Origin: Streptococcus parasanguinis
GTDB taxonomy: Bacteria; Bacillota; Bacilli; Lactobacillales; Streptococcaceae
Direction of reading: 5' to 3'
Assembly (NCBI RefSeq): GCF_031582885.1
Contig: NZ_CP133988.1
Location: forward strand, 1,123,501-1,187,500
Length of the DNA: 64,000 bases
The notes under the pieces were generated by a model, which saw nothing but the letters and a program-made list of their open reading frames with translations, did no database searches and was not told where the DNA came from. Position 1 is the stretch's first letter. Each line of letters begins with the position of its first letter. Shown here one piece after another: positions 1 through 64,000 of this stretch. The position numbers and the translations under genes are program-made.

Positions 1-1000
1 ACTTGTTAAATTCTGTATAAGAGCCACTGAATAAATAGGTGGATTCTTGTGGCATATAGACGAAGAGGCTTCCTGCAAGAATGACGTCTTGATCTCCATA
101 TTTTTCTATATATTCTTTCGCTTCCTTCTTTCTCACCTCAAAGGTATCAAACTGGCTAGAGAATTCACGAAGTTGATTTTGTTTTTTCTCTGAATGTGGG
201 TTGACTTCAAGATCTTTCTGTAATTTCTCAATCTTCTGTGCTAGTTTTCCTTGGTCTTTTTCAAGATTGGTGTAGTATTGGTGAAAGTTCAGCGTTGCGA
301 TCATGAAATCTGCTTTGTCGCCAAAACTATCATAGAAGGTTTGGTAATAATCCAAGGTCTTATCTTGATAGTCTCGACGGTCACTAGTAGAAGAAGTAAT
401 ATCCTTGAAAAGTTGTAGTTCATCCCGGTTTAATCGTTTCAGTTCAATACCGAAAGATTTGGCTTTTTTGACAAGTGGCTTTCCTTTTTTACTGAAGCTC
501 TTGAGAAGATTTTTTTCGGTGATGCCCTCCATATCTTTTACATAGTGCCAATCACCTTCTCCTCCTGGATAACCTGTTGTTAAACCATCATGCTGATAGC
601 CCAATTTTTTTAGGGTATCCATGAAATGGGTTTGCTCTTCACTGGTTGGATTGCCGTCACTGTCAAAAGTTTGATAGGTATCATAGGGCTTGATAACGAG
701 TTCAATAGCTCCATTCTCTTTCGCATAGTCTTTTAAGGCTGCATAGAAGGGTTCTAGCATAGCCTCCTCTTGGTAAAGGGGACCAGAATTGATTTCCATA
801 TGGAGACCACCTGTCATAGGAAGACTGTACAAGATCGCTGCCACTTGGACTTGATCTTCTTGTTTCCAAGCGATAAATCGGACCGTGTTTCCTCGCTTTT
901 CAAGCAGATCTGCCATTTCAGCAGACTGGATAAAAGAGCGATGGGAGACAGTATTTGCAAATGAGGTAAATTCTTCTTTTGAAATTGTCGTAAGAGTCAT
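1..1000 (-). CDS. murN: MurN-like peptidoglycan-branching aminoacyltransferase (partial, 3' end outside window)
   Basis: FemABX-family enzyme that uses aminoacyl-tRNA to add the second residue of the dipeptide branch on lipid II at the cytoplasmic membrane. The reverse strand reads from an ATG at 1000 (MTLTTISKEEFTSF) without a stop to base 1, about 333 codons, so the C-terminus is missing. A charged helical segment near residues 245-285 matches the coiled-coil arm that FemABX enzymes insert for tRNA contact. The start lies 5 bases after the murM stop, so the two are co-transcribed. The murM-then-murN order is what is known in pneumococcus, and the N assignment rests partly on that order; the family assignment is firm. 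Confidence 0.88.
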   Translation of the reverse strand, partial: MTLTTISKEEFTSFANTVSHRSFIQSAEMADLLEKRGNTVRFIAWKQEDQVQVAAILYSLPMTGGLHMEINSGPLYQEEAMLEPFYAALKDYAKENGAIELVIKPYDTYQTFDSDGNPTSEEQTHFMDTLKKLGYQHDGLTTGYPGGEGDWHYVKDMEGITEKNLLKSFSKKGKPLVKKAKSFGIELKRLNRDELQLFKDITSSTSDRRDYQDKTLDYYQTFYDSFGDKADFMIATLNFHQYYTNLEKDQGKLAQKIEKLQKDLEVNPHSEKKQNQLREFSSQFDTFEVRKKEAKEYIEKYGDQDVILAGSLFVYMPQESTYLFSGSYTEFNK

Positions 1001-1005
1001 GTAAC

Positions 1006-2217
1006 TTATTTACTCCTTAATTTTTTCCGAATCTTGTAGACCTTGTTTACAAGTGGATAGAGTGGACTGGTTGGGAGGTTGAATTCCCCAACAAATTCTT
1101 CAATGACAGGATTAAATTTTGATTTGAAATGATAGAGACCACCATCGAGTGAATTTTCAATGCCCCCCATATTTTGCCAAGAAGCACCACGGTCGAAAGC
1201 GTGTTGGGCAGTTTCATACCAAGTGAGGATAGCAGGTTGGTAACGGCGGAATTCTTCATCCATCCCTGCATAAACATTTTCAGACGTCCCACCGAATTCA
1301 AGGGTTAAGGTCCCGGATAAAGGAACGACCTGTCTACCTTCTTGGAGATGCTGCTCAAGAAATTGCAGTTCTTCCTCTATACGCTCTTTTTCTTTTTGGT
1401 TGTTCTCAACCTTGCCAGGCTTTGTTTTTTCTGTGAATTTTTCAGCCTCTGCCTTGTTTTTTTCAAGATCTTTTATAAGGGAGCTTTTCCGTTTCTCGAG
1501 ATCTAGAGTAGACAAAGTAATGTAGGATTGTCCTTGGTAGGTTGTGAGTAGTTTTTCGTAGTAGTCTTTTCCACGTAAATGAATGCTTTTACGAGCCTCA
1601 GTCTTTTTCATGAGAGAAGCAAAGTCCTCTAACAATTCAGTCCCGCCAAATTGGACTTGGATCCCTTTGTTTCGAGCAGTTCGGATGGCTTGTCGAGTAG
1701 ATTTTGAAAGATCTTGCTCGGTGAAAAACTCTTTGTGGATATTTGCTTGAAAGCGTGGTTGGATATTTTCTGCCATATCACTGGTTCGGCCAGTCCATTC
1801 AATCCCTTCTGTTGTTAGGGTATCGATCACCGCTTGCACAGCAGGAGCTTCCGTCTTTTCTTGTCCAATCAAGTGTTTACTCAAGAAAAGACTTGGATCA
1901 AATTTCACAAACAAGGCCTTGTATTGTTTGGCAATTTTTTTAAGGGACTGGATCACATATGAAACCAGCTCTTTGTTTTGGTAATCCATGATTGGGCCTC
2001 GAGGAATGTAAAGCATGGAAAAGCCAAGTGGCAGGGGTTGAATCAAGATGCTTGCAACAGCGACTAATTGGTCTTCTTGATAAAAACCAACCCGTTCATT
2101 TCCCCAATTATCTTTGATTTTTGCCCATGAGCTGCTTTGTAAGAGATTGGTTTGGTCACTCTGAATAACAAAGTCATCATGCTCACTAGCAGAAATTCCT
2201 AGCTGGTAATGGTACAT
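1006..2217 (-). CDS. murM: MurM-like peptidoglycan-branching aminoacyltransferase
   Basis: FemABX-family protein of 403 residues, close to the usual length of pneumococcal MurM. It adds the first residue (Ala or Ser) of the cross-bridge branch to the lysine of lipid II. N- and C-terminal acyltransferase-like halves flank a highly charged helical arm at about residues 237-298, the coiled coil typical of the family. The C-terminal half holds the GGTSENVYAG and GGIENSLDGGLYHFKSKF stretches usual in FemX/MurM proteins. The ATG is 3 bases after the HAD stop and murN follows after 5 bases, so it is an internal gene of a four-gene leftward operon. In pneumococcus this activity is needed for high-level beta-lactam resistance; whether this allele does that cannot be read from sequence. 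Confidence 0.92.
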   Translation of the reverse strand: MYHYQLGISASEHDDFVIQSDQTNLLQSSSWAKIKDNWGNERVGFYQEDQLVAVASILIQPLPLGFSMLYIPRGPIMDYQNKELVSYVIQSLKKIAKQYKALFVKFDPSLFLSKHLIGQEKTEAPAVQAVIDTLTTEGIEWTGRTSDMAENIQPRFQANIHKEFFTEQDLSKSTRQAIRTARNKGIQVQFGGTELLEDFASLMKKTEARKSIHLRGKDYYEKLLTTYQGQSYITLSTLDLEKRKSSLIKDLEKNKAEAEKFTEKTKPGKVENNQKEKERIEEELQFLEQHLQEGRQVVPLSGTLTLEFGGTSENVYAGMDEEFRRYQPAILTWYETAQHAFDRGASWQNMGGIENSLDGGLYHFKSKFNPVIEEFVGEFNLPTSPLYPLVNKVYKIRKKLRSK

Positions 2218-2220
2218 TTC

Positions 2221-3027
2221 TTACAATACCCACTTTCTAATGGCGTATGCAACGCCAGATTCATCATTTGATTTGGTAATAGTTGTAGCAATTTTTTTAA
2301 GAGCTGGATTGCCATTCTCCATAACGACGGCATGTCCCACGACTTCTAGCATGGAACGGTCATTTTCCTCATCTCCGATGGCCATGGTTTCTTCTTGCTG
2401 AATTCCAAGTCGTTCAGCTAGATGAAGAACAGCTGATCCCTTATTGGTTGTTTTCCCTAGAATTTCTAAATAAAAAGGGGCTGATTTGACCATGGTGAAG
2501 CGGTCCTGAAATTCTTTTGGGATTTTTGCAATTGCAGTATCCAGAATATCTGGTTCATCGATATACATGGCCTTGACAAATTCTTTCTCTCGAACTTCTT
2601 CAGGCGTCCGGTAATAAACGGGCATATTGACCAGTTGAGATTCATGAATGGTGTAGCGTCCGATATCGCGATTGCTGGTATAGATGCCGTCTTTAGTAAT
2701 AGCATGAGAGTGGATTTGGAGTTTGTTAGCAAGAGCCTCGATATCGAGATAGTCCTCATAATGTAAAAGGTCTTTGATGAGTTCTTTTCCCGTAGCAGTT
2801 TCTTGCACCAAACCGCCATTAAAGGTAATGACATAGTCTCCAGGATCCATCAAATGGAGTTCTTTTAAAAGTTTTGAGACCCCTGCGATAGGACGACCAG
2901 TTGTGATCACGATTTTAACGCCTGCGGCTTTAGCATCTTGAATGGCTTCAAATACGGAAGGTGTGATCTCTTTTTTTGAATTGAGAAGTGTACCGTCGAT
3001 ATCGATCGCAACTAATTTAATGGACAT
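2221..3027 (-). CDS. Cof-type HAD-IIB sugar-phosphate phosphatase
   Basis: 268-residue phosphatase of the haloacid dehalogenase superfamily, Cof/YidA group, cytosolic and Mg-dependent. Motif I DIDGTLL sits near the N-terminus (nucleophile Asp and general acid Asp), motif II is in ITTGRP, and motif IV is AIGDEENDRSML near residue 220. The length and the large cap domain between motifs II and III fit the IIB class. The start at 3027 (MSIKLVAIDIDG) is chosen because a strong AGGAGAGAAGG lies just before it; an upstream in-frame ATG at 3051 adds eight poorly conserved residues. The 5' end overlaps the HD gene by 11 bases, which indicates translational coupling. The natural substrate is unknown. 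Confidence 0.9.
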   Translation of the reverse strand: MSIKLVAIDIDGTLLNSKKEITPSVFEAIQDAKAAGVKIVITTGRPIAGVSKLLKELHLMDPGDYVITFNGGLVQETATGKELIKDLLHYEDYLDIEALANKLQIHSHAITKDGIYTSNRDIGRYTIHESQLVNMPVYYRTPEEVREKEFVKAMYIDEPDILDTAIAKIPKEFQDRFTMVKSAPFYLEILGKTTNKGSAVLHLAERLGIQQEETMAIGDEENDRSMLEVVGHAVVMENGNPALKKIATTITKSNDESGVAYAIRKWVL

Positions 3028-4327
3028 CCTTCTCTCCTGTAAAATAATCATTGGTGATATAGGAAGTAAATTCCTCTACCTGCTTACTGAAAAGTCCATT
3101 AACCTCCAGCATTTCTTTGGGGAAATAGAAGCGGTTGTCGCCATAGCGAGTTCCTGCTAAAGCAGCGACGAGTGGAGACAACTGAGACAATTCAGCGAGA
3201 CTCCCATCTTTTCGGATCATCTCGATCTGGGTACGCGGTTTTTCAAGCTCTGGTCGATAAATATCGTAGGGAAGGTCGAAATTTTGATGAATAGCGGTGT
3301 AGTAGGTTGGATTAAACCCAACCTCTTTAATCAGTTTTTCAAGGATTGCTAAGTCTTTTCGCTTATCTTCTGTAAATAGAATCGATTTAAAGACTTTCCG
3401 ATTAATATAGCGCTGAGCAAGATCAGACAAGATGGTATCCGGACTATCCATCCAGACTTGGAAATAGGTATTCATCACACCGTCATCTAGATTTAGGTAG
3501 TCTTGAATGGTGACCTCTTCTTCAAAAAATGGAATCAAGCGAGGTGAAGTCAGTTGAAAATACTCTTTCTGATCTGGATAAATGGTTCTAGCGCGTTTGA
3601 GAAGATTTTGAAGGAGGACTTCCATGGCACGAGTAGCCGGGTGGAAGTAGACCTGCATATACATTTGGTAACGGCTGACCACGTAATCCTCGACAGCGTG
3701 CATGCCATTTTGTTGGAAGGCAATGCCATTTTCAATCGGTCGAATGACGCGCAAAATACGGGTCAAGTCAAATTTTCCATAGGAAGCACCCGTAAAGTAG
3801 GCATCCCGCAGTAAATAATCCATCCGGTCCACATCGATTTGACTAGAAATCAATTGCACCACTTGTTTATTGGGATAGGTATGATCAATGACGCTGGCTA
3901 CACGATTTGGGAAATCAGGAGCCACTTGCAAGAGGATCTGATTGACCTCCGTCTCTGGACTGGTGATGATCAGCTGGGTCATTTTTTCATGATCGGTCCC
4001 AAAGAGTCCTTCAAAGGTATGGGAATAGGCACCATGTCCAATGTCATGAAGAAGAGCGGCTGTCATGGTCAGTAAGTTTTCATCAGAATTCCATTGCTCT
4101 GCATACTTTTCCTCGAAAATAGACAGAATCCGTCTTGAAATTTCATAGGCGCCAAGACAGTGAGAAAAACGACTATGCTCCCCACCGTGGAAGGTAAAAC
4201 CAGATGTCCCCAGTTGTTTGATGCGGCGTAGTCGTTGAAATTCTTTACTATTAATTAATTGATAAATGATGGGATGATCCACATGAACGTAATCATGAAC
4301 GGGATCGCGAAAGACTTTTTCATTCAT
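3017..4327 (-). CDS. HD-domain phosphohydrolase (dGTPase-like, YwfO type)
   Basis: 436-residue HD-superfamily metal-dependent phosphohydrolase related to dGTPase and B. subtilis YwfO. Metal ligands are visible in RFSHCLGAYEI (about residue 55), in HDIGHGAYSH (the HD pair, about residue 92) and in a later DVDRMDYLLRDA segment. Such proteins hydrolyse (d)NTPs; the exact substrate here is not known. It is the first gene of the leftward HD-HAD-murM-murN operon. The promoter is unusual: TGC followed by TATAAT (reverse strand, 4342-4334) ends only 6 bases before the ATG and there is no ribosome-binding site, so the mRNA probably starts at the initiator codon. Confidence 0.9.
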   Translation of the reverse strand: MNEKVFRDPVHDYVHVDHPIIYQLINSKEFQRLRRIKQLGTSGFTFHGGEHSRFSHCLGAYEISRRILSIFEEKYAEQWNSDENLLTMTAALLHDIGHGAYSHTFEGLFGTDHEKMTQLIITSPETEVNQILLQVAPDFPNRVASVIDHTYPNKQVVQLISSQIDVDRMDYLLRDAYFTGASYGKFDLTRILRVIRPIENGIAFQQNGMHAVEDYVVSRYQMYMQVYFHPATRAMEVLLQNLLKRARTIYPDQKEYFQLTSPRLIPFFEEEVTIQDYLNLDDGVMNTYFQVWMDSPDTILSDLAQRYINRKVFKSILFTEDKRKDLAILEKLIKEVGFNPTYYTAIHQNFDLPYDIYRPELEKPRTQIEMIRKDGSLAELSQLSPLVAALAGTRYGDNRFYFPKEMLEVNGLFSKQVEEFTSYITNDYFTGEKDVH

Positions 4328-4333
4328 GGGTCT

Positions 4334-4342
4334 ATTATAGCA
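4334..4342 (-). promoter_or_regulatory. Extended -10 promoter, probable leaderless start of the HD-murMN operon
   Basis: The reverse strand reads TGC TATAAT and then six bases before ATG at 4327. A start site 6-7 bases after the hexamer falls on the A of the ATG. No Shine-Dalgarno and no clear -35 are visible. Confidence 0.6.
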
Positions 4343-4442
4343 AAAAAAAGCCTATTTTGCGATCTAGAGGCTAATAGGGGCAGTCAAAATGCGTAAAATT
4401 TGATAGAATAATAGGGCAAGAAAAGAAGAGAAGGAGACAAAG

Positions 4443-4826
4443 ATGCAGATTCGCATTCAAAATACCATTCGATTTGGAGAAGAAATGGAAATCGTTGATC
4501 AGTACTATCAAGGTGAATGGAAGGAAAAAGCAGGTTTTCAATATCTCTTGTATACCAATGAAGAAGATGAAAAGGTTGCTTTGAAATTTTCCAACGATGA
4601 ATTGGTGATGACACGATTCTCAAGTCCTAAATCCATCATGCGTTTCTACAAAAATGAAGATGGTGGGGCAATCATCCCAACTCCGATGGGCATTCAGCAG
4701 TTTTTGATTACAACAGACCTCTTTCAATTAGAAGCAGGTCATTTGCAAGTCTCTTATCGCTTGTTAACTCTCGATGGAGAACAGGAATTTGCCAATTATC
4801 AATTACTGGTGGAATGGGAAGAATAA
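4443..4826 (+). CDS. DUF1934 (YwiB-like) lipocalin-fold protein
   Basis: 127-residue cytosolic protein resembling the DUF1934/YwiB family, a small calycin-like beta-barrel of unknown function. The sequence is beta-rich with alternating hydrophobic residues and has the family pattern of an N-terminal strand (IRIQNTIRFGEEMEI), a central MTRFSSPKSIMRF stretch and a C-terminal LLTLDGEQEFANYQLLVEWEE. There is no signal peptide or transmembrane helix. The start follows an AGAAGGAGA ribosome-binding site. It is divergent from the HD gene with a 115-base spacer and stands upstream of, but is not clearly co-transcribed with, the cation ATPase. The function is not known. Confidence 0.8.
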   Translation: MQIRIQNTIRFGEEMEIVDQYYQGEWKEKAGFQYLLYTNEEDEKVALKFSNDELVMTRFSSPKSIMRFYKNEDGGAIIPTPMGIQQFLITTDLFQLEAGHLQVSYRLLTLDGEQEFANYQLLVEWEE

Positions 4827-4853
4827 TCCTCATTAAATTATTCGAGATCCCGC

Positions 4854-4881
4854 TTGCTTTATTCTATAAAAATGGTATAAT
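4854..4881 (+). promoter_or_regulatory. Promoter of the riboswitch-mgtA transcript
   Basis: TTGCTT at 4854-4859 and TATAAT at 4876-4881 are separated by 16 bases, with a TGG extension before the -10. Transcription would begin near 4888, at the 5' edge of the structured leader. Confidence 0.7.
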
Positions 4882-4884
4882 AAA

Positions 4885-4969
4885 ACCACTCAAGGGAGTA
4901 GCTGGCGGTTTTCCGCGATAGTGTCGTCATTACGAAATTATTTCCGGCACTATATTAAACGGCGAGACT
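4885..4969 (+). ncRNA. yybP-ykoY manganese riboswitch
   Basis: The leader has the family's conserved 5' loop (CAAGGGAGTAGCTGG), a middle hairpin pair, and a 3' return strand with CGGCGAGAC, directly before an intrinsic terminator and a P-type ATPase gene. Riboswitches of the yybP-ykoY family sense Mn2+. In pneumococcus one is known to turn on the MgtA Mn/Ca exporter by preventing termination; the same arrangement is seen here. The exact fold was not computed. Confidence 0.85.
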
Positions 4970-4996
4970 TGTTTTTTCAAACAGGTCTCTTTTTTG
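4964..4996 (+). terminator. Riboswitch expression-platform terminator
   Basis: AGACTTGTTT and AAACAGGTCT form a hairpin with a run of T after it (4989-4995). Its 5' arm overlaps the conserved 3' strand of the riboswitch, so metal binding and terminator folding should exclude each other. Confidence 0.8.
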
Positions 4997-5038
4997 TGCA
5001 AAAGAGACCTAGTAGAAAGCTATAAGGAGGAAATTATT

Positions 5039-7723
5039 TTGTCAAAAGAACAAAATAAAGCTTTGTTTTATACACAGAGTAAAGAAGAAGTTCTAAAGGA
5101 ATTGGACTCTTCAATTGAAGGCTTGTCAACTGCTCAAGCTCAAGAACGTTTAGCGACTTATGGTCATAATGAACTGGACGAAGGTGAAAAACGTAGCCTC
5201 TTGTCTAAGTTTATCGATCAGTTTAAAGATTTGATGATTATCATCTTGCTGATCGCCGCAGCTCTCTCTGTGATCACAGAAGGAATGGACGGCCTTACAG
5301 ATGCCATGATCATCTTAGCCGTTGTTGTTTTGAATGCAGCCTTTGGTGTCTACCAAGAAGGACAAGCCGAAGCAGCTATCGAAGCACTGAAAAACATGTC
5401 TAGTCCATTAGCGCGTGTCCGCCGTGATGGTCACGTGATTGAAATTGATTCCAAAGAATTGGTCCCTGGGGACATCGTTCTTCTGGAAGCTGGAGATGTG
5501 GTTCCAGCCGATATGCGCTTGTTAGAGGCAGCTTCTCTTAAGATCGAAGAAGCAGCTCTTACAGGGGAATCGGTTCCAGTTGAAAAAGATGTAACTGGTC
5601 TTGTTGAGGCAGATGCTGGTATTGGGGACCGCGTTAATATGGGTTACCAAAACTCGAACGTAACTTATGGTCGTGGTATTGGTGTCGTAACAAACACTGG
5701 TATGTATACAGAAGTTGGTAAGATTGCAGATATGTTGGCTAATGCCGATGAGACTGAAACACCATTGAAGCAAAGCTTGGAACAACTCTCTAAAGCCTTG
5801 ACTTACTTAATTGTTGTGATTGCGGTCATTACTTTCTTAGTTGGTGTCTTCGTTCGTGGAGAGCATCCATTGGAAGGCTTGATGGTTGCGGTAGCCCTTG
5901 CGGTTGCGGCCATTCCAGAAGGACTTCCTGCCATTGTAACCATCGTTCTTTCTTTGGGAACAACAACCCTTGCCAAACGCAATTCGATTGTTCGTAAATT
6001 GCCAGCCGTTGAAACACTTGGTTCAACAGAAATCATCGCATCTGATAAAACAGGTACTTTGACCATGAACCAAATGACGGTTGAAAAAGTCTATACCAAC
6101 GGTCAATTACAAAGTGCAGCAACCGAAATTGGAGCAAGCAACAATACGCTTCGCATCATGAACTTTGCCAATGATACCAAGGTGGATCCATCTGGCAAGT
6201 TGATTGGGGACCCAACAGAGACTGCTTTGGTACAGTTTGGTTTGGACCACAACTTTGACGTTCGTGAAGCCTTGAAGGATGAGCCTCGTGTGGCTGAATT
6301 GCCATTTGACTCTGATCGTAAACTCATGTCTACCATCCACAAGGAAGCAGATGGTTCATACTTTATCGCTGTCAAGGGTGCGCCTGACCAATTGCTTAAA
6401 CGTGTGACGCGTATTGAAGTCAATGGGGAAGTTCGTCCTATCACGGATGAAGATAAGAAAGCTATCCTTGCTACCAACAAAGACTTGGCTAAACAAGCCC
6501 TTCGTGTCTTGATGATGGCTTATAAGACAAGCAAGGAAATTCCAACTTTGGAGTCTGAAATTGTTGAGTCTGACCTGATCTTCTCTGGTTTGGTCGGCAT
6601 GATTGACCCTGAGCGTCCAGAAGCAGCAGAAGCTGTCCGTGTCGCTAAGGAAGCGGGTATCCGTCCTATCATGATCACGGGTGACCACCAAGATACAGCA
6701 GAGGCGATTGCTAAACGTCTTGGAATCATCGATCCAAATGATACAGAAGACCATGTCTTCACAGGGGCTGAGTTGAACGAACTCTCTGACGAAGAATTCC
6801 AAAAAGTATTCAAACAATACTCTGTCTATGCGCGTGTATCACCTGAACACAAGGTTCGGATCGTGAAAGCTTGGCAAAATGAAGGAAAAGTTGTTGCCAT
6901 GACAGGGGATGGGGTCAACGATGCACCATCACTTAAGACAGCTGATATCGGTATCGGTATGGGGATTACAGGTACAGAAGTTTCTAAGGGAGCTTCAGAC
7001 ATGGTCCTTGCAGATGATAACTTTGCAACCATTATCGTAGCGGTAGAAGAAGGACGTAAGGTCTTCTCCAATATCCAAAAATCTATCCAATACCTCTTGT
7101 CTGCCAATATGGCTGAGGTCTTCACCATCTTCTTTGCAACCCTCTTTGGTTGGGATGTGTTGCAACCAGTACATCTTCTCTGGATTAACTTGGTAACTGA
7201 TACTTTACCAGCCATCGCTCTTGGTGTGGAACCAGCTGAGCCAGGTGTTATGACCCACAAACCTCGTGGACGTAAATCTAACTTCTTTGACGGTGGGGTT
7301 TTTGGTGCCATTCTTTATCAAGGTGTCTTCCAAACCATGCTGGTTCTTGGTGTTTATGGCTGGGCCTTGCTCTCTCCAGAACATGCGACTCGTGCAGAAA
7401 TCCATGCAGACGCTTTGACCATGGCCTTTGCAACTCTTGGTTTGATCCAATTGCTCCATGCCTTTAATGTCAAATCGGTTTACCAATCGATCTTTAAAGT
7501 GGGACTCTTTAAGAACAAGACCTTTAACTGGTCGATTCCAGTTGCCTTTGTTCTCTTGATGGCAACTATCATTGTCCCTGGATTTAACAAACTCTTCCAC
7601 GTGTCTCATTTGAGTTTGACACAATGGTTGGCCGTTTTGATTGGTTCGCTCTTGATTGTGCTCCTTGTTGAGATTGTCAAAGCCGTTCAACGTGCACTTG
7701 GAAAAGATAAAAACGCTATTTAA
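5039..7723 (+). CDS. mgtA: P-type Mn2+/Ca2+-exporting ATPase (MgtA/CaxP type)
   Basis: 894-residue P2-type cation ATPase of the membrane. Visible motifs are TGESVPVEKD in the actuator domain, DKTGTLTMNQM with the phosphorylated Asp near residue 336, the nucleotide-binding KGAPDQLLKR, and the hinge MTGDGVNDAPSLK near residue 621. The transmembrane segments are two near residues 60-110, two near 250-310, and six C-terminal. The start is TTG at 5039, because AAGGAGG lies 8 bases upstream; an in-frame ATG at 4994 is inside the leader terminator region and has no ribosome-binding site. Control by the Mn riboswitch just upstream implies a role in exporting excess Mn2+ (and perhaps Ca2+). Confidence 0.93.
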   Translation: MSKEQNKALFYTQSKEEVLKELDSSIEGLSTAQAQERLATYGHNELDEGEKRSLLSKFIDQFKDLMIIILLIAAALSVITEGMDGLTDAMIILAVVVLNAAFGVYQEGQAEAAIEALKNMSSPLARVRRDGHVIEIDSKELVPGDIVLLEAGDVVPADMRLLEAASLKIEEAALTGESVPVEKDVTGLVEADAGIGDRVNMGYQNSNVTYGRGIGVVTNTGMYTEVGKIADMLANADETETPLKQSLEQLSKALTYLIVVIAVITFLVGVFVRGEHPLEGLMVAVALAVAAIPEGLPAIVTIVLSLGTTTLAKRNSIVRKLPAVETLGSTEIIASDKTGTLTMNQMTVEKVYTNGQLQSAATEIGASNNTLRIMNFANDTKVDPSGKLIGDPTETALVQFGLDHNFDVREALKDEPRVAELPFDSDRKLMSTIHKEADGSYFIAVKGAPDQLLKRVTRIEVNGEVRPITDEDKKAILATNKDLAKQALRVLMMAYKTSKEIPTLESEIVESDLIFSGLVGMIDPERPEAAEAVRVAKEAGIRPIMITGDHQDTAEAIAKRLGIIDPNDTEDHVFTGAELNELSDEEFQKVFKQYSVYARVSPEHKVRIVKAWQNEGKVVAMTGDGVNDAPSLKTADIGIGMGITGTEVSKGASDMVLADDNFATIIVAVEEGRKVFSNIQKSIQYLLSANMAEVFTIFFATLFGWDVLQPVHLLWINLVTDTLPAIALGVEPAEPGVMTHKPRGRKSNFFDGGVFGAILYQGVFQTMLVLGVYGWALLSPEHATRAEIHADALTMAFATLGLIQLLHAFNVKSVYQSIFKVGLFKNKTFNWSIPVAFVLLMATIIVPGFNKLFHVSHLSLTQWLAVLIGSLLIVLLVEIVKAVQRALGKDKNAI

Positions 7724-7728
7724 ACATA

Positions 7729-7757
7729 AAAAAAGTCATCTTCGGATGGCTTTTTTA
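7729..7757 (+). terminator. Intrinsic terminator after mgtA
   Basis: AAAAAGTCATC, a TTCG tetraloop, then GATGGCTTTTTT. Confidence 0.85.
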
Positions 7758-7845
7758 TCTGACAGAAAATGACTGGGCATATTTCTTGAGGTAGGTGTGG
7801 ATTTTTGATAAACTAGTCACCAGTTTGAAGAAAGGAAACTTAATT

Positions 7846-8514
7846 ATGAAAAAGTTTTTTGCTGAAGTAATCGGCACATTTATGCTTGTCTTTATCGGGA
7901 CTGGCGCAGTTGTTTTTGGAAATGGGACAGAAGGACTTGGGCATTTAGGAATTGCCTTGTCATTCGGTTTGTCCATTGTTGCAGCAGCTTACTCAATTGG
8001 GACTGTTTCTGGTGCCCACTTGAACCCGGCTGTTTCGATTGCCATGTTTGTGAACAAACGCTTGTCTTCAAAGGACTTGGTTAATTATATTGCAGCGCAA
8101 GTAGTGGGTGCGGTTCTCGCATCTGCAACAGTACTCTTCCTCTTGTCAAATTCAGGTATGTCAACAGCTAGTCTTGGTGAAAATGCCCTAGCGAAGGGTG
8201 TGACTCCATTTGGCGGATTCTTGTTTGAAGTAATTGCTTCCTTTATCTTTATTTTGGTCATCATGACAGTGACATCAGCTACCAAAGGTAATGGGAAAAT
8301 CGCTGGTCTTGTCATAGGTTTGAGCTTGACTTTGATTATTCTTGTTGGTTTGAACATTACAGGACTTTCTGTTAACCCAGCTCGTAGCTTGGCACCTGCC
8401 CTCTTTGTTGGTGGTGCAGCCCTTCAACAAATTTGGATCTTTATTTTGGCTCCAATTGTCGGTGGTGTTCTGGCTGCAATCGTTGCAAAAAATCTCTTGG
8501 ATACAGAAGAGTAA
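7846..8514 (+). CDS. aqpZ: Aquaporin (MIP family, AqpZ-like)
   Basis: 222-residue membrane channel with six predicted helices and the two half-helix NPA boxes: SGAHLNPAVSIA near residue 63 and SVNPARSLAP near residue 178. The second box is followed by Ser-Leu rather than the Asp of glycerol facilitators (NPARD), which favours a water-type channel; a role in passing other small neutral molecules is possible. The ATG at 7846 follows an AAAGGAAA ribosome-binding site; an in-frame ATG at 7795 has none and would add 17 polar residues before the first membrane helix. The gene stands alone behind the mgtA terminator. Confidence 0.88.
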   Translation: MKKFFAEVIGTFMLVFIGTGAVVFGNGTEGLGHLGIALSFGLSIVAAAYSIGTVSGAHLNPAVSIAMFVNKRLSSKDLVNYIAAQVVGAVLASATVLFLLSNSGMSTASLGENALAKGVTPFGGFLFEVIASFIFILVIMTVTSATKGNGKIAGLVIGLSLTLIILVGLNITGLSVNPARSLAPALFVGGAALQQIWIFILAPIVGGVLAAIVAKNLLDTEE

Positions 8515-8818
8515 AAAAATGATTTCGGAGGAACAATTTTGAGAGCGTAGATAAAACGTTCTTCTTTGCAAATCTAATAAATTCTATAAAGACAAAAAAA
8601 TTATCTGTTAGAGTTATTCAATCATCTACTGAAACGTTCCGCCGTGAGAAAAGTGCTAGAAACAAGATTGTTTCTAGCACTCGGAAGTTTTGGAACCTTG
8701 GGTCCAAAACTAAGTCATGGAACTTCGTAGAAGTTCGCTGACGTCCGTACTCACCTAAGGAAAGTTTTTAGATGACTTTGTCTTCAATCTGAAATTGGTT
8801 CCAGAAGGGCCAATTTTT
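8515..8818. other. 304-bp intergenic region with three consecutive hairpins
   Basis: No convincing gene lies between the aquaporin stop and the metallophosphoesterase stop. The first 130 bases are plain A/T-rich spacer. From 8653 onward there are three perfect or near-perfect inverted repeats, and then a rightward terminator that ends at the neighbouring gene's stop codon. Confidence 0.7.
8653..8736. repeat. Cluster of three inverted repeats
   Basis: Hairpin 1 (8653-8680) has 13-bp perfect arms beginning GTGCTAGAAACAA with a 2-base loop. Hairpin 2 (8686-8711) pairs AGTTTTGGA with TCCAAAACT. Hairpin 3 (8720-8736) is GAACTTC, three bases, GAAGTTC. The spacing and density look like a short structured intergenic repeat element; no second copy is present in the window. 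Confidence 0.6.
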
Positions 8819-8820
8819 TT
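8792..8820 (+). terminator. Rightward intrinsic terminator
   Basis: AAATTGG pairs with CCAATTT, and is followed by T residues that run into the stop codon of the convergent gene. It lies 280 bases after the aquaporin, so the transcript that ends here would carry the hairpin cluster in its 3' end. Confidence 0.6.
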
Positions 8821-9676
8821 ATAGTTCAAGGATAGTCATGGCTTGAGAAAATTCATGAGCAAGCTGTTTTTTCTTGTATGCATTAAATTCGGGGAGGTCT
8901 TTGATTCTGCGATAGCGTTTGTAGGGATCGTATCGTTTTGGAAAATCATATTCAGGAAAAGCTTCGAAAAATTGTTTGCAAAGCTCCCATTCTCGGACAT
9001 AGCCTAAAGGTCTGGCATGATAGGTGATGTTGTCAATGGTTGTTGCTGGCATTCGGTGATGGCTATGACCAAAAATCACTTCTCTGACAGGATATTGTCT
9101 AAACAGTTCATGAAAGGCTTGGCTCCCTAGAAAAGCATTAAAGCGTTCAAAATAAGGGTGGCGCAGGAGAAACTGACTATGAGGAACAAAGTGCATGGCG
9201 ATGATCAGGGGTTGGTCTACTCGCATGAGCTCTTGTTCCAGCTCTTGCAACAGACGTTGGGTAATGGCTGGATCAGATCCCATTCGTTGGAGGCGTCTGT
9301 CAAACCAAAATAGATTTTTGGTTTGGAGATGTTTTTGGGGAGAGATGGCAGGAACAAAACTGTAGTCATACCAGCCCGAAAAGGCAAGAAGCGTATGATT
9401 GGAGAAGGGAATCTTTTGAAATTCAAAAGGTCTCATGGCTTCTTCTGATAGGCCCAGCATATCATGATTTCCTAGGCTAAAGGTCACTGGAAGGTGACAT
9501 TGGAGTTGGTCTAAAAATTCCTGTGACCTCTTTTCAAAGCCGTTGGCAATATCTCCTGCAATATGGAGATGTTGAATTTTTTTGTCCTTGAAAAGAGTGA
9601 TCAGGGTCTCTATTTCGTCTTTGCCGAAGTTGTTTGAATCAATATGTAAATCGGACATAAAAGCTACTGTTGTCAT
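8819..9676 (-). CDS. Metallophosphoesterase
   Basis: 285-residue calcineurin-like phosphoesterase. The five family motifs are in order: DLHID (residue 9), GDIANG (about 41), GNHDM (about 68), a lone His in MHFVPH (about 161) and GHSHH (about 205), so the dinuclear metal centre appears complete. No signal peptide, so it is probably cytosolic. The substrate is unknown; the length and the YDPYKRYRRIKDLPEF C-terminus fit a family common in streptococci. It is a single-gene unit. The ATG at 9676 has no ribosome-binding site, and TGC TAGACT (reverse strand 9691-9683) ends six bases before it, so the message may be leaderless. Confidence 0.88.
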   Translation of the reverse strand: MTTVAFMSDLHIDSNNFGKDEIETLITLFKDKKIQHLHIAGDIANGFEKRSQEFLDQLQCHLPVTFSLGNHDMLGLSEEAMRPFEFQKIPFSNHTLLAFSGWYDYSFVPAISPQKHLQTKNLFWFDRRLQRMGSDPAITQRLLQELEQELMRVDQPLIIAMHFVPHSQFLLRHPYFERFNAFLGSQAFHELFRQYPVREVIFGHSHHRMPATTIDNITYHARPLGYVREWELCKQFFEAFPEYDFPKRYDPYKRYRRIKDLPEFNAYKKKQLAHEFSQAMTILEL

Positions 9677-9682
9677 GCTACC

Positions 9683-9691
9683 AGTCTAGCA
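9683..9691 (-). promoter_or_regulatory. Extended -10 promoter, possible leaderless start
   Basis: The reverse strand reads TGC TAGACT, then six bases, then ATG at 9676. It has the same geometry as the HD, HAD and YueI-like promoters in this window, though its hexamer is the least consensus of the set. Confidence 0.4.
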
Positions 9692-9814
9692 TAAGAGGAT
9701 CTTTTTTTCTAACAATTAGGTTACAAATGAATGGAAAAATGTTGAAAATTAGCTGGCTTGGCAGTGGTCAACCAGCAGACCCAATATTGGAAGGTGGGCA
9801 AATAGTGAAGGTTA

Positions 9815-9823
9815 TGATATAAT
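9815..9823 (+). promoter_or_regulatory. Extended -10 promoter of prfB
   Basis: TGA TATAAT lies 27 bases before the prfB ATG. A standard leader and an AAAGAGG ribosome-binding site follow. Confidence 0.55.
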
Positions 9824-9850
9824 AGACTAGATACATAGAAAGAGGTACTT

Positions 9851-10946
9851 ATGGACATTTCAGAAATTCGTCAAAAAATTGACGCAAATCGTGAAAAATT
9901 AGCTTCTTTCAGGGGGTCTCTTTGACTTAGAGGCATTGGAAGAAGAAATTGCCATTTTAGAAAATAAAATGACAGAACCTGATTTTTGGGATGATAACAT
10001 TGCTGCGCAAAAAACATCTCAAGAATTAAATGAACTCAAGCAGACCTATGAAAATTTCCATCAAATGGTGGATCTCTTTGATGAGTCAGAAATCTTACTG
10101 GACTTTTTGGCAGAAGACGATTCGGTCAAGGAAGAATTGATCGAGAAGTTGGAGGAGCTGGATAAACGTATGACCAGCTATGAGATGACCTTGCTATTGT
10201 CTGAACCCTATGACAATAATAATGCCATCCTAGAAATCCACCCAGGTTCAGGAGGGACAGAAGCTCAGGACTGGGGAGACATGCTTCTTCGGATGTATAC
10301 TCGTTTTGGAAATGCCCACGGCTTTAAAGTTGAAGTCTTGGACTATCAGGCTGGAGATGAGGCTGGAATCAAGTCTGTGACCCTATCCTTTGAAGGGCCA
10401 CATGCATACGGTCTTCTGAAATCTGAAATGGGGGTTCACCGTTTGGTTCGAATCTCTCCATTTGACTCCGCTAAACGTCGTCATACCTCCTTTACATCTG
10501 TTGAGGTCATGCCCGAATTAGACAATACCATTGAAGTCGAAGTTCGTGATGATGATATCAAGATGGACACCTTCCGCTCTGGTGGAGCTGGTGGACAAAA
10601 CGTCAACAAGGTCTCTACAGGGGTGCGCTTGACCCACATTCCGACAGGGATTGTAGTGGCATCCACCGTGGATCGAACCCAATACGGGAACCGTGATCGT
10701 GCGATGAAGATGTTGCAGGCTAAACTCTACCAATTAGAGCAAGAGAAAAAAGCAGCAGAAGTGGATTCTCTAAAAGGGGATAAAAAAGAAATCACCTGGG
10801 GAAGTCAAATCCGCTCCTATGTTTTTACCCCTTACACCATGGTTAAGGATCACCGGACCAACTACGAAGTAGCGCAGGTAGACAAGGTGATGGATGGAGA
10901 TATCGATGGCTTTATCGATGCCTACCTTAAATGGCGTCTCCAATAA
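9851..10946 (+). CDS. prfB: Peptide chain release factor 2 (programmed +1 frameshift)
   Basis: RF2 recognises UGA and UAA stop codons and releases the peptide on the ribosome. The coding sequence is 9851-9922 joined to 9924-10946 (364 residues). The first 24 codons ([17 protein letters not shown]) end at CTT followed by an in-frame TGA; slipping one base forward gives Asp-Leu-Glu and the long second frame. The catalytic GGQ is visible in [12 protein letters not shown] near residue 240. It is 44 bases upstream of ftsE, and the prfB-ftsE-ftsX order is common in Firmicutes. Not a pseudogene: the frame break is the known autoregulatory device of RF2. Confidence 0.96.
9911..9926 (+). promoter_or_regulatory. 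RF2 autoregulatory frameshift site
   Basis: An internal Shine-Dalgarno-like AGGGGG (9911-9916) lies three bases before CTT TGA (9920-9925). When RF2 is scarce, slow decoding of TGA lets the ribosome slip +1 on CTTT. This is the canonical arrangement. Confidence 0.95.
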
Positions 10947-10990
10947 CCTCGAGGGAATCAACCAGAAAAGAATGAAAGGAATTTCATTAC

Positions 10991-11683
10991 ATGTCAATGA
11001 TTGAAATGAAAGATGTTGTCAAAAAGTATGACAACGGGACGACGGCCCTTCGCGGGGTCTCTGTCCAAATTGAACCAGGAGAATTTGCCTACATCGTAGG
11101 ACCTTCTGGTGCAGGGAAGTCGACCTTTATTCGACTTTTATACCGTGAAGTCAAACACGATAAAGGAAGTTTGAAAGTAGCTGATTTTGATTTGGATAAA
11201 ATCAAAAAACGCGATATTCCTATGTTGCGACGCAATGTGGGAGTGGTCTTCCAAGATTATAAATTGCTTCCAAAGAAAACCGTTTATGAAAATATTGCCT
11301 ACGCAATGCAAGTTATCGGTGAGCGCCGTCGCAATATTAAAAAGCGTGTGATGGAAGTTTTGGATCTTGTCGGATTGAAACACAAGGTCCGCTCATTCCC
11401 GAATGAATTGTCCGGTGGGGAGCAACAACGGATTGCGATTGCTCGCGCGATCGTCAACAATCCGAAAGTCTTGATTGCGGATGAGCCAACGGGGAACTTG
11501 GACCCAGATAATTCATGGGAAATTATGAATCTTTTGGAGCGGATTAATCTGCAAGGGACCACAGTATTGATGGCGACCCACAATAGCCAAATTGTAAATA
11601 CTTTACGTCACCGTGTCATCGCGATTGAAAATGGTCGTGTAGTGCGTGATGAAGCGGAAGGAGAGTACGGATACGATGATTAG
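10991..11683 (+). CDS. ftsE: Cell-division ABC ATPase FtsE
   Basis: 230-residue ATP-binding protein of the FtsEX complex, which links cytoplasmic division signals to cell-wall hydrolases (PcsB in streptococci). Walker A is GPSGAGKST near residue 38, the signature is [14 protein letters not shown] near 139, Walker B is VLIADEPTGNLD near 160 and the switch His is in MATHNSQ. A GAAAGGAATTTC ribosome-binding site precedes the ATG. The 3' end overlaps ftsX by 8 bases. Length and motifs are normal. Confidence 0.96.
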   Translation: MSMIEMKDVVKKYDNGTTALRGVSVQIEPGEFAYIVGPSGAGKSTFIRLLYREVKHDKGSLKVADFDLDKIKKRDIPMLRRNVGVVFQDYKLLPKKTVYENIAYAMQVIGERRRNIKKRVMEVLDLVGLKHKVRSFPNELSGGEQQRIAIARAIVNNPKVLIADEPTGNLDPDNSWEIMNLLERINLQGTTVLMATHNSQIVNTLRHRVIAIENGRVVRDEAEGEYGYDD

Positions 11684-12602
11684 AAGATTTTTCCGACACT
11701 TAATCGAATCGCTTAAAAGCTTGAAACGAAATGGTTGGATGACGATTGCAGCGGTCAGCTCGGTTATGATTACCCTTAGCTTGGTTGCTATTTTCGCCTC
11801 AGTTATTGCCAATACCATCAAGCTTTCAGATGATATTCAAAATAGTGTGCGGGTTGTAGTATACATGCGCAAGGATATTCAAGATCAGAGCGAGCAGATT
11901 GAAAAAGACGGTCAAACCGTGACCAATGAAAACTACCATAAGGTCTACGATGCTCTGACAGCCATGAAGCATGTCGACAAGGTTGATTTTTCTAGCAAGG
12001 AAGAGCAGTATGATAAACTGATCAAAACGGCTGGGAAAAACTGGAAGATTTTTGATGGAGATGCCAATCCTCTCTATGATGCTTATTATGTAGAGACAAC
12101 AGCTCCTAAATATGTAAAGCAAGTTTCGGCTGATGCCAAAAAAATTGAAGGGGTCTCTGAAGTTAAAGATGGTGGGGTCGATACCCAACGCTTGTTCGCT
12201 CTTGGAACCTTCATCCGAAACTGGGGCTTGATTGGTGTAGCTTTATTGATCTTCATCGCAGTCTTCTTGATTTCGAATACCATTCGGATTACCATCATTT
12301 CACGTAGTCGTGAGATTAAGATTATGCGATTGGTAGGAGCAAAAAATGGCTATATTCGTGCACCATTCCTTTTAGAAGGTGCTTGGATCGGTCTTTTGGG
12401 AGCCTTGGTTCCTTCAGCTTTGGTCTTCTACGTTTATAATGTTGTCTATACGTCAATGAACAATAATTTGGCAGATCAAAACTTGTATCTCTATAGTCCT
12501 CATCTCTTGGTACCGATCATGGTCGGTGGCCTCTTTGGATTAGGAATTTTGATTGGAGCGATTGGTTCTTCAATCTCCATGAGACGTTTTCTTAAGATAT
12601 AA
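11676..12602 (+). CDS. ftsX: Cell-division ABC membrane subunit FtsX
   Basis: 308-residue integral membrane partner of FtsE. One N-terminal membrane helix (about residues 25-45) is followed by a large extracellular loop (to about 175) and three C-terminal helices, the standard FtsX topology; the loop is known to contact PcsB. The start is the ATG that overlaps the ftsE stop (ATGATTAG), with GGAAGGAGAG upstream; an in-frame ATG at 11646 lies deep inside ftsE. A terminator follows directly, so prfB-ftsE-ftsX forms the unit. Confidence 0.95.
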   Translation: MIRRFFRHLIESLKSLKRNGWMTIAAVSSVMITLSLVAIFASVIANTIKLSDDIQNSVRVVVYMRKDIQDQSEQIEKDGQTVTNENYHKVYDALTAMKHVDKVDFSSKEEQYDKLIKTAGKNWKIFDGDANPLYDAYYVETTAPKYVKQVSADAKKIEGVSEVKDGGVDTQRLFALGTFIRNWGLIGVALLIFIAVFLISNTIRITIISRSREIKIMRLVGAKNGYIRAPFLLEGAWIGLLGALVPSALVFYVYNVVYTSMNNNLADQNLYLYSPHLLVPIMVGGLFGLGILIGAIGSSISMRRFLKI

Positions 12603-12604
12603 TA

Positions 12605-12632
12605 AAAAAGCAAGTTCACACTTGCTTTTTTT
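12605..12632 (+). terminator. Intrinsic terminator after ftsX
   Basis: AAAAAGCAAGT, a TCAC loop, ACTTGCTTTTTTT. Confidence 0.88.
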
Positions 12633-12671
12633 GTCTACTTCTATGAGGACAGGAAGGATGATAAGGACTCT

Positions 12672-13313
12672 TTAGGATTGTCTAAAGAAGGGATTGAACA
12701 TCTTCTCGTGACCAATAGAAGTCTCAGGGCCATGCCCGGGATAGACAGTGTAGGAAGATGGAAGGGTAAAGAGCTCTTCTCTGATACTGCTAAGTAACTG
12801 TGTCGCGTTCCCTGTCGGAAGATCGGTCCGTCCGATGGTTTCGCGAAAAAGGGCATCACCGGATAGAACCAGGTGATCCTCAGGAAAGACGATAGAGACT
12901 CCTCCTGCAGAGTGGCCTGGTGTCTCCAGAACATAAAAGTGGAAATCGGCTATTTGGTAATCGGAGCGAATGTCATAAAGGAAGTCGGCCTCCTTGCATA
13001 CAACATCTTCTAAATCCGCATGACGATCCAAACCAGATAAATTATCGAAAGGAGAAGACAACCAGCTGGCTTCTGCTGAATGGACATAAACAGGTGGGAA
13101 ATGATAGGTCTGACGAACCTTTTCAAGACTCATAATGTGATCGTAATGGGTATGGGTTAAAAGAATCGCTACGATTGGTTTTCCGATGCGATCTATTTGT
13201 TTTTGAATAGTCGCCCAGTCGCTACCTGGATCGACAAGAATGAGGGAGTGGTCATTTTCAAGGTAGTAGGTGTTTTCATAAGCTACAGGATTAACAGTAC
13301 GATAGATTTTCAT
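12672..13313 (-). CDS. MBL-fold hydrolase (glyoxalase II-like, YqgX type)
   Basis: 213-residue metallo-beta-lactamase-fold enzyme. The HxHxDH zinc motif is in LLTHTHYDHIM (about residue 57), a further His is in ETPGHSAGG (about 133), and the C-terminal His is near YPGHGPETSIGHE. The size fits the hydroxyacylglutathione-hydrolase-like group of Firmicutes; the true substrate is unknown. The ATG at 13313 has a good AAAGGAGTCC ribosome-binding site. It faces ftsX with a shared terminator region and is divergent from dinG. Confidence 0.88.
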   Translation of the reverse strand: MKIYRTVNPVAYENTYYLENDHSLILVDPGSDWATIQKQIDRIGKPIVAILLTHTHYDHIMSLEKVRQTYHFPPVYVHSAEASWLSSPFDNLSGLDRHADLEDVVCKEADFLYDIRSDYQIADFHFYVLETPGHSAGGVSIVFPEDHLVLSGDALFRETIGRTDLPTGNATQLLSSIREELFTLPSSYTVYPGHGPETSIGHEKMFNPFFRQS

Positions 13314-13412
13314 AAGGACTCCTTTCTAGAATAGTGTATCAAATTGCAAGGAAAATAACAGGATTGAAGTCAACATGAAAGGAGAAAAAAATCTGCAGAG
13401 CTTGCTCAAACG

Positions 13413-13421
13413 TGATATAAT
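13413..13421 (+). promoter_or_regulatory. Extended -10 promoter close to dinG start
   Basis: TGA TATAAT ends 10 bases before the ATG at 13432, leaving room for only 2-4 leader bases. No ribosome-binding site is present. Confidence 0.5.
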
Positions 13422-13431
13422 TTTAAGTATT

Positions 13432-15885
13432 ATGACAAGACAGAAACGGAAATATGCCATTGTGGATCTGGAAGCGACCAGTGCTGGAAGCAATGCTAAG
13501 ATCATTCAGGTTGGGATTGTCATCATTGAAGATGGTAGGATTAGGCAATCCTATGAGACGGATGTGAATCCCCATGAACGATTGGATGAGCATATCAAAC
13601 AATTGACTGGCCTGACAGATGCTCGCTTGAAAAAAGCACCAGAGTTTGCACAAGTGGCAAAAGAAATTTTTGAATTAATAGAAGATGCCGTCTTTGTGGC
13701 CCATAATGTCAAATTTGATGCGAATTTATTGGCAGAAGCCCTTTTTTGGGAAGGATTTGAGCTAACGACTCCTCGGATTGATACGGTTGAATTGTCTCAA
13801 ATTTTCTATCCGACTTTAGAACGCTACAATTTAGGAGCGCTTGCGGCTGAACTGGAAATTGAGTTGCACCATGCTCACTCCGCTCTAGCGGATGCTATGG
13901 CAACAGCCCAGCTGCTGTTGAAATTGAGAGAGAAAATTGCGAGCTTGCCAAGAGGATTGATCGAAAAACTTCTTTCGATGGCAGAGTGTTTGATTTATGA
14001 ATCACGACTCTTAATAGAAGATGCGCTTGAAGACAGTAGCCTTTTTTTACCAGCTCATTTAGTAGAAGTTCATGGTCTCTATCTGCGAAAGCCACAGCAG
14101 TTTTTAGAAAGTCGTCATTTGTCTGAACAGTTTGAACTCAATATGCAGCTGTTGGGAATGGAGGCTTATCCAGAGCAGAGAGAATTTGTTGCCTATATCG
14201 AGGACAGTTTGCAACAGCCACTTCCAAGTTTTATTGAAGCGCCAACGGGTATCGGGAAGACCTATGCCTATCTATTAACGCTTTTGGCGAAAACCTCCAA
14301 GCGCATTCTTGTCAGTGTTCCCACTAAAATTCTTCAAGATCAAATTATGAAGAAGGAAGGAAAGACCATCCAAGATCTTTTCCAAATTCCCTTTCATAGC
14401 CTGAAAAGTCCCAAGGATTACATCCAACTCGATAAATTTTATGAGGCCTTACAGAGTGAGTCAGATAATGGGATGATTCGACGCTTTAAAATGCAACTCT
14501 TGGTTTGGCTGACCATGACAGAAACGGGAGAGCTCAGTGAAATTGGCCAACTCTATCGTCATCTTCATTTTGTAGCTGACATTTGCCACGATGGTCAATT
14601 GTCGAAGCGTTCGCTTTTTTATCAGGAAGATTTTTGGCGCCTCGGCCAGGAAAAAGTGAAAACCAGCCGGGTAATTCTGACCAATCATGCCTATCTGTTA
14701 ACTCGTCTAGAAGATGATAAGAGTCTACTTCAAGAGTCTGTTCTGGTAGTGGATGAAGCGCAAAAACTCTTCTTTGCTTTAGAACAGTTTTCACAGAGAG
14801 AAGAAACCTTGCAATCACTTCTTCTAGGCTTGCAACACGCCATCGAAGAGGAAAAAGATCTTCTGCAACGGCGTTTGCTGGAAAGTATTCAATTTGAATT
14901 AAATGCCTGCTCTAAGGAAGTTGTACAAGGAAAAACAGCGATCTTATCAGATCAAACAGTGGCAAAAATTCGACAGGATGTATCGGAATTAAAAAACGAA
15001 TCTTTAGAGAATCTAAGGGAATTGTTTGATGAGCGATACCAGATTTTTTGGATGGACAAGGAAGTGGTCGAAAGCCACCAGATTCTTCGTCTCCATGGAG
15101 GAGTTGAGGACTTGCTATCCTTTAAGGAGTTTGTGCCTGAAGAAGTACCCGCGCTCTTTGTATCAGCGACGATCGCGATCAGTAAAAAGGTGCATTTACC
15201 TGCTCTTTTAGGATATCAAGAGCAGCAGATCTACCGGGTGCCAATAACAGTCAAACAACACCAGGAATTGTTGGTGCCGATAGATTTTCCAGATGTCGTT
15301 TCTTTATCTTCCGTGGAGTATGCAGGAGAGATTTGTCAGCTCATCGATGAACTCCTTCCTCTAAGAAAACCAATTTTTCTTTTGTTTACCTCAAAAGAAT
15401 TGTTACTGGAGACGTCAAACGCATTGAAGTTTCCTCATTTGGCCCAGTATCGAAATGGCGATGCAGCTAATATTAAGCGACGATTTGACCGAGGAGAAAG
15501 CTCTATTTTATTGGGAACAGGAAGCTTCTGGGAGGGTGTCGATTTTTCCCAACAAAAAGAAGTGATTCAAATCATCACGCGCCTTCCTTTTGACAACCCC
15601 AAAGATTATATGGTTCAAAAGCTGAATACCCAACTCAGAGAACAGGGGAAAAATCCCTTTTATGACTATAGCCTTCCGGTCGCGATTTTAAGGCTCAAAC
15701 AGGCTATTGGGAGAACCAGCCGTTTTCAAGACCAGGAATCGTTGGTCCTCTTATTGGATCAGCGAGTGGTGACCAAACGATATGGAAAACAAATATTAGA
15801 TGGTTTGCAGCAAGTGTTGCCCCTTCATACGACAGTGAGAGAGCGGCTTGTTGAGCAAGCAGCTGCCTTTTTTGAAAGGAATTGA
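13432..15885 (+). CDS. dinG: DinG-family exonuclease/helicase-like protein
   Basis: 817 residues: an N-terminal DEDDh 3'-5' exonuclease (IVDLEAT at residue 10, VAHNVKFDANLL near 97, HSALADA near 148) fused to a DinG-type superfamily 2 helicase core (Walker A APTGIGKTY near 269, DEAQ near 440, motif VI QAIGRTSRFQ near 764). The cysteine cluster that binds Fe-S in E. coli DinG is not visible, as in Gram-positive DinG, where nuclease rather than helicase activity is known. I chose the ATG at 13432; an in-frame ATG at 13375 would add 19 residues and would place the -10 inside the gene. The next gene starts 4 bases downstream. Confidence 0.9.
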   Translation: MTRQKRKYAIVDLEATSAGSNAKIIQVGIVIIEDGRIRQSYETDVNPHERLDEHIKQLTGLTDARLKKAPEFAQVAKEIFELIEDAVFVAHNVKFDANLLAEALFWEGFELTTPRIDTVELSQIFYPTLERYNLGALAAELEIELHHAHSALADAMATAQLLLKLREKIASLPRGLIEKLLSMAECLIYESRLLIEDALEDSSLFLPAHLVEVHGLYLRKPQQFLESRHLSEQFELNMQLLGMEAYPEQREFVAYIEDSLQQPLPSFIEAPTGIGKTYAYLLTLLAKTSKRILVSVPTKILQDQIMKKEGKTIQDLFQIPFHSLKSPKDYIQLDKFYEALQSESDNGMIRRFKMQLLVWLTMTETGELSEIGQLYRHLHFVADICHDGQLSKRSLFYQEDFWRLGQEKVKTSRVILTNHAYLLTRLEDDKSLLQESVLVVDEAQKLFFALEQFSQREETLQSLLLGLQHAIEEEKDLLQRRLLESIQFELNACSKEVVQGKTAILSDQTVAKIRQDVSELKNESLENLRELFDERYQIFWMDKEVVESHQILRLHGGVEDLLSFKEFVPEEVPALFVSATIAISKKVHLPALLGYQEQQIYRVPITVKQHQELLVPIDFPDVVSLSSVEYAGEICQLIDELLPLRKPIFLLFTSKELLLETSNALKFPHLAQYRNGDAANIKRRFDRGESSILLGTGSFWEGVDFSQQKEVIQIITRLPFDNPKDYMVQKLNTQLREQGKNPFYDYSLPVAILRLKQAIGRTSRFQDQESLVLLLDQRVVTKRYGKQILDGLQQVLPLHTTVRERLVEQAAAFFERN

Positions 15886-15889
15886 GAGA

Positions 15890-16870
15890 ATGAAAAATAA
15901 AGGATTTGGACTTGCAATTGCATTTGTACTGGCTCTTTGCGCCATGTTTTTGGGAACTTTCTTTCCCATCATTGGCTCCAGTGTCTTTGCTTTGATTTTA
16001 GGAATTGTCCTCAATGAATTAGTAGATTTGCCGGAGAATTCACGACCAGGACTGAACTGGTCCGGTAAGAAATTATTGCAGTATTCGATTATCTTCATGG
16101 GATTTAGCTTGCCGATTGCGACGGTTGCCTCTACAGGCTTGTCTTCTTTGAAGATTAGTCTGCCAACGATAACAGTTGCTTTTCTTGCAGCGATGATCTT
16201 TGGGAAAGTCTTCCATCTGAAATCTCACTTACGGACCTTAATTGGATTTGGAACGGCTATTTGTGGTGGATCTGCTATCGCAGCAGCTGCGCCGATCATT
16301 GAAGCAGACGAAGAGGAAATTGCCTTATCTATGTCAACCATCTTTTTCTTCAACATTTTGGCTGTCTTTATCTTTCCAGTATTAGGGCATGTATGGCATA
16401 TGTCTAATTTTCAATTTGGCCTCTGGTCAGGAACAGCCATTAACGATACGTCATCAGTTGTAGCAGCAGCGTTTTCTTATAGTAAGGCGGCGGGTGAAAT
16501 GGCGACCATTGTTAAGTTGACACGCGCCCTGATGATTGTACCAGTTTGTTTGGGCTTGATCGGTTTAAAATGGTATCGGAGCAAGCAACAAGGAAGAAAC
16601 AAAGGAATGTTAAAGAAAATTATTCCTTGGTTCATCATTTGGTTTATTGTGGCTTCTATTCTTTCATCTATCGGCTTTCTACCTAAAGTGGTTCTTCCTT
16701 ACCTAAAGGACCTTTCTCACCTCTTTATGGCCATGGCCTTGGTCGGAATCGGAAGCAAGGTTTCTTGGAAACAGTTCCGTGCAGCAGGAGCAGCCCCTCT
16801 TTTAGTAGGGTTGATTGCTTGGTTTTGTGTAGCAGGATCTAGCTTGGTTCTACAAATGTTGTTCTATTAA
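15890..16870 (+). CDS. YeiH/UPF0324-family putative sulfate exporter
   Basis: 326-residue polytopic membrane protein with about ten hydrophobic helices. Family hallmarks are the NSRPGLNWSGKKLLQYSIIFMGFSLP segment after helix two, the GFGTAICGGSAIAAAAPII helix near residue 125, and GTAINDTSSVVAAAFSYS near 185. It has been proposed to export sulfate or related anions, but transport is not firmly proven. The ATG at 15890 follows GAAAGGAATTGAGAGA, just 4 bases after the dinG stop; the upstream in-frame ATG at 15848 is inside dinG. It probably shares the dinG transcript. Confidence 0.85.
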   Translation: MKNKGFGLAIAFVLALCAMFLGTFFPIIGSSVFALILGIVLNELVDLPENSRPGLNWSGKKLLQYSIIFMGFSLPIATVASTGLSSLKISLPTITVAFLAAMIFGKVFHLKSHLRTLIGFGTAICGGSAIAAAAPIIEADEEEIALSMSTIFFFNILAVFIFPVLGHVWHMSNFQFGLWSGTAINDTSSVVAAAFSYSKAAGEMATIVKLTRALMIVPVCLGLIGLKWYRSKQQGRNKGMLKKIIPWFIIWFIVASILSSIGFLPKVVLPYLKDLSHLFMAMALVGIGSKVSWKQFRAAGAAPLLVGLIAWFCVAGSSLVLQMLFY

Positions 16871-16903
16871 TTGATTTTATGATTCTCACAGAAAGGAACG
16901 TGA

Positions 16904-18133
16904 ATGAAGAAACATCATTTTTGGACGATTCACCTGGATTATTCGATCATTGGGATTGTCTTCACCCTTCTTATGATTGGGATCTTATCTGTTTATGTAG
17001 CAGTTTCTCATGACTATCCCCAAATGGTGTGGCCTTTTTTAGGGCAGCAATTGGCCTGGATTGGTGTGGGATGCGTCATTTGCCTGATTGTGACGATTTT
17101 TAGCACGAAATTTCTTTGGAAAATCACTCCCTTTCTTTACCTGCTTGGCCTAGCCTTGATGGTTCTTCCTCTTGTGTTTTATAATCCCAACTTGGTAGCT
17201 TCAACAGGAGCTAAAAACTGGGTGGCATATGGGAAGATCACCTTATTTCAGCCCTCAGAATTTATGAAGATCCCCTTCATCCTGATGCTGTCACGCTCTA
17301 TTGTCCGATTTTTACAAAGAAATAAGGGGCGTGAGCGATTATTACGACAAGATTGGTTTTTGATTCTAGAGTTGACCATCTATACGATTCCGGTATTTGC
17401 CTTATTGGCTCTCCAGCAGGACTTGGGAACGGCCTTAGTATTCTTGGCCATCTTTGCGGGCTTAGTGCTCGTTTCAGGAGTTTCCTGGAAAATTATCTTG
17501 CCGGTCATCTTGCTTCTAGCAGGTGGGCTAGCAGGCTTTCTCTTCCTCTTTCTTTCAGAAGGGGGACGGGCTTTTCTGCACCAACAATTAGGGATGCCAA
17601 CCTATCAGATGAACCGTATTTTAGCCTGGTTAAATCCTTTTGACTATGCACAAACCACCACCTACCAGCAGGCACAAGGACAGCTAGCTATTGCTAGTGG
17701 TGGTCTCTTTGGGCAAGGCTTTAATGTCTCCAATTTATTGGTTCCCGTACGGGAAAGCGATATGATTTTTACGGTCGTCGCAGAAGACTTTGGCTTTGTT
17801 GGAGCTCTGGTGCTGTTGATTTTATATGTGACCCTGATTTACCGCATTTTAAAAATTACCCTCCAGTCCAATAACCAATTTTATACCTATATTTCCATCG
17901 GATTTATCATGATGCTGGTCTTTCATATTTTTGAAAATGTCGGAGCAGTAACGGGTCTTCTCCCTTTGACGGGGATTCCCCTCCCCTTTATCTCACAAGG
18001 TGGATCGTCTATTATTAGTAATCTGATTGGTATTGGTCTGGTCCTCTCAATATATAATCATAGTAGCAAAAAGAAAGAGCCAGAAGAAGGGCCTCCAATC
18101 CGTAAAAAAGTAGTCCTTAAAAAGGCGCAATAG
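16904..18133 (+). CDS. rodA: RodA, SEDS-family peptidoglycan glycosyltransferase
   Basis: 409-residue SEDS protein with about ten membrane helices that polymerises lipid II during peripheral (elongation) wall growth. The conserved segments are GAKNWVAYG and FQPSEFMKIPFIL (about residues 100-125), the large extracellular loop after LLFLSEGGRAFL, and the C-terminal GLLPLTGIPLPFISQGGSS near 360, typical of the SEDS family. RodA rather than FtsW is chosen from the length, the ending, and the downstream DJ-1/HAD/gyrB/ezrA order known in pneumococcus. An AAAGGAACG ribosome-binding site precedes the ATG. Confidence 0.9.
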   Translation: MKKHHFWTIHLDYSIIGIVFTLLMIGILSVYVAVSHDYPQMVWPFLGQQLAWIGVGCVICLIVTIFSTKFLWKITPFLYLLGLALMVLPLVFYNPNLVASTGAKNWVAYGKITLFQPSEFMKIPFILMLSRSIVRFLQRNKGRERLLRQDWFLILELTIYTIPVFALLALQQDLGTALVFLAIFAGLVLVSGVSWKIILPVILLLAGGLAGFLFLFLSEGGRAFLHQQLGMPTYQMNRILAWLNPFDYAQTTTYQQAQGQLAIASGGLFGQGFNVSNLLVPVRESDMIFTVVAEDFGFVGALVLLILYVTLIYRILKITLQSNNQFYTYISIGFIMMLVFHIFENVGAVTGLLPLTGIPLPFISQGGSSIISNLIGIGLVLSIYNHSSKKKEPEEGPPIRKKVVLKKAQ

Positions 18134-18146
18134 ATAGAAAGAAGAA

Positions 18147-18704
18147 ATGAAAATGAAAAAAGTAGCAACGATTTTAGCAAACGGTTTTGAAGAAATTGAA
18201 GCCTTGACCATTGTCGATGTTTTGAGACGCGCTGGGATCGACTGTGACCTTATTGGCATGGAAGAAACGGTCACAGGTTCTCACCAGATCACAGTGCAAG
18301 TCGATCGCCTCTGGAATGGGGACCTGTCAGATTATGATGGAATCTTCTTGCCAGGTGGGATGCCAGGAGCTGCAAATTTGCGTGATAATCCGGAATTGAT
18401 TGCAGCTCTTCAAGAAGAAAGTAGGAAGGGAAAAATCATTTCTGCGATTTGTGCAGCACCAATTGTCTTGGCGCGTGCCGGCCTCTTAAAAGATAAACAC
18501 TATACGTGTTACGATGGTTTTGAAGAAGAGATTCAAGATGGACACTATCAGAAAGAAACAGTAGTGAAAGACGGGAATCTCTTGACCAGTCGTGGTCCTT
18601 CAACTGCGCTTGCCTTAGCCTATGCCTTGGTAGAGCAATTTGGAGGAGATGCCCAAAGCCTTCGTCAAGGAATGCTCTATCAAGATGTCTTTGGAGATGC
18701 TTAA
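18147..18704 (+). CDS. DJ-1/PfpI-family protein (ThiJ-like)
   Basis: 185-residue flavodoxin-like protein of the DJ-1 superfamily. The elbow cysteine is in SAICAAPIVLA near residue 107, with the acidic partner in the N-terminal FEEIEALTIVDVLRRAG and the GGMPGA loop near 72. Members act as chaperones or as glyoxalase/deglycase enzymes; the activity is not decidable here. The start is either 18147 or the ATG two codons later; both are served by an AGAAAGAAG sequence. It sits 13 bases after rodA and before a terminator, so rodA and this gene probably share a transcript. Confidence 0.87.
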   Translation: MKMKKVATILANGFEEIEALTIVDVLRRAGIDCDLIGMEETVTGSHQITVQVDRLWNGDLSDYDGIFLPGGMPGAANLRDNPELIAALQEESRKGKIISAICAAPIVLARAGLLKDKHYTCYDGFEEEIQDGHYQKETVVKDGNLLTSRGPSTALALAYALVEQFGGDAQSLRQGMLYQDVFGDA

Positions 18705-18801
18705 AAGAGCTCTTTTGGGCACCATATTTTCTGGTGAAAGTTTACATTCTATGACGGGAAATGACTTCTCTATGATTTAAAATGAAATGACCGTAAAAAA
18801 T

Positions 18802-18844
18802 GGCTAAAATCCCCCCTAAATGAGGGTTTTAGCTTATTTTTTTT
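18802..18844 (+). terminator. Intrinsic terminator after the DJ-1 gene
   Basis: GCTAAAATCCC pairs with GGGTTTTAGC, followed by a T-rich tract. It isolates the rodA unit from the HAD-gyrB unit. Confidence 0.85.
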
Positions 18845-18853
18845 GTCCATTTG

Positions 18854-18862
18854 TGGTATAAT
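18854..18862 (+). promoter_or_regulatory. Extended -10 promoter of HAD-gyrB, probable leaderless start
   Basis: TGG TATAAT (18854-18862) ends seven bases before the ATG at 18870. A start site at the usual distance falls on the initiator codon. No ribosome-binding site precedes the ATG. Confidence 0.65.
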
Positions 18863-18869
18863 ATTGACT

Positions 18870-19433
18870 ATGAATTATCATGATTTTATATGGGATCTTG
18901 GTGGGACGCTATTGGATAATTACGAAACGTCCACAAATGCCTTTGTAGCGACATTGAAGGACTTTCACATCCAAGCCGATCATGATTCTGTTTATGCAGC
19001 ATTAAAAATCTCAACACAGGATGCAATTCAAACCTTTGCACCTCATATTTCCAATTTTCGTACGGAATACAAGAAAAAAGAAGCCTTGGGCTTGCAAGAG
19101 CCGGTCTTATTTGAGGGAGCAAAAGAGTTACTAGAAGAGATCCAAGCACATGGAGGACGCCATTTTTTGGTATCTCATCGGGATCGCCAAGTTTTGACCC
19201 TTATTGAACAGACAGGCATTGCACCCTACTTTACGGAGATTGTAACGGCAGACGAGGGCTTTCCTCGAAAACCAGACCCAGCCTCTATGCTTTATTTGAA
19301 GGAAAAATATGGTATTCAAGACGGTCTGGTCATCGGAGATCGTCCGATCGATATAGAAGCTGGAAAGGCTGCAGGGCTTTCGACCTATTTATTTGATTCC
19401 ATGCCACACTTACACCAGTTTATATTTGAATAG
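18870..19433 (+). CDS. HAD-superfamily hydrolase upstream of gyrB
   Basis: 187-residue HAD phosphatase with a small helical cap, similar to phosphoglycolate-phosphatase-like proteins. Motif I is altered: WDLGGTLLDN has Gly where the second acid is usual (DxDGT), so the normal general-acid Asp is replaced. Motif II is LVSHRDR, and motif IV VIGDRPIDIEAG near 155 keeps its acids. In pneumococcus the gene in this position is likewise annotated as a HAD hydrolase. The start at 18870 (MNYHDFIWDLGG) is preferred over an in-frame start at 18843, which would lie upstream of the -10. gyrB begins 12 bases after its stop, so they form an operon. Confidence 0.85.
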   Translation: MNYHDFIWDLGGTLLDNYETSTNAFVATLKDFHIQADHDSVYAALKISTQDAIQTFAPHISNFRTEYKKKEALGLQEPVLFEGAKELLEEIQAHGGRHFLVSHRDRQVLTLIEQTGIAPYFTEIVTADEGFPRKPDPASMLYLKEKYGIQDGLVIGDRPIDIEAGKAAGLSTYLFDSMPHLHQFIFE

Positions 19434-21395
<1,962 letters not shown>

Positions 21396-21430
21396 AATTC
21401 ACCGAACGCTTCCCATTAATGGATATTTTA

Positions 21431-21439
21431 TGGTATAAT
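21431..21439 (+). promoter_or_regulatory. Extended -10 promoter of ezrA
   Basis: TGG TATAAT lies 42 bases upstream of the ezrA ATG. A normal leader with GAAGGAG follows. Confidence 0.65.
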
Positions 21440-21481
21440 TACTAGGATTACGTTCAAGTAATACGATGAAGGAGTTTTTAT

Positions 21482-23206
21482 ATGTCTAGTGGACTAATTG
21501 TTCTCATCTTTATTGTCGCCCTTATCTTGATTGTAGGATATGTGGTTGCAGTCATTTTGAGAAAACGAAATGAAGCCTTACTGGCAGCACTGGAAGAACG
21601 AAAAGAAAAGTTATACAACCTTCCGGTCAACGATGAAGTAGAGGCCGTAAAAAACATGCATTTGATTGGTCAAAGTCAAATTGCATTTCGTGAATGGAAT
21701 CAAAAATGGGTAGATTTATCCTTAAATTCATTTGCTGATATTGAAAACAATCTGTTTGAAGCGGAAGGCTATAACAATTCTTTCCGTTTCATGAAGGCTA
21801 AACAAGCCATTGATAATATCGAAAGTCAGATCCAATTGATCGACGAAGATATCAAGGCGATTCGCAAAGCTCTTTCTGATCTGGAAGAGCAGGAACAAAA
21901 GAATAGCGGTCGTGTGGTTCATGCCTTGGATATGTTTGAGGAACTTCAAAAAGAAGTCACTTCAGACCCAGATCGTTATGGCAGTGCGCTTCCTGAAATT
22001 GAAAAACAAATTGGAAATATTCAATCTGAGTTTTCACAATTTGTAACCTTGAATTCTTCAGGTGACCCTGTTGAAGCGGCTGAAATCCTTGATACAGCTG
22101 AAAATCATATTGTAGCCTTAAAACAAATTGTTGAGCGAGTGCCAGAAATTGTCACTGCCCTTCAAGTAAAACTTCCTGATCAATTAGAGGATTTGGAAAG
22201 TGGCTACCGCAAGCTTTTGGAATCTGGATACCACTTCACTGAAACAGATATTGAATCTCGTTTCCAACAGTTGCATGCTTCCTTGAAGAACAATATGGCA
22301 AATGTATCTGCCCTTGAATTGGACAATGCCATTTACGAAAATGAACAAATTCAAGAAGAAATCGATGCTTTGTATCACATCTTTACTCGTGAAATTGAAT
22401 CACAAAAAGTTGTGAAGAAGTTAGTGAAACAACTGCCTGGCTATTTAAAACATGCCAAAGATAACAATAGCAAGCTTGCGGCAGAAGTGGAACGTCTCGG
22501 TAAAACATTCGTCTTGAATGAAAGCTTCAGCCAACAGTTAAAAGAGTTGGAAGCTGAGCTATCTTCACAAGAAAATGTGGTAGAAGATGCCTTAAAAGAT
22601 TCATCTGAAACACAAAAGGCCTATTCTATCGTAGAAGAAGAGTTAGAAGCTATTCAAGCTCGATTGAAAGAAATCGAAGATGAGCAAATTGGCTTAAGTG
22701 ATTCCCTTTCAAAAATTGAAAAAGACGATGCCAATGCTCGCCAAAAAGTCAACATCTATGCCAATCGTTTGCATGCCATTAAACGCTATATGGACAAACG
22801 GAACTTGCCAGGAATTCCTCAAGAATTCTTAGAAATTTTCTTCACTGCAAGTAACAATACAGAAGCTTTGATGGATGAGTTGGAAGGGGATAAAATCAAC
22901 ATCGAATCAACCAATCGTTTGTTGGAAATCTTGACCAATGATATGAATGAATTGGAAGAAGCGGCGTATCGAATTGTTCAAAATGCGACATTGACAGAAC
23001 AATTGTTGCAATACTCGAACCGTTACCGTTCATTTGACGATCATGTACAGGCAGCCTTTGATGAGTCCCTTTATATTTTCGAAAGAGAGTATGACTATGC
23101 GGCTTCCTTCAAAGTCATCTCAGATGCTTTGGAAATGGTAGAAGCAGGCGTAACCGATCGCTTTGTTACTTCCTATGAAAAAACCCGGGAGCAAATTCGC
23201 TTCTAA
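21482..23206 (+). CDS. ezrA: Septation ring regulator EzrA
   Basis: 574-residue division protein with one N-terminal membrane helix (residues 5-26), a short basic stretch (RKRNEALL) and then a long series of spectrin-like helical repeats, almost entirely charged heptad sequence to the C-terminus. EzrA binds FtsZ and early divisome proteins and is essential in several streptococci. The length and topology are typical. The ATG follows GAAGGAG. A strong terminator follows, so it is a single-gene unit downstream of gyrB. Confidence 0.96.
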   Translation: MSSGLIVLIFIVALILIVGYVVAVILRKRNEALLAALEERKEKLYNLPVNDEVEAVKNMHLIGQSQIAFREWNQKWVDLSLNSFADIENNLFEAEGYNNSFRFMKAKQAIDNIESQIQLIDEDIKAIRKALSDLEEQEQKNSGRVVHALDMFEELQKEVTSDPDRYGSALPEIEKQIGNIQSEFSQFVTLNSSGDPVEAAEILDTAENHIVALKQIVERVPEIVTALQVKLPDQLEDLESGYRKLLESGYHFTETDIESRFQQLHASLKNNMANVSALELDNAIYENEQIQEEIDALYHIFTREIESQKVVKKLVKQLPGYLKHAKDNNSKLAAEVERLGKTFVLNESFSQQLKELEAELSSQENVVEDALKDSSETQKAYSIVEEELEAIQARLKEIEDEQIGLSDSLSKIEKDDANARQKVNIYANRLHAIKRYMDKRNLPGIPQEFLEIFFTASNNTEALMDELEGDKINIESTNRLLEILTNDMNELEEAAYRIVQNATLTEQLLQYSNRYRSFDDHVQAAFDESLYIFEREYDYAASFKVISDALEMVEAGVTDRFVTSYEKTREQIRF

Positions 23207-23212
23207 TAACAG

Positions 23213-23242
23213 AAAAATGACCTTTTAGGAGGTCATTTTTTT
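23213..23242 (+). terminator. Intrinsic terminator after ezrA
   Basis: AAAAATGACC and GGTCATTTTT arms with an 8-base loop and a T tract. Confidence 0.88.
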
Positions 23243-23318
23243 ATCTTCAAATCATCATTGAAACTTGAAATTTAAACCCTATTTTTGTATAGTAAGGGGG
23301 AAATAAGAAAGGAAAGCG

Positions 23319-23987
23319 ATGAAAAAAGTAACAGGTCTCCTCGTTATGGATGTGGATGGAACCTTGATAAGACAGGAAGGGATTGATCTACTAGCTCAAG
23401 AAGCTGGCGTGGGAGAAAAAGTGGCAGAGATTACAGCCCAAGCAATGAATGGGGAGCTGGATTTTGCAGCATCTTTAGAGGCGCGTGTTGCTTTATTGAA
23501 GGGATTAGAGACCTCTATCTTTCCGAAAATTTTGGAGCAGATGGAAGTCACACCGGGTGCTGAAAGCTTAATCACGGAACTGCATCAAAGAGGTTATAAG
23601 CTTGGTCTTGTTTCCGGGGGATTTCATGAAGTCATCGACCCCATCGCGAGGTCTTTAGGAATTGATCTAGTCCGAGCCAACCGTTTGCGGACTTCTGATG
23701 GCCGTTTGACAGGAGAAGTCCTCGGTGAGATTGTGACTCCTGAAATGAAAAAAGAGGCCCTCCTGACATGGGCGAAAGAAAATCATGTCCCACGAAGTCA
23801 GACGATTGCGATGGGAGATGGTGCCAATGATCTTCCGATGATTGAAACAGCCGGTATCGGGATTGCCTTTATGGCTAAGCCACTCGTCGCTGAGCGAGCC
23901 CCATATCGTATCGAGAAGAGGGATTTAAGCCTTGTTCTTGAAATTTTAGACCAGCATAGAAAGGAAACAGCGTGCATATCCTACTAG
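23319..23987 (+). CDS. serB: Phosphoserine phosphatase-like HAD (SerB)
   Basis: 222-residue HAD phosphatase. Motif I VMDVDGTLIRQEGIDLLA with the SerB-type Glu after the nucleophile loop, motif II LVSGGFHEV near residue 103, the Lys in PEMKKE, and motif IV AMGDGANDLPMI near 168 all match the last enzyme of serine synthesis, which dephosphorylates phosphoserine. Its 3' end overlaps the glycerate kinase gene by 16 bases. Because both act on three-carbon intermediates near 3-phosphoglycerate, joint expression makes sense, although the link is inferred. An AAAGGAAAGC ribosome-binding site precedes the ATG. Confidence 0.9.
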   Translation: MKKVTGLLVMDVDGTLIRQEGIDLLAQEAGVGEKVAEITAQAMNGELDFAASLEARVALLKGLETSIFPKILEQMEVTPGAESLITELHQRGYKLGLVSGGFHEVIDPIARSLGIDLVRANRLRTSDGRLTGEVLGEIVTPEMKKEALLTWAKENHVPRSQTIAMGDGANDLPMIETAGIGIAFMAKPLVAERAPYRIEKRDLSLVLEILDQHRKETACISY

Positions 23988-25087
23988 CCCCGGATTCATT
24001 TAAAGAATCCTTATCTGCCAAACAAGTAGCAGAAGCCTTGAAAAAAGGATTTCAAGAGGCTCTACCAGATGCAACTTTTGACCTCCTTCCTATTGGGGAT
24101 GGTGGCGAAGGCACCATGGAAACTCTAGCTGGTGTTCTGGATGTAACGGAGTACCAAACTCAAGTAACCGGACCATTTGGACAGCCTGTTTTAATGTCTT
24201 ACTACCAAAAAGATGAGATGGTTTTTTTTGAGATGGCTTCACTTGTCGGTTTAGGCTCCATTCCAGCTGAAAAACGAAATCCTCTTGAACTGGAAACACG
24301 AGGAATTGGTGAACTTATTTTGCAATTGGTTGACCAAGGGGTTAAAACGATCTGTGTGGGAATTGGCGGTTCTGCAACGAATGATGGTGGGATTGGGATG
24401 GCAGCAGGACTTGGGGTAGCCTTCTATGATGACCAAGGTCATCTGCTTCGTCCTGTTGGGGCTTCGCTCGGTCGTGTGGCTAGAATAGATACCAGTGCGA
24501 TTCCAAAAGCTTTAAAAGACATCGAGCTCCAAGTCTTAACGGATGTAACCAATCCTCTCTGTGGCAGTCAAGGAGCGACCTATATCTTTGGTGGGCAAAA
24601 GGGATTGAATCCCCTTCTATTTCCAGCTGTTGATCAGGCTATGCAGGATTTTTACCAGCTAGCAAATGCACGAATATTGTCCATGGCTGGCGCCGGAGCT
24701 GGAGGTGGCATGGCTGCTGGCTTGGTCGCTTTTGCGGGAGGTCAGATTTCCTCAGGAATTGAGAAAAGTTTGGATCTAATCGACTTCGATCGTAAGGTTC
24801 AAAAAGCGGATCTGGTCGTCGTAGGAGAAGGTAGGATGGACCTCCAATCTTTGTCTGGAAAAGCTCCTGTCGGGGTAGCCAAACGAACACCAGAGAAGAT
24901 CCCAGTGCTTGCTATTTGTGGCGGCTTAGCAGAGGATTTGCCAGCTTTCCCAAGTCATCATATTGAGGCTGCCTTCTCTATTGTACCAGGTCCTTGTGAG
25001 GTGGCAGATGCACTTACTCATGCTGAAAAAAATCTGATTTCCTGTGCTCGAAATATTGGTAACCTCTTAAAAATGAAAGCAAACTAA
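23972..25087 (+). CDS. Glycerate kinase (GarK/GlxK type)
   Basis: 371-residue kinase that phosphorylates D-glycerate to a phosphoglycerate. Family motifs are LLAPDSFKESLSA at the N-terminus, LPIGDGGEGT near residue 45, VGIGGSATNDGG near 130, and VVGEGRMDLQSLSGKAP near 285. The start codon is GTG at 23972, chosen because AAAGGAAACAG lies just upstream and because the conserved HILLAPDSFK follows at once; no nearby ATG fits. It overlaps serB by 16 bases, indicating coupled translation. Length is normal. Confidence 0.92.
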   Translation: MHILLAPDSFKESLSAKQVAEALKKGFQEALPDATFDLLPIGDGGEGTMETLAGVLDVTEYQTQVTGPFGQPVLMSYYQKDEMVFFEMASLVGLGSIPAEKRNPLELETRGIGELILQLVDQGVKTICVGIGGSATNDGGIGMAAGLGVAFYDDQGHLLRPVGASLGRVARIDTSAIPKALKDIELQVLTDVTNPLCGSQGATYIFGGQKGLNPLLFPAVDQAMQDFYQLANARILSMAGAGAGGGMAAGLVAFAGGQISSGIEKSLDLIDFDRKVQKADLVVVGEGRMDLQSLSGKAPVGVAKRTPEKIPVLAICGGLAEDLPAFPSHHIEAAFSIVPGPCEVADALTHAEKNLISCARNIGNLLKMKAN

Positions 25088-25089
25088 AA

Positions 25090-25124
25090 AACCAATTGAA
25101 AAGGAAATTCCTTTTCAATTGGTT
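25090..25124. terminator. Bidirectional terminator between glycerate kinase and YueI-like gene
   Basis: AACCAATTGAAAAGGAA and its near-perfect reverse complement form a long stem with pyrimidine- or T-rich tails on both sides, between two convergent genes. Confidence 0.85.
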
Positions 25125-25130
25125 CTTTCT

Positions 25131-25583
25131 TTAGCCAAAGAGGCGTTTCCAAAATGATTTTTTTTCAGGTGCTGTGCTCTCTTCTTTCTTTTCAAACAAA
25201 TTTGGATACTGGAGGCTGATATCGGTTGGAGAAATTCCAGATGGATGATCCGTATGGATGATGAGACCAAAGGGAGAGTGGCTACAGTCATCTGAAACAA
25301 TGCTTGCCACAAGACCAAGATCCTTTGTTTTTTTCAAATATTGAAGTTGGCTACTTTCATCTAAGGCAGGCGAAATCTTGACCAATACAGGTTCAAAGCG
25401 TTCTGAAATGTTCGTAAGAATTGAAGAATAGTGCTCCAAATAGAGATTGTCCCTTGCCTCCTCCAAGGTACATGATGCAATCACACGCTCCTCATATGTC
25501 TCCAAAAATCGACGCTGTTCATCAGGATTGAGCCGAGTAGGACCAGCAGCTTTTTCTAAAATCGTTTTATTAATATCTGTCAT
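25131..25583 (-). CDS. YueI-family (DUF1694) protein
   Basis: 150-residue cytosolic protein of the DUF1694/YueI family, function unknown. The family-like features are the N-terminal GPTRLNPDEQRRFLETYEERV, a Leu/Ile-rich middle, and LGLVASIVSD before a variable acidic-then-basic tail. It is a single gene between two other units, convergent with the glycerate kinase and divergent from eno. The ATG at 25583 has no ribosome-binding site; TGC TATACT (reverse strand 25598-25590) ends only 6 bases before it, so the transcript is probably leaderless. Confidence 0.83.
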   Translation of the reverse strand: MTDINKTILEKAAGPTRLNPDEQRRFLETYEERVIASCTLEEARDNLYLEHYSSILTNISERFEPVLVKISPALDESSQLQYLKKTKDLGLVASIVSDDCSHSPFGLIIHTDHPSGISPTDISLQYPNLFEKKEESTAPEKKSFWKRLFG

Positions 25584-25589
25584 AAGTTT

Positions 25590-25598
25590 AGTATAGCA
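25590..25598 (-). promoter_or_regulatory. Extended -10 promoter, probable leaderless start of the YueI-like gene
   Basis: The reverse strand reads TGC TATACT, six bases, then ATG at 25583. The geometry is the same as for the HD gene. Confidence 0.6.
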
Positions 25599-25726
25599 TA
25601 AAGCGTAGCAGAAGAGTAGAGGAATGCTAAAAAATTAAATAAGGAGGGGAAATGGAAGAAAATAAGGCAGTGGAACCGTTTTCTTGTTAAAAACTTCTCA
25701 ATTTTCGTAGATTTCCTTGTTTTTTC

Positions 25727-25755
25727 TTGAAAAAATAGCCTAATTACGATATGAT
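25727..25755 (+). promoter_or_regulatory. Promoter of eno
   Basis: TTGAAA (25727-25732) and TATGAT (25750-25755) with a 17-base spacer, 39 bases before the ATG, and a strong AAGGAGAG ribosome-binding site afterwards. This suits a highly expressed gene. Confidence 0.8.
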
Positions 25756-25791
25756 AGAGGAGTAAAAAATATAACTCAATAAGGAGAGTAA

Positions 25792-27099
<1,308 letters not shown>

Positions 27100-27115
27100 T
27101 CTAGTTTACTAGACT

Positions 27116-27150
27116 AAAAAGATCCTTGAGTTTTCTCAAGGATCTTTTTT
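27116..27150 (+). terminator. Intrinsic terminator of eno
   Basis: AAAAAGATCCTTGAG, TTTT loop, CTCAAGGATCTTTTTT. Confidence 0.92.
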
Positions 27151-27161
27151 GCTTGTGGTAA

Positions 27162-27193
27162 ACAAAAATTCCTCAACCAGATAGTTGAGGAAT
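27162..27193 (-). terminator. Leftward terminator of the small-protein gene
   Basis: ATTCCTCAAC and GTTGAGGAAT arms (27168-27193), with TTTTTGTTT following on the reverse strand. Confidence 0.75.
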
Positions 27194-27200
27194 CGTCTTA

Positions 27201-27386
27201 TTAGAACAAGCCTTTGATTTTGTCCAAGGCACCGCTGACCATTTCATTTCCAGATACAAGCCCTTTGGCTTGTTCAAGGTAGTCGCCAAGGTTGTCTTTG
27301 TTGTCATCAACAAATTTCTTTGCAGCGTCGAAATCTTTCTTTTCGATCATTTCTTTCACTTGGTTAAATAAGTCCAATGGATTCAT
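27201..27386 (-). CDS. Small helical protein, function unknown
   Basis: 61 residues, highly charged and predicted all-helical (MNPLDLFNQVKEMIEKKDFD to SGALDKIKGLF), with no cysteine, membrane segment or signal. The start at 27386 is chosen for the TAGGAGATCCTAAC ribosome-binding site; an in-frame ATG at 27440 lacks one. The gene has its own leftward terminator, so it is a stand-alone unit between eno and pgl. I do not recognise a named family. The alternating amphipathic pattern suggests a small stress-type or self-associating helical bundle, but that is only inference. Confidence 0.75.
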   Translation of the reverse strand: MNPLDLFNQVKEMIEKKDFDAAKKFVDDNKDNLGDYLEQAKGLVSGNEMVSGALDKIKGLF

Positions 27387-27481
27387 GTTAGGATCTCCTA
27401 AAATATAAGTTGTGAAGTCAGGCTCACGCCTTTTTCTCATCTATTTAATCATTTTTTTAGAGGTTTGACAACTAAAACGAC

Positions 27482-28492
27482 TTAATGAAAAACCGTACAA
27501 ACGGCCTCTGGAACATAGAAGTCGTCGGATAGAAGGGTCAATTTTCCGCTAGCAGAATCCCGCTTGAAGACGGTGGCATTAGGTGAATCTTGATGGGCTG
27601 CGATCAAATAGTTTTGATCAGGACTAAGCGTGAAATCACGTGGATTGAGCCCTTGAGTTGGAACAATTTCAATGAGTTCTAGGCTACCATCAGCCACGAC
27701 TTTGAAGACAGCGATGGAATTGTGAGCACGGTTAGATGCATAGAGGAATTTTCCATCAGCTGAGAGCTTGATCGCAGAAGCCCATTTTTGACCATCGTAG
27801 TCTGATGGAAGTGTAGAAACAGTTTGGAAGTGTTCGAATTCACCCATACCGTCATAAAAGAGCACATCGATCGTAGCATTTAACTCATTGATGAGATAAG
27901 CAGTCTTATAGTGAGGATGAAAGACCAGGTGACGAGGTCCTGCCCCTGGAGCTGTTTGATACTGATTGATCAGGGTCAGTTTTCCTTCCTCACTGACATC
28001 ATAGACATGTAAACTGTCTGTTCCTAGGTCACACGTGATCAGGTACTGATCTGGTGTAAGGTCTGCATAGTGGGTATGTGGACTTGCTTGATTGGCATGA
28101 GGACCACTTCCTTGGTGGGTATCTTGATCGACAAAGGACAAACGCCCATCTGCCTCTATCTTATATACGAGAACTTGGCCTTTGTGATAGTTGGCTCCAT
28201 AGACCAGTTGACGCTTGTCATCGACAGAGACATAGCAGAGTGGTGCTCCCTCTTCAACGACGTGATTGAGTGGCTGAAAATCAGCTGTAAAGCTTGCGAT
28301 TCCTCCTTTACCCTCTTCAGCTCCGACACTGTAGAGGTTGCCTTTTTCAGAAAAAGCGATATAGGTTGGATTGGGCTCAGCTGCCACTAGTTCAAGATGG
28401 CTCAATGTCCCTGTTTCAGGGTCAAATTGTGCCTTGTAAATTCCTTTGGATTCTTTTTTGGTATAGGTACCGAAATAAATGGTTTGAGACAT
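27482..28492 (-). CDS. pgl: 6-phosphogluconolactonase (beta-propeller lactonase)
   Basis: 336-residue seven-bladed propeller of the lactonase (YbhE/YkgB) family. It opens 6-phosphogluconolactone in the pentose phosphate pathway. Family marks are FGTYTKKESKGIY at the start, GSGPHANQASPHTHYADLTPD near residue 128, CDLGTDSLHVYD, GAGPRHLVFHP near 183, and FLYASNRAHNSIAVF near 248. The His and Arg residues expected around the active site are present. The ATG at 28492 follows ACGAGGTGACC. It is a single-gene unit; other lactonase-family functions remain possible. Confidence 0.85.
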   Translation of the reverse strand: MSQTIYFGTYTKKESKGIYKAQFDPETGTLSHLELVAAEPNPTYIAFSEKGNLYSVGAEEGKGGIASFTADFQPLNHVVEEGAPLCYVSVDDKRQLVYGANYHKGQVLVYKIEADGRLSFVDQDTHQGSGPHANQASPHTHYADLTPDQYLITCDLGTDSLHVYDVSEEGKLTLINQYQTAPGAGPRHLVFHPHYKTAYLINELNATIDVLFYDGMGEFEHFQTVSTLPSDYDGQKWASAIKLSADGKFLYASNRAHNSIAVFKVVADGSLELIEIVPTQGLNPRDFTLSPDQNYLIAAHQDSPNATVFKRDSASGKLTLLSDDFYVPEAVCTVFH

Positions 28493-28660
28493 AGGTCACC
28501 TCGTATGATTTGTTAGGTTTATTATATCAAAGGTCCTATTGGAAGGCAATTGCTAGTTGAAAAGGGGAGGGTCTTTCTTTCTTATTTTGCTAGTTTTTTC
28601 GTAACTTCAAGCTCAAAAAATGCTAAAATAGAAACAGATTGAAATGAAAAGGAGTTCTCT

Positions 28661-29836
28661 GTGGATAATAAAGAAAAACAGTTTAGTTTGTCCTGGTTTT
28701 TTAGATGGTTTTTAGACAACAAGGCCATTACCGTATTTTTAGTTACCTTGCTGTTGGGCTTGAATCTTTTGGTTTTGAGTAAAATCACATTTATTTTTAT
28801 TCCTATTTTTGAGTTTGCAGGAGCCGTCATGCTGCCTGTTATTATCTCTGGTTTGCTCTATTACCTGCTCAACCCCATTGTTGACTTTCTTGAAAGAAAA
28901 GGACTCAAGCGGATTTTTGCGATTTCCTTCGTCTTTTTCTTGATTGCAGTGCTTTTAATTTGGGGTCTAGCTGTAGTGATTCCATCCGTCCAACGACAAG
29001 TGGTGAGTTTCTTTCATAACCTGCCAACTTATTTGGAAAAGGCCAATGCAACCATCGATGATTTTCTAGATAATCGCGTCTCCTCAGATATCAAACCCCA
29101 ATTAGATGAGATCACTAAGGAATTGTCAGCAAACATTACTTCTTGGGCGAGTTCGATCTCTGGGCGGGCTGTCAATTGGGTCAGCAACTTGATCGGAGTG
29201 GCTTCGCAAGTCATTGTTGCCTTGATCATCATGCCTTTTATTGTCTTTTATCTTCTTCGAGATGGAAAAAATTTAAAGGGCCACATTGTTCGCTTCTTAC
29301 CGACTAAGATTCGTAAATCGGCTGAACAGGTTCTCTCAGATGTCAACACCCAACTCTCCAACTACGTTCGAGGGCAAATTACGGTAGCTATTGTCGTCGC
29401 CATTATGTTCATCATCTTCTTTAAGATCATTGGCTTGCGCTATGCGGTGACACTAGGGATCTCTGCAGGGATCTTGAATTTGATTCCTTACTTGGGTAGT
29501 TTCTTAGCCATGTTACCTGCCTTAGTATTGGGCTTGGTAGCAGGACCAGAGATGTTTATCAAGGTCTTGATTGTATTTGCAGTGGAGCAAACCATTGAAG
29601 GACGTTTTGTATCACCTTTGGTTTTGGGAAGCCAGTTAAATATCCATCCGATTACCATTTTATTTGTGCTCTTGACATCAGGATCTATGTTTGGAATCTG
29701 GGGAGTTTTCCTTGGAATTCCAGTCTATGCATCTGCTAAGGTGGTGATCGGAGCTATCTTTGAATGGTATAAGGTCGTCAGTGGCTTGTATGAAGAACAT
29801 AATGAAGTAGAAGAGGAAACACAGAGTGAGTCATAG
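28661..29836 (+). CDS. AI-2E/PerM-family membrane protein
   Basis: 391-residue polytopic protein with eight predicted helices. A family-like arrangement is clear: paired N-terminal helices, the ISGLLYYLLNPIVDFLERKG segment near residue 62, a large soluble loop (about 120-170), then four close helices with GILNLIPYLGSFLAMLPAL near 270 and EGRFVSPLVLGSQLNIHPI near 315. Family members include the autoinducer-2 exporter TqsA and Na+/H+ antiporter-like proteins; the substrate here is not known. The start is GTG at 28661 with AAAAGGAG upstream. It overlaps the TPR gene by 11 bases. Confidence 0.85.
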   Translation: MDNKEKQFSLSWFFRWFLDNKAITVFLVTLLLGLNLLVLSKITFIFIPIFEFAGAVMLPVIISGLLYYLLNPIVDFLERKGLKRIFAISFVFFLIAVLLIWGLAVVIPSVQRQVVSFFHNLPTYLEKANATIDDFLDNRVSSDIKPQLDEITKELSANITSWASSISGRAVNWVSNLIGVASQVIVALIIMPFIVFYLLRDGKNLKGHIVRFLPTKIRKSAEQVLSDVNTQLSNYVRGQITVAIVVAIMFIIFFKIIGLRYAVTLGISAGILNLIPYLGSFLAMLPALVLGLVAGPEMFIKVLIVFAVEQTIEGRFVSPLVLGSQLNIHPITILFVLLTSGSMFGIWGVFLGIPVYASAKVVIGAIFEWYKVVSGLYEEHNEVEEETQSES

Positions 29837-31055
29837 TCAACAAATGGTAGAGGCTCTCGATCGGCAAGAGCTAGAAGAGGCAGAAGTTCAATTTCAACAG
29901 GCCTTGTTAGAAGATAGTGAAGCACAATTATTGGATTTAGGTCAATGTCTTGAAAGTATCGGTTTTTACCCTCAGGCAAAAGAGATCTATGAACAGATTG
30001 CAGAAACCTATCCAGAAGTGTATCTAAGTTTGGCAACCATCCTTGCAGAGGAAGGCCAAACAGAAGAGGCCTTTGCTTATTTAGAAGAAATTGCCCCAGA
30101 CTCTAACTGGTATGTGGCCAGTCTCTTGGTTAAGGCGGATCTCTATCAGATGGAAGGCCTAGCAGATGTGGCGCGTGAAAAATTAGTTGAAGCTGCTCAT
30201 TTGTCTGATGATCCCATCATTCAATTAGGGCTAGCTGAAATTGATCTGGAATTGGAACGCTACCAAGAGGCTATCCAAGAGTATGCCCAGTTAGACAATC
30301 GGGAGATTTTGGAAGCAACAGGAATTTCCACCTATCAACGAATTGGTTTTGCCTATGCCAATCTTGGTAAGTTTGAAGCAGCTGTTCCCTTCTTAGAGAA
30401 AGCTCTGGAGATTGAGTTTGATGACCAGATTGCTTACGAATTAGCGACCCTATTGTCTGACCAAGAAGAATTCCAAAAAGCCCTGATCTACTACAAACAA
30501 ATTGATACCTTGTCGCCTGATTTTGAGGGCTATGAGTATGGTTATGCTTTGGCTTTACAGGCTGAAAATGACCGTGAAAAAGCGCTTGAGATTGCTAAAC
30601 AAGGGATCCAGAAGAATCCATTTGATGCCCAATTGAAGCTCCTTGCTTCTCAGCTTTCTTATGAACTCCACCAACCTGAGCAAGCAGAAGCTTATCTATT
30701 AGAGGCTAAAGAAGTGGCAGATGATCTCGAAGAGATTGCTCTTCGCCTGACCACTCTTTATTTGGAACAGGAACGCTTTGACCAAGTCTTGGCTTGGCAA
30801 AATGAAGAAGTCGAAACAGTTGTCACTCGGTGGAACATTGCCCGTGCCTTGGCTGCCTTGGAGAAAACAGAAGAGGCCGTCTCAGCCTACCAAGAGCTCT
30901 ATGAGGATTTAAAGGACAACCCAGAATTCCTCGAAGCCTATGTTTATTTGTTGCGTGAGGCTGGAGATGTGACGAAGGCGCGTGAAGTGGCTAACCAGTA
31001 TTTGGCCATCGTACCAGACGATGTGCAGATGCAAACCCTCTATGATAGCCTCTAA
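29826..31055 (+). CDS. Tetratricopeptide repeat protein
   Basis: 409 residues made almost entirely of TPR-like helix pairs (for example EAEVQFQQALLEDSEAQL, QAKEIYEQIAETYPE, EAVPFLEKALEIEFDDQ, KALEIAKQGIQKNPFDAQL), about ten to eleven repeats. It is acidic, with no signal peptide or membrane helix, so it is likely a cytosolic scaffold. The GTG at 29826 overlaps the stop of the AI-2E gene and has GAGGAAAC upstream; an ATG at 29844 is an alternative. Coupling to the membrane protein suggests a shared role, although none is known to me. Confidence 0.85.
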   Translation: MSHSQQMVEALDRQELEEAEVQFQQALLEDSEAQLLDLGQCLESIGFYPQAKEIYEQIAETYPEVYLSLATILAEEGQTEEAFAYLEEIAPDSNWYVASLLVKADLYQMEGLADVAREKLVEAAHLSDDPIIQLGLAEIDLELERYQEAIQEYAQLDNREILEATGISTYQRIGFAYANLGKFEAAVPFLEKALEIEFDDQIAYELATLLSDQEEFQKALIYYKQIDTLSPDFEGYEYGYALALQAENDREKALEIAKQGIQKNPFDAQLKLLASQLSYELHQPEQAEAYLLEAKEVADDLEEIALRLTTLYLEQERFDQVLAWQNEEVETVVTRWNIARALAALEKTEEAVSAYQELYEDLKDNPEFLEAYVYLLREAGDVTKAREVANQYLAIVPDDVQMQTLYDSL

Positions 31056-31089
31056 TCAAAACCATATCGTGAAGATTCGGAATAGTTTG

Positions 31090-31098
31090 TGGTATACT
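31090..31098 (+). promoter_or_regulatory. Extended -10 promoter of alsD
   Basis: TGG TATACT lies 29 bases before the ATG, and a GAGGAGAG ribosome-binding site follows. Confidence 0.6.
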
Positions 31099-31127
31099 GG
31101 TAGAAGATAGAATGAGGAGAGAAAAAC

Positions 31128-31844
31128 ATGGAACCAGTGAAACTTTTTCAATACAATACCTTAGGTGCCCTAATGGCGGGTCTGTACGGGGGTTCATTTA
31201 CGATTGGAGAACTCTTGGAACACGGAGATCTCGGAGTTGGGACGCTTGATTCTATTGATGGAGAGTTGATCGTTTTAGATGGTAAGGCATATCAGGCCAA
31301 GGGATCAGGGGACCATCCTGAAATAGTCGAAGTTTCTCCGGATGCAAAGGTTCCTTATGCAGCAGTCGTCCCTCACCAAGCAGAAGTGATTTTCCGCCAA
31401 CGTTTTGAAATGACAGACGAGGAATTGGAAGCCCGTATTGAGTCTTATTATGATGGGGAAAATCTTTTCCGCTCCATTAAGATTCATGGTGACTTTGCCA
31501 AGATGCATGTCCGTATGATTCCAAAATCAACACCTGAGATGAAGTTTGCAGAGGTTGCCACCCATCAGCCAGAGTATACACGAGAAAATGTTACTGGAAC
31601 CATCGTCGGTTTTTGGACACCAGAAATTTTCCATGGCGTGAGCGTGGCTGGTTATCATTTGCACTTTATTTCAGATGACCACACCTTTGGTGGCCATGTC
31701 ATGGATTTTGTCATCACAGAAGGGATTGTAGAGGTGGGGGCCATCGATCAGCTGGATCAACGTTTCCCAGTTCAAGACCGTCAGTACCTCTTTGCCAAAT
31801 TCAATGTTGATGAGGTCAAAGAAGACATTAATAAAGCAGAATAA
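31128..31844 (+). CDS. alsD: Alpha-acetolactate decarboxylase
   Basis: 238-residue zinc enzyme that converts acetolactate to acetoin, which diverts pyruvate from acid formation and drains excess acetolactate from branched-chain amino-acid synthesis. The family features are the N-terminal FQYNTLGALMAGLYGG, FATVA-like EVATHQPEYTRENVTGTIVGFWTPE near residue 140, and the metal-binding YHLHFISDDHTFGGHV near 180 with three His residues. No acetolactate synthase lies next to it. It has its own promoter, and its stop codon is directly followed by repeat element A, whose first hairpin may terminate it. Confidence 0.93.
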   Translation: MEPVKLFQYNTLGALMAGLYGGSFTIGELLEHGDLGVGTLDSIDGELIVLDGKAYQAKGSGDHPEIVEVSPDAKVPYAAVVPHQAEVIFRQRFEMTDEELEARIESYYDGENLFRSIKIHGDFAKMHVRMIPKSTPEMKFAEVATHQPEYTRENVTGTIVGFWTPEIFHGVSVAGYHLHFISDDHTFGGHVMDFVITEGIVEVGAIDQLDQRFPVQDRQYLFAKFNVDEVKEDINKAE

Positions 31845-31846
31845 AA

Positions 31847-32021
31847 AGAGGCTGGGACAAAAGTCCTAGCCTCTCAATTATTTTTGGATTGTCGAGCAAG
31901 ACGCAGTGGTTGAGTGGGCTCTACTACGCTGATTTCATCAGCTTTTACAGCCCTACTCAACTGTGCGGAGGTGGGACGACGAAATCGAATTCTAACGAAT
32001 TACCGATTTCTGTCCCACTCT
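31847..32021. repeat. 175-bp intergenic element, copy A
   Basis: It begins AGAGGCTGGGACA and ends TGTCCCACTCT, imperfect terminal inverted repeats. Each end also folds on its own: the left end as GAGGCTGGGAC / GTCCTAGCCTC, the right end as CGAATTC / GAATTACCG-type pairs. The same 175 bases occur in reverse at 52913-53087 with about four differences. It has no open reading frame and sits between convergent alsD and rqcH, 2 bases after the alsD stop. It looks like a non-autonomous MITE- or RUP-like element; its left hairpin could act as a terminator. Confidence 0.85.
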
Positions 32022-32036
32022 CTTTTATTTTTGAAA

Positions 32037-33698
32037 TCAGTCTGTTAGTTTCATGGCTTTGATTTTTTCTTCTTCTGGGGTGACCCGCAGAGTCTTTTGG
32101 CCGGTGTAGGTGACAAAACCTGGCTTTCCACCAGTTGGTTTATTGAGTTTCTTGACTTCGATCATATCTACTTGGACCAGGTTTGAGAGACGGGCCTTGG
32201 AATAGTAGGCGGCCAACTCTGCAGCATCGGTCTTCACTTCATCCGATGGATTTAGATTTCCTGTAATGACGACGTGGCTTCCCGGGATATCTTTGGCATG
32301 GAACCAGAGCTCATCTTTCTTAGCGATCTTAAAGGTCAGTTCATCGTTTTGCAAATTATTGCGACCCACTAAAATGATGGTTTTTCCATCACTAGCTAGG
32401 TATTTCTCAGGTTTTTTCCGTTTATGAATTTTTTCGCGATTGCGCCGTTTGATAAAGCCGGTCTGGATTAGCTCTTCTCGAATTTCTGCCACCTCAGCTA
32501 GGCTCGCTTGAGAAAGGGCTGTTTCAACCGTTTCAAGATAAGAAATGGTTTCCTTGGTTTCTTGAATGAGGATGGTCAAATGTTTGACGGCTTCTTTTAA
32601 CTTCTGGTAGCGTTTAAAGTAGCGTTGGGCATTTTGATTGGGGGTCAGGGCCTTGTTGAGTTGGATGGTGATCGGTTCATTGGTATAGTAATTATCTAGG
32701 ACAACTTGGTCTTGGTCGTTTGGTACCTGATGGAGGAAGGTTGTCAGCAATTCTCCTTTTTGGCGGAATTCTTCCGCATTGTCGGTCGCCGCTAACTCCG
32801 CCTCTTGTTTGGCTAATTTTTTCCGGTTCTTTTCAAGATCGTTTTCGACCTTGCGGATCAACTCACTGGCCTGTTGTTGCACCCGATCGCGCTCAGCCTT
32901 GTCTCGGTAATAGTCATCCAGCAGATCGGAAAGTGTCTCAAACGTTTGACTAGTCGCATCTGCAAAGGGGATAGCCGAGAAGGATTTGGTTGTTAGGCGT
33001 GGCTCAGTTGGAGCTTGGAAAAAGGCACGGAAGGTCTTTAATTTTCCATCCGTCTCAAGTCGCTTGGCTAATTCTTGAGCCGTATCTCGCCCCAAACCTT
33101 GGAAACATATTTGAAGGTTCTTTGGACTTAACTCTTCCTTGTGAAGAAGGGCAAAAAGGGCTTCATCTCCAATAGTAAAAGGATTGACAGCGTCGGTTTT
33201 CGGAGGAGCTACATAAGTTGATCCAGGGAGAATGGTCCGGTAGCTATTTTGTGAGAAGCCGACGTGTTTGATAGCTTCGATGATTTTATTGCTGGTGCGG
33301 TCCAGGAGAATAATATTACTGTGCTTGCCCATGATTTCGATCATGAGGCTGACAGAAATAGCATCTCCAATTTCATTTTTATTGGAGACACGGATTTCGA
33401 GAATCCGGTCGTTCTCCATTTGTTCAATCCCTTCGATGACAGCGCCTTGAAGATATTTGCGCATAACCATAATAAAGGTATTGGGAAAGGCAGGATTTTC
33501 AAAGTTGGTCTGGGTCCGTTGAATCCGTCCAAAGACAGAATGGGCTGAGAGTAAGAGTTTTTGGTTTTTCCGATTGCCTCGGATTTGGAGCACTAATTCT
33601 TGCTCGAAGGGTTGGTTAATTTTTTGAATGCGGCCACTCAAGAGTTCGGCCTTCAATTCTTGCACCATATGGTGTAAAAAAAATCCATCAAAAGACAT
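32037..33698 (-). CDS. rqcH: RqcH/FbpA (NFACT-family) ribosome quality-control factor, PavA-like
   Basis: 553-residue NFACT protein. Known roles are adding Ala tails to stalled peptides on 50S subunits (RqcH) and, as PavA/FbpA of streptococci, fibronectin binding on the surface without a signal peptide. The order is NFACT-N (MSFDGFFLHHMVQELKAEL onward), a central helix-hairpin-helix and long coiled coil (about residues 270-410), then the NFACT-R domain with KPEKYLASDGKTIILVGRNN near 447 and DELWFHAKDIPGSHVVI near 480. The start at 33698 is preferred because TGAGGAATCCC precedes it; an ATG 15 bases earlier also exists. The length matches pneumococcal PavA. Confidence 0.92.
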   Translation of the reverse strand: MSFDGFFLHHMVQELKAELLSGRIQKINQPFEQELVLQIRGNRKNQKLLLSAHSVFGRIQRTQTNFENPAFPNTFIMVMRKYLQGAVIEGIEQMENDRILEIRVSNKNEIGDAISVSLMIEIMGKHSNIILLDRTSNKIIEAIKHVGFSQNSYRTILPGSTYVAPPKTDAVNPFTIGDEALFALLHKEELSPKNLQICFQGLGRDTAQELAKRLETDGKLKTFRAFFQAPTEPRLTTKSFSAIPFADATSQTFETLSDLLDDYYRDKAERDRVQQQASELIRKVENDLEKNRKKLAKQEAELAATDNAEEFRQKGELLTTFLHQVPNDQDQVVLDNYYTNEPITIQLNKALTPNQNAQRYFKRYQKLKEAVKHLTILIQETKETISYLETVETALSQASLAEVAEIREELIQTGFIKRRNREKIHKRKKPEKYLASDGKTIILVGRNNLQNDELTFKIAKKDELWFHAKDIPGSHVVITGNLNPSDEVKTDAAELAAYYSKARLSNLVQVDMIEVKKLNKPTGGKPGFVTYTGQKTLRVTPEEEKIKAMKLTD

Positions 33699-33825
33699 GG
33701 GATTCCTCATCATTCTAGCGTTTATTCTAGTAAATTATAACAAAATTAGTGCGGAAATCCCAGAGAGAAGCAAGAGGATGTTGAATAGAAAATGCGAACG
33801 TTTCCAAAAAAATGCAGAAAAAGTA

Positions 33826-33854
33826 TTGACATTTTTGAAAGAAAACTTTAAAAT
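33826..33854 (+). promoter_or_regulatory. Promoter of the Trp T-box transcript
   Basis: TTGACA (33826-33831), 17-base spacer, TAAAAT (33849-33854). The T-box stem I begins 8 bases downstream. Confidence 0.8.
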
Positions 33855-33861
33855 GTAAGAA

Positions 33862-34110
33862 ATTAGAAAAGTAGTAAATGAAAGTTTCAAGAGAGCCTAC
33901 GGTTGCTGAGAGTAGGTAGCGGCAGTTTATGAAATTGGACTAATGATGAGATGAATTTGAAACAATAAAAATTCGGTTGGCACACCTTATCGTGCAACTT
34001 GTTGCTAGACAAGACAGAGATATGGGGGAGACTATCCTTTTCCCATAAGTGAGGTGGTACCGCGATGACACGTCCTCACATAGCTTTTGCTATGTGTGGG
34101 CGTGTTTTTT
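33862..34110 (+). ncRNA. T-box leader, tryptophan specifier (TGG)
   Basis: Stem I is closed by ATTAG (33862-33866) and CTAAT (33940-33944). Next to the closing stem, AGTA on the 5' side faces GAAAT then TGG then A on the 3' side, so the specifier codon is TGG (33936-33938), Trp. The AGAGAGCC and GCTGAGAG motifs of the stem I head follow AGTA. The T-box sequence GAGGTGGTACCGCG is at 34051-34064. A terminator hairpin (34068-34110: ACACGTCC-type arms, then six T) follows. Uncharged tRNA-Trp should stabilise the antiterminator and raise transcription. Confidence 0.9.
34068..34110 (+). terminator. T-box terminator before trpX
   Basis: ACACG(TCCTCACATAG) pairs with (CTATGTGTGGG)CGTGT and is followed by a T run. 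It competes with the T-box antiterminator. Confidence 0.85.
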
Positions 34111-34212
34111 GTTTTAGATGAGAAGGGAGAAAAGATATGAAGAAACGATGGCGTCTCATTCTTTAGAGGATGAAAAATAGAAGAAAATGAAAAAATAGAA
34201 GAGGTATTAAAG

Positions 34213-35214
34213 ATGAAAAATAAACGGTTAATGGGAATTATTGGTTTGATTGCAGCAGCAGTCATTGGGACAGCGATCTATTCAGCTACAGCAGGCAAAG
34301 ACAACAAGGCAGCAACTAGCAATGAAAAGGCTAAAGTTGGGGTCTTGCAGTTGGTCAGCCACCCTTCGCTTGATTTGATTTACAAGGGAATTCAAGATGG
34401 TTTGGCTGAAGAAGGTTATGACAAAGACAAAGTGGACATTGATTTCCTCAATGCAGAAGGCGACCAAAACAAGGTTGCAACCATGAGTAAACAATTGGTA
34501 GACAAGGATAACCAAGTCTTGATTGGAATTGCAACCCCATCTGCTCAAGGTTTGGCTAGTGCAACCAAAGACAAACCAATTGTCATGGGTGCTGTAACCG
34601 ATCCAGTCGGCGCAAACTTGGTCAAAGATTTGAAAAAACCAGGTGGCAATATCACTGGGGTATCTGACCACAATCCAACTGAGCAACAGTTGAAATTGAT
34701 CAAAGAGTTGACTCCAAACGTGAAAACAATCGGGATCCTTTACTCAACCAGTGAGGATAATTCTAAAACGCAAGTAGAAGAATTTACAAAATTAGCTGAA
34801 AAAGCAGGTTACAAGGTGGTTCCTTATTCAGTCCCTTCTACAAATGAAATTGCTTCTACCGTGTCTGTAATGTCAGGCAAAGTCGATGCCATCTGGGTTC
34901 CAATCGACAATACTATCGCATCAGCCTTCTCAACTGTTGTCGAAGCTAACAAAACAGCTAAAAAACCAATCTTCCCAAGTGCGACAGCTATGGTAGAAGC
35001 TGGTGGTCTTGGTTCAGTCGTTGTCGACCAACATGATCTTGGAGTAGCAACTGGTAAAATGGCTGCGAAGATCTTGAAAGGTCAAAAACCTGCGGATACA
35101 CCTGTTGAAATCTTTAGCCAAGGAAAATCTGTCATCAATAAAAAAGTCGCAGATGAATTGGGCATTACTATTCCAGAATCTGTCTTGAAAGATGCTGGAC
35201 AAGTCATTAAATAA
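34213..35214 (+). CDS. trpX: TrpX-type ABC transporter substrate-binding protein
   Basis: 333-residue periplasmic-binding-like protein of the ABC_sub_bind/TrpX family. There is an N-terminal membrane anchor (residues 6-24) but no lipobox cysteine, then VGVLQLVSHPSLDLIYKGIQDGL, IGIATPSAQGLA near 105 and VDAIWVPIDNTIASAF near 235, which are family signatures. The Trp T-box directly upstream points to tryptophan or a related compound as ligand. The usual partner permease and ATPase genes do not follow; the next gene is ParB-like. The binding protein is therefore an orphan here and must either work with a transporter encoded elsewhere or act as a sensor. GAAGAGG precedes the ATG. Confidence 0.88.
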   Translation: MKNKRLMGIIGLIAAAVIGTAIYSATAGKDNKAATSNEKAKVGVLQLVSHPSLDLIYKGIQDGLAEEGYDKDKVDIDFLNAEGDQNKVATMSKQLVDKDNQVLIGIATPSAQGLASATKDKPIVMGAVTDPVGANLVKDLKKPGGNITGVSDHNPTEQQLKLIKELTPNVKTIGILYSTSEDNSKTQVEEFTKLAEKAGYKVVPYSVPSTNEIASTVSVMSGKVDAIWVPIDNTIASAFSTVVEANKTAKKPIFPSATAMVEAGGLGSVVVDQHDLGVATGKMAAKILKGQKPADTPVEIFSQGKSVINKKVADELGITIPESVLKDAGQVIK

Positions 35215-35337
35215 AAAGGAAACGAATCACAAGAATGGCAGGGGAATTTGGCTTTGGCAGGTCTTTAAATCGTGACCTTTAAAAATGTCTACCAGTGCTC
35301 ATGACCAACTATGTTACTCATGGTAGAGGAGAAAGAT

Positions 35338-35757
35338 ATGGAAGTTAAGATAACAGATCTTCATCCGACCCAACTATATTTATCAGAAAAGAAGTTACAA
35401 GCTATCCAGATGCTGGATCAGTCGGCAGACATCATCAATGTGGATCCAATTAGTGTTCTTGCATTTGGAAATCGCTTCTTGATTACAGACGGGCATCACA
35501 GGGCTTATCAGGCTTTATTGGCAGGTCGGGATACGATTACTGCTGAGTTTGATAGAGATGGTGGCGATGAGTTGTATGCTCTCTATGCGCAAGCTTGCGA
35601 GGAAAGAAAGATAACCTCTGTTTTGGATTTGAAACATCGTATCTTACCTCAAGATGAGTATGAAGCAAAATGGTATAACTGGTGTGATGGTTTTAACCAA
35701 GCAGCCACTCTTCTATTGAAGAGGCAAGCAGATGCAACAGACAAGGCAAATAGATAA
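35338..35757 (+). CDS. ParB/Srx-fold nuclease-like protein
   Basis: 139-residue protein with the ParB N-terminal fold: LHPTQLYLSEKKLQAI, then ALAFGNRFLITDGHHRAYQALLAG near residue 40-65, where the G-H-H-R box is the family core. There is no DNA-binding helix-turn-helix or second domain, so a chromosome-partition role is unlikely; free-standing proteins of this type are usually uncharacterised. The start at 35338 follows AGAGGAGAAAG. It lies 123 bases after trpX with only a weak hairpin between them, so it may share the Trp T-box control; that is inference. Confidence 0.7.
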   Translation: MEVKITDLHPTQLYLSEKKLQAIQMLDQSADIINVDPISVLAFGNRFLITDGHHRAYQALLAGRDTITAEFDRDGGDELYALYAQACEERKITSVLDLKHRILPQDEYEAKWYNWCDGFNQAATLLLKRQADATDKANR

Positions 35758-35780
35758 TGCACTGCCTCTTGTTCCTTTTT
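35741..35780 (+). terminator. Possible terminator after the ParB-like gene
   Basis: ACAAGGCA and TGCCTCTTGT form an imperfect stem spanning the stop codon, with a CCTTTTT tail. Weak. Confidence 0.4.
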
Positions 35781-35803
35781 CTATTGAATTAGTCTCATCT
35801 AAC

Positions 35804-35832
35804 TTGTTTTTTAACTAAAAATCTGATAAACT
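35804..35832 (+). promoter_or_regulatory. Promoter of the pheS T-box transcript
   Basis: TTGTTT (35804-35809), 17-base spacer, TGA-extended TAAACT (35827-35832). Confidence 0.65.
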
Positions 35833-35855
35833 ATGTAGTAATTGAATAGAAATCT

Positions 35856-36041
35856 GCAAGACTAGTATCTCAAGGGAAGTGCGACAGGGAGAAGAGCCGT
35901 GACTGAAAGCTCTTTGCATGAAAGCTGAGTGAATTCACTTGCGTAAAGGATTTAGAAATTAAGGTCTGGTTTACGGATAAAAAACGGATGGTACCGCGTG
36001 TCAACGCTCCGAATGTGGGTGTTGGCGCGTGGTTTTTTCTA
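35856..36041 (+). ncRNA. T-box leader, phenylalanine specifier (TTC)
   Basis: Stem I closes with GCAAG (35856-35860) and CTTGC (35938-35942). AGTA on the 5' side faces GAA TTC A on the 3' side, so the specifier is TTC (35934-35936), Phe. The T-box GATGGTACCGCG is at 35987-35998. A terminator follows, with CGCGTGTCAACGC and GTGTTGGCGCG arms and a TTTTTT tail. It sits upstream of pheS, as expected for control by uncharged tRNA-Phe. Confidence 0.92.
35994..36041 (+). terminator. T-box terminator before pheS
   Basis: GC-rich hairpin sharing CCGCG with the T-box antiterminator strand, then GGTTTTTTCT. Confidence 0.85.
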
Positions 36042-36071
36042 TGTCTGTAGAGGGACCATGATGGAGGAAAT

Positions 36072-37118
36072 ATGTCAACGATTGAAGAACAATTAAAAGC
36101 GCTTCGTGAAGAAACGCTGGCAGCTTTAAAGCAGATTTCTGCTGAAAATGAAAAAGAATTGCAAGAACTACGGGTCTCTGTCCTTGGGAAAAAAGGATCT
36201 TTGACCGAGATCCTCAAAGGGATGAAAGATGTCTCTGCTGAGATGCGTCCGGTTATCGGGAAACACGTCAATGAAGCCCGCGATGTCTTGACGGCTGCCT
36301 TTGAAGAAACAACCAAACTCTTGGAAGAAAAGAAAGTCCAAGCGAAACTAGCTAGCGAAAGCATCGATGTGACCCTTCCTGGTCGTCCGGTTGCTAGTGG
36401 TTACCGTCATATCTTGACCCAAACCAGTGAAGAAATCGAAGATATCTTTATCGGTATGGGTTACCAAGTCGTCGATGGGTTTGAAGTTGAAAAAGACTAC
36501 TACAACTTTGAACGCATGAACCTTCCAAAAGATCACCCAGCGCGGGATATGCAGGATACCTTCTACATCACAGAAGAAATCTTGCTTCGGACCCATACAT
36601 CACCAGTACAGGCGCGTGCTATGGATGCGCATGACTTTAGCAAGGGACCTTTGAAGATGATCTCTCCAGGGCGAGTGTTCCGTCGGGATACAGATGATGC
36701 GACCCACAGCCACCAGTTCCATCAAATCGAAGGTTTGGTCGTTGGGAAGAATATTTCTATGGCAGACCTTCAAGGAACGCTTCAGTTGATCGTGCAAAAG
36801 ATGTTTGGTGCAGAACGCCAAATTCGTTTGCGTCCTTCTTATTTCCCATTTACCGAGCCATCGGTTGAGGTAGACGTTTCTTGCTTCAAGTGTGGTGGAG
36901 CTGGATGCAACGTATGTAAGAAAACTGGTTGGATTGAAATCATGGGAGCCGGTATGGTTCACCCACGCGTCCTTGAGATGAGTGGTATTGACCCAACAGT
37001 TTATTCAGGATTTGCCTTTGGACTTGGTCAAGAGCGTGTGGCTATGCTTCGTTACGGAATCAATGATATCCGTGGCTTCTATCAAGGAGATGTTCGCTTC
37101 TCAGAACAGTTTAAATAA
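36072..37118 (+). CDS. pheS: Phenylalanyl-tRNA synthetase alpha subunit
   Basis: 348-residue catalytic subunit of the (alpha-beta)2 class II synthetase. The N-terminal coiled coil (residues 1-85) contacts tRNA. Motif 2 is [22 protein letters not shown] near 200, and motif 3 is [19 protein letters not shown] near 315. A treble-clef-like [13 protein letters not shown] lies near 270-285. The T-box upstream ties expression to Phe-tRNA charging. Length and domains are normal. Confidence 0.97.
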
Positions 37119-37120
37119 TC

Positions 37121-37651
37121 ATGTTAGTTAGAGTAAAAATCGACCAGGCACAGACCCTGCGTGACCTAGAGGTGGAAACCTATCGGGATACCTTTGGTCC
37201 CTACATCGCTGATGCCGATATGGAAGATTATTACCAGACGGTTTTATCGCTAGAGCAAATCCAAAAGGATTTGGCAGAACCTGAATCAGAGACCTATTTT
37301 GTCCTTGATCACAATCAGGAAATTTGTGGTTTTCTCAAGTTTAACTGGGGAGAGGCACAAACAGAGCCAGTAGAGATGAACAATGCTTTTGAAATCCAGC
37401 GGATCTATGTCAAAAAAGAACATCATGGCAAGGGCTATGGCAAGGAAATGTTTACCTTTGCCTTGAAAGAGGCTCAAAAACGTGGATTTGACTGGGCCTG
37501 GCTGGGTGTCTGGGAACGAAATTATAAGGCCCAAAACTTTTACAAACAATTCGGATTTGAACGTTTTAGCGAGCACCACTTTATCACAGGGGAAACCGTG
37601 GATACAGACTGGTTGCTGCGCAAGCATTTGAAGGAGAATCCGCAAACTTAA
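37121..37651 (+). CDS. GNAT-family N-acetyltransferase inside the phe operon
   Basis: 176 residues with a complete GNAT core. The acetyl-CoA loop is IQRIYVKKEHHGKGYGKEMF near residue 88-108, followed by GFDWAWLGVWERNYKAQNFYKQFGFE, the classic C-terminal motif B. The substrate is unknown; some GNATs of this arrangement are called PaiA-like. It begins 2 bases after the pheS stop and is followed by pheT after 67 bases, so it is translated from the T-box-controlled mRNA. In pneumococcus a GNAT gene sits in the same place, so the insertion is old. A TAATCATG junction gives it no strong ribosome-binding site of its own; coupling to pheS is likely. Confidence 0.87.
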   Translation: MLVRVKIDQAQTLRDLEVETYRDTFGPYIADADMEDYYQTVLSLEQIQKDLAEPESETYFVLDHNQEICGFLKFNWGEAQTEPVEMNNAFEIQRIYVKKEHHGKGYGKEMFTFALKEAQKRGFDWAWLGVWERNYKAQNFYKQFGFERFSEHHFITGETVDTDWLLRKHLKENPQT

Positions 37652-37718
37652 TTGTGGGTCCAAATTGAGAGAAAGGAATTGAAAAGGTCTCACCTAGTGG
37701 GATCTTACGATCAGAATT

Positions 37719-40124
37719 ATGTTAGTATCATATAAATGGTTAAAACAATTGGTGGACGTGGATGTGCCATCAGAAGAGTTGGCTGAAAAAATGTCAACCA
37801 CAGGGATCGAGGTAGAAGGTGTGGAATCGCCTGCTACTGGTCTCTCAAAAATTGTCGTCGGAGAAGTCTTGTCTTGTGAAGATGTGCCAGAGACACACCT
37901 TCATGTCTGCCAAGTTAATGTGGGGGAAGAAGAAGCGCGTCAAATCGTCTGTGGAGCACCAAATGTGCGAGCAGGCATCAAGGTGATGGTGGCTCTTCCA
38001 GGTGCTCGCATCGCAGATAACTACAAGATTAAAAAAGGGAAAATCCGTGGTTTGGAATCCCTTGGGATGATCTGTTCACTTGGTGAGTTAGGCATTTCTG
38101 ACTCAGTTGTACCGAAAGAATTTGCGGATGGCATCCAAATCTTGCCAGAGGATGCTGTTCCAGGAGAAGAAGTCTTCTCTTACCTAGACTTGGATGATGA
38201 AATCATCGAGCTTTCTATCACTCCAAACCGTGCAGATGCTCTTTCGATGCGTGGGGTAGCACATGAAGTAGCAGCCATCTATGACAAGGCAGTCAACTTC
38301 AAAGAATTTACTTTAACAGAAACAGACCAAGTTGCAGCGGATGCTCTTTCTGTCAGCATCGACACAGATAAGGCTCCTTATTATGCAGCTCGTATCTTGG
38401 ACAATGTAACCATCGCACCAAGTCCACAATGGTTGCAAAACCTCCTCATGAATGAAGGCATCCGTCCCATAAATAATGTGGTTGACGTGACCAACTATAT
38501 CTTGCTTTACTTTGGTCAGCCCATGCATGCCTTTGACTTGGATACCTTTGAAGGAAATGACATCCGTGTACGTGAAGCGCGTGCAGGTGAGAAATTAGTG
38601 ACCTTGGATGGGGAAGAGCGTGAGTTGGAAACAAGTGACCTCGTGATTACGGTTGCTGACAAACCTGTTGCCCTTGCAGGTGTCATGGGGGGAGAGGCTA
38701 CAGAAATCTCTGAAAAGTCTACTCGTGTAGTTCTTGAAGCGGCTGTTTTCAATGGCAAATCGATCCGTAAGACTAGTGGTCGCCTCAACCTACGCTCTGA
38801 ATCATCTTCTCGCTTTGAAAAAGGCATCAATGTGGCAACTGTTAATGAAGCCCTTGATGCCGCAGCAAGTATGATTGCTGAATTGGCTGGTGCAACCGTA
38901 CTTAAGGGCATCGTTTCAGCAGGCCAGTTAGACACTTCTGATGTAGAAGTTTCTTCTACTCTTGTAGACGTTAACCGTGTCCTTGGAACAGAACTTTCCT
39001 ACGCGGATGTCGAAGATGTCTTCCGTCGTCTTGGTTTTGGCCTTTCTGGAAATGCAGAAAGCTTCACAGTCAGCGTTCCTCGTCGCCGTTGGGACATCAC
39101 TATCGAAGCGGACCTCTTTGAAGAAATTGCTCGAATTTATGGTTATGACAAATTACCAGCAACCCTTCCAAAAGATGACGGGACAGCAGGTGAATTGACA
39201 GCGACTCAAAAATTGCGTCGCCAAGTTCGGACTATCGCTGAAGGGGCTGGATTGACTGAAATCATTACTTATGCACTGACAACTCCTGAAAAAGCAGTGG
39301 AGTTCACGACTGCACCAAGCAACTTAACGGAGCTCATGTGGCCAATGACTGTGGATCGTTCGGTCCTCCGTCAAAATATGATCTCAGGAATCTTGGATAC
39401 TGTAGCTTATAATGTCGCTCGTAAGAACAAAGATTTGGCCCTCTATGAGATCGGAAAAGTCTTTGAACAGACAGGTAATCCAAAAGAAGACTTGCCAAAC
39501 GAAATCAATAGCTTTGCCTTTGCTTTGACTGGCTTAGTTGCTGAAAAAGACTTCCAAACTCCAGCTGTTCCAGTTGACTTCTTCTATGCCAAGGGAATCT
39601 TGGAAGTCCTCTTTACTCGCTTGGGTCTTGAAGTGACTTATACAGCAACACAGGAAATCAAGAGTCTCCACCCAGGACGTACAGCCTTGCTCTCACTTGG
39701 TGACCAGGTGATTGGGGTCTTGGGACAAGTCCACCCTGTAACAGCTAAGGCTTATGACATTCCAGAAACCTATGTGGCAGAATTGAACTTATCTGCTATT
39801 GAAGCAGCTCTTCAACCAGCCGCAGCCTTTGTGGAAATCACCAAATTCCCAGCTGTGAGCCGTGATATCGCCCTTCTCCTCAAAGCAGAAGTGACCCACC
39901 AAGAAGTGGTTGATGCGATTCAAGCTGCTGGCGTGAAACGCTTAACAGATATCAAACTCTTTGACGTTTTCTCAGGTGAAAAACTAGGACTTGGCATGAA
40001 GTCTATGGCCTACAGCTTGACCTTCCAAAATCCAGAAGATAGCTTGACAGATGAAGAAGTCGCACGCTACATGGAAAAAATCCAAGCTTCACTTGAAGAA
40101 AAAGTCAATGCAGAAGTGCGTTAA
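37719..40124 (+). CDS. pheT: Phenylalanyl-tRNA synthetase beta subunit
   Basis: 801 residues, the usual length. Order: an N-terminal tRNA-binding (EMAP-like) domain with [23 protein letters not shown] near residue 45, the B3/B4 editing domain with [21 protein letters not shown] (about 450-475), and the C-terminal ferredoxin-like anticodon-binding domain ([12 protein letters not shown] to the end). It provides editing of mischarged Tyr-tRNA-Phe and tRNA binding. A strong terminator follows, closing the pheS-GNAT-pheT operon. Confidence 0.96.
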
Positions 40125-40138
40125 GATGTAAAAAGATG

Positions 40139-40169
40139 AAACAGTTGAGAATTTCTCAACTGTTTTTTT
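40139..40169 (+). terminator. Intrinsic terminator after pheT
   Basis: AAACAGTTGAG, AATTT loop, CTCAACTGTTTTTTT. Confidence 0.9.
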
Positions 40170-40265
40170 CTTCCAGGATTTGCAAGTTATAGGCCTTAAA
40201 ACCCTATAAAAATAAAGAAATTCCTTTAAGTACTCAAAATATCCATGTCAACCATCCTGCTATTA

Positions 40266-40328
40266 TTGACAAATATTTTTATTTTTTTGACAAATATGCT
40301 TGTCAAAAAGGAAAAGAAGTGTTACAAT
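40266..40328 (+). promoter_or_regulatory. Promoter with three TTGACAA operator half-sites
   Basis: TTGTCA (40300-40305) and TACAAT (40323-40328) with a 17-base spacer form the promoter. The -35 lies inside an inverted repeat TTGACAA-6 bases-TTGTCAA (40287-40306), and a third, direct TTGACAA copy lies at 40266-40272. Binding there would block RNA polymerase. The natural candidate is the XRE regulator encoded two genes down. Confidence 0.7.
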
Positions 40329-40359
40329 GATTTTAGTTGAAAGAAGGAGAGGTTTTCTT

Positions 40360-40668
40360 ATGGGAGCCATATGGATTCTATTTATCCCTTTTCTGGTTAT
40401 CATTTATGCAAGCTCAGAAAAGAAGATAAAAAAGTTGAACAAACGTATTAAAAGATTAGAAAAACAAGTGAAAGGAAATCAAGACATGTCTAGACTTTTA
40501 GAAGAATTGAAAGGCCAAACGGTCACTGTCACAGTAAATGGTTTTGGAACCAAATATGAAATTATGGATATCGACGAAGATTGGGTCAAATTGAGTTGTG
40601 ATACGATTAATCAACAAAGAGAAACCAAATTAGTCCGTATCGAAGATATTCAAGATATTCAACTATAA
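40360..40668 (+). CDS. Small membrane-anchored protein of the XRE-ABC cassette
   Basis: 102 residues: one N-terminal membrane helix (GAIWILFIPFLVIIYA), a basic coiled-coil stretch (KKIKKLNKRIKRLEKQVK), then a small beta-rich domain (GQTVTVTVNGFGTKYEIMDIDEDWVKLSC...), which looks like an SH3/LSm-type barrel. The start at 40360 follows AAGGAGAGG; ATGs further upstream (40300, 40327) lie within the promoter. It is the first gene of a five-gene unit. The function is unknown; a role in sensing or modulating the ABC exporter downstream is inferred from position. Confidence 0.75.
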   Translation: MGAIWILFIPFLVIIYASSEKKIKKLNKRIKRLEKQVKGNQDMSRLLEELKGQTVTVTVNGFGTKYEIMDIDEDWVKLSCDTINQQRETKLVRIEDIQDIQL

Positions 40669-40681
40669 GGGGGCGAAAGCC

Positions 40682-40891
40682 ATGATCTTAAAAAATCGAC
40701 TGAAAGAGCTGAGGGCGCGTGATGGACTCAACCAATCAGAACTAGCCAAGCTAGCAGGGGTCTCGCGCCAGTCCATCAGTCTCTTGGAGCGGGGGGAATA
40801 CACCCCATCGGTTATCATTGCGATCACCATCGCCCAGATTTTCAAGGAACCGGTGGAGAATGTTTTTAGTCTAGTAGAGGGAGAAGAATAA
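40682..40891 (+). CDS. XRE-family (Cro/cI-type) transcriptional regulator
   Basis: 69 residues consisting of just a helix-turn-helix: RLKELRARDGLNQSELAKLAGVSRQSISLLERGEYTPSV, followed by IIAITIAQIFKEPVENVF, typical of short XRE regulators such as those that precede DUF3169/ABC genes. A GGGGCGAAAGCC sequence precedes the ATG. It is in the middle of its own target operon, and the TTGACAA half-sites at 40266-40306 are the likely operator, so negative autoregulation is inferred. It is translated 13 bases after the small membrane-protein gene. Confidence 0.87.
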   Translation: MILKNRLKELRARDGLNQSELAKLAGVSRQSISLLERGEYTPSVIIAITIAQIFKEPVENVFSLVEGEE

Positions 40892-40893
40892 CA

Positions 40894-41691
40894 ATGAAAA
40901 AGCAACAACAAGAACAATCTGCTCGTTACCGTTTTTGGAGAAATGTCGGAATAATCACAGGTTCTGGCTTGATTGGAGGAGTCATTGGTTTTTTGACAGT
41001 CATGTTCGGATCCGAAAAGCCCCTTGAAATCGAATCCTTCTTTAGTAAAGAAATACTCCTTTTGGGCTCAATACTTTTGTTTCTTATCTTGTTTATGGTC
41101 ACGATAGCCTTACTAATAAGCGCGAGAAAAGTCCATCAAAAAATACTCCAGATAGAAGACGAAGACGAAGCCTATCACTATGGCATCCAGAAGGAAAAAC
41201 TGTATGGGTTAGCGACCATTTTTAAAGGTATCATGATCTTGCCATACTTTTTAGTCGTCATCTTTTATAGTCAATTGGTGTATATGGATAGACCTTCCAC
41301 AGGGCACTTGGCTTTTATCTTTGGCACTTTTACCATGCTCTATCTCTTTCTTGTTTTGATTGCCCTATTTTTCTTATCGGATATCTTCTTTCGCAAGACC
41401 TTCCATTTGCTTTATGGAAAACCGATTCCCCGCAATGCTAATGCCAAGGAAGTGCGTGAATTTATGATGAGTATGATGGATGAAGCAGAAAAGCAGATTA
41501 GCTACGAGGAAAATTTCGAAGTGGTGGTTAAGTTAAGCAATTATATCTTGCCTTTTGCTTTAATTGGAATTTTCTTGATTGGTACCTTTTTCCATACCGA
41601 TATCTTATTAGCCTTAGTAGTTGTATCACTAATTTATATCTATATCTTGGTCTCACAATACAAGATTACCAAACGTTATTATAAAGAGTAA
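40894..41691 (+). CDS. DUF3169-family membrane protein
   Basis: 265-residue polytopic protein with about six hydrophobic helices: two N-terminal (GLIGGVIGFLTVMF and ILLFLILFMVTIALLIS), two central (IFKGIMILPYFLVVIFYSQL and TMLYLFLVLIALFFLSDIFF) and two C-terminal. Short acidic stretches (QIEDEDEAYHYG, EVREFMMSMMDEAEK) fall in the loops. It fits the DUF3169 family, commonly found next to an XRE regulator and an ABC pair. Function unknown. Two bases separate it from the XRE stop; the ATG has AGAGGGAGAAG upstream. Confidence 0.8.
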   Translation: MKKQQQEQSARYRFWRNVGIITGSGLIGGVIGFLTVMFGSEKPLEIESFFSKEILLLGSILLFLILFMVTIALLISARKVHQKILQIEDEDEAYHYGIQKEKLYGLATIFKGIMILPYFLVVIFYSQLVYMDRPSTGHLAFIFGTFTMLYLFLVLIALFFLSDIFFRKTFHLLYGKPIPRNANAKEVREFMMSMMDEAEKQISYEENFEVVVKLSNYILPFALIGIFLIGTFFHTDILLALVVVSLIYIYILVSQYKITKRYYKE

Positions 41692-41702
41692 AGGAGTCAT
41701 TC

Positions 41703-42596
41703 ATGTTAGAAATTAGACATTTAGAAAAAAGCTTTGGCAATAAGCAGGTCCTCTTTGGAGTGGATCTAACAGCTCAACAAGGGCATATCCTTGGTTTGGT
41801 TGGGAAAAATGGGGCTGGGAAAACCACCATTTTCCACAGCATCCTGCGCTTTTTGGACTACAGCGGTGAGATCCGCCTAGATGGCAAAGCGATTACGCAA
41901 GAAACTTACAAAGAAATTGGTTATTTGCCTGAAGAGCGTAGTCTCATGCCAAAACTCACGATTTTTGAGCAGGTCCGCTATTTGGCTGCCTTAAAAGGAA
42001 TGAGCACTGCCGAGGTCAAGGAAAAATTACCGACCTGGATGGAAAAACTCCAAGTAAAAGGGAAATTGACTGATAAAATCAAGAGCCTCTCAAAAGGGAA
42101 CCAACAGAAGGTGCAACTGATCATCACCTTGATCCATGAGCCTAAATTGATCATTTTAGATGAACCCTTTAGCGGACTGGATCCGGTCAACACAGAAGTG
42201 CTCAAGCAGGTCATCTTTGAAGAAAAAGAGCGTGGAGCCACCATTATCTTTTCTGACCACGTCATGACCAACGTCGAAGAGTTGTGTGATGATATCCTAA
42301 TGATCCGTGATGGTTCGGTGGTCCTTTCAGGGCCTGTCCAAGAGGTCCGGAATAGCTATGGCAAGACTCGCCTCTTTGTCTCTAACGACTTTAGCAAAGA
42401 AGAGCTAGAAGCTCTGCCACACGTGACCAAAGTCAGCATGACCAAGCAAGGGACTTGGAAGCTGATCTTGGATGATGCGTCAGCGGGTCCAGAATTATTT
42501 GATCGCTTAACCAAGGGCCACTACCTTGCGACCTTTGACCACCAAGCCCCAACTATTGATGAGATCTTTAAACTTGAATCAGGAGTAGAAGTATGA
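41703..42596 (+). CDS. ABC transporter ATP-binding protein (NatA-like)
   Basis: 297 residues. Walker A is LVGKNGAGKTTI near residue 38, the signature is LSKGNQQKVQL near 131, Walker B is LIILDEPFSGLD near 152 and the H-loop is in IIFSDH. The C-terminal 80 residues are an accessory domain typical of the drug/antimicrobial-peptide or Na+ efflux NatA group. It overlaps the permease gene by 4 bases (ATGA). With the next gene it forms an ABC-2-type exporter; the substrate is unknown. Confidence 0.9.
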   Translation: MLEIRHLEKSFGNKQVLFGVDLTAQQGHILGLVGKNGAGKTTIFHSILRFLDYSGEIRLDGKAITQETYKEIGYLPEERSLMPKLTIFEQVRYLAALKGMSTAEVKEKLPTWMEKLQVKGKLTDKIKSLSKGNQQKVQLIITLIHEPKLIILDEPFSGLDPVNTEVLKQVIFEEKERGATIIFSDHVMTNVEELCDDILMIRDGSVVLSGPVQEVRNSYGKTRLFVSNDFSKEELEALPHVTKVSMTKQGTWKLILDDASAGPELFDRLTKGHYLATFDHQAPTIDEIFKLESGVEV

Positions 42597-43807
42597 AACA
42601 GATGTTTGTCGTAATGAAAGAAACCTATATCAGACAAGTGAAATCATGGAGTTTCCTCTTCATGGTCTTCGGTCCCTTCCTCTTTTTGGGATTGAGCATT
42701 GGAATCGGTTATCTGACAGGTTCTTCTACAGATGCCAAAAACCAGGTGGCCTTGGTGACAGAAGTTCCAGCTGTCAAAGAAAGTCTCAAAGGAACTGATG
42801 GCTTGACTTTTGACTACAAAGATGAAGCTGCTGCTAAAAAAGCCATCAAGGATGAGAAAGCCGCTGCTTACTTGACGGTCGATGAAAAAGATGGCCAGCT
42901 AGAGGCCACTTATGTGGGTGATCAAGCCATGAAAATGGAATTGAAAAGCCTTGTTGCTGCTAAATTAAGTCAGGTCCAACAAGGGATCAATCTAGCGCGT
43001 GCCAATCTAAGCAAAGAGCAACTGACAGCCTTGTCTCAACAGGTTTCTCTCAAAGAAAAAATTGACGAGAAAAAAGAAGGCTTGAAAATGGTGCAAACCA
43101 TGGTTGCAGGTGGTCTGGGAATGCTGCTTTATATGATTTTGATCTTCTACTCTGGTATCACAGCCCAAGAAGTGGCCAGTGAAAAGGGAACCAAGATCAT
43201 GGAAGTGGTCTTCTCTAGTATCAAAGCAACCGACTATTTCTTCGCACGCATGCTCGGACTCTTCGGTGTGATTATTACCCATATTTTTGTCTATGTAGTT
43301 GGGCTAGTAGCTGTTTGGATCTTTAGAGCAGATATCCCTGTTGTCAAGGATATTCTTGCTCCAAACTCTCCAATTACCCAACACCTAGCAGAAGCGATCT
43401 CGCTCAATACCGTCTTCTTCATTATCCTTGGGGTCTTTATGTATGTGGTGCTCTCTGCCTTCTTAGGATCCACAGTAGCACGACCTGAAGATTCAGGAAA
43501 AGCGATTTCGCCACTGATGATGTTAGTCCTCTTTAGCTTCTTTGGGGTAACCACCTTGGGAAGTGCCGGTGATGTCTTCTTATTGAAGATCGGTTCCTAC
43601 ATTCCATTCATTTCAACCTTCTTCATGCCTTTCCGTACCATTAATGGCTATGCGACTGGTCTTGAATCTTGGGCTTCATTGGGAATTGCGGTTCTCTTTA
43701 CCATCGTGGGAACAGTGCTCATCGCCCGTATCTATGCCAGCCTGATCCTTCAGACCGATGACCTCGGACCGTGGAAGACCATCAAACGTGCTCTTAGCTA
43801 TCGTTAA
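42593..43807 (+). CDS. ABC-2-type permease (NatB-like)
   Basis: 404 residues. An N-terminal helix (SFLFMVFGPFLFLGLSIGIGYL) is followed by a large extracellular region (about 45-180) and then five or six close helices in the C-terminal half. This topology and the EKGTKIMEVVFSSIKATDYFFARMLG motif are typical of NatB-type membrane subunits. The ATG overlaps the stop of the ATPase gene, so their production is coupled. It closes the XRE-controlled cassette before a terminator. Confidence 0.88.
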   Translation: MKQMFVVMKETYIRQVKSWSFLFMVFGPFLFLGLSIGIGYLTGSSTDAKNQVALVTEVPAVKESLKGTDGLTFDYKDEAAAKKAIKDEKAAAYLTVDEKDGQLEATYVGDQAMKMELKSLVAAKLSQVQQGINLARANLSKEQLTALSQQVSLKEKIDEKKEGLKMVQTMVAGGLGMLLYMILIFYSGITAQEVASEKGTKIMEVVFSSIKATDYFFARMLGLFGVIITHIFVYVVGLVAVWIFRADIPVVKDILAPNSPITQHLAEAISLNTVFFIILGVFMYVVLSAFLGSTVARPEDSGKAISPLMMLVLFSFFGVTTLGSAGDVFLLKIGSYIPFISTFFMPFRTINGYATGLESWASLGIAVLFTIVGTVLIARIYASLILQTDDLGPWKTIKRALSYR

Positions 43808-43813
43808 TTAGGT

Positions 43814-43842
43814 AAGCTCTCGGTTACAGCTGAGGGCTTTTT
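43814..43842 (+). terminator. Intrinsic terminator after the ABC cassette
   Basis: AAGCTCTC and GAGGGCTT arms with a T tail. It resembles the terminator at 49339 on the other side of the LXG operon. Confidence 0.75.
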
Positions 43843-43948
43843 GAATGGAGGTTACAATTTTTTTGAAAGACTTGTCTCTAACTATTAATAAATTGCAGAA
43901 AATTTAGTATGTTTTTTCATGGAAGAAAGAGTATTTTTCTTCAAATTA

Positions 43949-43957
43949 TGATATGAT
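43949..43957 (+). promoter_or_regulatory. Extended -10 promoter of the LXG operon
   Basis: TGA TATGAT lies 32 bases before the first ATG, with no clear -35. A GAGGGTGA ribosome-binding site follows. Confidence 0.5.
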
Positions 43958-43989
43958 GGAGAGGAATAATAAGATTTGAGGGTGAATAT

Positions 43990-44268
43990 ATGGATAAACT
44001 CCAAATAAAATCCAGCCCAATGGATGCGCAAGCGGCTATTGGTGAGTTGACTGGTGTTGATGTATCACAAAATGAGAATAAACAAGTAGAATTTAGTTAT
44101 TCTGCTGGTATAGCAGGTATGGAGAAGGGAAAAGAGGTAAATAATCACTTACTTCAAGCTTTGGGTAAATTTAGTGAAGCTGTTCTGATTCAAGCTAATA
44201 AATTTCCTCAAATTGCCGCTGTGCTTGAAAAACGTGATGTAGAACAGGCTCAAATATGGGGAAGCTAA
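43990..44268 (+). CDS. Lap1-like small helical partner of LXG toxin (DUF3130/TIGR04197 type)
   Basis: 92 residues, WXG100-like in size and predicted as a helical hairpin with no signal peptide (MDKLQIKSSPMDAQAAIGEL to FPQIAAVLEKRDVEQAQIWGS). It resembles the TIGR04197/DUF3130 type VII secretion family, whose members bind the LXG domain of the adjacent toxin and guide it to the EssC secretion channel. It is the first gene of the LXG operon, with GAGGGTGA upstream; the next gene begins two bases after its stop. Confidence 0.8.
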   Translation: MDKLQIKSSPMDAQAAIGELTGVDVSQNENKQVEFSYSAGIAGMEKGKEVNNHLLQALGKFSEAVLIQANKFPQIAAVLEKRDVEQAQIWGS

Positions 44269-44270
44269 CC

Positions 44271-44618
44271 ATGATGGAGGATGTTAATAAAAATAAGCGA
44301 GATAAACTATTCCAGGAAATTGTGAAAACAGAGCGACAAGAAGATCTTATTTTTAATTTAAGTCGTGAGTATCAACAAAGTTTAGATGAATTTTTAGAAG
44401 ATCTTTCGATGATCACACGAGAAGCAGAAGAAAAGTTGTCTATTTCATCTCAAAATATCTTATTTTTTCAAGAAAAGAATGAAATGGATTTAATTGCAAG
44501 AAATTATGTGGTTAGACAGATGGATGGTGTCAGTGAAGAGTTTCGGAATGTTTTAAAAAACTTAGACATTCAGAGAGAAAAATTGATAAGAGAAAGGAAT
44601 AGTTTGCCGTGGGAGTGA
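44271..44618 (+). CDS. Lap2-like helical partner of LXG toxin (DUF3958 type)
   Basis: 115-residue, highly charged, predicted all-alpha protein (NKRDKLFQEIVKTERQEDL, FLEDLSMITREAEEKLS), matching the second small gene of LXG operons, known as Lap2/DUF3958. Such proteins pair with Lap1 on the LXG helix bundle and are probably needed for export or stability of the toxin. The start at 44271 has GGGGA upstream, while an in-frame ATG at 44256 overlaps the Lap1-like gene. The LXG gene overlaps its end by 10 bases (GTG within the last codons). Confidence 0.75.
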   Translation: MMEDVNKNKRDKLFQEIVKTERQEDLIFNLSREYQQSLDEFLEDLSMITREAEEKLSISSQNILFFQEKNEMDLIARNYVVRQMDGVSEEFRNVLKNLDIQREKLIRERNSLPWE

Positions 44619-46213
44619 GATACAGTTCATCAGAATCTGCTGCTTTGATTGAAACTATGAGCAGTAATATTCAAATTGCTACTCAGATTACAGAAAAACT
44701 TACTAGTGGAAGTGATCATTTAATTGCAGAAATCGAAGCAGGTAGACTTCAAGGTGCTGCATATGAGGCAGGGAAAAATTTATTTGGGAATATTATTATC
44801 CCATGTATCCAAAAATTACAAGAAGCGATCGACGATATTCAGATTGAATTAAATTCATACAAAAACGCAGATGCAGTTGTATCAAAATATGGAGAATTAG
44901 ATTTAGATGATTTGAAGACACAAAAACAGAGTTGGGAAAAACAGCTTTCAAAGTATCAAGATCTAATCAGAAAGAATGAGGATTTTTTCAATCGTGTTGG
45001 AGCATTTCTTACCGCAAATCTGGATCAAAATTTATCAGAAAATAGAGTTCTTCATGAACTGGCTGATAAAACACGGATGCAAATCAAAGATGTTGAAGAA
45101 AAAATTGAAAAATTAGAGTGGTTTGTTGAGCAAGTCAATCAGTATTTTTCAGACAGTCTTGAAATTCTTAATTTAGCGATTGAAGGAGCAGGACAACTAA
45201 GTCAAATTATAGTTGATAGCAACGGAAATTACTATGCGGATGGTGTCGACATGACTTGGTTTGACAAAATGAAACAAACAAAAGTTGTTTCCTACGCTAA
45301 AAGAGACTATCAGGATGCCTTAACAAGGACTTTAAATCAAGCGTCGAGAGATATGTTATTATCAGATGATGGTGATACCTATTATCGGGAAGAGTTAAAA
45401 AAACGCTTAAAAGGACATGATCGGTCACAGTGGAAAAAAATAATTGATGATTATAACCATACTCTAAAAATTGACAATGAAGGGAATTTAATTGAAATTT
45501 TTGATAATAGTGCTTATAAAGATCGACATTATCAAAAAGATGATAACTTTTCTGTTCTAAAAAATGGGAAGTATGATAGTGCTTCTACGAGATTGATCAA
45601 CGAAAAATATCAAGAACTTCTTCAAGAAAATTTTGAAGCTAATTCTGCTGAATTTTGGGGTGGAGTTAGTCAGATGTTATCAGGTTTACTACTTGACTTT
45701 GCTAGCGTAGCAGCAGAAACTGGAGGTTTAGCTTTAGCTCCTGAGACAGGTGGGGCAAGCTTTATTGCTGGAACAACTGCAGCAGAGGTTGCTTTAGATG
45801 CAGGCAACGCACTCATATTTAGTGGGGTAGTATCTGTAGGATCCGCTATTAGTAAAACAGGTAGCGCAAACGCTGAAATTCAAGTTAATTATTCTAGCAA
45901 CTACGATAGCTGGCAGGCAAATAAACCGACGAGTAAGACTTTTGGGAAAAAGGTTTCTGGACGAGTTAAAGGTAAAAAAGTCGATAATATTCGAGTTGAT
46001 GCGGAGCCAGATAGTGGGAAAATCCAAGTTCAATCGGGAAGTGGGAAATCGGGTTATGGCCTCGACATAGATATCGAGGTTTCAAGGATTTCAAGTAGGC
46101 AGGATATTGTAGACTGGGTAAGCAAACATTCTGAACTAAAAGGACTTGGAAAAGGAGCTAAAGAAGAAGTTATCAAAAATATGTGGAAAGCTTTTAAATA
46201 CTTAACGCAATAA
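44609..46213 (+). CDS. LXG-domain polymorphic toxin, type VII secretion substrate
   Basis: 534 residues. An N-terminal LXG helical domain (about 1-200, beginning YSSSESAALIETMSSNIQIA, with the LXG-like RLQGAAYEAG near 47) is the export signal for the Esx/type VII route. A middle linker (200-345) leads to an Ala/Gly-rich hydrophobic region with a TG-rich pretoxin-like stretch (about 347-417). The last 117 residues (NYSSNYDSWQANKPTSKTFG..., ending KNMWKAFKYLTQ) are the probable toxic domain, whose family I do not recognise. The start is GTG at 44609, overlapping the Lap2-like stop, with AAAGGAATAG upstream. Five likely immunity genes follow. Confidence 0.88.
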   Translation: MGVRYSSSESAALIETMSSNIQIATQITEKLTSGSDHLIAEIEAGRLQGAAYEAGKNLFGNIIIPCIQKLQEAIDDIQIELNSYKNADAVVSKYGELDLDDLKTQKQSWEKQLSKYQDLIRKNEDFFNRVGAFLTANLDQNLSENRVLHELADKTRMQIKDVEEKIEKLEWFVEQVNQYFSDSLEILNLAIEGAGQLSQIIVDSNGNYYADGVDMTWFDKMKQTKVVSYAKRDYQDALTRTLNQASRDMLLSDDGDTYYREELKKRLKGHDRSQWKKIIDDYNHTLKIDNEGNLIEIFDNSAYKDRHYQKDDNFSVLKNGKYDSASTRLINEKYQELLQENFEANSAEFWGGVSQMLSGLLLDFASVAAETGGLALAPETGGASFIAGTTAAEVALDAGNALIFSGVVSVGSAISKTGSANAEIQVNYSSNYDSWQANKPTSKTFGKKVSGRVKGKKVDNIRVDAEPDSGKIQVQSGSGKSGYGLDIDIEVSRISSRQDIVDWVSKHSELKGLGKGAKEEVIKNMWKAFKYLTQ

Positions 46214-46223
46214 GGAGTGAACA

Positions 46224-46832
46224 ATGAAATTATATTTAAAAGGCGATTATACAAAAAGAGTACCTTATGGTTATTTAGAACTAGCTGGCAAAATGTGGTT
46301 TCCAGAAGAAAAGCAAGTATCTTACTCAAATGCAGGAGACAATGATGCATTACAAGAAGATTTTTCTGTAAATTTATCCCTGAGGAAAGGCACTGCCGAT
46401 AAGAGATGGTCTAGTGTCCCCCTAAAGGAAGGGGTACGAAGACTCTTTTCACATCTTGACGAATGTATTGAGATAGAGTTTGAAAATGCATTCGCTACGG
46501 ATTATAATGAAAAGGGAGACTATCTCCGTATTTTAACCAGCCATCTAGAAGTTTTAACAGTTGATAAACGCGCCATGTACATTATGGCGCTTGAGATTGC
46601 AAAGGTGATTGACGGGCAAATTAGCGAGGATAATAAGAAGACATGGCTAACAGTCGAGGAGTTTAGGAAAAAGCACGAGGCTATTCTATCTCTAACTTTT
46701 GAAGAAGCAAATGAACGAAGTTTGACTGAAATTCAAATGATGGATGTGGTAGATGACCCTCTTTGGGAGGAAGAAGCCACTCGTCGAAAAGAATATATAC
46801 TAGCACATGGAGGCGATATCTCAGATTTATGA
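46224..46832 (+). CDS. Putative immunity protein, tandem copy 1
   Basis: 202 residues, no signal peptide or membrane helix, so probably cytosolic. First of five tandem paralogs that share an N-terminal KLYxKGDYTK motif with a KMWF box, a variable middle, and a strongly conserved block from LTVDKRAxYIMA through IDGQISED to DPLWEE. Position straight after the toxin (10 bases, AAGGAGTG ribosome-binding site) is that of the cognate immunity gene. This copy lacks the acidic C-terminal tail of copies 2-4 and ends GGDISDL. The family is not one I can name. Confidence 0.7.
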   Translation: MKLYLKGDYTKRVPYGYLELAGKMWFPEEKQVSYSNAGDNDALQEDFSVNLSLRKGTADKRWSSVPLKEGVRRLFSHLDECIEIEFENAFATDYNEKGDYLRILTSHLEVLTVDKRAMYIMALEIAKVIDGQISEDNKKTWLTVEEFRKKHEAILSLTFEEANERSLTEIQMMDVVDDPLWEEEATRRKEYILAHGGDISDL

Positions 46833-47458
46833 GACTATACATCAAAAGTGATTTTACGAAAAAAATAGACTTCACAACTAGAGAGCTTGTTTGGAAGATG
46901 TGGTTTAAGGAACGGAATGGCAAGAAAATAAGTTTCTCCAATGTTGGTGATGATGCTATGTTACAGGATGATTTTTACTTTGGTGTTCGGTTACACAAAT
47001 GGTCTTCAGTTGACGAAAGATGGGATAAGGCTCCTTTTATAATTCCTAGTAATCCTTGGTTGTCTTTGGAATATGAGAGTATAACACTTGAATTTGAAAA
47101 AACTTTCATTACAGAGTGGAGAGAACGTGGAGATTATCTACGTATCGCAACATCTCATATAGATGTTTTAACTGTAGACAAACGTGCTTTATACATTATG
47201 GCAGCTGAAGTAGCATCTGCCATTGATGGTCAGATTAGCGAGGACGGCAAGCAAAATTGGCTAAGTGTAGAAGAATTTAAGGAATATCACAAGGATGTTC
47301 TTTCACTGACTTATGATGAAGCTGTTGAAATCAGTTTGGAAGAATTAAAGACAATGGTACCGGTAAGAGATCCTCTATGGGAAGAGGAGGAACGGCTTCG
47401 AGAAGAATACACCAAAATCCATGGTGAACGTGTTTATGACGATGAGGAAGACGATTGA
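46829..47458 (+). CDS. Putative immunity protein, tandem copy 2
   Basis: 209-residue paralog of copy 1. The ATG at 46829 overlaps the stop of copy 1 in ATGA; an in-frame ATG at 46763 lies inside copy 1. GGAGG (46809-46813) is rather distant, so start is by termination-reinitiation. The middle region (KERNGKKISFSNVGDDAML) is close to copy 5 in its KMWFKER box. The C-terminus is acidic (YDDEEDD), and its codons GATGAGGAAGACGAT contain the GAGG that serves copy 3. Probably arose by duplication, and could protect against variant toxins from other strains. Confidence 0.7.
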   Translation: MRLYIKSDFTKKIDFTTRELVWKMWFKERNGKKISFSNVGDDAMLQDDFYFGVRLHKWSSVDERWDKAPFIIPSNPWLSLEYESITLEFEKTFITEWRERGDYLRIATSHIDVLTVDKRALYIMAAEVASAIDGQISEDGKQNWLSVEEFKEYHKDVLSLTYDEAVEISLEELKTMVPVRDPLWEEEERLREEYTKIHGERVYDDEEDD

Positions 47459-48087
47459 AATTATATATCAAAGGCGATTACACCAAAGAAATTCCGTTTG
47501 ATTATTTAGAACTAGCGAAGAGAATGTGGTTCGAAAGCTATCAAGGAGAAGGTATATCTCTCTCCTATTCTGGTTTTCTTCAAATCAGAGATGGGAATGA
47601 TATAGCCATTCATCTAAAACTAAATAAACAGGATTATGACGAACGTTGGTTGTGTATTCCGATACAAGAAGGGATAAAATATCGTTTTTATTCACAAATT
47701 GATGAAGACCTAAATTTGGAATTTGAGAATGCTTATGTAACAGATTTTCGAGAAAATGGAGACTGTTTGCGTATCGCTTCTACCCACCTTGAACTGCTCA
47801 CTCTTGATAAAAGAGCGTTCTATATCATGGCCATTGAGATTGCCACAATCTTTAATGGACAAATCAGTGAAGACGATAAGAAAACATGGCTAACAGTCGA
47901 GGAATTCAAGGAAAAGCACCAAGATATCTTATCTCTAACTTTTGATGAAGCAAATGAGATGAGTTTGGAAGAAATTCAGACGATTGACGCTATTGATGAT
48001 CCCATCTGGGAAGAATTGGATAGGAAGCGTGAAGAGTACATCAAAATCCATGGCGAACGTGTTTATGACGATGAGGAAGAAGATTGA
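47455..48087 (+). CDS. Putative immunity protein, tandem copy 3
   Basis: 210 residues. Starts at TTG in a TTGA overlap with the copy 2 stop, with GAGG 7 bases upstream inside the coding end of copy 2. The N-terminus KLYIKGDYTKEIPFDYLELAKRMWF matches copy 4 closely. The conserved block reads LTLDKRAFYIMAIEIATIFNGQISED, where Phe-Asn replaces Ile-Asp. The acidic tail YDDEEED is almost identical at DNA level to that of copy 2 and again supplies the next ribosome-binding site. An unusual start codon and no ATG nearby. Confidence 0.7.
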   Translation: MKLYIKGDYTKEIPFDYLELAKRMWFESYQGEGISLSYSGFLQIRDGNDIAIHLKLNKQDYDERWLCIPIQEGIKYRFYSQIDEDLNLEFENAYVTDFRENGDCLRIASTHLELLTLDKRAFYIMAIEIATIFNGQISEDDKKTWLTVEEFKEKHQDILSLTFDEANEMSLEEIQTIDAIDDPIWEELDRKREEYIKIHGERVYDDEEED

Positions 48088-48713
48088 GAATTTATATTAA
48101 AGGTGACTATACAAAAGAAATCCCGTTTGATTACTTAAAACTAGCAAATAGAATGTGGTTTGGGGAAAAAGATGGAATAGAACATGACTTGTCGTATGCA
48201 GGGTATCTAGATTTACCAATCGAGAAACTTTCTATCCACTTAAAATTAAATAAGTGGATGCATGATAATAGATGGAGTAATGTTCAGATTAAGGAAGGGA
48301 TAAAATATGATTTTTTATCCCATAAATATGAAGATATAGAGCTAGACTACGAAGATGCTATGATGTCGGACTTTCGTGAGAAAGGTGAATGTTTAAGAAT
48401 CGCTACTAAGCACCTTGAACTCCTCACCGTTGATAAACGTGCTTTCTATATTATGGCCATTGAAATTGCGACTGCTATTGATGGTCAGATTAGCGAAGAT
48501 GATAAAGAGAGCTGGTTAAGTGTGGAGGAATTTAAAAACCGGTATGAAGATATCCTATCGATGAGTTATGAACAGGCTAATGAGATGAGTCTGGAGGAAA
48601 TTCCGTTTATGGATGATGTGAGAGACCCGGTTTGGGCAGAAGATGACCGCAGAAATGAAGAATACATCCGAATCCATGGAGAAGTGGAGTTGGATGACGA
48701 GGACGACGAGTGA
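48084..48713 (+). CDS. Putative immunity protein, tandem copy 4
   Basis: 209 residues, TTG start in a TTGA overlap with copy 3, GAGGA upstream in the tail codons. The N-terminus RIYIKGDYTKEIPFDYLKLANRMWF is nearest to copy 3, while the last about 15 codons match copy 5 almost base for base, so the gene looks mosaic. Its acidic end ELDDEDDE carries GACGAGGACGACGAG, giving GAGG before the GTG of copy 5. Confidence 0.7.
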   Translation: MRIYIKGDYTKEIPFDYLKLANRMWFGEKDGIEHDLSYAGYLDLPIEKLSIHLKLNKWMHDNRWSNVQIKEGIKYDFLSHKYEDIELDYEDAMMSDFREKGECLRIATKHLELLTVDKRAFYIMAIEIATAIDGQISEDDKESWLSVEEFKNRYEDILSMSYEQANEMSLEEIPFMDDVRDPVWAEDDRRNEEYIRIHGEVELDDEDDE

Positions 48714-49318
48714 AACTATATCTTAAAGGTAACTACGAAACTAACATCTATCAAGCCTGTATGGAATATCCTTGGAAAATGTGGTTCAAGGAACGTAAGG
48801 GAGTGCAGGTTGAGTTTTCTTATGCACGTGATGATGACTTCTATTTTAGTGTTAGTTTGGATAAATTTTCTTCAAATGATGAGCGTTGGGGAATGGCTGA
48901 TTTTAGAGTAGGCAACGATCCTTGGGCGACTTTTAAGTATGAAGATATAAATTTAAATTTTGTAGATTCCTATGAAAGTGATGGACGAGAAAAAGGAAAC
49001 TATCTACGAATCATCACGACTCATAAAGATATTCTAACGGTTGATAAGCGAGCTCTTTATATCATGGCAATTGAGGTAGCCTCTGCCATTGGCGGTCACA
49101 TTAGCGAAGATGATAAGGAAACATGGCTGAGCATTGAAGAATTTAAAACAAAACATGCAGATTTGTTGCATTTAACCTACAATGAAGCGGTTGACATTAG
49201 CTTGAAAGAGATAGAAGCAATGAAAGCTGTTGATGAGCCACTCTGGGAAGAATTGGATCGAAAGCGTGAAGAATACATCCGAATCCATGGAGAAGTGGAG
49301 TTGGTTGACGACGAATGA
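48710..49318 (+). CDS. Putative immunity protein, tandem copy 5 (last)
   Basis: 202 residues, GTG start in a GTGA overlap with copy 4. The N-terminus diverges (KLYLKGNYETNIYQACMEY), the KMWFKER box resembles copy 2, and the core has GGHISED in place of DGQISED. The tail is shortened to ELVDDE, encoded GTTGACGACGAA without GAGG, which fits with no gene following. A terminator comes 20 bases later. The five genes are visibly more A/T-rich than the aldo/keto reductase gene beyond them. Confidence 0.7.
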   Translation: MKLYLKGNYETNIYQACMEYPWKMWFKERKGVQVEFSYARDDDFYFSVSLDKFSSNDERWGMADFRVGNDPWATFKYEDINLNFVDSYESDGREKGNYLRIITTHKDILTVDKRALYIMAIEVASAIGGHISEDDKETWLSIEEFKTKHADLLHLTYNEAVDISLKEIEAMKAVDEPLWEELDRKREEYIRIHGEVELVDDE

Positions 49319-49338
49319 GGCATTCTACTTCAATCTGT

Positions 49339-49367
49339 AAGCCTTCAGTTGTTTCTGAGGGCTTTTT
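49339..49367 (+). terminator. Intrinsic terminator of the LXG-immunity operon
   Basis: AAGCCTTCAG, GTTT-type loop, CTGAGGGCTTTTT. It shares GAGGGCTTTTTGA and the overall plan with the terminator at 43814. Confidence 0.8.
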
Positions 49368-49429
49368 GATTTCACATTGACTTTTGCAAGCCTTTTCACT
49401 ACAATAGAACTACAGAAAAGGAGGCGGAC

Positions 49430-50353
49430 ATGAACTATATTGAGTTTGCTGAAAATGAGCGTCTGTCCACGATTGTCCTTGGGATGATGCGGATCAGTCA
49501 GATGAGTGAAGACGAGGTGGAGGCCTTGGTGGAGGCGGCCTTATCGATTGGGATCAACACTTTTGACCTGGCGGATATCTATGGCAATGGTCAGTGTGAG
49601 ATCCTGCTGGGGAAGGTTCTCAAGGGCCGTCCGGATCTTCGGGATCAGATGTGGATCCAGTCTAAGTGTGGGATTCGCAAAGACGGCTTTACCTATTTTG
49701 ATTTTTCTAAGGACTATATTTTGGACTCCGTCAATGGCATCCTCGAGCGTTTGCAGATTGAGCGCTTAGATAGTCTCCTCCTTCACCGACCGGATGCCCT
49801 CATGGAGCCGGAAGAAGTGGCGGCAGCTTTTGATCACTTGGAGCAAGCGGGCAAGGTCCGTCATTTTGGGGTGTCCAATCAAAATCCTATGATGATGGAA
49901 TTGCTCAAAACGGCTGTCAAACAGCCTCTCAAGGTCAACCAGTTGCAGTTGAGTGCCGCCTTTACGCCTAGCTTTGAGGCTGGTTTTCATGTCAACATGG
50001 AAGGGCCAAAAGCAGCCGTGCGAGATGGCAGTGTCTTTGAATATTGTCGCTTAACCGATACGGTGATTCAAGCCTGGTCTGCCCTCCAGCATGGCTATTT
50101 TAAGGGGAACTTTGTCGGCAAGGAAGAGTTTGCGGCCCTCAATCATGTCCTCAATGACTTGGCGAAGAAATACCAGGTCACTCCGACAGCCATCGCCCTT
50201 GCTTGGGTCCTCCGCTATCCGGGTAAGATGCAGGCTGTCATCGGAACGACCAAACCCCAGCATGTCCTTGAAGCAGGGAAAGCAGCAACAGTCACTCTAA
50301 CCCGCAAGGAATGGTACCAAATCTACTTGGCTGCAGGAAATGATTTGCCTTAG
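49430..50353 (+). CDS. Aldo/keto reductase (YdhF type)
   Basis: 307-residue NADPH-dependent (beta/alpha)8 barrel oxidoreductase. The catalytic tetrad is visible: Asp and Tyr in FDLADIYGNG near residue 46-52, Lys in QSKCGIRKDG near 78, and His in LLLHRPDALM near 117. SNQNPMMMELL near 152 and VIGTTKPQHVLEA near 280 are the cofactor-binding parts. The substrate is unknown. GAAAAGGAGGCGG precedes the ATG. It is a single-gene unit of higher GC content than the LXG island before it. Confidence 0.9.
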   Translation: MNYIEFAENERLSTIVLGMMRISQMSEDEVEALVEAALSIGINTFDLADIYGNGQCEILLGKVLKGRPDLRDQMWIQSKCGIRKDGFTYFDFSKDYILDSVNGILERLQIERLDSLLLHRPDALMEPEEVAAAFDHLEQAGKVRHFGVSNQNPMMMELLKTAVKQPLKVNQLQLSAAFTPSFEAGFHVNMEGPKAAVRDGSVFEYCRLTDTVIQAWSALQHGYFKGNFVGKEEFAALNHVLNDLAKKYQVTPTAIALAWVLRYPGKMQAVIGTTKPQHVLEAGKAATVTLTRKEWYQIYLAAGNDLP

Positions 50354-50365
50354 AATCTTGTTAGT

Positions 50366-50408
50366 AGACCAGACTTCACTTGTATCAGTGGGCTGGTCTT
50401 TTGTTTTA
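50366..50408 (+). terminator. Intrinsic terminator after the aldo/keto reductase
   Basis: AGACCAG (50366-50372) and CTGGTCT (50393-50399) with an inner CACT/AGTG pair and a T-rich tail. Confidence 0.75.
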
Positions 50409-50425
50409 TACTTTACGAATTTTTC

Positions 50426-50487
50426 TTGACAAGTCTTTCTTTTTTATGGTATTCTTTATGCAACAAGTGTTGCGCAACAACTGTTGC
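50426..50487 (+). promoter_or_regulatory. TetR-regulated promoter with double palindromic operator
   Basis: TTGACA (50426-50431), 18-base spacer, TGG-extended TATTCT (50450-50455). Two abutting 14-bp palindromes follow: GCAACAAGTGTTGC (50460-50473) and GCAACAACTGTTGC (50474-50487), directly over the start-site region and just before the ribosome-binding site. This is where a TetR-type autorepressor would bind. Confidence 0.8.
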
Positions 50488-50501
50488 GCGAAAGGAGTCT
50501 T

Positions 50502-51077
50502 ATGCCACCCAAGGTTAAATTTAGTAAAGAGGCTATCATTGGGACAGCTTTACAATTGGTGAGAGAAGAGGGAATGGCTAGTTTGACGGCTAGAGCATTA
50601 GCGGAGAAACTGGGAGCTACACCGAGAGTCATTTTTGGGCAATTTGCTAATATGGCTGAGTTACAAGCAGAGGTTATTGGTGCTGCGGAAATGGTCGTGG
50701 TGGAGTATATTCGCAAGGCCTTAGAAGATGAGAAGCCTTTTCGATCTGTCGGGGTTGCTTATATCCTTTTCGCCTCAAAAGAGCCCCAACTATTTCAATT
50801 GCTTTTCCAAAATCCTAGCAAAGAGCCGATTCGTCGCTTTCAAGATTTTCTTCCTATGAAGGATTATAGTTACCAATTGGTTCTGGAATCGATTGTCGCA
50901 GACTATCCATTGACGTTAGAGGAGGCTAGTCGCTTGTACCAGCATCTATTTATCTACTCGCACGGGATGGCCTCTATGGTTGCTTCTGGTATTTATCAGT
51001 TCAGCATGGAAGAAGTGATTGGATTACTGACAGAGGTTTGTCAATCTCTCATCAAAGAAATGGTAGGAAAGAAATGA
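50502..51077 (+). CDS. TetR/AcrR-family transcriptional regulator
   Basis: 191 residues. The N-terminal helix-turn-helix (FSKEAIIGTALQLVREEGMASLTARALAEKLGATPRVIFGQFANMAEL) is typical; the C-terminal helical part resembles TetR_C_WHG-type ligand-binding domains. The ATG at 50502 follows GAAAGGAG; the ORF extension upstream overlaps the operator. Adjacent palindromes suggest that it represses its own operon with the ABC pair downstream, and that a ligand which is a substrate of the exporter releases it; the ligand is unknown. It overlaps the ATPase gene by 4 bases (ATGA). Confidence 0.88.
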   Translation: MPPKVKFSKEAIIGTALQLVREEGMASLTARALAEKLGATPRVIFGQFANMAELQAEVIGAAEMVVVEYIRKALEDEKPFRSVGVAYILFASKEPQLFQLLFQNPSKEPIRRFQDFLPMKDYSYQLVLESIVADYPLTLEEASRLYQHLFIYSHGMASMVASGIYQFSMEEVIGLLTEVCQSLIKEMVGKK

Positions 51078-51754
51078 TTCAACTAGAAAATGTGCACAAA
51101 AGTTACGGCCAAACTAAGGTTTTAAAAGGGATTGATTTGCAGATTCAAGACCAGGATGATGTGGTTATCCTCGGTCCTTCTGGATCTGGGAAATCAACTC
51201 TCTTAAATGTGCTGTCAGGATTAGAAAAGGTAGACGAGGGGCATATCCTCATTCAAGGACAAGATTTATCACAACTCACGGATGCTCAATTGACAGCCTT
51301 TAGACGTGAGAAGATTGCCTTTATTTTCCAGCAGTATTATCTATTGCCGAATCTAACGGTCAGACAAAATGTAAAGATGGGAGCTGACCTGGCAGACAAT
51401 CATGATTTTTTGCAGATCATCGAGGATTTGGGACTTGGCGATAAGCTGGACAAATATCCGAGTGAATTGTCTGGTGGGGAACAGCAGAGAGTCTCCATTG
51501 CTCGGGCCTTGGCCAAAAAGCCAGAGATTCTCTTCTTAGATGAGCCGACGGGAGCTCTCGATGAAGAAACAGGGCGCAAGATTCTGGACTATATCTGGAA
51601 GTTAAAGGAAAAGCTGGGCTTCACCCTCATCATGGTGACGCACAACCAAAATATTGCGGATATGGCCAGAACCATCATTCGTGTCAATAGTGGCAAAATT
51701 ACCGAAGTTGTGACCAATGATCAACCTCAGACTGCCTATGAGATTGGATGGTAA
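51074..51754 (+). CDS. MacB/LolD-type ABC ATP-binding protein
   Basis: 226 residues. Walker A is GPSGSGKST near residue 38, the signature is [15 protein letters not shown] near 135, Walker B is [12 protein letters not shown] near 156 and the H-loop is MVTHNQ. The group powers FtsX-like permeases that move lipids, peptides or antibiotics by a mechanical route. The start is the ATG that overlaps the TetR stop, with GGTAGGAAAG upstream; the in-frame ATG at 51038 lies inside the regulator. The permease gene begins 3 bases after its stop. Confidence 0.91.
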
Positions 51755-51757
51755 GCC

Positions 51758-52903
51758 ATGTTTTCAGTAAAAGATATTCGAAAATTAGTTGTCGTCAGTA
51801 TCATTGGAGCCTGTGCGGTCTTTGTGGCTAATCTCTTCTTGAATTTTTACCTAGATATCGAGCAGTTGGAGATTTCGAAAATCAATCCCATGATTCAGAC
51901 CTACTATGATGCCCAGGTTTCGCTTTCCTGGATGGTGGCCATGGTCAGTGGAGTCGTCTTGTCCTTGACGTCGGTCCTTCTCATGTGTTTTTATATCAAA
52001 CAATTTGTCGATGACCACAAGGAACAATTAGGAATTTTAAAGGCTTTGGGCTACAGCAATGGCCAGTTGGCTAAACGATTTTGGTCCTTTGGACTGAGTT
52101 TTGGAGCTGGAGCGCTTCTTGGCTATTTCGCTTCATTTCTCATGATGGGACATTTTTACGACTTCCGTAATGAGAAGGGGATTTTGCCAGAAATTACCAT
52201 TCACCTTCACTGGCAGCTCTTGCTTGCTTTGGTGATTCTTCCAACAGCATTTTTTATGCTTCTCGCGATTGGTTATGCTAGAAGACAACTCCAAACGCCG
52301 GCACTTCGCTTATTGAAAAAGTCCCCAAGTCTAATCAAGGTCAAAAGGAGAAAGAGGGTTCCCAAGAAAGACAAAGCCTTTTTAAAAGAGCTGTCCTCGT
52401 CACTGATTTGGGGGAGAAAATCGATCTTGTTTTTTGTGGTCTTTGGCTCCATGTGTTTCGCGGCTATGGTTCAATTGTCCTTTGGCCTCAGGGATTACAC
52501 AGATGATATCATCCAAACCATGATGATTATGATTGGCTTAATCCTTTCTTTCTCGATTCTCTTTTTGTCATTGGGGATTGTGGTCTCTGAAAGTCGCGAA
52601 ACTTTGGCTCTTATGAAGGCTTTTGGCTACACCGATCGTGAATGCCAAGGTCATATTCTCGCTCCCTATCGTTTTTGGGCTTATTTAGGATTTGTTCTTG
52701 GGACGGTTTACCAATACGGCATCATGGAAATCTTGATCGGTGTGATCAAAGATACGGTTCCTGAAAAGATTGAGCATCACTTTGATGGGAATGTGTGCTT
52801 CTGGACTTTGATCGGTTTTGCGGTGGTTTATGAAAGCCTCTTTTATCTATCCAACAGAAAACTCCAAAAGCAAACCATCAAAGAAGTGCTTTTAGCTGAA
52901 TAA
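51758..52903 (+). CDS. FtsX-like (MacB-type) ABC permease
   Basis: 381 residues with about eight hydrophobic helices arranged as two FtsX-like four-helix units: one near residues 10-180 (a helix near the start, an extracellular stretch, then three helices with KEQLGILKALGYSNGQLAKRFW) and one near 225-375 (with RETLALMKAFGYTDRECQGHI). The GILKALGYS and LMKAFGYT repeats are the family's coupling motifs. It is the last gene of the TetR-controlled unit. The substrate is unknown. Repeat element B begins 10 bases downstream. Confidence 0.85.
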   Translation: MFSVKDIRKLVVVSIIGACAVFVANLFLNFYLDIEQLEISKINPMIQTYYDAQVSLSWMVAMVSGVVLSLTSVLLMCFYIKQFVDDHKEQLGILKALGYSNGQLAKRFWSFGLSFGAGALLGYFASFLMMGHFYDFRNEKGILPEITIHLHWQLLLALVILPTAFFMLLAIGYARRQLQTPALRLLKKSPSLIKVKRRKRVPKKDKAFLKELSSSLIWGRKSILFFVVFGSMCFAAMVQLSFGLRDYTDDIIQTMMIMIGLILSFSILFLSLGIVVSESRETLALMKAFGYTDRECQGHILAPYRFWAYLGFVLGTVYQYGIMEILIGVIKDTVPEKIEHHFDGNVCFWTLIGFAVVYESLFYLSNRKLQKQTIKEVLLAE

Positions 52904-52912
52904 ATAGAAGAA

Positions 52913-53087
52913 AGAGTGGGACAGAAATCGGTAATTCGTTAGAATTCGATTTCGTCGTCCCACCTCCGCACAGTTGAGTAGGGCTGTAAAAGCTGATAAA
53001 ATCAGCGTAGTATAGCCCACTCAGCCACTGCGTCTTGCTCGACAATCCAAAAACAATTGAGAGGCTAGGACTTTTGTCCCAGCCTCT
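52913..53087. repeat. 175-bp intergenic element, copy B (inverted relative to copy A)
   Basis: The reverse complement of this stretch matches 31847-32021 over the full 175 bases with about four substitutions and no indel. It begins AGAGTGGGACAGAAATCGG and ends CCCAGCCTCT, so the order of ends is reversed against copy A. No coding capacity. It separates the TetR-ABC unit from the heterodimeric exporter operon, and its hairpins may serve as terminators. Confidence 0.87.
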
Positions 53088-53129
53088 TTTGTACTAGATC
53101 AACAGAAAAACGGATGCTGTCTGAAAATC

Positions 53130-53158
53130 TTGCATTTTTTTGCAATTTAGGTTACAAT
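53130..53158 (+). promoter_or_regulatory. Promoter of the heterodimeric ABC exporter operon
   Basis: TTGCAT (53130-53135), 17-base spacer, TACAAT (53153-53158). The first start codon is 130 bases downstream, so the leader is long. Confidence 0.7.
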
Positions 53159-53179
53159 GAAAACTATAAAAAACGCGTA

Positions 53180-53250
53180 ATCCCTAGGGTCTTTCCCTCA
53201 GGGAATTTTGTGTGTTTTGACCTATTTTCGATGGAAAGAAGCTTTGCTTC
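53180..53250 (+). promoter_or_regulatory. Structured leader of the ABC exporter, possible attenuator
   Basis: The leader holds TCCCTAGGG, a TTCCCTCAGGGAA hairpin with an ATTTTGTGTGTTTT tail (terminator-like), and an AGAAGCTTTGCTTCT hairpin. No riboswitch family is recognised. A regulatory role is inferred only from structure and position. Confidence 0.4.
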
Positions 53251-53288
53251 TACCGCAGGAAAAAGTATGAATAACATTGGAGGTAATA

Positions 53289-55034
53289 ATGATTCGATCC
53301 TTAATTTCCGAGATCAAAGAATTCAAGAAGCCCTCGATTTTGGCTTCCTTGTTCATGGTCTTTGAAGTCATGTTTGAGATTTCGATTCCCTTTGTCATGG
53401 CGAGTCTTTTGGACCAAGGTGTTCAACAAAGAAACATGAACAATATTTTGTTTTACGGTGGGCTCATGCTGGTCTGTGCCTTTCTCTCCCTCTTTTGTGG
53501 GATGCAGTCTGCCCGTTATGGCGCCTATGCATCGGCTGGTTTTGCCAAAAACCTTCGTCGGGCCATTTTCAAAAAGGTTCAAACCTTCTCATTTGAGAGT
53601 ATTGATCAGTTCTCATCAGGTGGGTTAGTCACTCGGATGATGACGGACGTGACCAATGTGCAAAATGCCTATCAAATGGTGATCCGGATCTGTGTACGGG
53701 CACCGCTCAATTTGATCTTTGCCATCGTGGCTTGTTTCATGATCAATGCGGAAATGGCCATGATCTTTGTCTATGTGACCATCTTTTTGGCAGCTGTCTT
53801 AAGCATTATCATGAAGATTGTGTATCCGCTCTTCACAGAAGTATTTGAAGCTTATGACAATCTCAACAACAGCATTCAAGAAAACATCACCAATATGCGA
53901 GTGGTGAAGTCCTACGTTAAGGAAGCAGATGAAACCGTTAAATTCAAAAAAGCTTCACGCCGGATTTATAACATGTTTATGAAGGCTATCCGTGTCGTTG
54001 TCTTGAGTAGCCCAGCTATGATGCTTTCCATGTATGCTTCTTTCCTTTTGATTTCTTGGATCGGGGCTCATCTGATCGTTGGTGGTCAACTCTCTACTGG
54101 GAATTTGACTTCTATGTTTAGCTACACCATGACCATTCTCATGTCGCTCATGATGTTTATGATGATCTTTGTCATGTTGTCGATTTCTATGGCCTCTGTC
54201 GAGCGGATCAATGAAGTCTTGACGACCAAAACGACGATTGACTCTCCAGAAAATGGGATCAAAGAAGTTGCTGATGGATCCATCAACTTTGAGGATGTGA
54301 CTTTTGCTTATACCGATGAAAATGGCGACAAGACCCATGTCTTACAAGGGATTAATCTTTCCATTCGTTCAGGGGAAGTGATTGGTATCTTGGGAGGAAC
54401 AGGATCAGGAAAATCAAGCTTGGTTCAGTTGATTCCTCGTCTCTATGATGTCGAGTCTGGTCGGGTGACAGTAGCAGGCCACGATGTCAAAGAATACGAT
54501 CTTGATTCCCTTCGTAAGCAAGTGGCCATGGTTCTTCAGACCAATGTCCTTTTCTCTGGTACGATTAAAGAAAATATGCGCTGGGGAAATAAAGAGGCGA
54601 CGGATGAAGAGATCATTGCAGCTTGTAAGATTGCCCAAGCCGATGAATTTATCCAAGATTTCAAAGAGGGCTATGATACCATGATTGAGCGTGGGGGATC
54701 CAACGTCTCTGGTGGGCAACGCCAGCGTCTCTGTATCGCGCGTGCCCTTCTCATGAATCCGAAGATCTTGATCTTGGATGATTCGACTTCAGCGGTCGAC
54801 ACCAAGACAGATAGTTTGATCCGTCAAGGATTGGCAACCAGCTTGAAAGATACTACCAAAATCATCATTGGTCAACGGATTTCCTCTATTCAAGATGCAG
54901 ATCGCATCATCGTGATGAATGATGGCCAAATCGATGCGATCGGTCGTCACGAGGAATTGCTTGCGACCAATGCCATCTACCAAGAAGTATATGAAATGCA
55001 AACGCAAGGGAAAGGAGAAGCAGATGAAAACTAA
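53289..55034 (+). CDS. Heterodimeric ABC exporter subunit 1 (degenerate ATP site)
   Basis: 581 residues: six membrane helices (about 1-310) fused to an ATP-binding domain. Walker A is GGTGSGKSS near residue 375 and the signature is VSGGQRQRLCIARAL near 475. Walker B reads ILILDDSTS, where the catalytic Glu is replaced by Asp, a standard sign of the non-catalytic site in heterodimeric exporters such as the BmrCD, EfrCD and YheHI types. GGAGG lies 5 bases before the ATG at 53289. It overlaps subunit 2 by 11 bases. Drug or peptide export is likely; the substrate is unknown. Confidence 0.92.
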   Translation: MIRSLISEIKEFKKPSILASLFMVFEVMFEISIPFVMASLLDQGVQQRNMNNILFYGGLMLVCAFLSLFCGMQSARYGAYASAGFAKNLRRAIFKKVQTFSFESIDQFSSGGLVTRMMTDVTNVQNAYQMVIRICVRAPLNLIFAIVACFMINAEMAMIFVYVTIFLAAVLSIIMKIVYPLFTEVFEAYDNLNNSIQENITNMRVVKSYVKEADETVKFKKASRRIYNMFMKAIRVVVLSSPAMMLSMYASFLLISWIGAHLIVGGQLSTGNLTSMFSYTMTILMSLMMFMMIFVMLSISMASVERINEVLTTKTTIDSPENGIKEVADGSINFEDVTFAYTDENGDKTHVLQGINLSIRSGEVIGILGGTGSGKSSLVQLIPRLYDVESGRVTVAGHDVKEYDLDSLRKQVAMVLQTNVLFSGTIKENMRWGNKEATDEEIIAACKIAQADEFIQDFKEGYDTMIERGGSNVSGGQRQRLCIARALLMNPKILILDDSTSAVDTKTDSLIRQGLATSLKDTTKIIIGQRISSIQDADRIIVMNDGQIDAIGRHEELLATNAIYQEVYEMQTQGKGEADEN

Positions 55035-56892
55035 GAAAAAAGCAAATCTAGGCTCCATCCTTCGCCTGCTGGACTTCCTTTGGAAAAACTACAAGGTATC
55101 CTTGATTGTTTCCTTTATCTTAATCATTCTATCGTCTCTTGCGACGGTCAATGTGACAGCTTCGATTCAGTCCTTGGTCGATGTCTATGTGGAGCCTATG
55201 CTAAAGTCAAACAGCCATGATTTTGGACCGCTCTTGTCCTTCTTGACACGGGTTGGTTTGATCTGTTTGATCGGGGTACTTGCCAACTATGGATTTACCT
55301 TGATTATGGCGACTGTTTCACAAGATTCACTTAGAAGTCTTCGAAATCAGTTGTTTGCCCGCATGCAAAAACTGCCGGTACGTTACTTTGATACCCACCA
55401 ACACGGGGACATCATGTCTATCTATACCAATGATATTGATGCTCTTCGCCAAGCGATTGAACAATCCATTCCTCAACTCTTATCCTCAGCGATTACCATC
55501 CTTGGGGTAACGATTACCATGCTGACGGTTAGTCCACTCTTGTTCTTGATTGTTCTCTTCATGGTTATCGTCATGGTCTTTATCATCAAGGATGTTTCTG
55601 GCAAGTCAGGTCGTTACTTTGGCGCCCAACAAAAGAACTTGGGGATTGAGAACGGCTTTATTGAAGAAATGATGTCTGGTCAAAAAGTGGTCAAGGCCTT
55701 TGTGCATGAAAGAGAAAGCATTGAGGATTTTGATCGGATCAATGACCAACTCTTTGAGTCTTCGTACCAGGCCAACCGCTATGCCAATGTTCTCATGCCA
55801 ATTCTTGGGAACTTGGGAAATGTTTCCTTTGTTCTGACAGCCTTGATCGGGGGACTCTTTGCGCTAAACGGCGTCGGTGGTTTAACCATTGGTGGTCTTA
55901 TGGCCTTTCTGCAATTGAACCGTTCCTTTACAGGTCCGATTGCCCAGGTCTCTCAACAATTGAACTTTGTCCTCATGGCCTTGGCTGGTGGAGATCGTGT
56001 CTTTGATCTCTTGGATGAAGAAGAAGAAGTCGACCAAGGAAAAGTGACGCTGGTCAATTATGAACTGGTCGATGGAGAAATGGTCGAAACTGATCAGAAA
56101 ACCAACAAATGGGCTTGGAAACACCCACGTCCAAATGGGGATTACCAGCTTGTTAAGATGGTTGGAAATGTGGTCTTTGATGATGTTGATTTCTCTTATG
56201 ATGGGAAGAAACAAATCCTTCATGGCATCAACTTGTACGCGGATAAAGGTCAAAAAGTGGCCTTTGTCGGAGCGACTGGTGCAGGAAAGACAACCATCAC
56301 CAACTTGATCAACCGCTTCTATGACATCCAGTCAGGAATGATCACCTATGATGGAATCGATATTAAATTGATTGAGAAAGATTCTCTTCGTCGTTCCCTC
56401 GGAATCGTTCTTCAAGATACCCACTTATTCACTGGTACGATTGCGGAAAACATCGCTTACGGTCGTGCTGATGCAACACGGGAAGAAATCCTTGAAGCAG
56501 CTCGAATTGCCAATGTGGATTCCTTTGTCAAGCACTTGGATCAGGGCTATGAAACAGTCTTGACGGATGATGGGGCTGGCCTATCTAATGGTCAACGACA
56601 ATTGATCGCCATTGCCCGTGCAGCCCTAGCCAATGCGCCTGTTTTGATTCTGGACGAAGCGACGTCTTCTATTGACTCACGGACAGAGAAGATGGTGCAA
56701 GAAGGGATGGACCGCTTGATGGAAGGCCGGACAGTCTTTGTCATTGCCCACCGTCTATCGACAATTGTCAATTCCGATGTGATCATGGTGATGGACCACG
56801 GACGTATCATCGAACGAGGCAACCATGCTTCCTTGATGGCAGAACGTGGCACCTATTACCGCCTCTACACCGGTGGACTTGAAATTGATTAA
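55024..56892 (+). CDS. Heterodimeric ABC exporter subunit 2 (catalytic ATP site)
   Basis: 622 residues: six membrane helices (about 1-325), then a charged insert of about 40 residues before the nucleotide-binding domain (EEEEVDQGKVTLVNYEL to KHPRPNGDYQLVK), which is characteristic of the longer partner. Walker A is GATGAGKTTI near 425, Walker B is the canonical VLILDEATSS, but the signature is LSNGQRQL (Asn for Gly), so the pair makes one normal and one degenerate site. The start at 55024 follows AAAGGAGAAGC and lies within the end of subunit 1; longer in-frame starts (54919) are inside that gene. Confidence 0.92.
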   Translation: MKTKKKANLGSILRLLDFLWKNYKVSLIVSFILIILSSLATVNVTASIQSLVDVYVEPMLKSNSHDFGPLLSFLTRVGLICLIGVLANYGFTLIMATVSQDSLRSLRNQLFARMQKLPVRYFDTHQHGDIMSIYTNDIDALRQAIEQSIPQLLSSAITILGVTITMLTVSPLLFLIVLFMVIVMVFIIKDVSGKSGRYFGAQQKNLGIENGFIEEMMSGQKVVKAFVHERESIEDFDRINDQLFESSYQANRYANVLMPILGNLGNVSFVLTALIGGLFALNGVGGLTIGGLMAFLQLNRSFTGPIAQVSQQLNFVLMALAGGDRVFDLLDEEEEVDQGKVTLVNYELVDGEMVETDQKTNKWAWKHPRPNGDYQLVKMVGNVVFDDVDFSYDGKKQILHGINLYADKGQKVAFVGATGAGKTTITNLINRFYDIQSGMITYDGIDIKLIEKDSLRRSLGIVLQDTHLFTGTIAENIAYGRADATREEILEAARIANVDSFVKHLDQGYETVLTDDGAGLSNGQRQLIAIARAALANAPVLILDEATSSIDSRTEKMVQEGMDRLMEGRTVFVIAHRLSTIVNSDVIMVMDHGRIIERGNHASLMAERGTYYRLYTGGLEID

Positions 56893-56896
56893 TAAT

Positions 56897-56928
56897 AAAA
56901 AAAGCTTGAGCGTTGGCTCAGGCTTTTT
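56897..56928. terminator. Bidirectional terminator
   Basis: AAAAAGCTTGAG and CTCAGGCTTTTT arms with A/T tracts on both sides, between convergent operons. Confidence 0.85.
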
Positions 56929-56930
56929 GC

Positions 56931-57413
56931 TTATTTCTCAAGTAATTCTTGGATCAAGTCTTCCATGGCAGCTGGCTCTGTTTTGGAGGAGAAGCGTTGG
57001 GCGACTTGGCCTTGTCGGTCGATGACAAATTTTGCAAAGTTCCATTCGATGCGTTTGCCTAGTGGCCCGGCTACTTGGTTTTTGAGCCAGTCATAAAGAG
57101 GAAGGGCTTCTTTACCATTAACCTTGGCTTTAGCGAATCGTGGGAAGGTGGTCTGGTAGTTGAGGCTACAGAAGCTATTGATTTCATCTGCAGTTCCTGG
57201 TGCCTGCCCCATGAATTGGTTGCAGGGAATGTCTAGGATTTCCAGCCCCTTTTCCTGGTAGCGCAGGTAGAGATCTTGCAATCCTTGGTATTGCGGGGTC
57301 AAGCCACAGCCTGTTGCTGTATTGACCACGATGAGGACCTTACCTTGGTAGTGAGAAAGGGGAATCTCCTCTCCTTGTTGGTTTTCTAAAGAAAAATCAT
57401 AAATGCTGGTCAT
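56931..57413 (-). CDS. gpo: Glutathione peroxidase (thioredoxin-fold, Cys type)
   Basis: 160-residue peroxidase that reduces hydroperoxides with thiols. The peroxidatic Cys is in NTATGCGLTPQY near residue 36 (Cys, not selenocysteine), the Gln is in QFMGQAPG near 70 and the Trp/Asn pair is in IEWNFAKFVID near 124. A second Cys (IPCNQF) is where monomeric glutathione peroxidases that use thioredoxin keep a conserved Cys. No signal peptide. It is a leftward single gene sharing a terminator with the ABC exporter. Confidence 0.92.
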   Translation of the reverse strand: MTSIYDFSLENQQGEEIPLSHYQGKVLIVVNTATGCGLTPQYQGLQDLYLRYQEKGLEILDIPCNQFMGQAPGTADEINSFCSLNYQTTFPRFAKAKVNGKEALPLYDWLKNQVAGPLGKRIEWNFAKFVIDRQGQVAQRFSSKTEPAAMEDLIQELLEK

Positions 57414-57515
57414 AGGTGGTATCCTTTCTGTCTCTTCAACTTTTATTGTAGCACAAATCTTCTAAAATTGGGCCAAGAGGAGCATGACTTCTTGCTTTAG
57501 TCCCTCCTGTGAAAA

Positions 57516-57524
57516 TGATATAAT
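57516..57524 (+). promoter_or_regulatory. Extended -10 promoter of rexBA
   Basis: TGA TATAAT lies 48 bases before rexB; AAAAGGAG and a further spacer precede the ATG. Confidence 0.55.
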
Positions 57525-57572
57525 AAGAAGATAACAAGCTCTCAAGAAAATGCCAAAAGGAGAACGGATCGG

Positions 57573-60500
57573 ATGAAATTACTCTATACGGATGTTCGGA
57601 CCCCCTTGACCCAGGTCCTGACACAAGAAGCCGTAGGGTTAGTAGAAGATGGCAAGCGTGTGTTTTACATTGCCCCCAACTCTCTTTCCTTTGAAAAAGA
57701 AGCCAAGGTCTTGTCCTATCTAGGAGGTCAGGCTTCTTTTGCCATTACCGTCACGCGCTTTGCCCAAATGGCCCGTTATTTCATCCTGAACCAGGTCTTT
57801 GAGGAGCAACCCTTAGATGACATCGGTCTCGGCATGCTATTTTATAAAGCTCTTTCCCAGATGAAGGACCAGGATCTCAAAGTTTACGGGGCTCTGCGCA
57901 AGGATCCTCAGTTTATCCAGCAACTGGTCCAGCTCTATCATGAATTGCAGACAGCCCAGATGGATTTTACAGATTTGGAGTTGCTCGAGGAAGCTGAAAA
58001 AAGAGAGGACCTCTTGGCGATTTTTGAAGCGGTCTCTGAGATGCTGGTCCAGCACCGGTATGAATCCCAGTCCAAGATCGCCTTTTTCCTCAATCAGGTT
58101 GAAGAAGGACAGCTGGAAGAGCAATTACAGGATGTGGCGATCGTTGTCGATGGCTTCACGCGTTTTTCTGCGGAAGAAGAGGCCTTGATTAGTCTCCTTC
58201 ACCGAAAAGGAGTGGAGATTGTCATCGGGGTCTATACCAGTGAAAAAGCCTATCGGGCAAGCTTTAGAGAGGGCAATCTTTACCAGGCCAGTGTTGACTT
58301 TCTCCTTCAGCTGGCAAAGACTTTTGAGATACAGCCTCAGTATTGTGGGCAAGCGATCGAAGACTCTTTTAGTCGCATTACCCGCATGCTAGAAGCGCGC
58401 TACGATTTTTCACAAGTAGAAGATGAGCTGGAGGACCAAGATCGAACCGCTGTTCAACTCTGGCAAACCAACACGCAAAAAGAAGAGTTGGAATTTGTTG
58501 CCAAATCCATCCGTCAGCGTCTTCATGATGGGGCCCGCTATCGGGATATTCGGGTCTTGTTAGGCGATGTGGAAGCTTATCAACTGCAACTCAAGACCAT
58601 TTTTGATCAGTATCAGATCCCCTTTTACTTGGGACGAAGTGAAGCTATGGTCCACCATCCCTTGATTCAGGTCATTGAATCGCTAGGGCGGATCAAACAG
58701 TTCAATTACCAGACAGAAGATGTCATCAATCTATTGAAAACGGGTCTGTATAGTGATCTGACGCAAGCAGAAGTCGATGCTTTTGAGCAATACCTTCGCT
58801 TTGCGGAAGTAAAGGGTGCTACAAAATTTCACAAGCCTTTTACTAGCAATCGTCAGGGCAAGTTTAATTTGGAAAAGCTTAATACTCTCCGAGAACGTGT
58901 CGTAGAACCTCTAGTCCCTTTCTTTTCACAACGCAAACAAAAGGTGACCCAACTCTTAACCGCCTTTACAGAGTTTCTGCAAGAGGCTCAGCTTTCTCAG
59001 AACCTACAAGCTTTGATCAAGGATCTATCCTTGGAGGAGCAGGAGCGCTATGATCAAGTCTGGAAGGCCTTCCTTCATGTCTTAGAAGAGTTGAACTTGG
59101 TCTTTGAGGACCAAGAGCTGACAGTGGATGACTTTTTGGCCCTCCTCTTATCGGGGATGCAATTGTCACAATACCGGACAGTTCCTGCTACGGTCGATGT
59201 AGTCACGGTTCAGTCCTATGACTTGATTGAACCCTTGACAGCGCCTTACGTCTACGCGATCGGGCTGACCCAGGAGCGTTTTCCAAAGATCGCTCAGAAC
59301 ACCTCTCTACTCAGTGAAGAAGAGCGCCAGCAGCTCAATGAGGCCACCCAAGAAGGAGCAGAGCTCCAGGTGGTGACCAGCGAAAATCTCAAGAAAAATC
59401 GCTTTGTGGCAGTTTCGCTCCTCAATGCGGCGACCAACCAACTGGTCCTATCGGCTCCTAGCTTAGTCAATGAAATGAAAGACAGTGTCTCTCCTTACCT
59501 TGTCGAATTGACCAAGGAACCTATTGCCATCGAGTGGACGACCAAACAAGCCCAAGCTTCGAGTGATGACATTGGGACCTACCGAGCCCTCTTAGCGCGC
59601 GTGATCGAACTCCATCAAGAGGAGATCGCTAGTGAGTTGTCTGCTGAAGAAGCCAGCTTTTGGGGTGTGGCGGTACGGGTTTTGCGCAAAAAATTAGCCG
59701 CTGAAGGCATCCAGATTCCTCAGATTTCAACGGAATTAAAGAGCCGTCAGCTTCAGTCGGATACGCTTCAAGCGCTCTATCCAGAGGGCAAAGCCTTGAC
59801 CTTATCCGCTTCTGCCTTGAATGAATACTACAAGCACCAGTATGCCTTTTATCTGCGCTATGTCTTGGGCTTACAAGAGGATGAAACCATCCGGCCAGAC
59901 GCTCGCAGTCATGGGAATTTTCTGCACCGGATCTTTGAAAAAGTCTTAAAAGATGGCTCCGATCAAGCGTTTGATCGGCGTTTAAACGAGGCGATTCGAG
60001 AAACCAGCCAAGAAGCTGAGTTCCAGCAATTGTATGGAGAAAGTGGAGAGACCGAGTTTATTCGTCAGTTGCTTCTTGATACCGCGAAAAAGACAGGGCG
60101 TGTCCTCGCCCAGCAAAATGGGATCGAGACCATCGGTGAGGAGACCCTCTTTGGCGGAAGCACCCATACCTCTTATCCATTGTCCGATGGCCGTCTCCTG
60201 CAGCTACGAGGCAAGGTGGACCGCATTGATCAATTGAGGGATCGGGGAGCCCTCGGAGTCGTGGACTACAAGTCCAGTCTGACGCAGTTCCACTATGACA
60301 AGTTCTTCAATGGACTGAATTCTCAATTGCCGACCTATCTTTCTGCCATTCAGGATTTGAAGGAATACCAAGAGGAGCAGGGGATTTTCGGAGCCATGTA
60401 TTTGGAAATGGGAGATCCTTTAGTGGATCTGAAAAAGACCAAGACAGTAGAGGATGCCATCAACCAAACCATGAAAAGTCAACAGTACAAGGGGCTCTTT

Positions 60501-60839
60501 ATGGCAGATCAGGCGCCTTATCTGGGCGAGGCCTATGATAAGAACAAGGCCATGATGCTGAGTAAGGAAGAACTAGACTTGCTTCTCTTGTACAACGCTT
60601 ATCTTTATAAAACAGCAGCAGAAGGGATTCTCAAGGGGCAATTTGCCATCAATCCCTATAGTGAAAATGGGCGCAATATCGCACCATTCGTGGAGCAGTT
60701 TAAATCCATCACGGGATTTGAAGCGGATCGTCACCTAGGTCAGGCACGATTCTTGACCAAACTAGACCAAAAAGGAATACGCGGTGAAAAGGTGAAAGCC
60801 GCTTGGATCGAGAAGATGAAGGAGGTCTTGAACAAATGA
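57573..60839 (+). CDS. rexB: ATP-dependent nuclease subunit RexB (AddB)
   Basis: 1088-residue subunit of the RexAB (AddAB-type) end-processing helicase-nuclease, which resects double-strand breaks for RecA. The N-terminal part is helicase-like ([15 protein letters not shown], with a poor Walker A, as in the streptococcal group). The C-terminal RecB-type nuclease motif GVVDYKSS is near residue 895, preceded by [12 protein letters not shown]. The four-cysteine Fe-S signature of B. subtilis AddB is absent, as is usual for RexB. It overlaps rexA by 4 bases (ATGA). Confidence 0.94.
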
Positions 60840-63800
60840 TCAAACAAGCATTTTTGACAAGAGAAGAAATCAAGGCCCTTCAGGCCCAAGAGGCAGCTTC
60901 TACCAAAGAGCAAAAGCGGACGCCAGAACAGATCGATGCCATCTATAGTTCGGGCACCAATATCTTGGTGTCGGCTTCTGCTGGTTCAGGAAAGACCTTT
61001 GTCATGGTGCAGCGGATACTGGATCAGATGCAGCGTGGCATTTCGATTAAGGAGCTCTTTATCTCGACCTTTACGGTCAAGGCAGCAGGAGAGCTCAAGG
61101 AGCGTTTGGAAAGTGAACTTGGAAAAGCCCTTCAAGCGAGCGATGATCCAGAGCTCAAGCAACACCTAGCCCGTCAAATCGCAGATGTCGCCACCAGCGA
61201 TATCGGAACCATGGACTCCTTTACCCAAAAGGTCCTAACGCGCTATGGCTATTTGCTTGGGTTGGCGCCTCAGTTTAGGATTTTACAAAACGCTAGTGAG
61301 CAACGCCTCTTACAAAATGAAGTCTTTCAAGCTGTTTTTGACCGCTATTACCAGGGGGAAAACCAAGAAGCCTTTGTGCAGATGGTCAAGAATTTCACGG
61401 GACAGCGCAAAAATTTAACCTTGTTTAAAGAACAGATCTACCAGATCTATGACTTTCTTCAGTCGACCAGTGATCCGGAGAAATGGCTGGAAGAGCATTT
61501 CCTAAAAGGTTATGAGGAGACTGATTTTGAACAGGTTGAAGGCGATCTGATGGAGAGCATCCAGCAGGCCCTTTATGAGGCAGAAAGCTTTTTTGCCTTT
61601 CATTTGTCCAATGAGGGCCAAGCATTTGGCAAGGCCAAATATTTGGAAGCTGTCGAAGAGGTGCTCGATCAGATTGGAAGCCTGACAGGTAGTGTCAATA
61701 AAGAGCAACTGACCTCTGTCCTAAAGGCGGTCGTGGCGATTAGTCGGGCTTCAAATGGGGGAGCCTTGACCAACAGGGCTCGAAAAGAAGAACTGAAAGA
61801 CTTAGTCACGGCTTATAATCAGGATAAAACCATACATATCAATCGCCTCAGAGACTTGGAAAATCAGCTCTATCAGCTGGAATTTCAACAAGCCTTCCAC
61901 CAAGAAGAAGGCCCCATGCTCTCCTTGCTAAGGGACTTTATTAGAGACTTTGCTCGCGCTTATCTGGAGCGAAAAATCCAAGAAAAAGCTTATGAATTTG
62001 GGGATATCAGTCATTTTGCGATTCAAATTTTAGAGCAATTCCCAGAGGTGAGACAAGCCTTTCAAGAGCGTTATCATGAGGTCATGGTCGATGAGTATCA
62101 GGATACCAATCACACCCAAGAGCGGATGTTGGACTTGCTGTCAAATGGCCACAATCGCTTCATGGTGGGGGATATCAAGCAATCCATTTATCGCTTCCGT
62201 CAGGCAGATCCACAGATTTTCAATGATAAATTTAAAGCCTACCAAGAAGAAGGGGCGAAAGGGCGGTTGATCCTCCTCAAGGAAAATTTCCGTAGTCATG
62301 TGGAAGTATTAGACGCGACCAATGATGTCTTTCGCCATTTGATGGACGAAGAGGTGGGCGAGATTGACTACAATCAGACCCACTATCTGGTTGCAGGAAG
62401 CGACAAGCAGCGGATGGCCTTGCCACAACATCGGGCAGAATTTTTGCTCTATGATGGCAGCCAAGATCAGGAAGAAAAGACCGAAGACGAGGAAGCTGCC
62501 CTTGGAGTCGAGACGATTTCCAAGGGAGAAATTCTCCTTGTCATCAAAGAAATTTTGCGTCTCCATCGGGTAGAAAAAGTGCCCTTTAAAGAGATCACGC
62601 TCTTAACGGCGACTCGAACGCGAAATGATGCGATTCTGGAAGCTTTTGACCAGTACCAGATTCCGATTGTGGCAGATAGCGGACAGGCGCATTATCTTGA
62701 GTCACTGGAAGTGATGGTCATGTTGGATACCTTGCGGACCATTAACAATCCCTTGCATGATTATCCCTTAGTAGCCCTTATGAAATCCCCTATGTTTGAC
62801 TTTGATGAAGATGAGCTGGCACGGATTTCCTTGCAGACCCTTCCAGAGCAAAAGCAAGTGGCCTTCTATCACAAGGTCCAGTTAGCCCTTGAAAAGACTG
62901 CAGAGCAGGCGCGGTTGATCGATGCCAAGCTTTCAGCTAAAATCAAGAACTTCCTCAAAGTTTTATCTACTTGGCGGGCCGCTGCCAAGACCTCTTCGCT
63001 CTATGATTTGCTGTGGAAAATTTATGAGGATCGTTATTACTATGACTATGTCGGGGCCCTTCCAAATGGGGCCCAGCGCCAGGCCAACCTCTATGCCTTG
63101 ACGCTTCGGGCCAATGATTACGAGAAGGCCAGCTTTAAGGGCTTGTCGCGCTTCATTGCCATGATCGACAAGGTGATCGAAAATGAACACGATTTGGCCA
63201 GCGTCCCTCTTGCAGCACCCAAAGATGCCGTCCAGCTCATGACCGTCCATAAGAGTAAGGGGCTGGAATTCAAGTATGTCTTTATTCTCAATATGGACAA
63301 GGCCTTTAACCGTAAGGATCAATCGGGGCCAATCATTCTCAGTCGCCAAAAAGGGATTGGCTTTAAATATGTTGCGAGTCTTCCGGTTGAGACAGAGAAT
63401 CCAGCTGCTCCAGAAACCATTCGCCTGCAGATCGAAACGCCTTGCTACCAACGGAACGTGGAAGAAACAAAATTGGCTACGATTTCGGAGCAGATGCGTC
63501 TTCTTTACGTCGCCATGACACGGGCTGAGCTCAAGCTCTATCTGGTCGGAAAAGGCCGGGAGGACAAACTGCGTGATACTGATTGGGGGACCAGTCGCAA
63601 TGGCAAGCTAGATCCAGAGAAGCGAAAAGAATGGACCTCTTATCAGGACTGGCTCTTTGCTATTCAAGATGTATTTACCAAGAATACCCTAGCCTATGAC
63701 ACGCGTTTTGTGACAGACGAAGACCTGACACCAGACAAGCTGGAACCACTAGAGAAGGAGAAGGATTCCCGGCTTGATCAGCTCAAGGATGTCCGTCAGT

Positions 63801-64000
63801 CAGAGGATATTCGTCGGGCCTTGGATATCTTGGAAAATGTTGATCGGCTCAATCAGCTCTATGCTCCGGCCATTCATTTACCAAGTGTCCGTACTCCTAG
63901 TCAGATCAAGAAATTCTACGAGCCGGTCATGGATGCCAATGGCGTCCAAATCATGGATGCGAAGACTGTAACGCCTGACTTTGAGCGTCCTACTTTTGGG
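60836..64000 (+). CDS. rexA: ATP-dependent helicase/nuclease subunit RexA (AddA), partial
   Basis: UvrD-like superfamily 1 helicase with a C-terminal nuclease, the partner of RexB. The reading frame runs from ATG at 60836 ([15 protein letters not shown]) to the end of the window, 1055 codons, so about 160 residues with the nuclease motif are missing, judging from the usual length near 1216. Helicase motifs are in order: SASAGSGKT near residue 45 (I), [12 protein letters not shown] (Ia), MVDEYQDTN near 418 (II), [12 protein letters not shown] near 445 (III), ENFRSH near 485 (IV), [16 protein letters not shown] near 803 (V) and [15 protein letters not shown] near 892 (VI). All are intact. The start overlaps the rexB stop in ATGA. 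Confidence 0.95.

What the first reader, a model, noticed from the sequence alone, without database searches (positions are those of the whole stretch)
45860..46213. Unrecognised C-terminal toxin domain of the LXG protein
Seen: after a hydrophobic Ala/Gly region (about 347-417) the last 117 residues are polar and basic, with VDAEPDSGK, a Ser/Gly-rich SGSGKSGYG and a KNMWKAFKYL end. I cannot match this to a known toxin fold. The partner paralogs have no signal peptide, so a cytoplasmic target is likely (inference), unlike the wall-targeted TelC/TipC type.
Basis: partly seen in the sequence, partly recalled or inferred. Interest (0 to 1): 0.6.

Follow-up and report, generated by a model that had tools for sequence, protein, structure and literature searches.

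The report
New toxin domain with matching antidote
The last ~107 residues of this streptococcal secreted protein are an interchangeable bacterial toxin 'warhead' of a family that no protein-family or structure library used here recognises; it travels through Gram-positive bacteria together with its own antidote gene and probably poisons rival bacteria from inside by attacking nucleic acids.

Summary
In detail: codons 418-534 of the LXG ORF (44609-46213) carry the stated motifs. The module is better bounded at about residue 428 (window ~45.9 kb). It is a real, mobile toxin cassette. In relatives, DNA identity switches sharply near 45.9 kb in both directions, and the C-terminal domain moves as one block with the next gene, paralog 1. 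Homologues sit on other carriers (other LXG proteins, a PT-TG protein, a plasmid-encoded secreted protein) or as toxin-only ORFs. Almost all have a relative of paralog 1 immediately downstream. On the same LXG carrier type, or a related carrier, other strains have EndoU or colicin-E3-type toxins.

Neither the toxin domain nor the immunity family matches Pfam, NCBIfam or PDB sequences. The AlphaFold models (pLDDT 84 and 87) have no convincing solved-structure match. The predicted toxin is a four-stranded sheet followed by two helices, with a conserved R-x-D-x-E-P / Q-x-Q-x-G-x-G-K cluster on one hairpin face and no conserved His.

Best reading: a T7SSb-delivered, cytoplasm-acting, basic toxin, most likely a metal-independent RNase, neutralised by the acidic cytosolic paralog 1. 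The toxin-immunity assignment is strong (~0.93). The RNase step is inference (~0.5). It is a new toxin/immunity family of a known kind.

The parts
43990..44268 (+). Small ORF (92 aa) upstream; probable LXG-associated targeting partner (Lap-like), by position and size only
   Evidence: ORF; no Pfam/NCBIfam hit. [quoted passage not shown]
44256..44618 (+). Small ORF (120 aa); probable second Lap-like targeting partner
   Evidence: no credible family hit; position only.
44609..45889 (+). Carrier part of the LXG protein: LXG domain (residues 1 to ~300) and hydrophobic Ala/Gly region (~345-423)
   Evidence: LXG E=0.012 in the window protein (below cut-off); 4.5e-5 and 8.3e-6 in streptococcal relatives and 1e-6 to 1.3e-50 in carriers of the same toxin domain elsewhere. 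This part is exchanged independently of the toxin.
45890..46213 (+). Toxin domain (residues 428-534, plus stop): four strands and two helices, conserved T441 S442, K457, R462-V-D464-x-E466-P467, Q473-x-Q475, G477-x-G479-K480
   Evidence: Alignments A1-A3; AlphaFold2 model mean pLDDT 83.7, pTM 0.77; breakpoint at its 5' edge.
46224..46832 (+). Paralog 1: cognate immunity protein (202 aa, pI 4.8, no signal peptide)
   Evidence: Moves with the toxin domain as one block; first downstream gene co-varies with the toxin (Mantel rho 0.63 against 0.27 for the second gene); model pLDDT 87.2.
46829..47458 (+). Paralog 2 of the immunity family (about 50% identical to paralog 1; the listed ORF begins upstream at 46763)
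47455..48087 (+). Paralog 3 of the immunity family (54% to paralog 1)
48084..48713 (+). Paralog 4 of the immunity family (53% to paralog 1)
48710..49318 (+). Paralog 5 of the immunity family (46% to paralog 1)

Best explanation
Residues ~428-534 are the toxin module of a type VIIb-secreted LXG polymorphic toxin. The LXG and hydrophobic parts serve export and entry. The C-terminal module, once in the cytoplasm of a non-immune neighbour, acts there, most likely as a small basic metal-independent endoribonuclease (tRNA or rRNA). The catalytic and substrate surface would be the conserved R462/D464/E466 - Q473/Q475 - G-x-G-K480 patch on the second beta-hairpin, with T441/S442 nearby. The producer is protected by the acidic, cytosolic paralog 1, which binds the basic module. 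Paralogs 2-5 are probably an immunity bank against variant toxins of the same family. Shown here by computation: cassette structure, mobility, conservation, pairing with paralog 1, lack of any known family, predicted fold. Inferred: toxicity itself, cytoplasmic site, RNase chemistry, direct binding.
For: Cassette exchange: relatives L003, L005, L006 keep toxin and paralog 1 at ~83-100% DNA identity in nearly all 60-bp windows (a few 70-78%) while the carrier falls to 43-80%. L008 and L012 keep the carrier (~90-100%) while toxin and paralog fall to ~53-82%. The switch is at ~45.9 kb both ways; dN and dS show the same. Homologues on unrelated carriers: PT-TG protein L054 (PT-TG 4.7e-13) and LXG L055 (1.3e-50), a secreted 1386-aa protein on a Latilactobacillus curvatus plasmid; toxin-only ORFs of 83-98 aa. 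Other toxins on the same or related scaffolds: LXG plus EndoU (L076, 1.4e-23), PT-TG-type scaffold plus colicin-E3 type (L081). Immunity-family gene directly downstream in nearly all loci, including distant ones; co-variation. Charges: toxin pI 9.6, paralogs 4.4-4.8. EssC of T7SSb in the same genome, 1733 bits. YxiD, an LXG tRNase with an occluding immunity protein that contacts the basic active site through an acidic loop, is a characterised precedent (PMC12700104).
Against: No experiment and no family or fold match identifies the chemistry. There is no conserved histidine, unlike many RNase toxins, and the predicted strand-then-helix order is not the BECR order. Part of the glycine-rich loop of the model has low confidence (residues 52-54 below pLDDT 50). 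A conserved acidic pair could instead mean a metal-dependent nuclease or a non-nuclease target. The streptococcal LXG domain itself scores below Pfam's cut-off.
Confidence: 0.52

Rival explanations
1. Same cassette and same immunity, but the enzyme is a DNase, or a metal-dependent nuclease using the conserved D464/E466 pair.
For: Invariant acidic D-x-E with basic R/K and Gln in a small basic domain; immunity acidic.
Against: No HNH, PD-(D/E)XK or GIY-YIG signature or profile hit; the fold has no match among solved nucleases; acidic residues on one strand of a meander are not a standard two-metal arrangement (inference).
Confidence: 0.17
2. Cytoplasmic toxin that does not cut nucleic acid (nucleotide or NAD(P) hydrolase, modifying enzyme, or binder of an essential protein).
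For: NAD(P)-consuming toxins are known among streptococcal T7SSb effectors: S. parasanguinis Tac1 on an LXG carrier (PMC12356396) and the S. suis MSE-ExTs (PMC12558993). The glycine-rich G-x-G-K loop could bind a nucleotide.
Against: Only ~95 residues; no sequence or structure match to any solved NADase or cyclase toxin in the PDB sets searched.
Confidence: 0.22
3. Membrane-depolarising toxin: the hydrophobic Ala/Gly region does the killing, as in TelE, TspA or EsxX, and the polar tail is only an accessory.
For: Residues ~345-423 are Gly/Ala-rich and hydrophobic; glycine-zipper LXG toxins exist in S. gallolyticus and S. aureus (PMC10434224, PMC12744356; titles and abstracts).
Against: The hydrophobic part exchanges with the carrier, not with the toxin/immunity block; toxin-only ORFs and carriers L055/L056 lack it; the paralogs show no membrane segment.
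Confidence: 0.05
4. Acts outside the membrane, like TelC.
For: LXG delivery to the outside is compatible with wall targets.
Against: Immunity proteins without signal peptide; basic small domain; no match to TelC in PDB sequence searches (that TelC is in the PDB is from own knowledge).
Confidence: 0.04

Closest known systems
LXG polymorphic toxins of the type VIIb secretion system (PF04740; TelA/B/C, YxiD, Tac1)
   Same: Same layout: two small upstream ORFs, LXG carrier, exchangeable C-terminal toxin, immunity gene directly downstream; EssC in the genome.
   Different: C-terminal domain and immunity family match none of the described toxins or immunity proteins in the libraries searched.
YxiD-CTD/YxxD (Ntox50, BECR-fold tRNase on an LXG carrier; PMC12700104)
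   Same: Small basic C-terminal toxin on an LXG carrier, acidic immunity surface, predicted action in the cytoplasm.
   Different: No HxVP, no conserved His, no PF15542 hit; predicted sheet precedes the helices instead of following one.
Colicin E3-type toxin domain (PF09000)
   Same: A relative of the PT-TG-type carrier bearing this domain carries a PF09000 toxin instead (L054 against L081).
   Different: hhalign of the two domains: probability 0.2%.
TelE, TspA and EsxX membrane-depolarising LXG toxins
   Same: A Gly/Ala-rich hydrophobic stretch is present before the tail.
   Different: It belongs to the carrier by recombination evidence and the immunity proteins are soluble.

Membership tests
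LXG polymorphic toxin (T7SSb) | N-terminal LXG domain (PF04740) | tested here: inconclusive
   Window protein E=0.012, 15.9 bits, below the 26.5 cut-off. Streptococcal relatives 23.9 and 26.3 bits; carriers of the same toxin elsewhere 29-173 bits.
LXG polymorphic toxin (T7SSb) | Variable C-terminal toxin exchanged between carriers | tested here: met
   Identity switch at ~45.9 kb both ways; EndoU on the same LXG type (L076).
LXG polymorphic toxin (T7SSb) | Adjacent cognate immunity gene | tested here: met
   Homologue of paralog 1 directly downstream in nearly all loci; co-variation. Binding not testable here.
LXG polymorphic toxin (T7SSb) | T7SSb machinery in the genome | tested here: met
   EssC, TIGR03928, 1733 bits against cut-off 778.
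LXG polymorphic toxin (T7SSb) | Upstream Lap targeting proteins | tested here: inconclusive
   Two ORFs of the right size and place, no family hit.
BECR-fold RNase toxins | N-terminal helix followed by a four-stranded meander | tested here: not met
   Model order is four strands, then two helices; no BECR structure at a significant E-value.
Ntox50 / YxiD | Conserved His residues and HxVP | tested here: not met
   No conserved His in 23 members; no PF15542 hit.
Colicin E3 cytotoxic RNase (PF09000) | Profile similarity | tested here: not met
   No hmmscan hit; hhalign 0.2%.
Glycine-zipper pore-forming LXG toxins | Hydrophobic zipper belongs to the exchangeable toxin module | tested here: not met
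   The hydrophobic region exchanges with the carrier and is absent from toxin-only ORFs.
RNase toxin (any fold) | RNA cleavage | not testable with these tools
   Needs expression and RNA analysis.

The most novel reading that the evidence does not exclude
A structurally new, histidine-free RNase (or other) toxin fold built on an R-x-D-x-E-P / Q-x-Q-x-G-x-G-K hairpin, with its own new immunity fold, spread through Bacillota by cassette exchange across LXG, PT-TG and plasmid-borne secreted carriers and unrecorded in current family libraries.
Probability: 0.4. Interest if true: 0.62.

Novelty: new variant of a known kind. Interest (0 to 1): 0.5.

Why it matters
It defines a toxin/immunity family pair missing from Pfam, NCBIfam and the PDB (the toxin also from PHROGs), carried by commensal oral streptococci and by other families of Bacillota. 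It supplies module borders, candidate catalytic residues and the cognate immunity gene, so function can be tested directly. The five-gene immunity array next to one toxin offers a natural set for testing how specific immunity is and how immunity banks form.

Tried and rejected
Pfam, NCBIfam, PADLOC and PHROGs scans: only chance-level hits (Lactococcin G-beta, ROB beta-lactamase and the like). PDB sequence profiles: designed Ig folds and fatty-acid binding protein at E 0.04-1, rejected. Foldseek in PDB: NF1 Sec-PH, WNK1 autoinhibitory domain, Prp8 RNase-H-like, EVH1, a CDI complex (5t87), all E>=0.17 with TM<0.5; the CDI and AP2 resemblances were considered and dropped. Foldseek in BFVD: mostly uncharacterised phage proteins at E>=0.014, not informative. 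Immunity-protein fold: no match. Viral contigs and phage records: no homologue. I looked for Ntox48 because its published signature (R, [RK], Q, Q; PMC3482391) resembles this one, but used the wrong accession (PF15541 is Ntox4), so that call is no evidence; the hmmscan of all members would have been expected to show an Ntox48 hit if Pfam holds that family. Colicin E3 resemblance tested by hhalign (against a single sequence) and rejected. L046 (E 1.7e-5) looks like a false positive (long non-toxin repeat protein) and was left out.

Full report
What is there. The ORF at 44609-46213 (+) encodes a 534-residue protein with a GTG start. Residues 418-534 are exactly the stated coordinates and contain the stated motifs. 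The tail is basic (residues 428-534: pI 9.6, about +7) after a Gly/Ala-rich hydrophobic stretch (~345-423), while the rest of the protein is acidic. Two small ORFs lie directly upstream. Five tandem paralogs of 202-210 aa, 46-62% identical, follow. The window lies in a 2.14-Mb streptococcal genome. Relatives with names are S. parasanguinis (92%), S. oralis and S. cristatus. The genome encodes an EssC of T7SSb about 1 Mb away.

The domain is a family. The tail has homologues in 23 of 285 genomes of the genus, in further families of the order, class and phylum, and on a Latilactobacillus curvatus plasmid. Across 23 members (other members 37-94% identical to the window) the invariant residues are R462, V463, D464, E466, P467, Q475 and G479, with T441, S442, K457 and G477 nearly invariant (window protein numbering). 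Conservation begins at about residue 428. Between the window and relatives sharing this toxin type, dN/dS is 0.10-0.33, so the sequence is under constraint.

It is an exchangeable cassette, and paralog 1 is part of it. In L003, L005 and L006 the carrier (LXG plus hydrophobic region) is only 43-80% identical to the window in 60-bp windows, but from about 45.9 kb through the toxin and paralog 1 identity is mostly 83-100%, with a few windows at 70-78%. In L008 and L012 the carrier is mostly 90-100% and the toxin/paralog block falls to about 53-82%. dN and dS say the same. The hydrophobic region goes with the carrier. Toxin-only ORFs of 83-98 aa are seen in L047, L049 and L052, with an immunity-like gene downstream. 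The same domain is found behind a strong LXG domain (L055, 1.3e-50), behind a PT-TG pre-toxin (L054, 4.7e-13), and at the end of a 1386-aa secreted plasmid protein. Conversely, the same streptococcal LXG type carries an EndoU nuclease in L076 (1.4e-23), and a relative of the L054 scaffold carries a colicin-E3-type toxin (L081). This is the pattern of polymorphic toxins.

Immunity. A homologue of the five paralogs is the next gene in nearly every locus, down to distant Bacillota. Within streptococci, distances between toxins correlate with distances between the first downstream paralogs (Mantel rho 0.63, p 0.001) much better than with those of the second paralog (0.27, p 0.017). All five are acidic (pI 4.4-4.8), without a signal peptide or membrane segment. 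Paralog 1 is therefore the most likely cognate immunity protein; the others are most simply read as protection against variants (inference). The immunity family also has no library match, and its confident model (pLDDT 87) has no PDB match.

Structure and mechanism. The toxin model (pLDDT 83.7, pTM 0.77) has four strands (16-26, 29-39, 44-49, 59-63) and two C-terminal helices (70-79, 88-106). Foldseek gave no significant PDB or BFVD relative. A small, basic, swappable domain with an acidic cytosolic immunity protein and a polar conserved sheet face most resembles metal-independent RNase toxins such as YxiD (PMC12700104), but it lacks the histidines, the HxVP motif and the strand/helix order of that class. 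It should not be filed as BECR, Ntox50 or ColE3. I put RNase at about 0.5, another cytoplasmic activity at 0.22, DNase at 0.17, and a membrane or wall target below 0.1.

Novelty. The delivery system and the toxin-immunity logic are well known. The toxin domain and its immunity family appear not to be in current libraries, and five literature searches found no description; absence from an open-access library is not proof that none exists. I rate it a new variant of a known kind.

Noticed in passing
L022 / L032 (S. oralis DD24), around the toxin 3' end: The toxin reading frame is broken (484-aa ORF plus an overlapping 71-aa ORF) while the downstream immunity gene is intact: a disarmed but still immune strain.
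   Followed up: partly
window 46224-49318: Five tandem immunity paralogs with overlapping start/stop codons; 300-nt repeats 60-70% identical with ~611-629 nt spacing. A likely substrate for recombination and array growth or shrinkage; array length differs between relatives.
   Followed up: partly
L033 (Latilactobacillus curvatus plasmid NZ_CP031005.1), 62-4733: A 1386-aa secreted protein with DUF5776/SH3-like repeats and a coiled-coil region ends in the same toxin domain and is followed by an immunity homologue: a possible Sec-secreted, plasmid-borne use of the domain, without an LXG domain.
   Followed up: partly
L077, L078, L079 C-termini: The same streptococcal LXG carrier type ends in further different C-terminal domains that I did not identify.
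   Followed up: no
window ~44000-49300: The LXG/immunity island has lower GC (0.33-0.41) than its neighbours (up to 0.51) and lies between an ABC transporter pair and an aldo/keto reductase-like gene; a 307-aa ORF also follows the array in L029.
   Followed up: no
L050 / L051 (G375): 56-residue C-terminal remnants of the toxin domain downstream of full LXG toxins, suggesting displaced old toxin tips.
   Followed up: no
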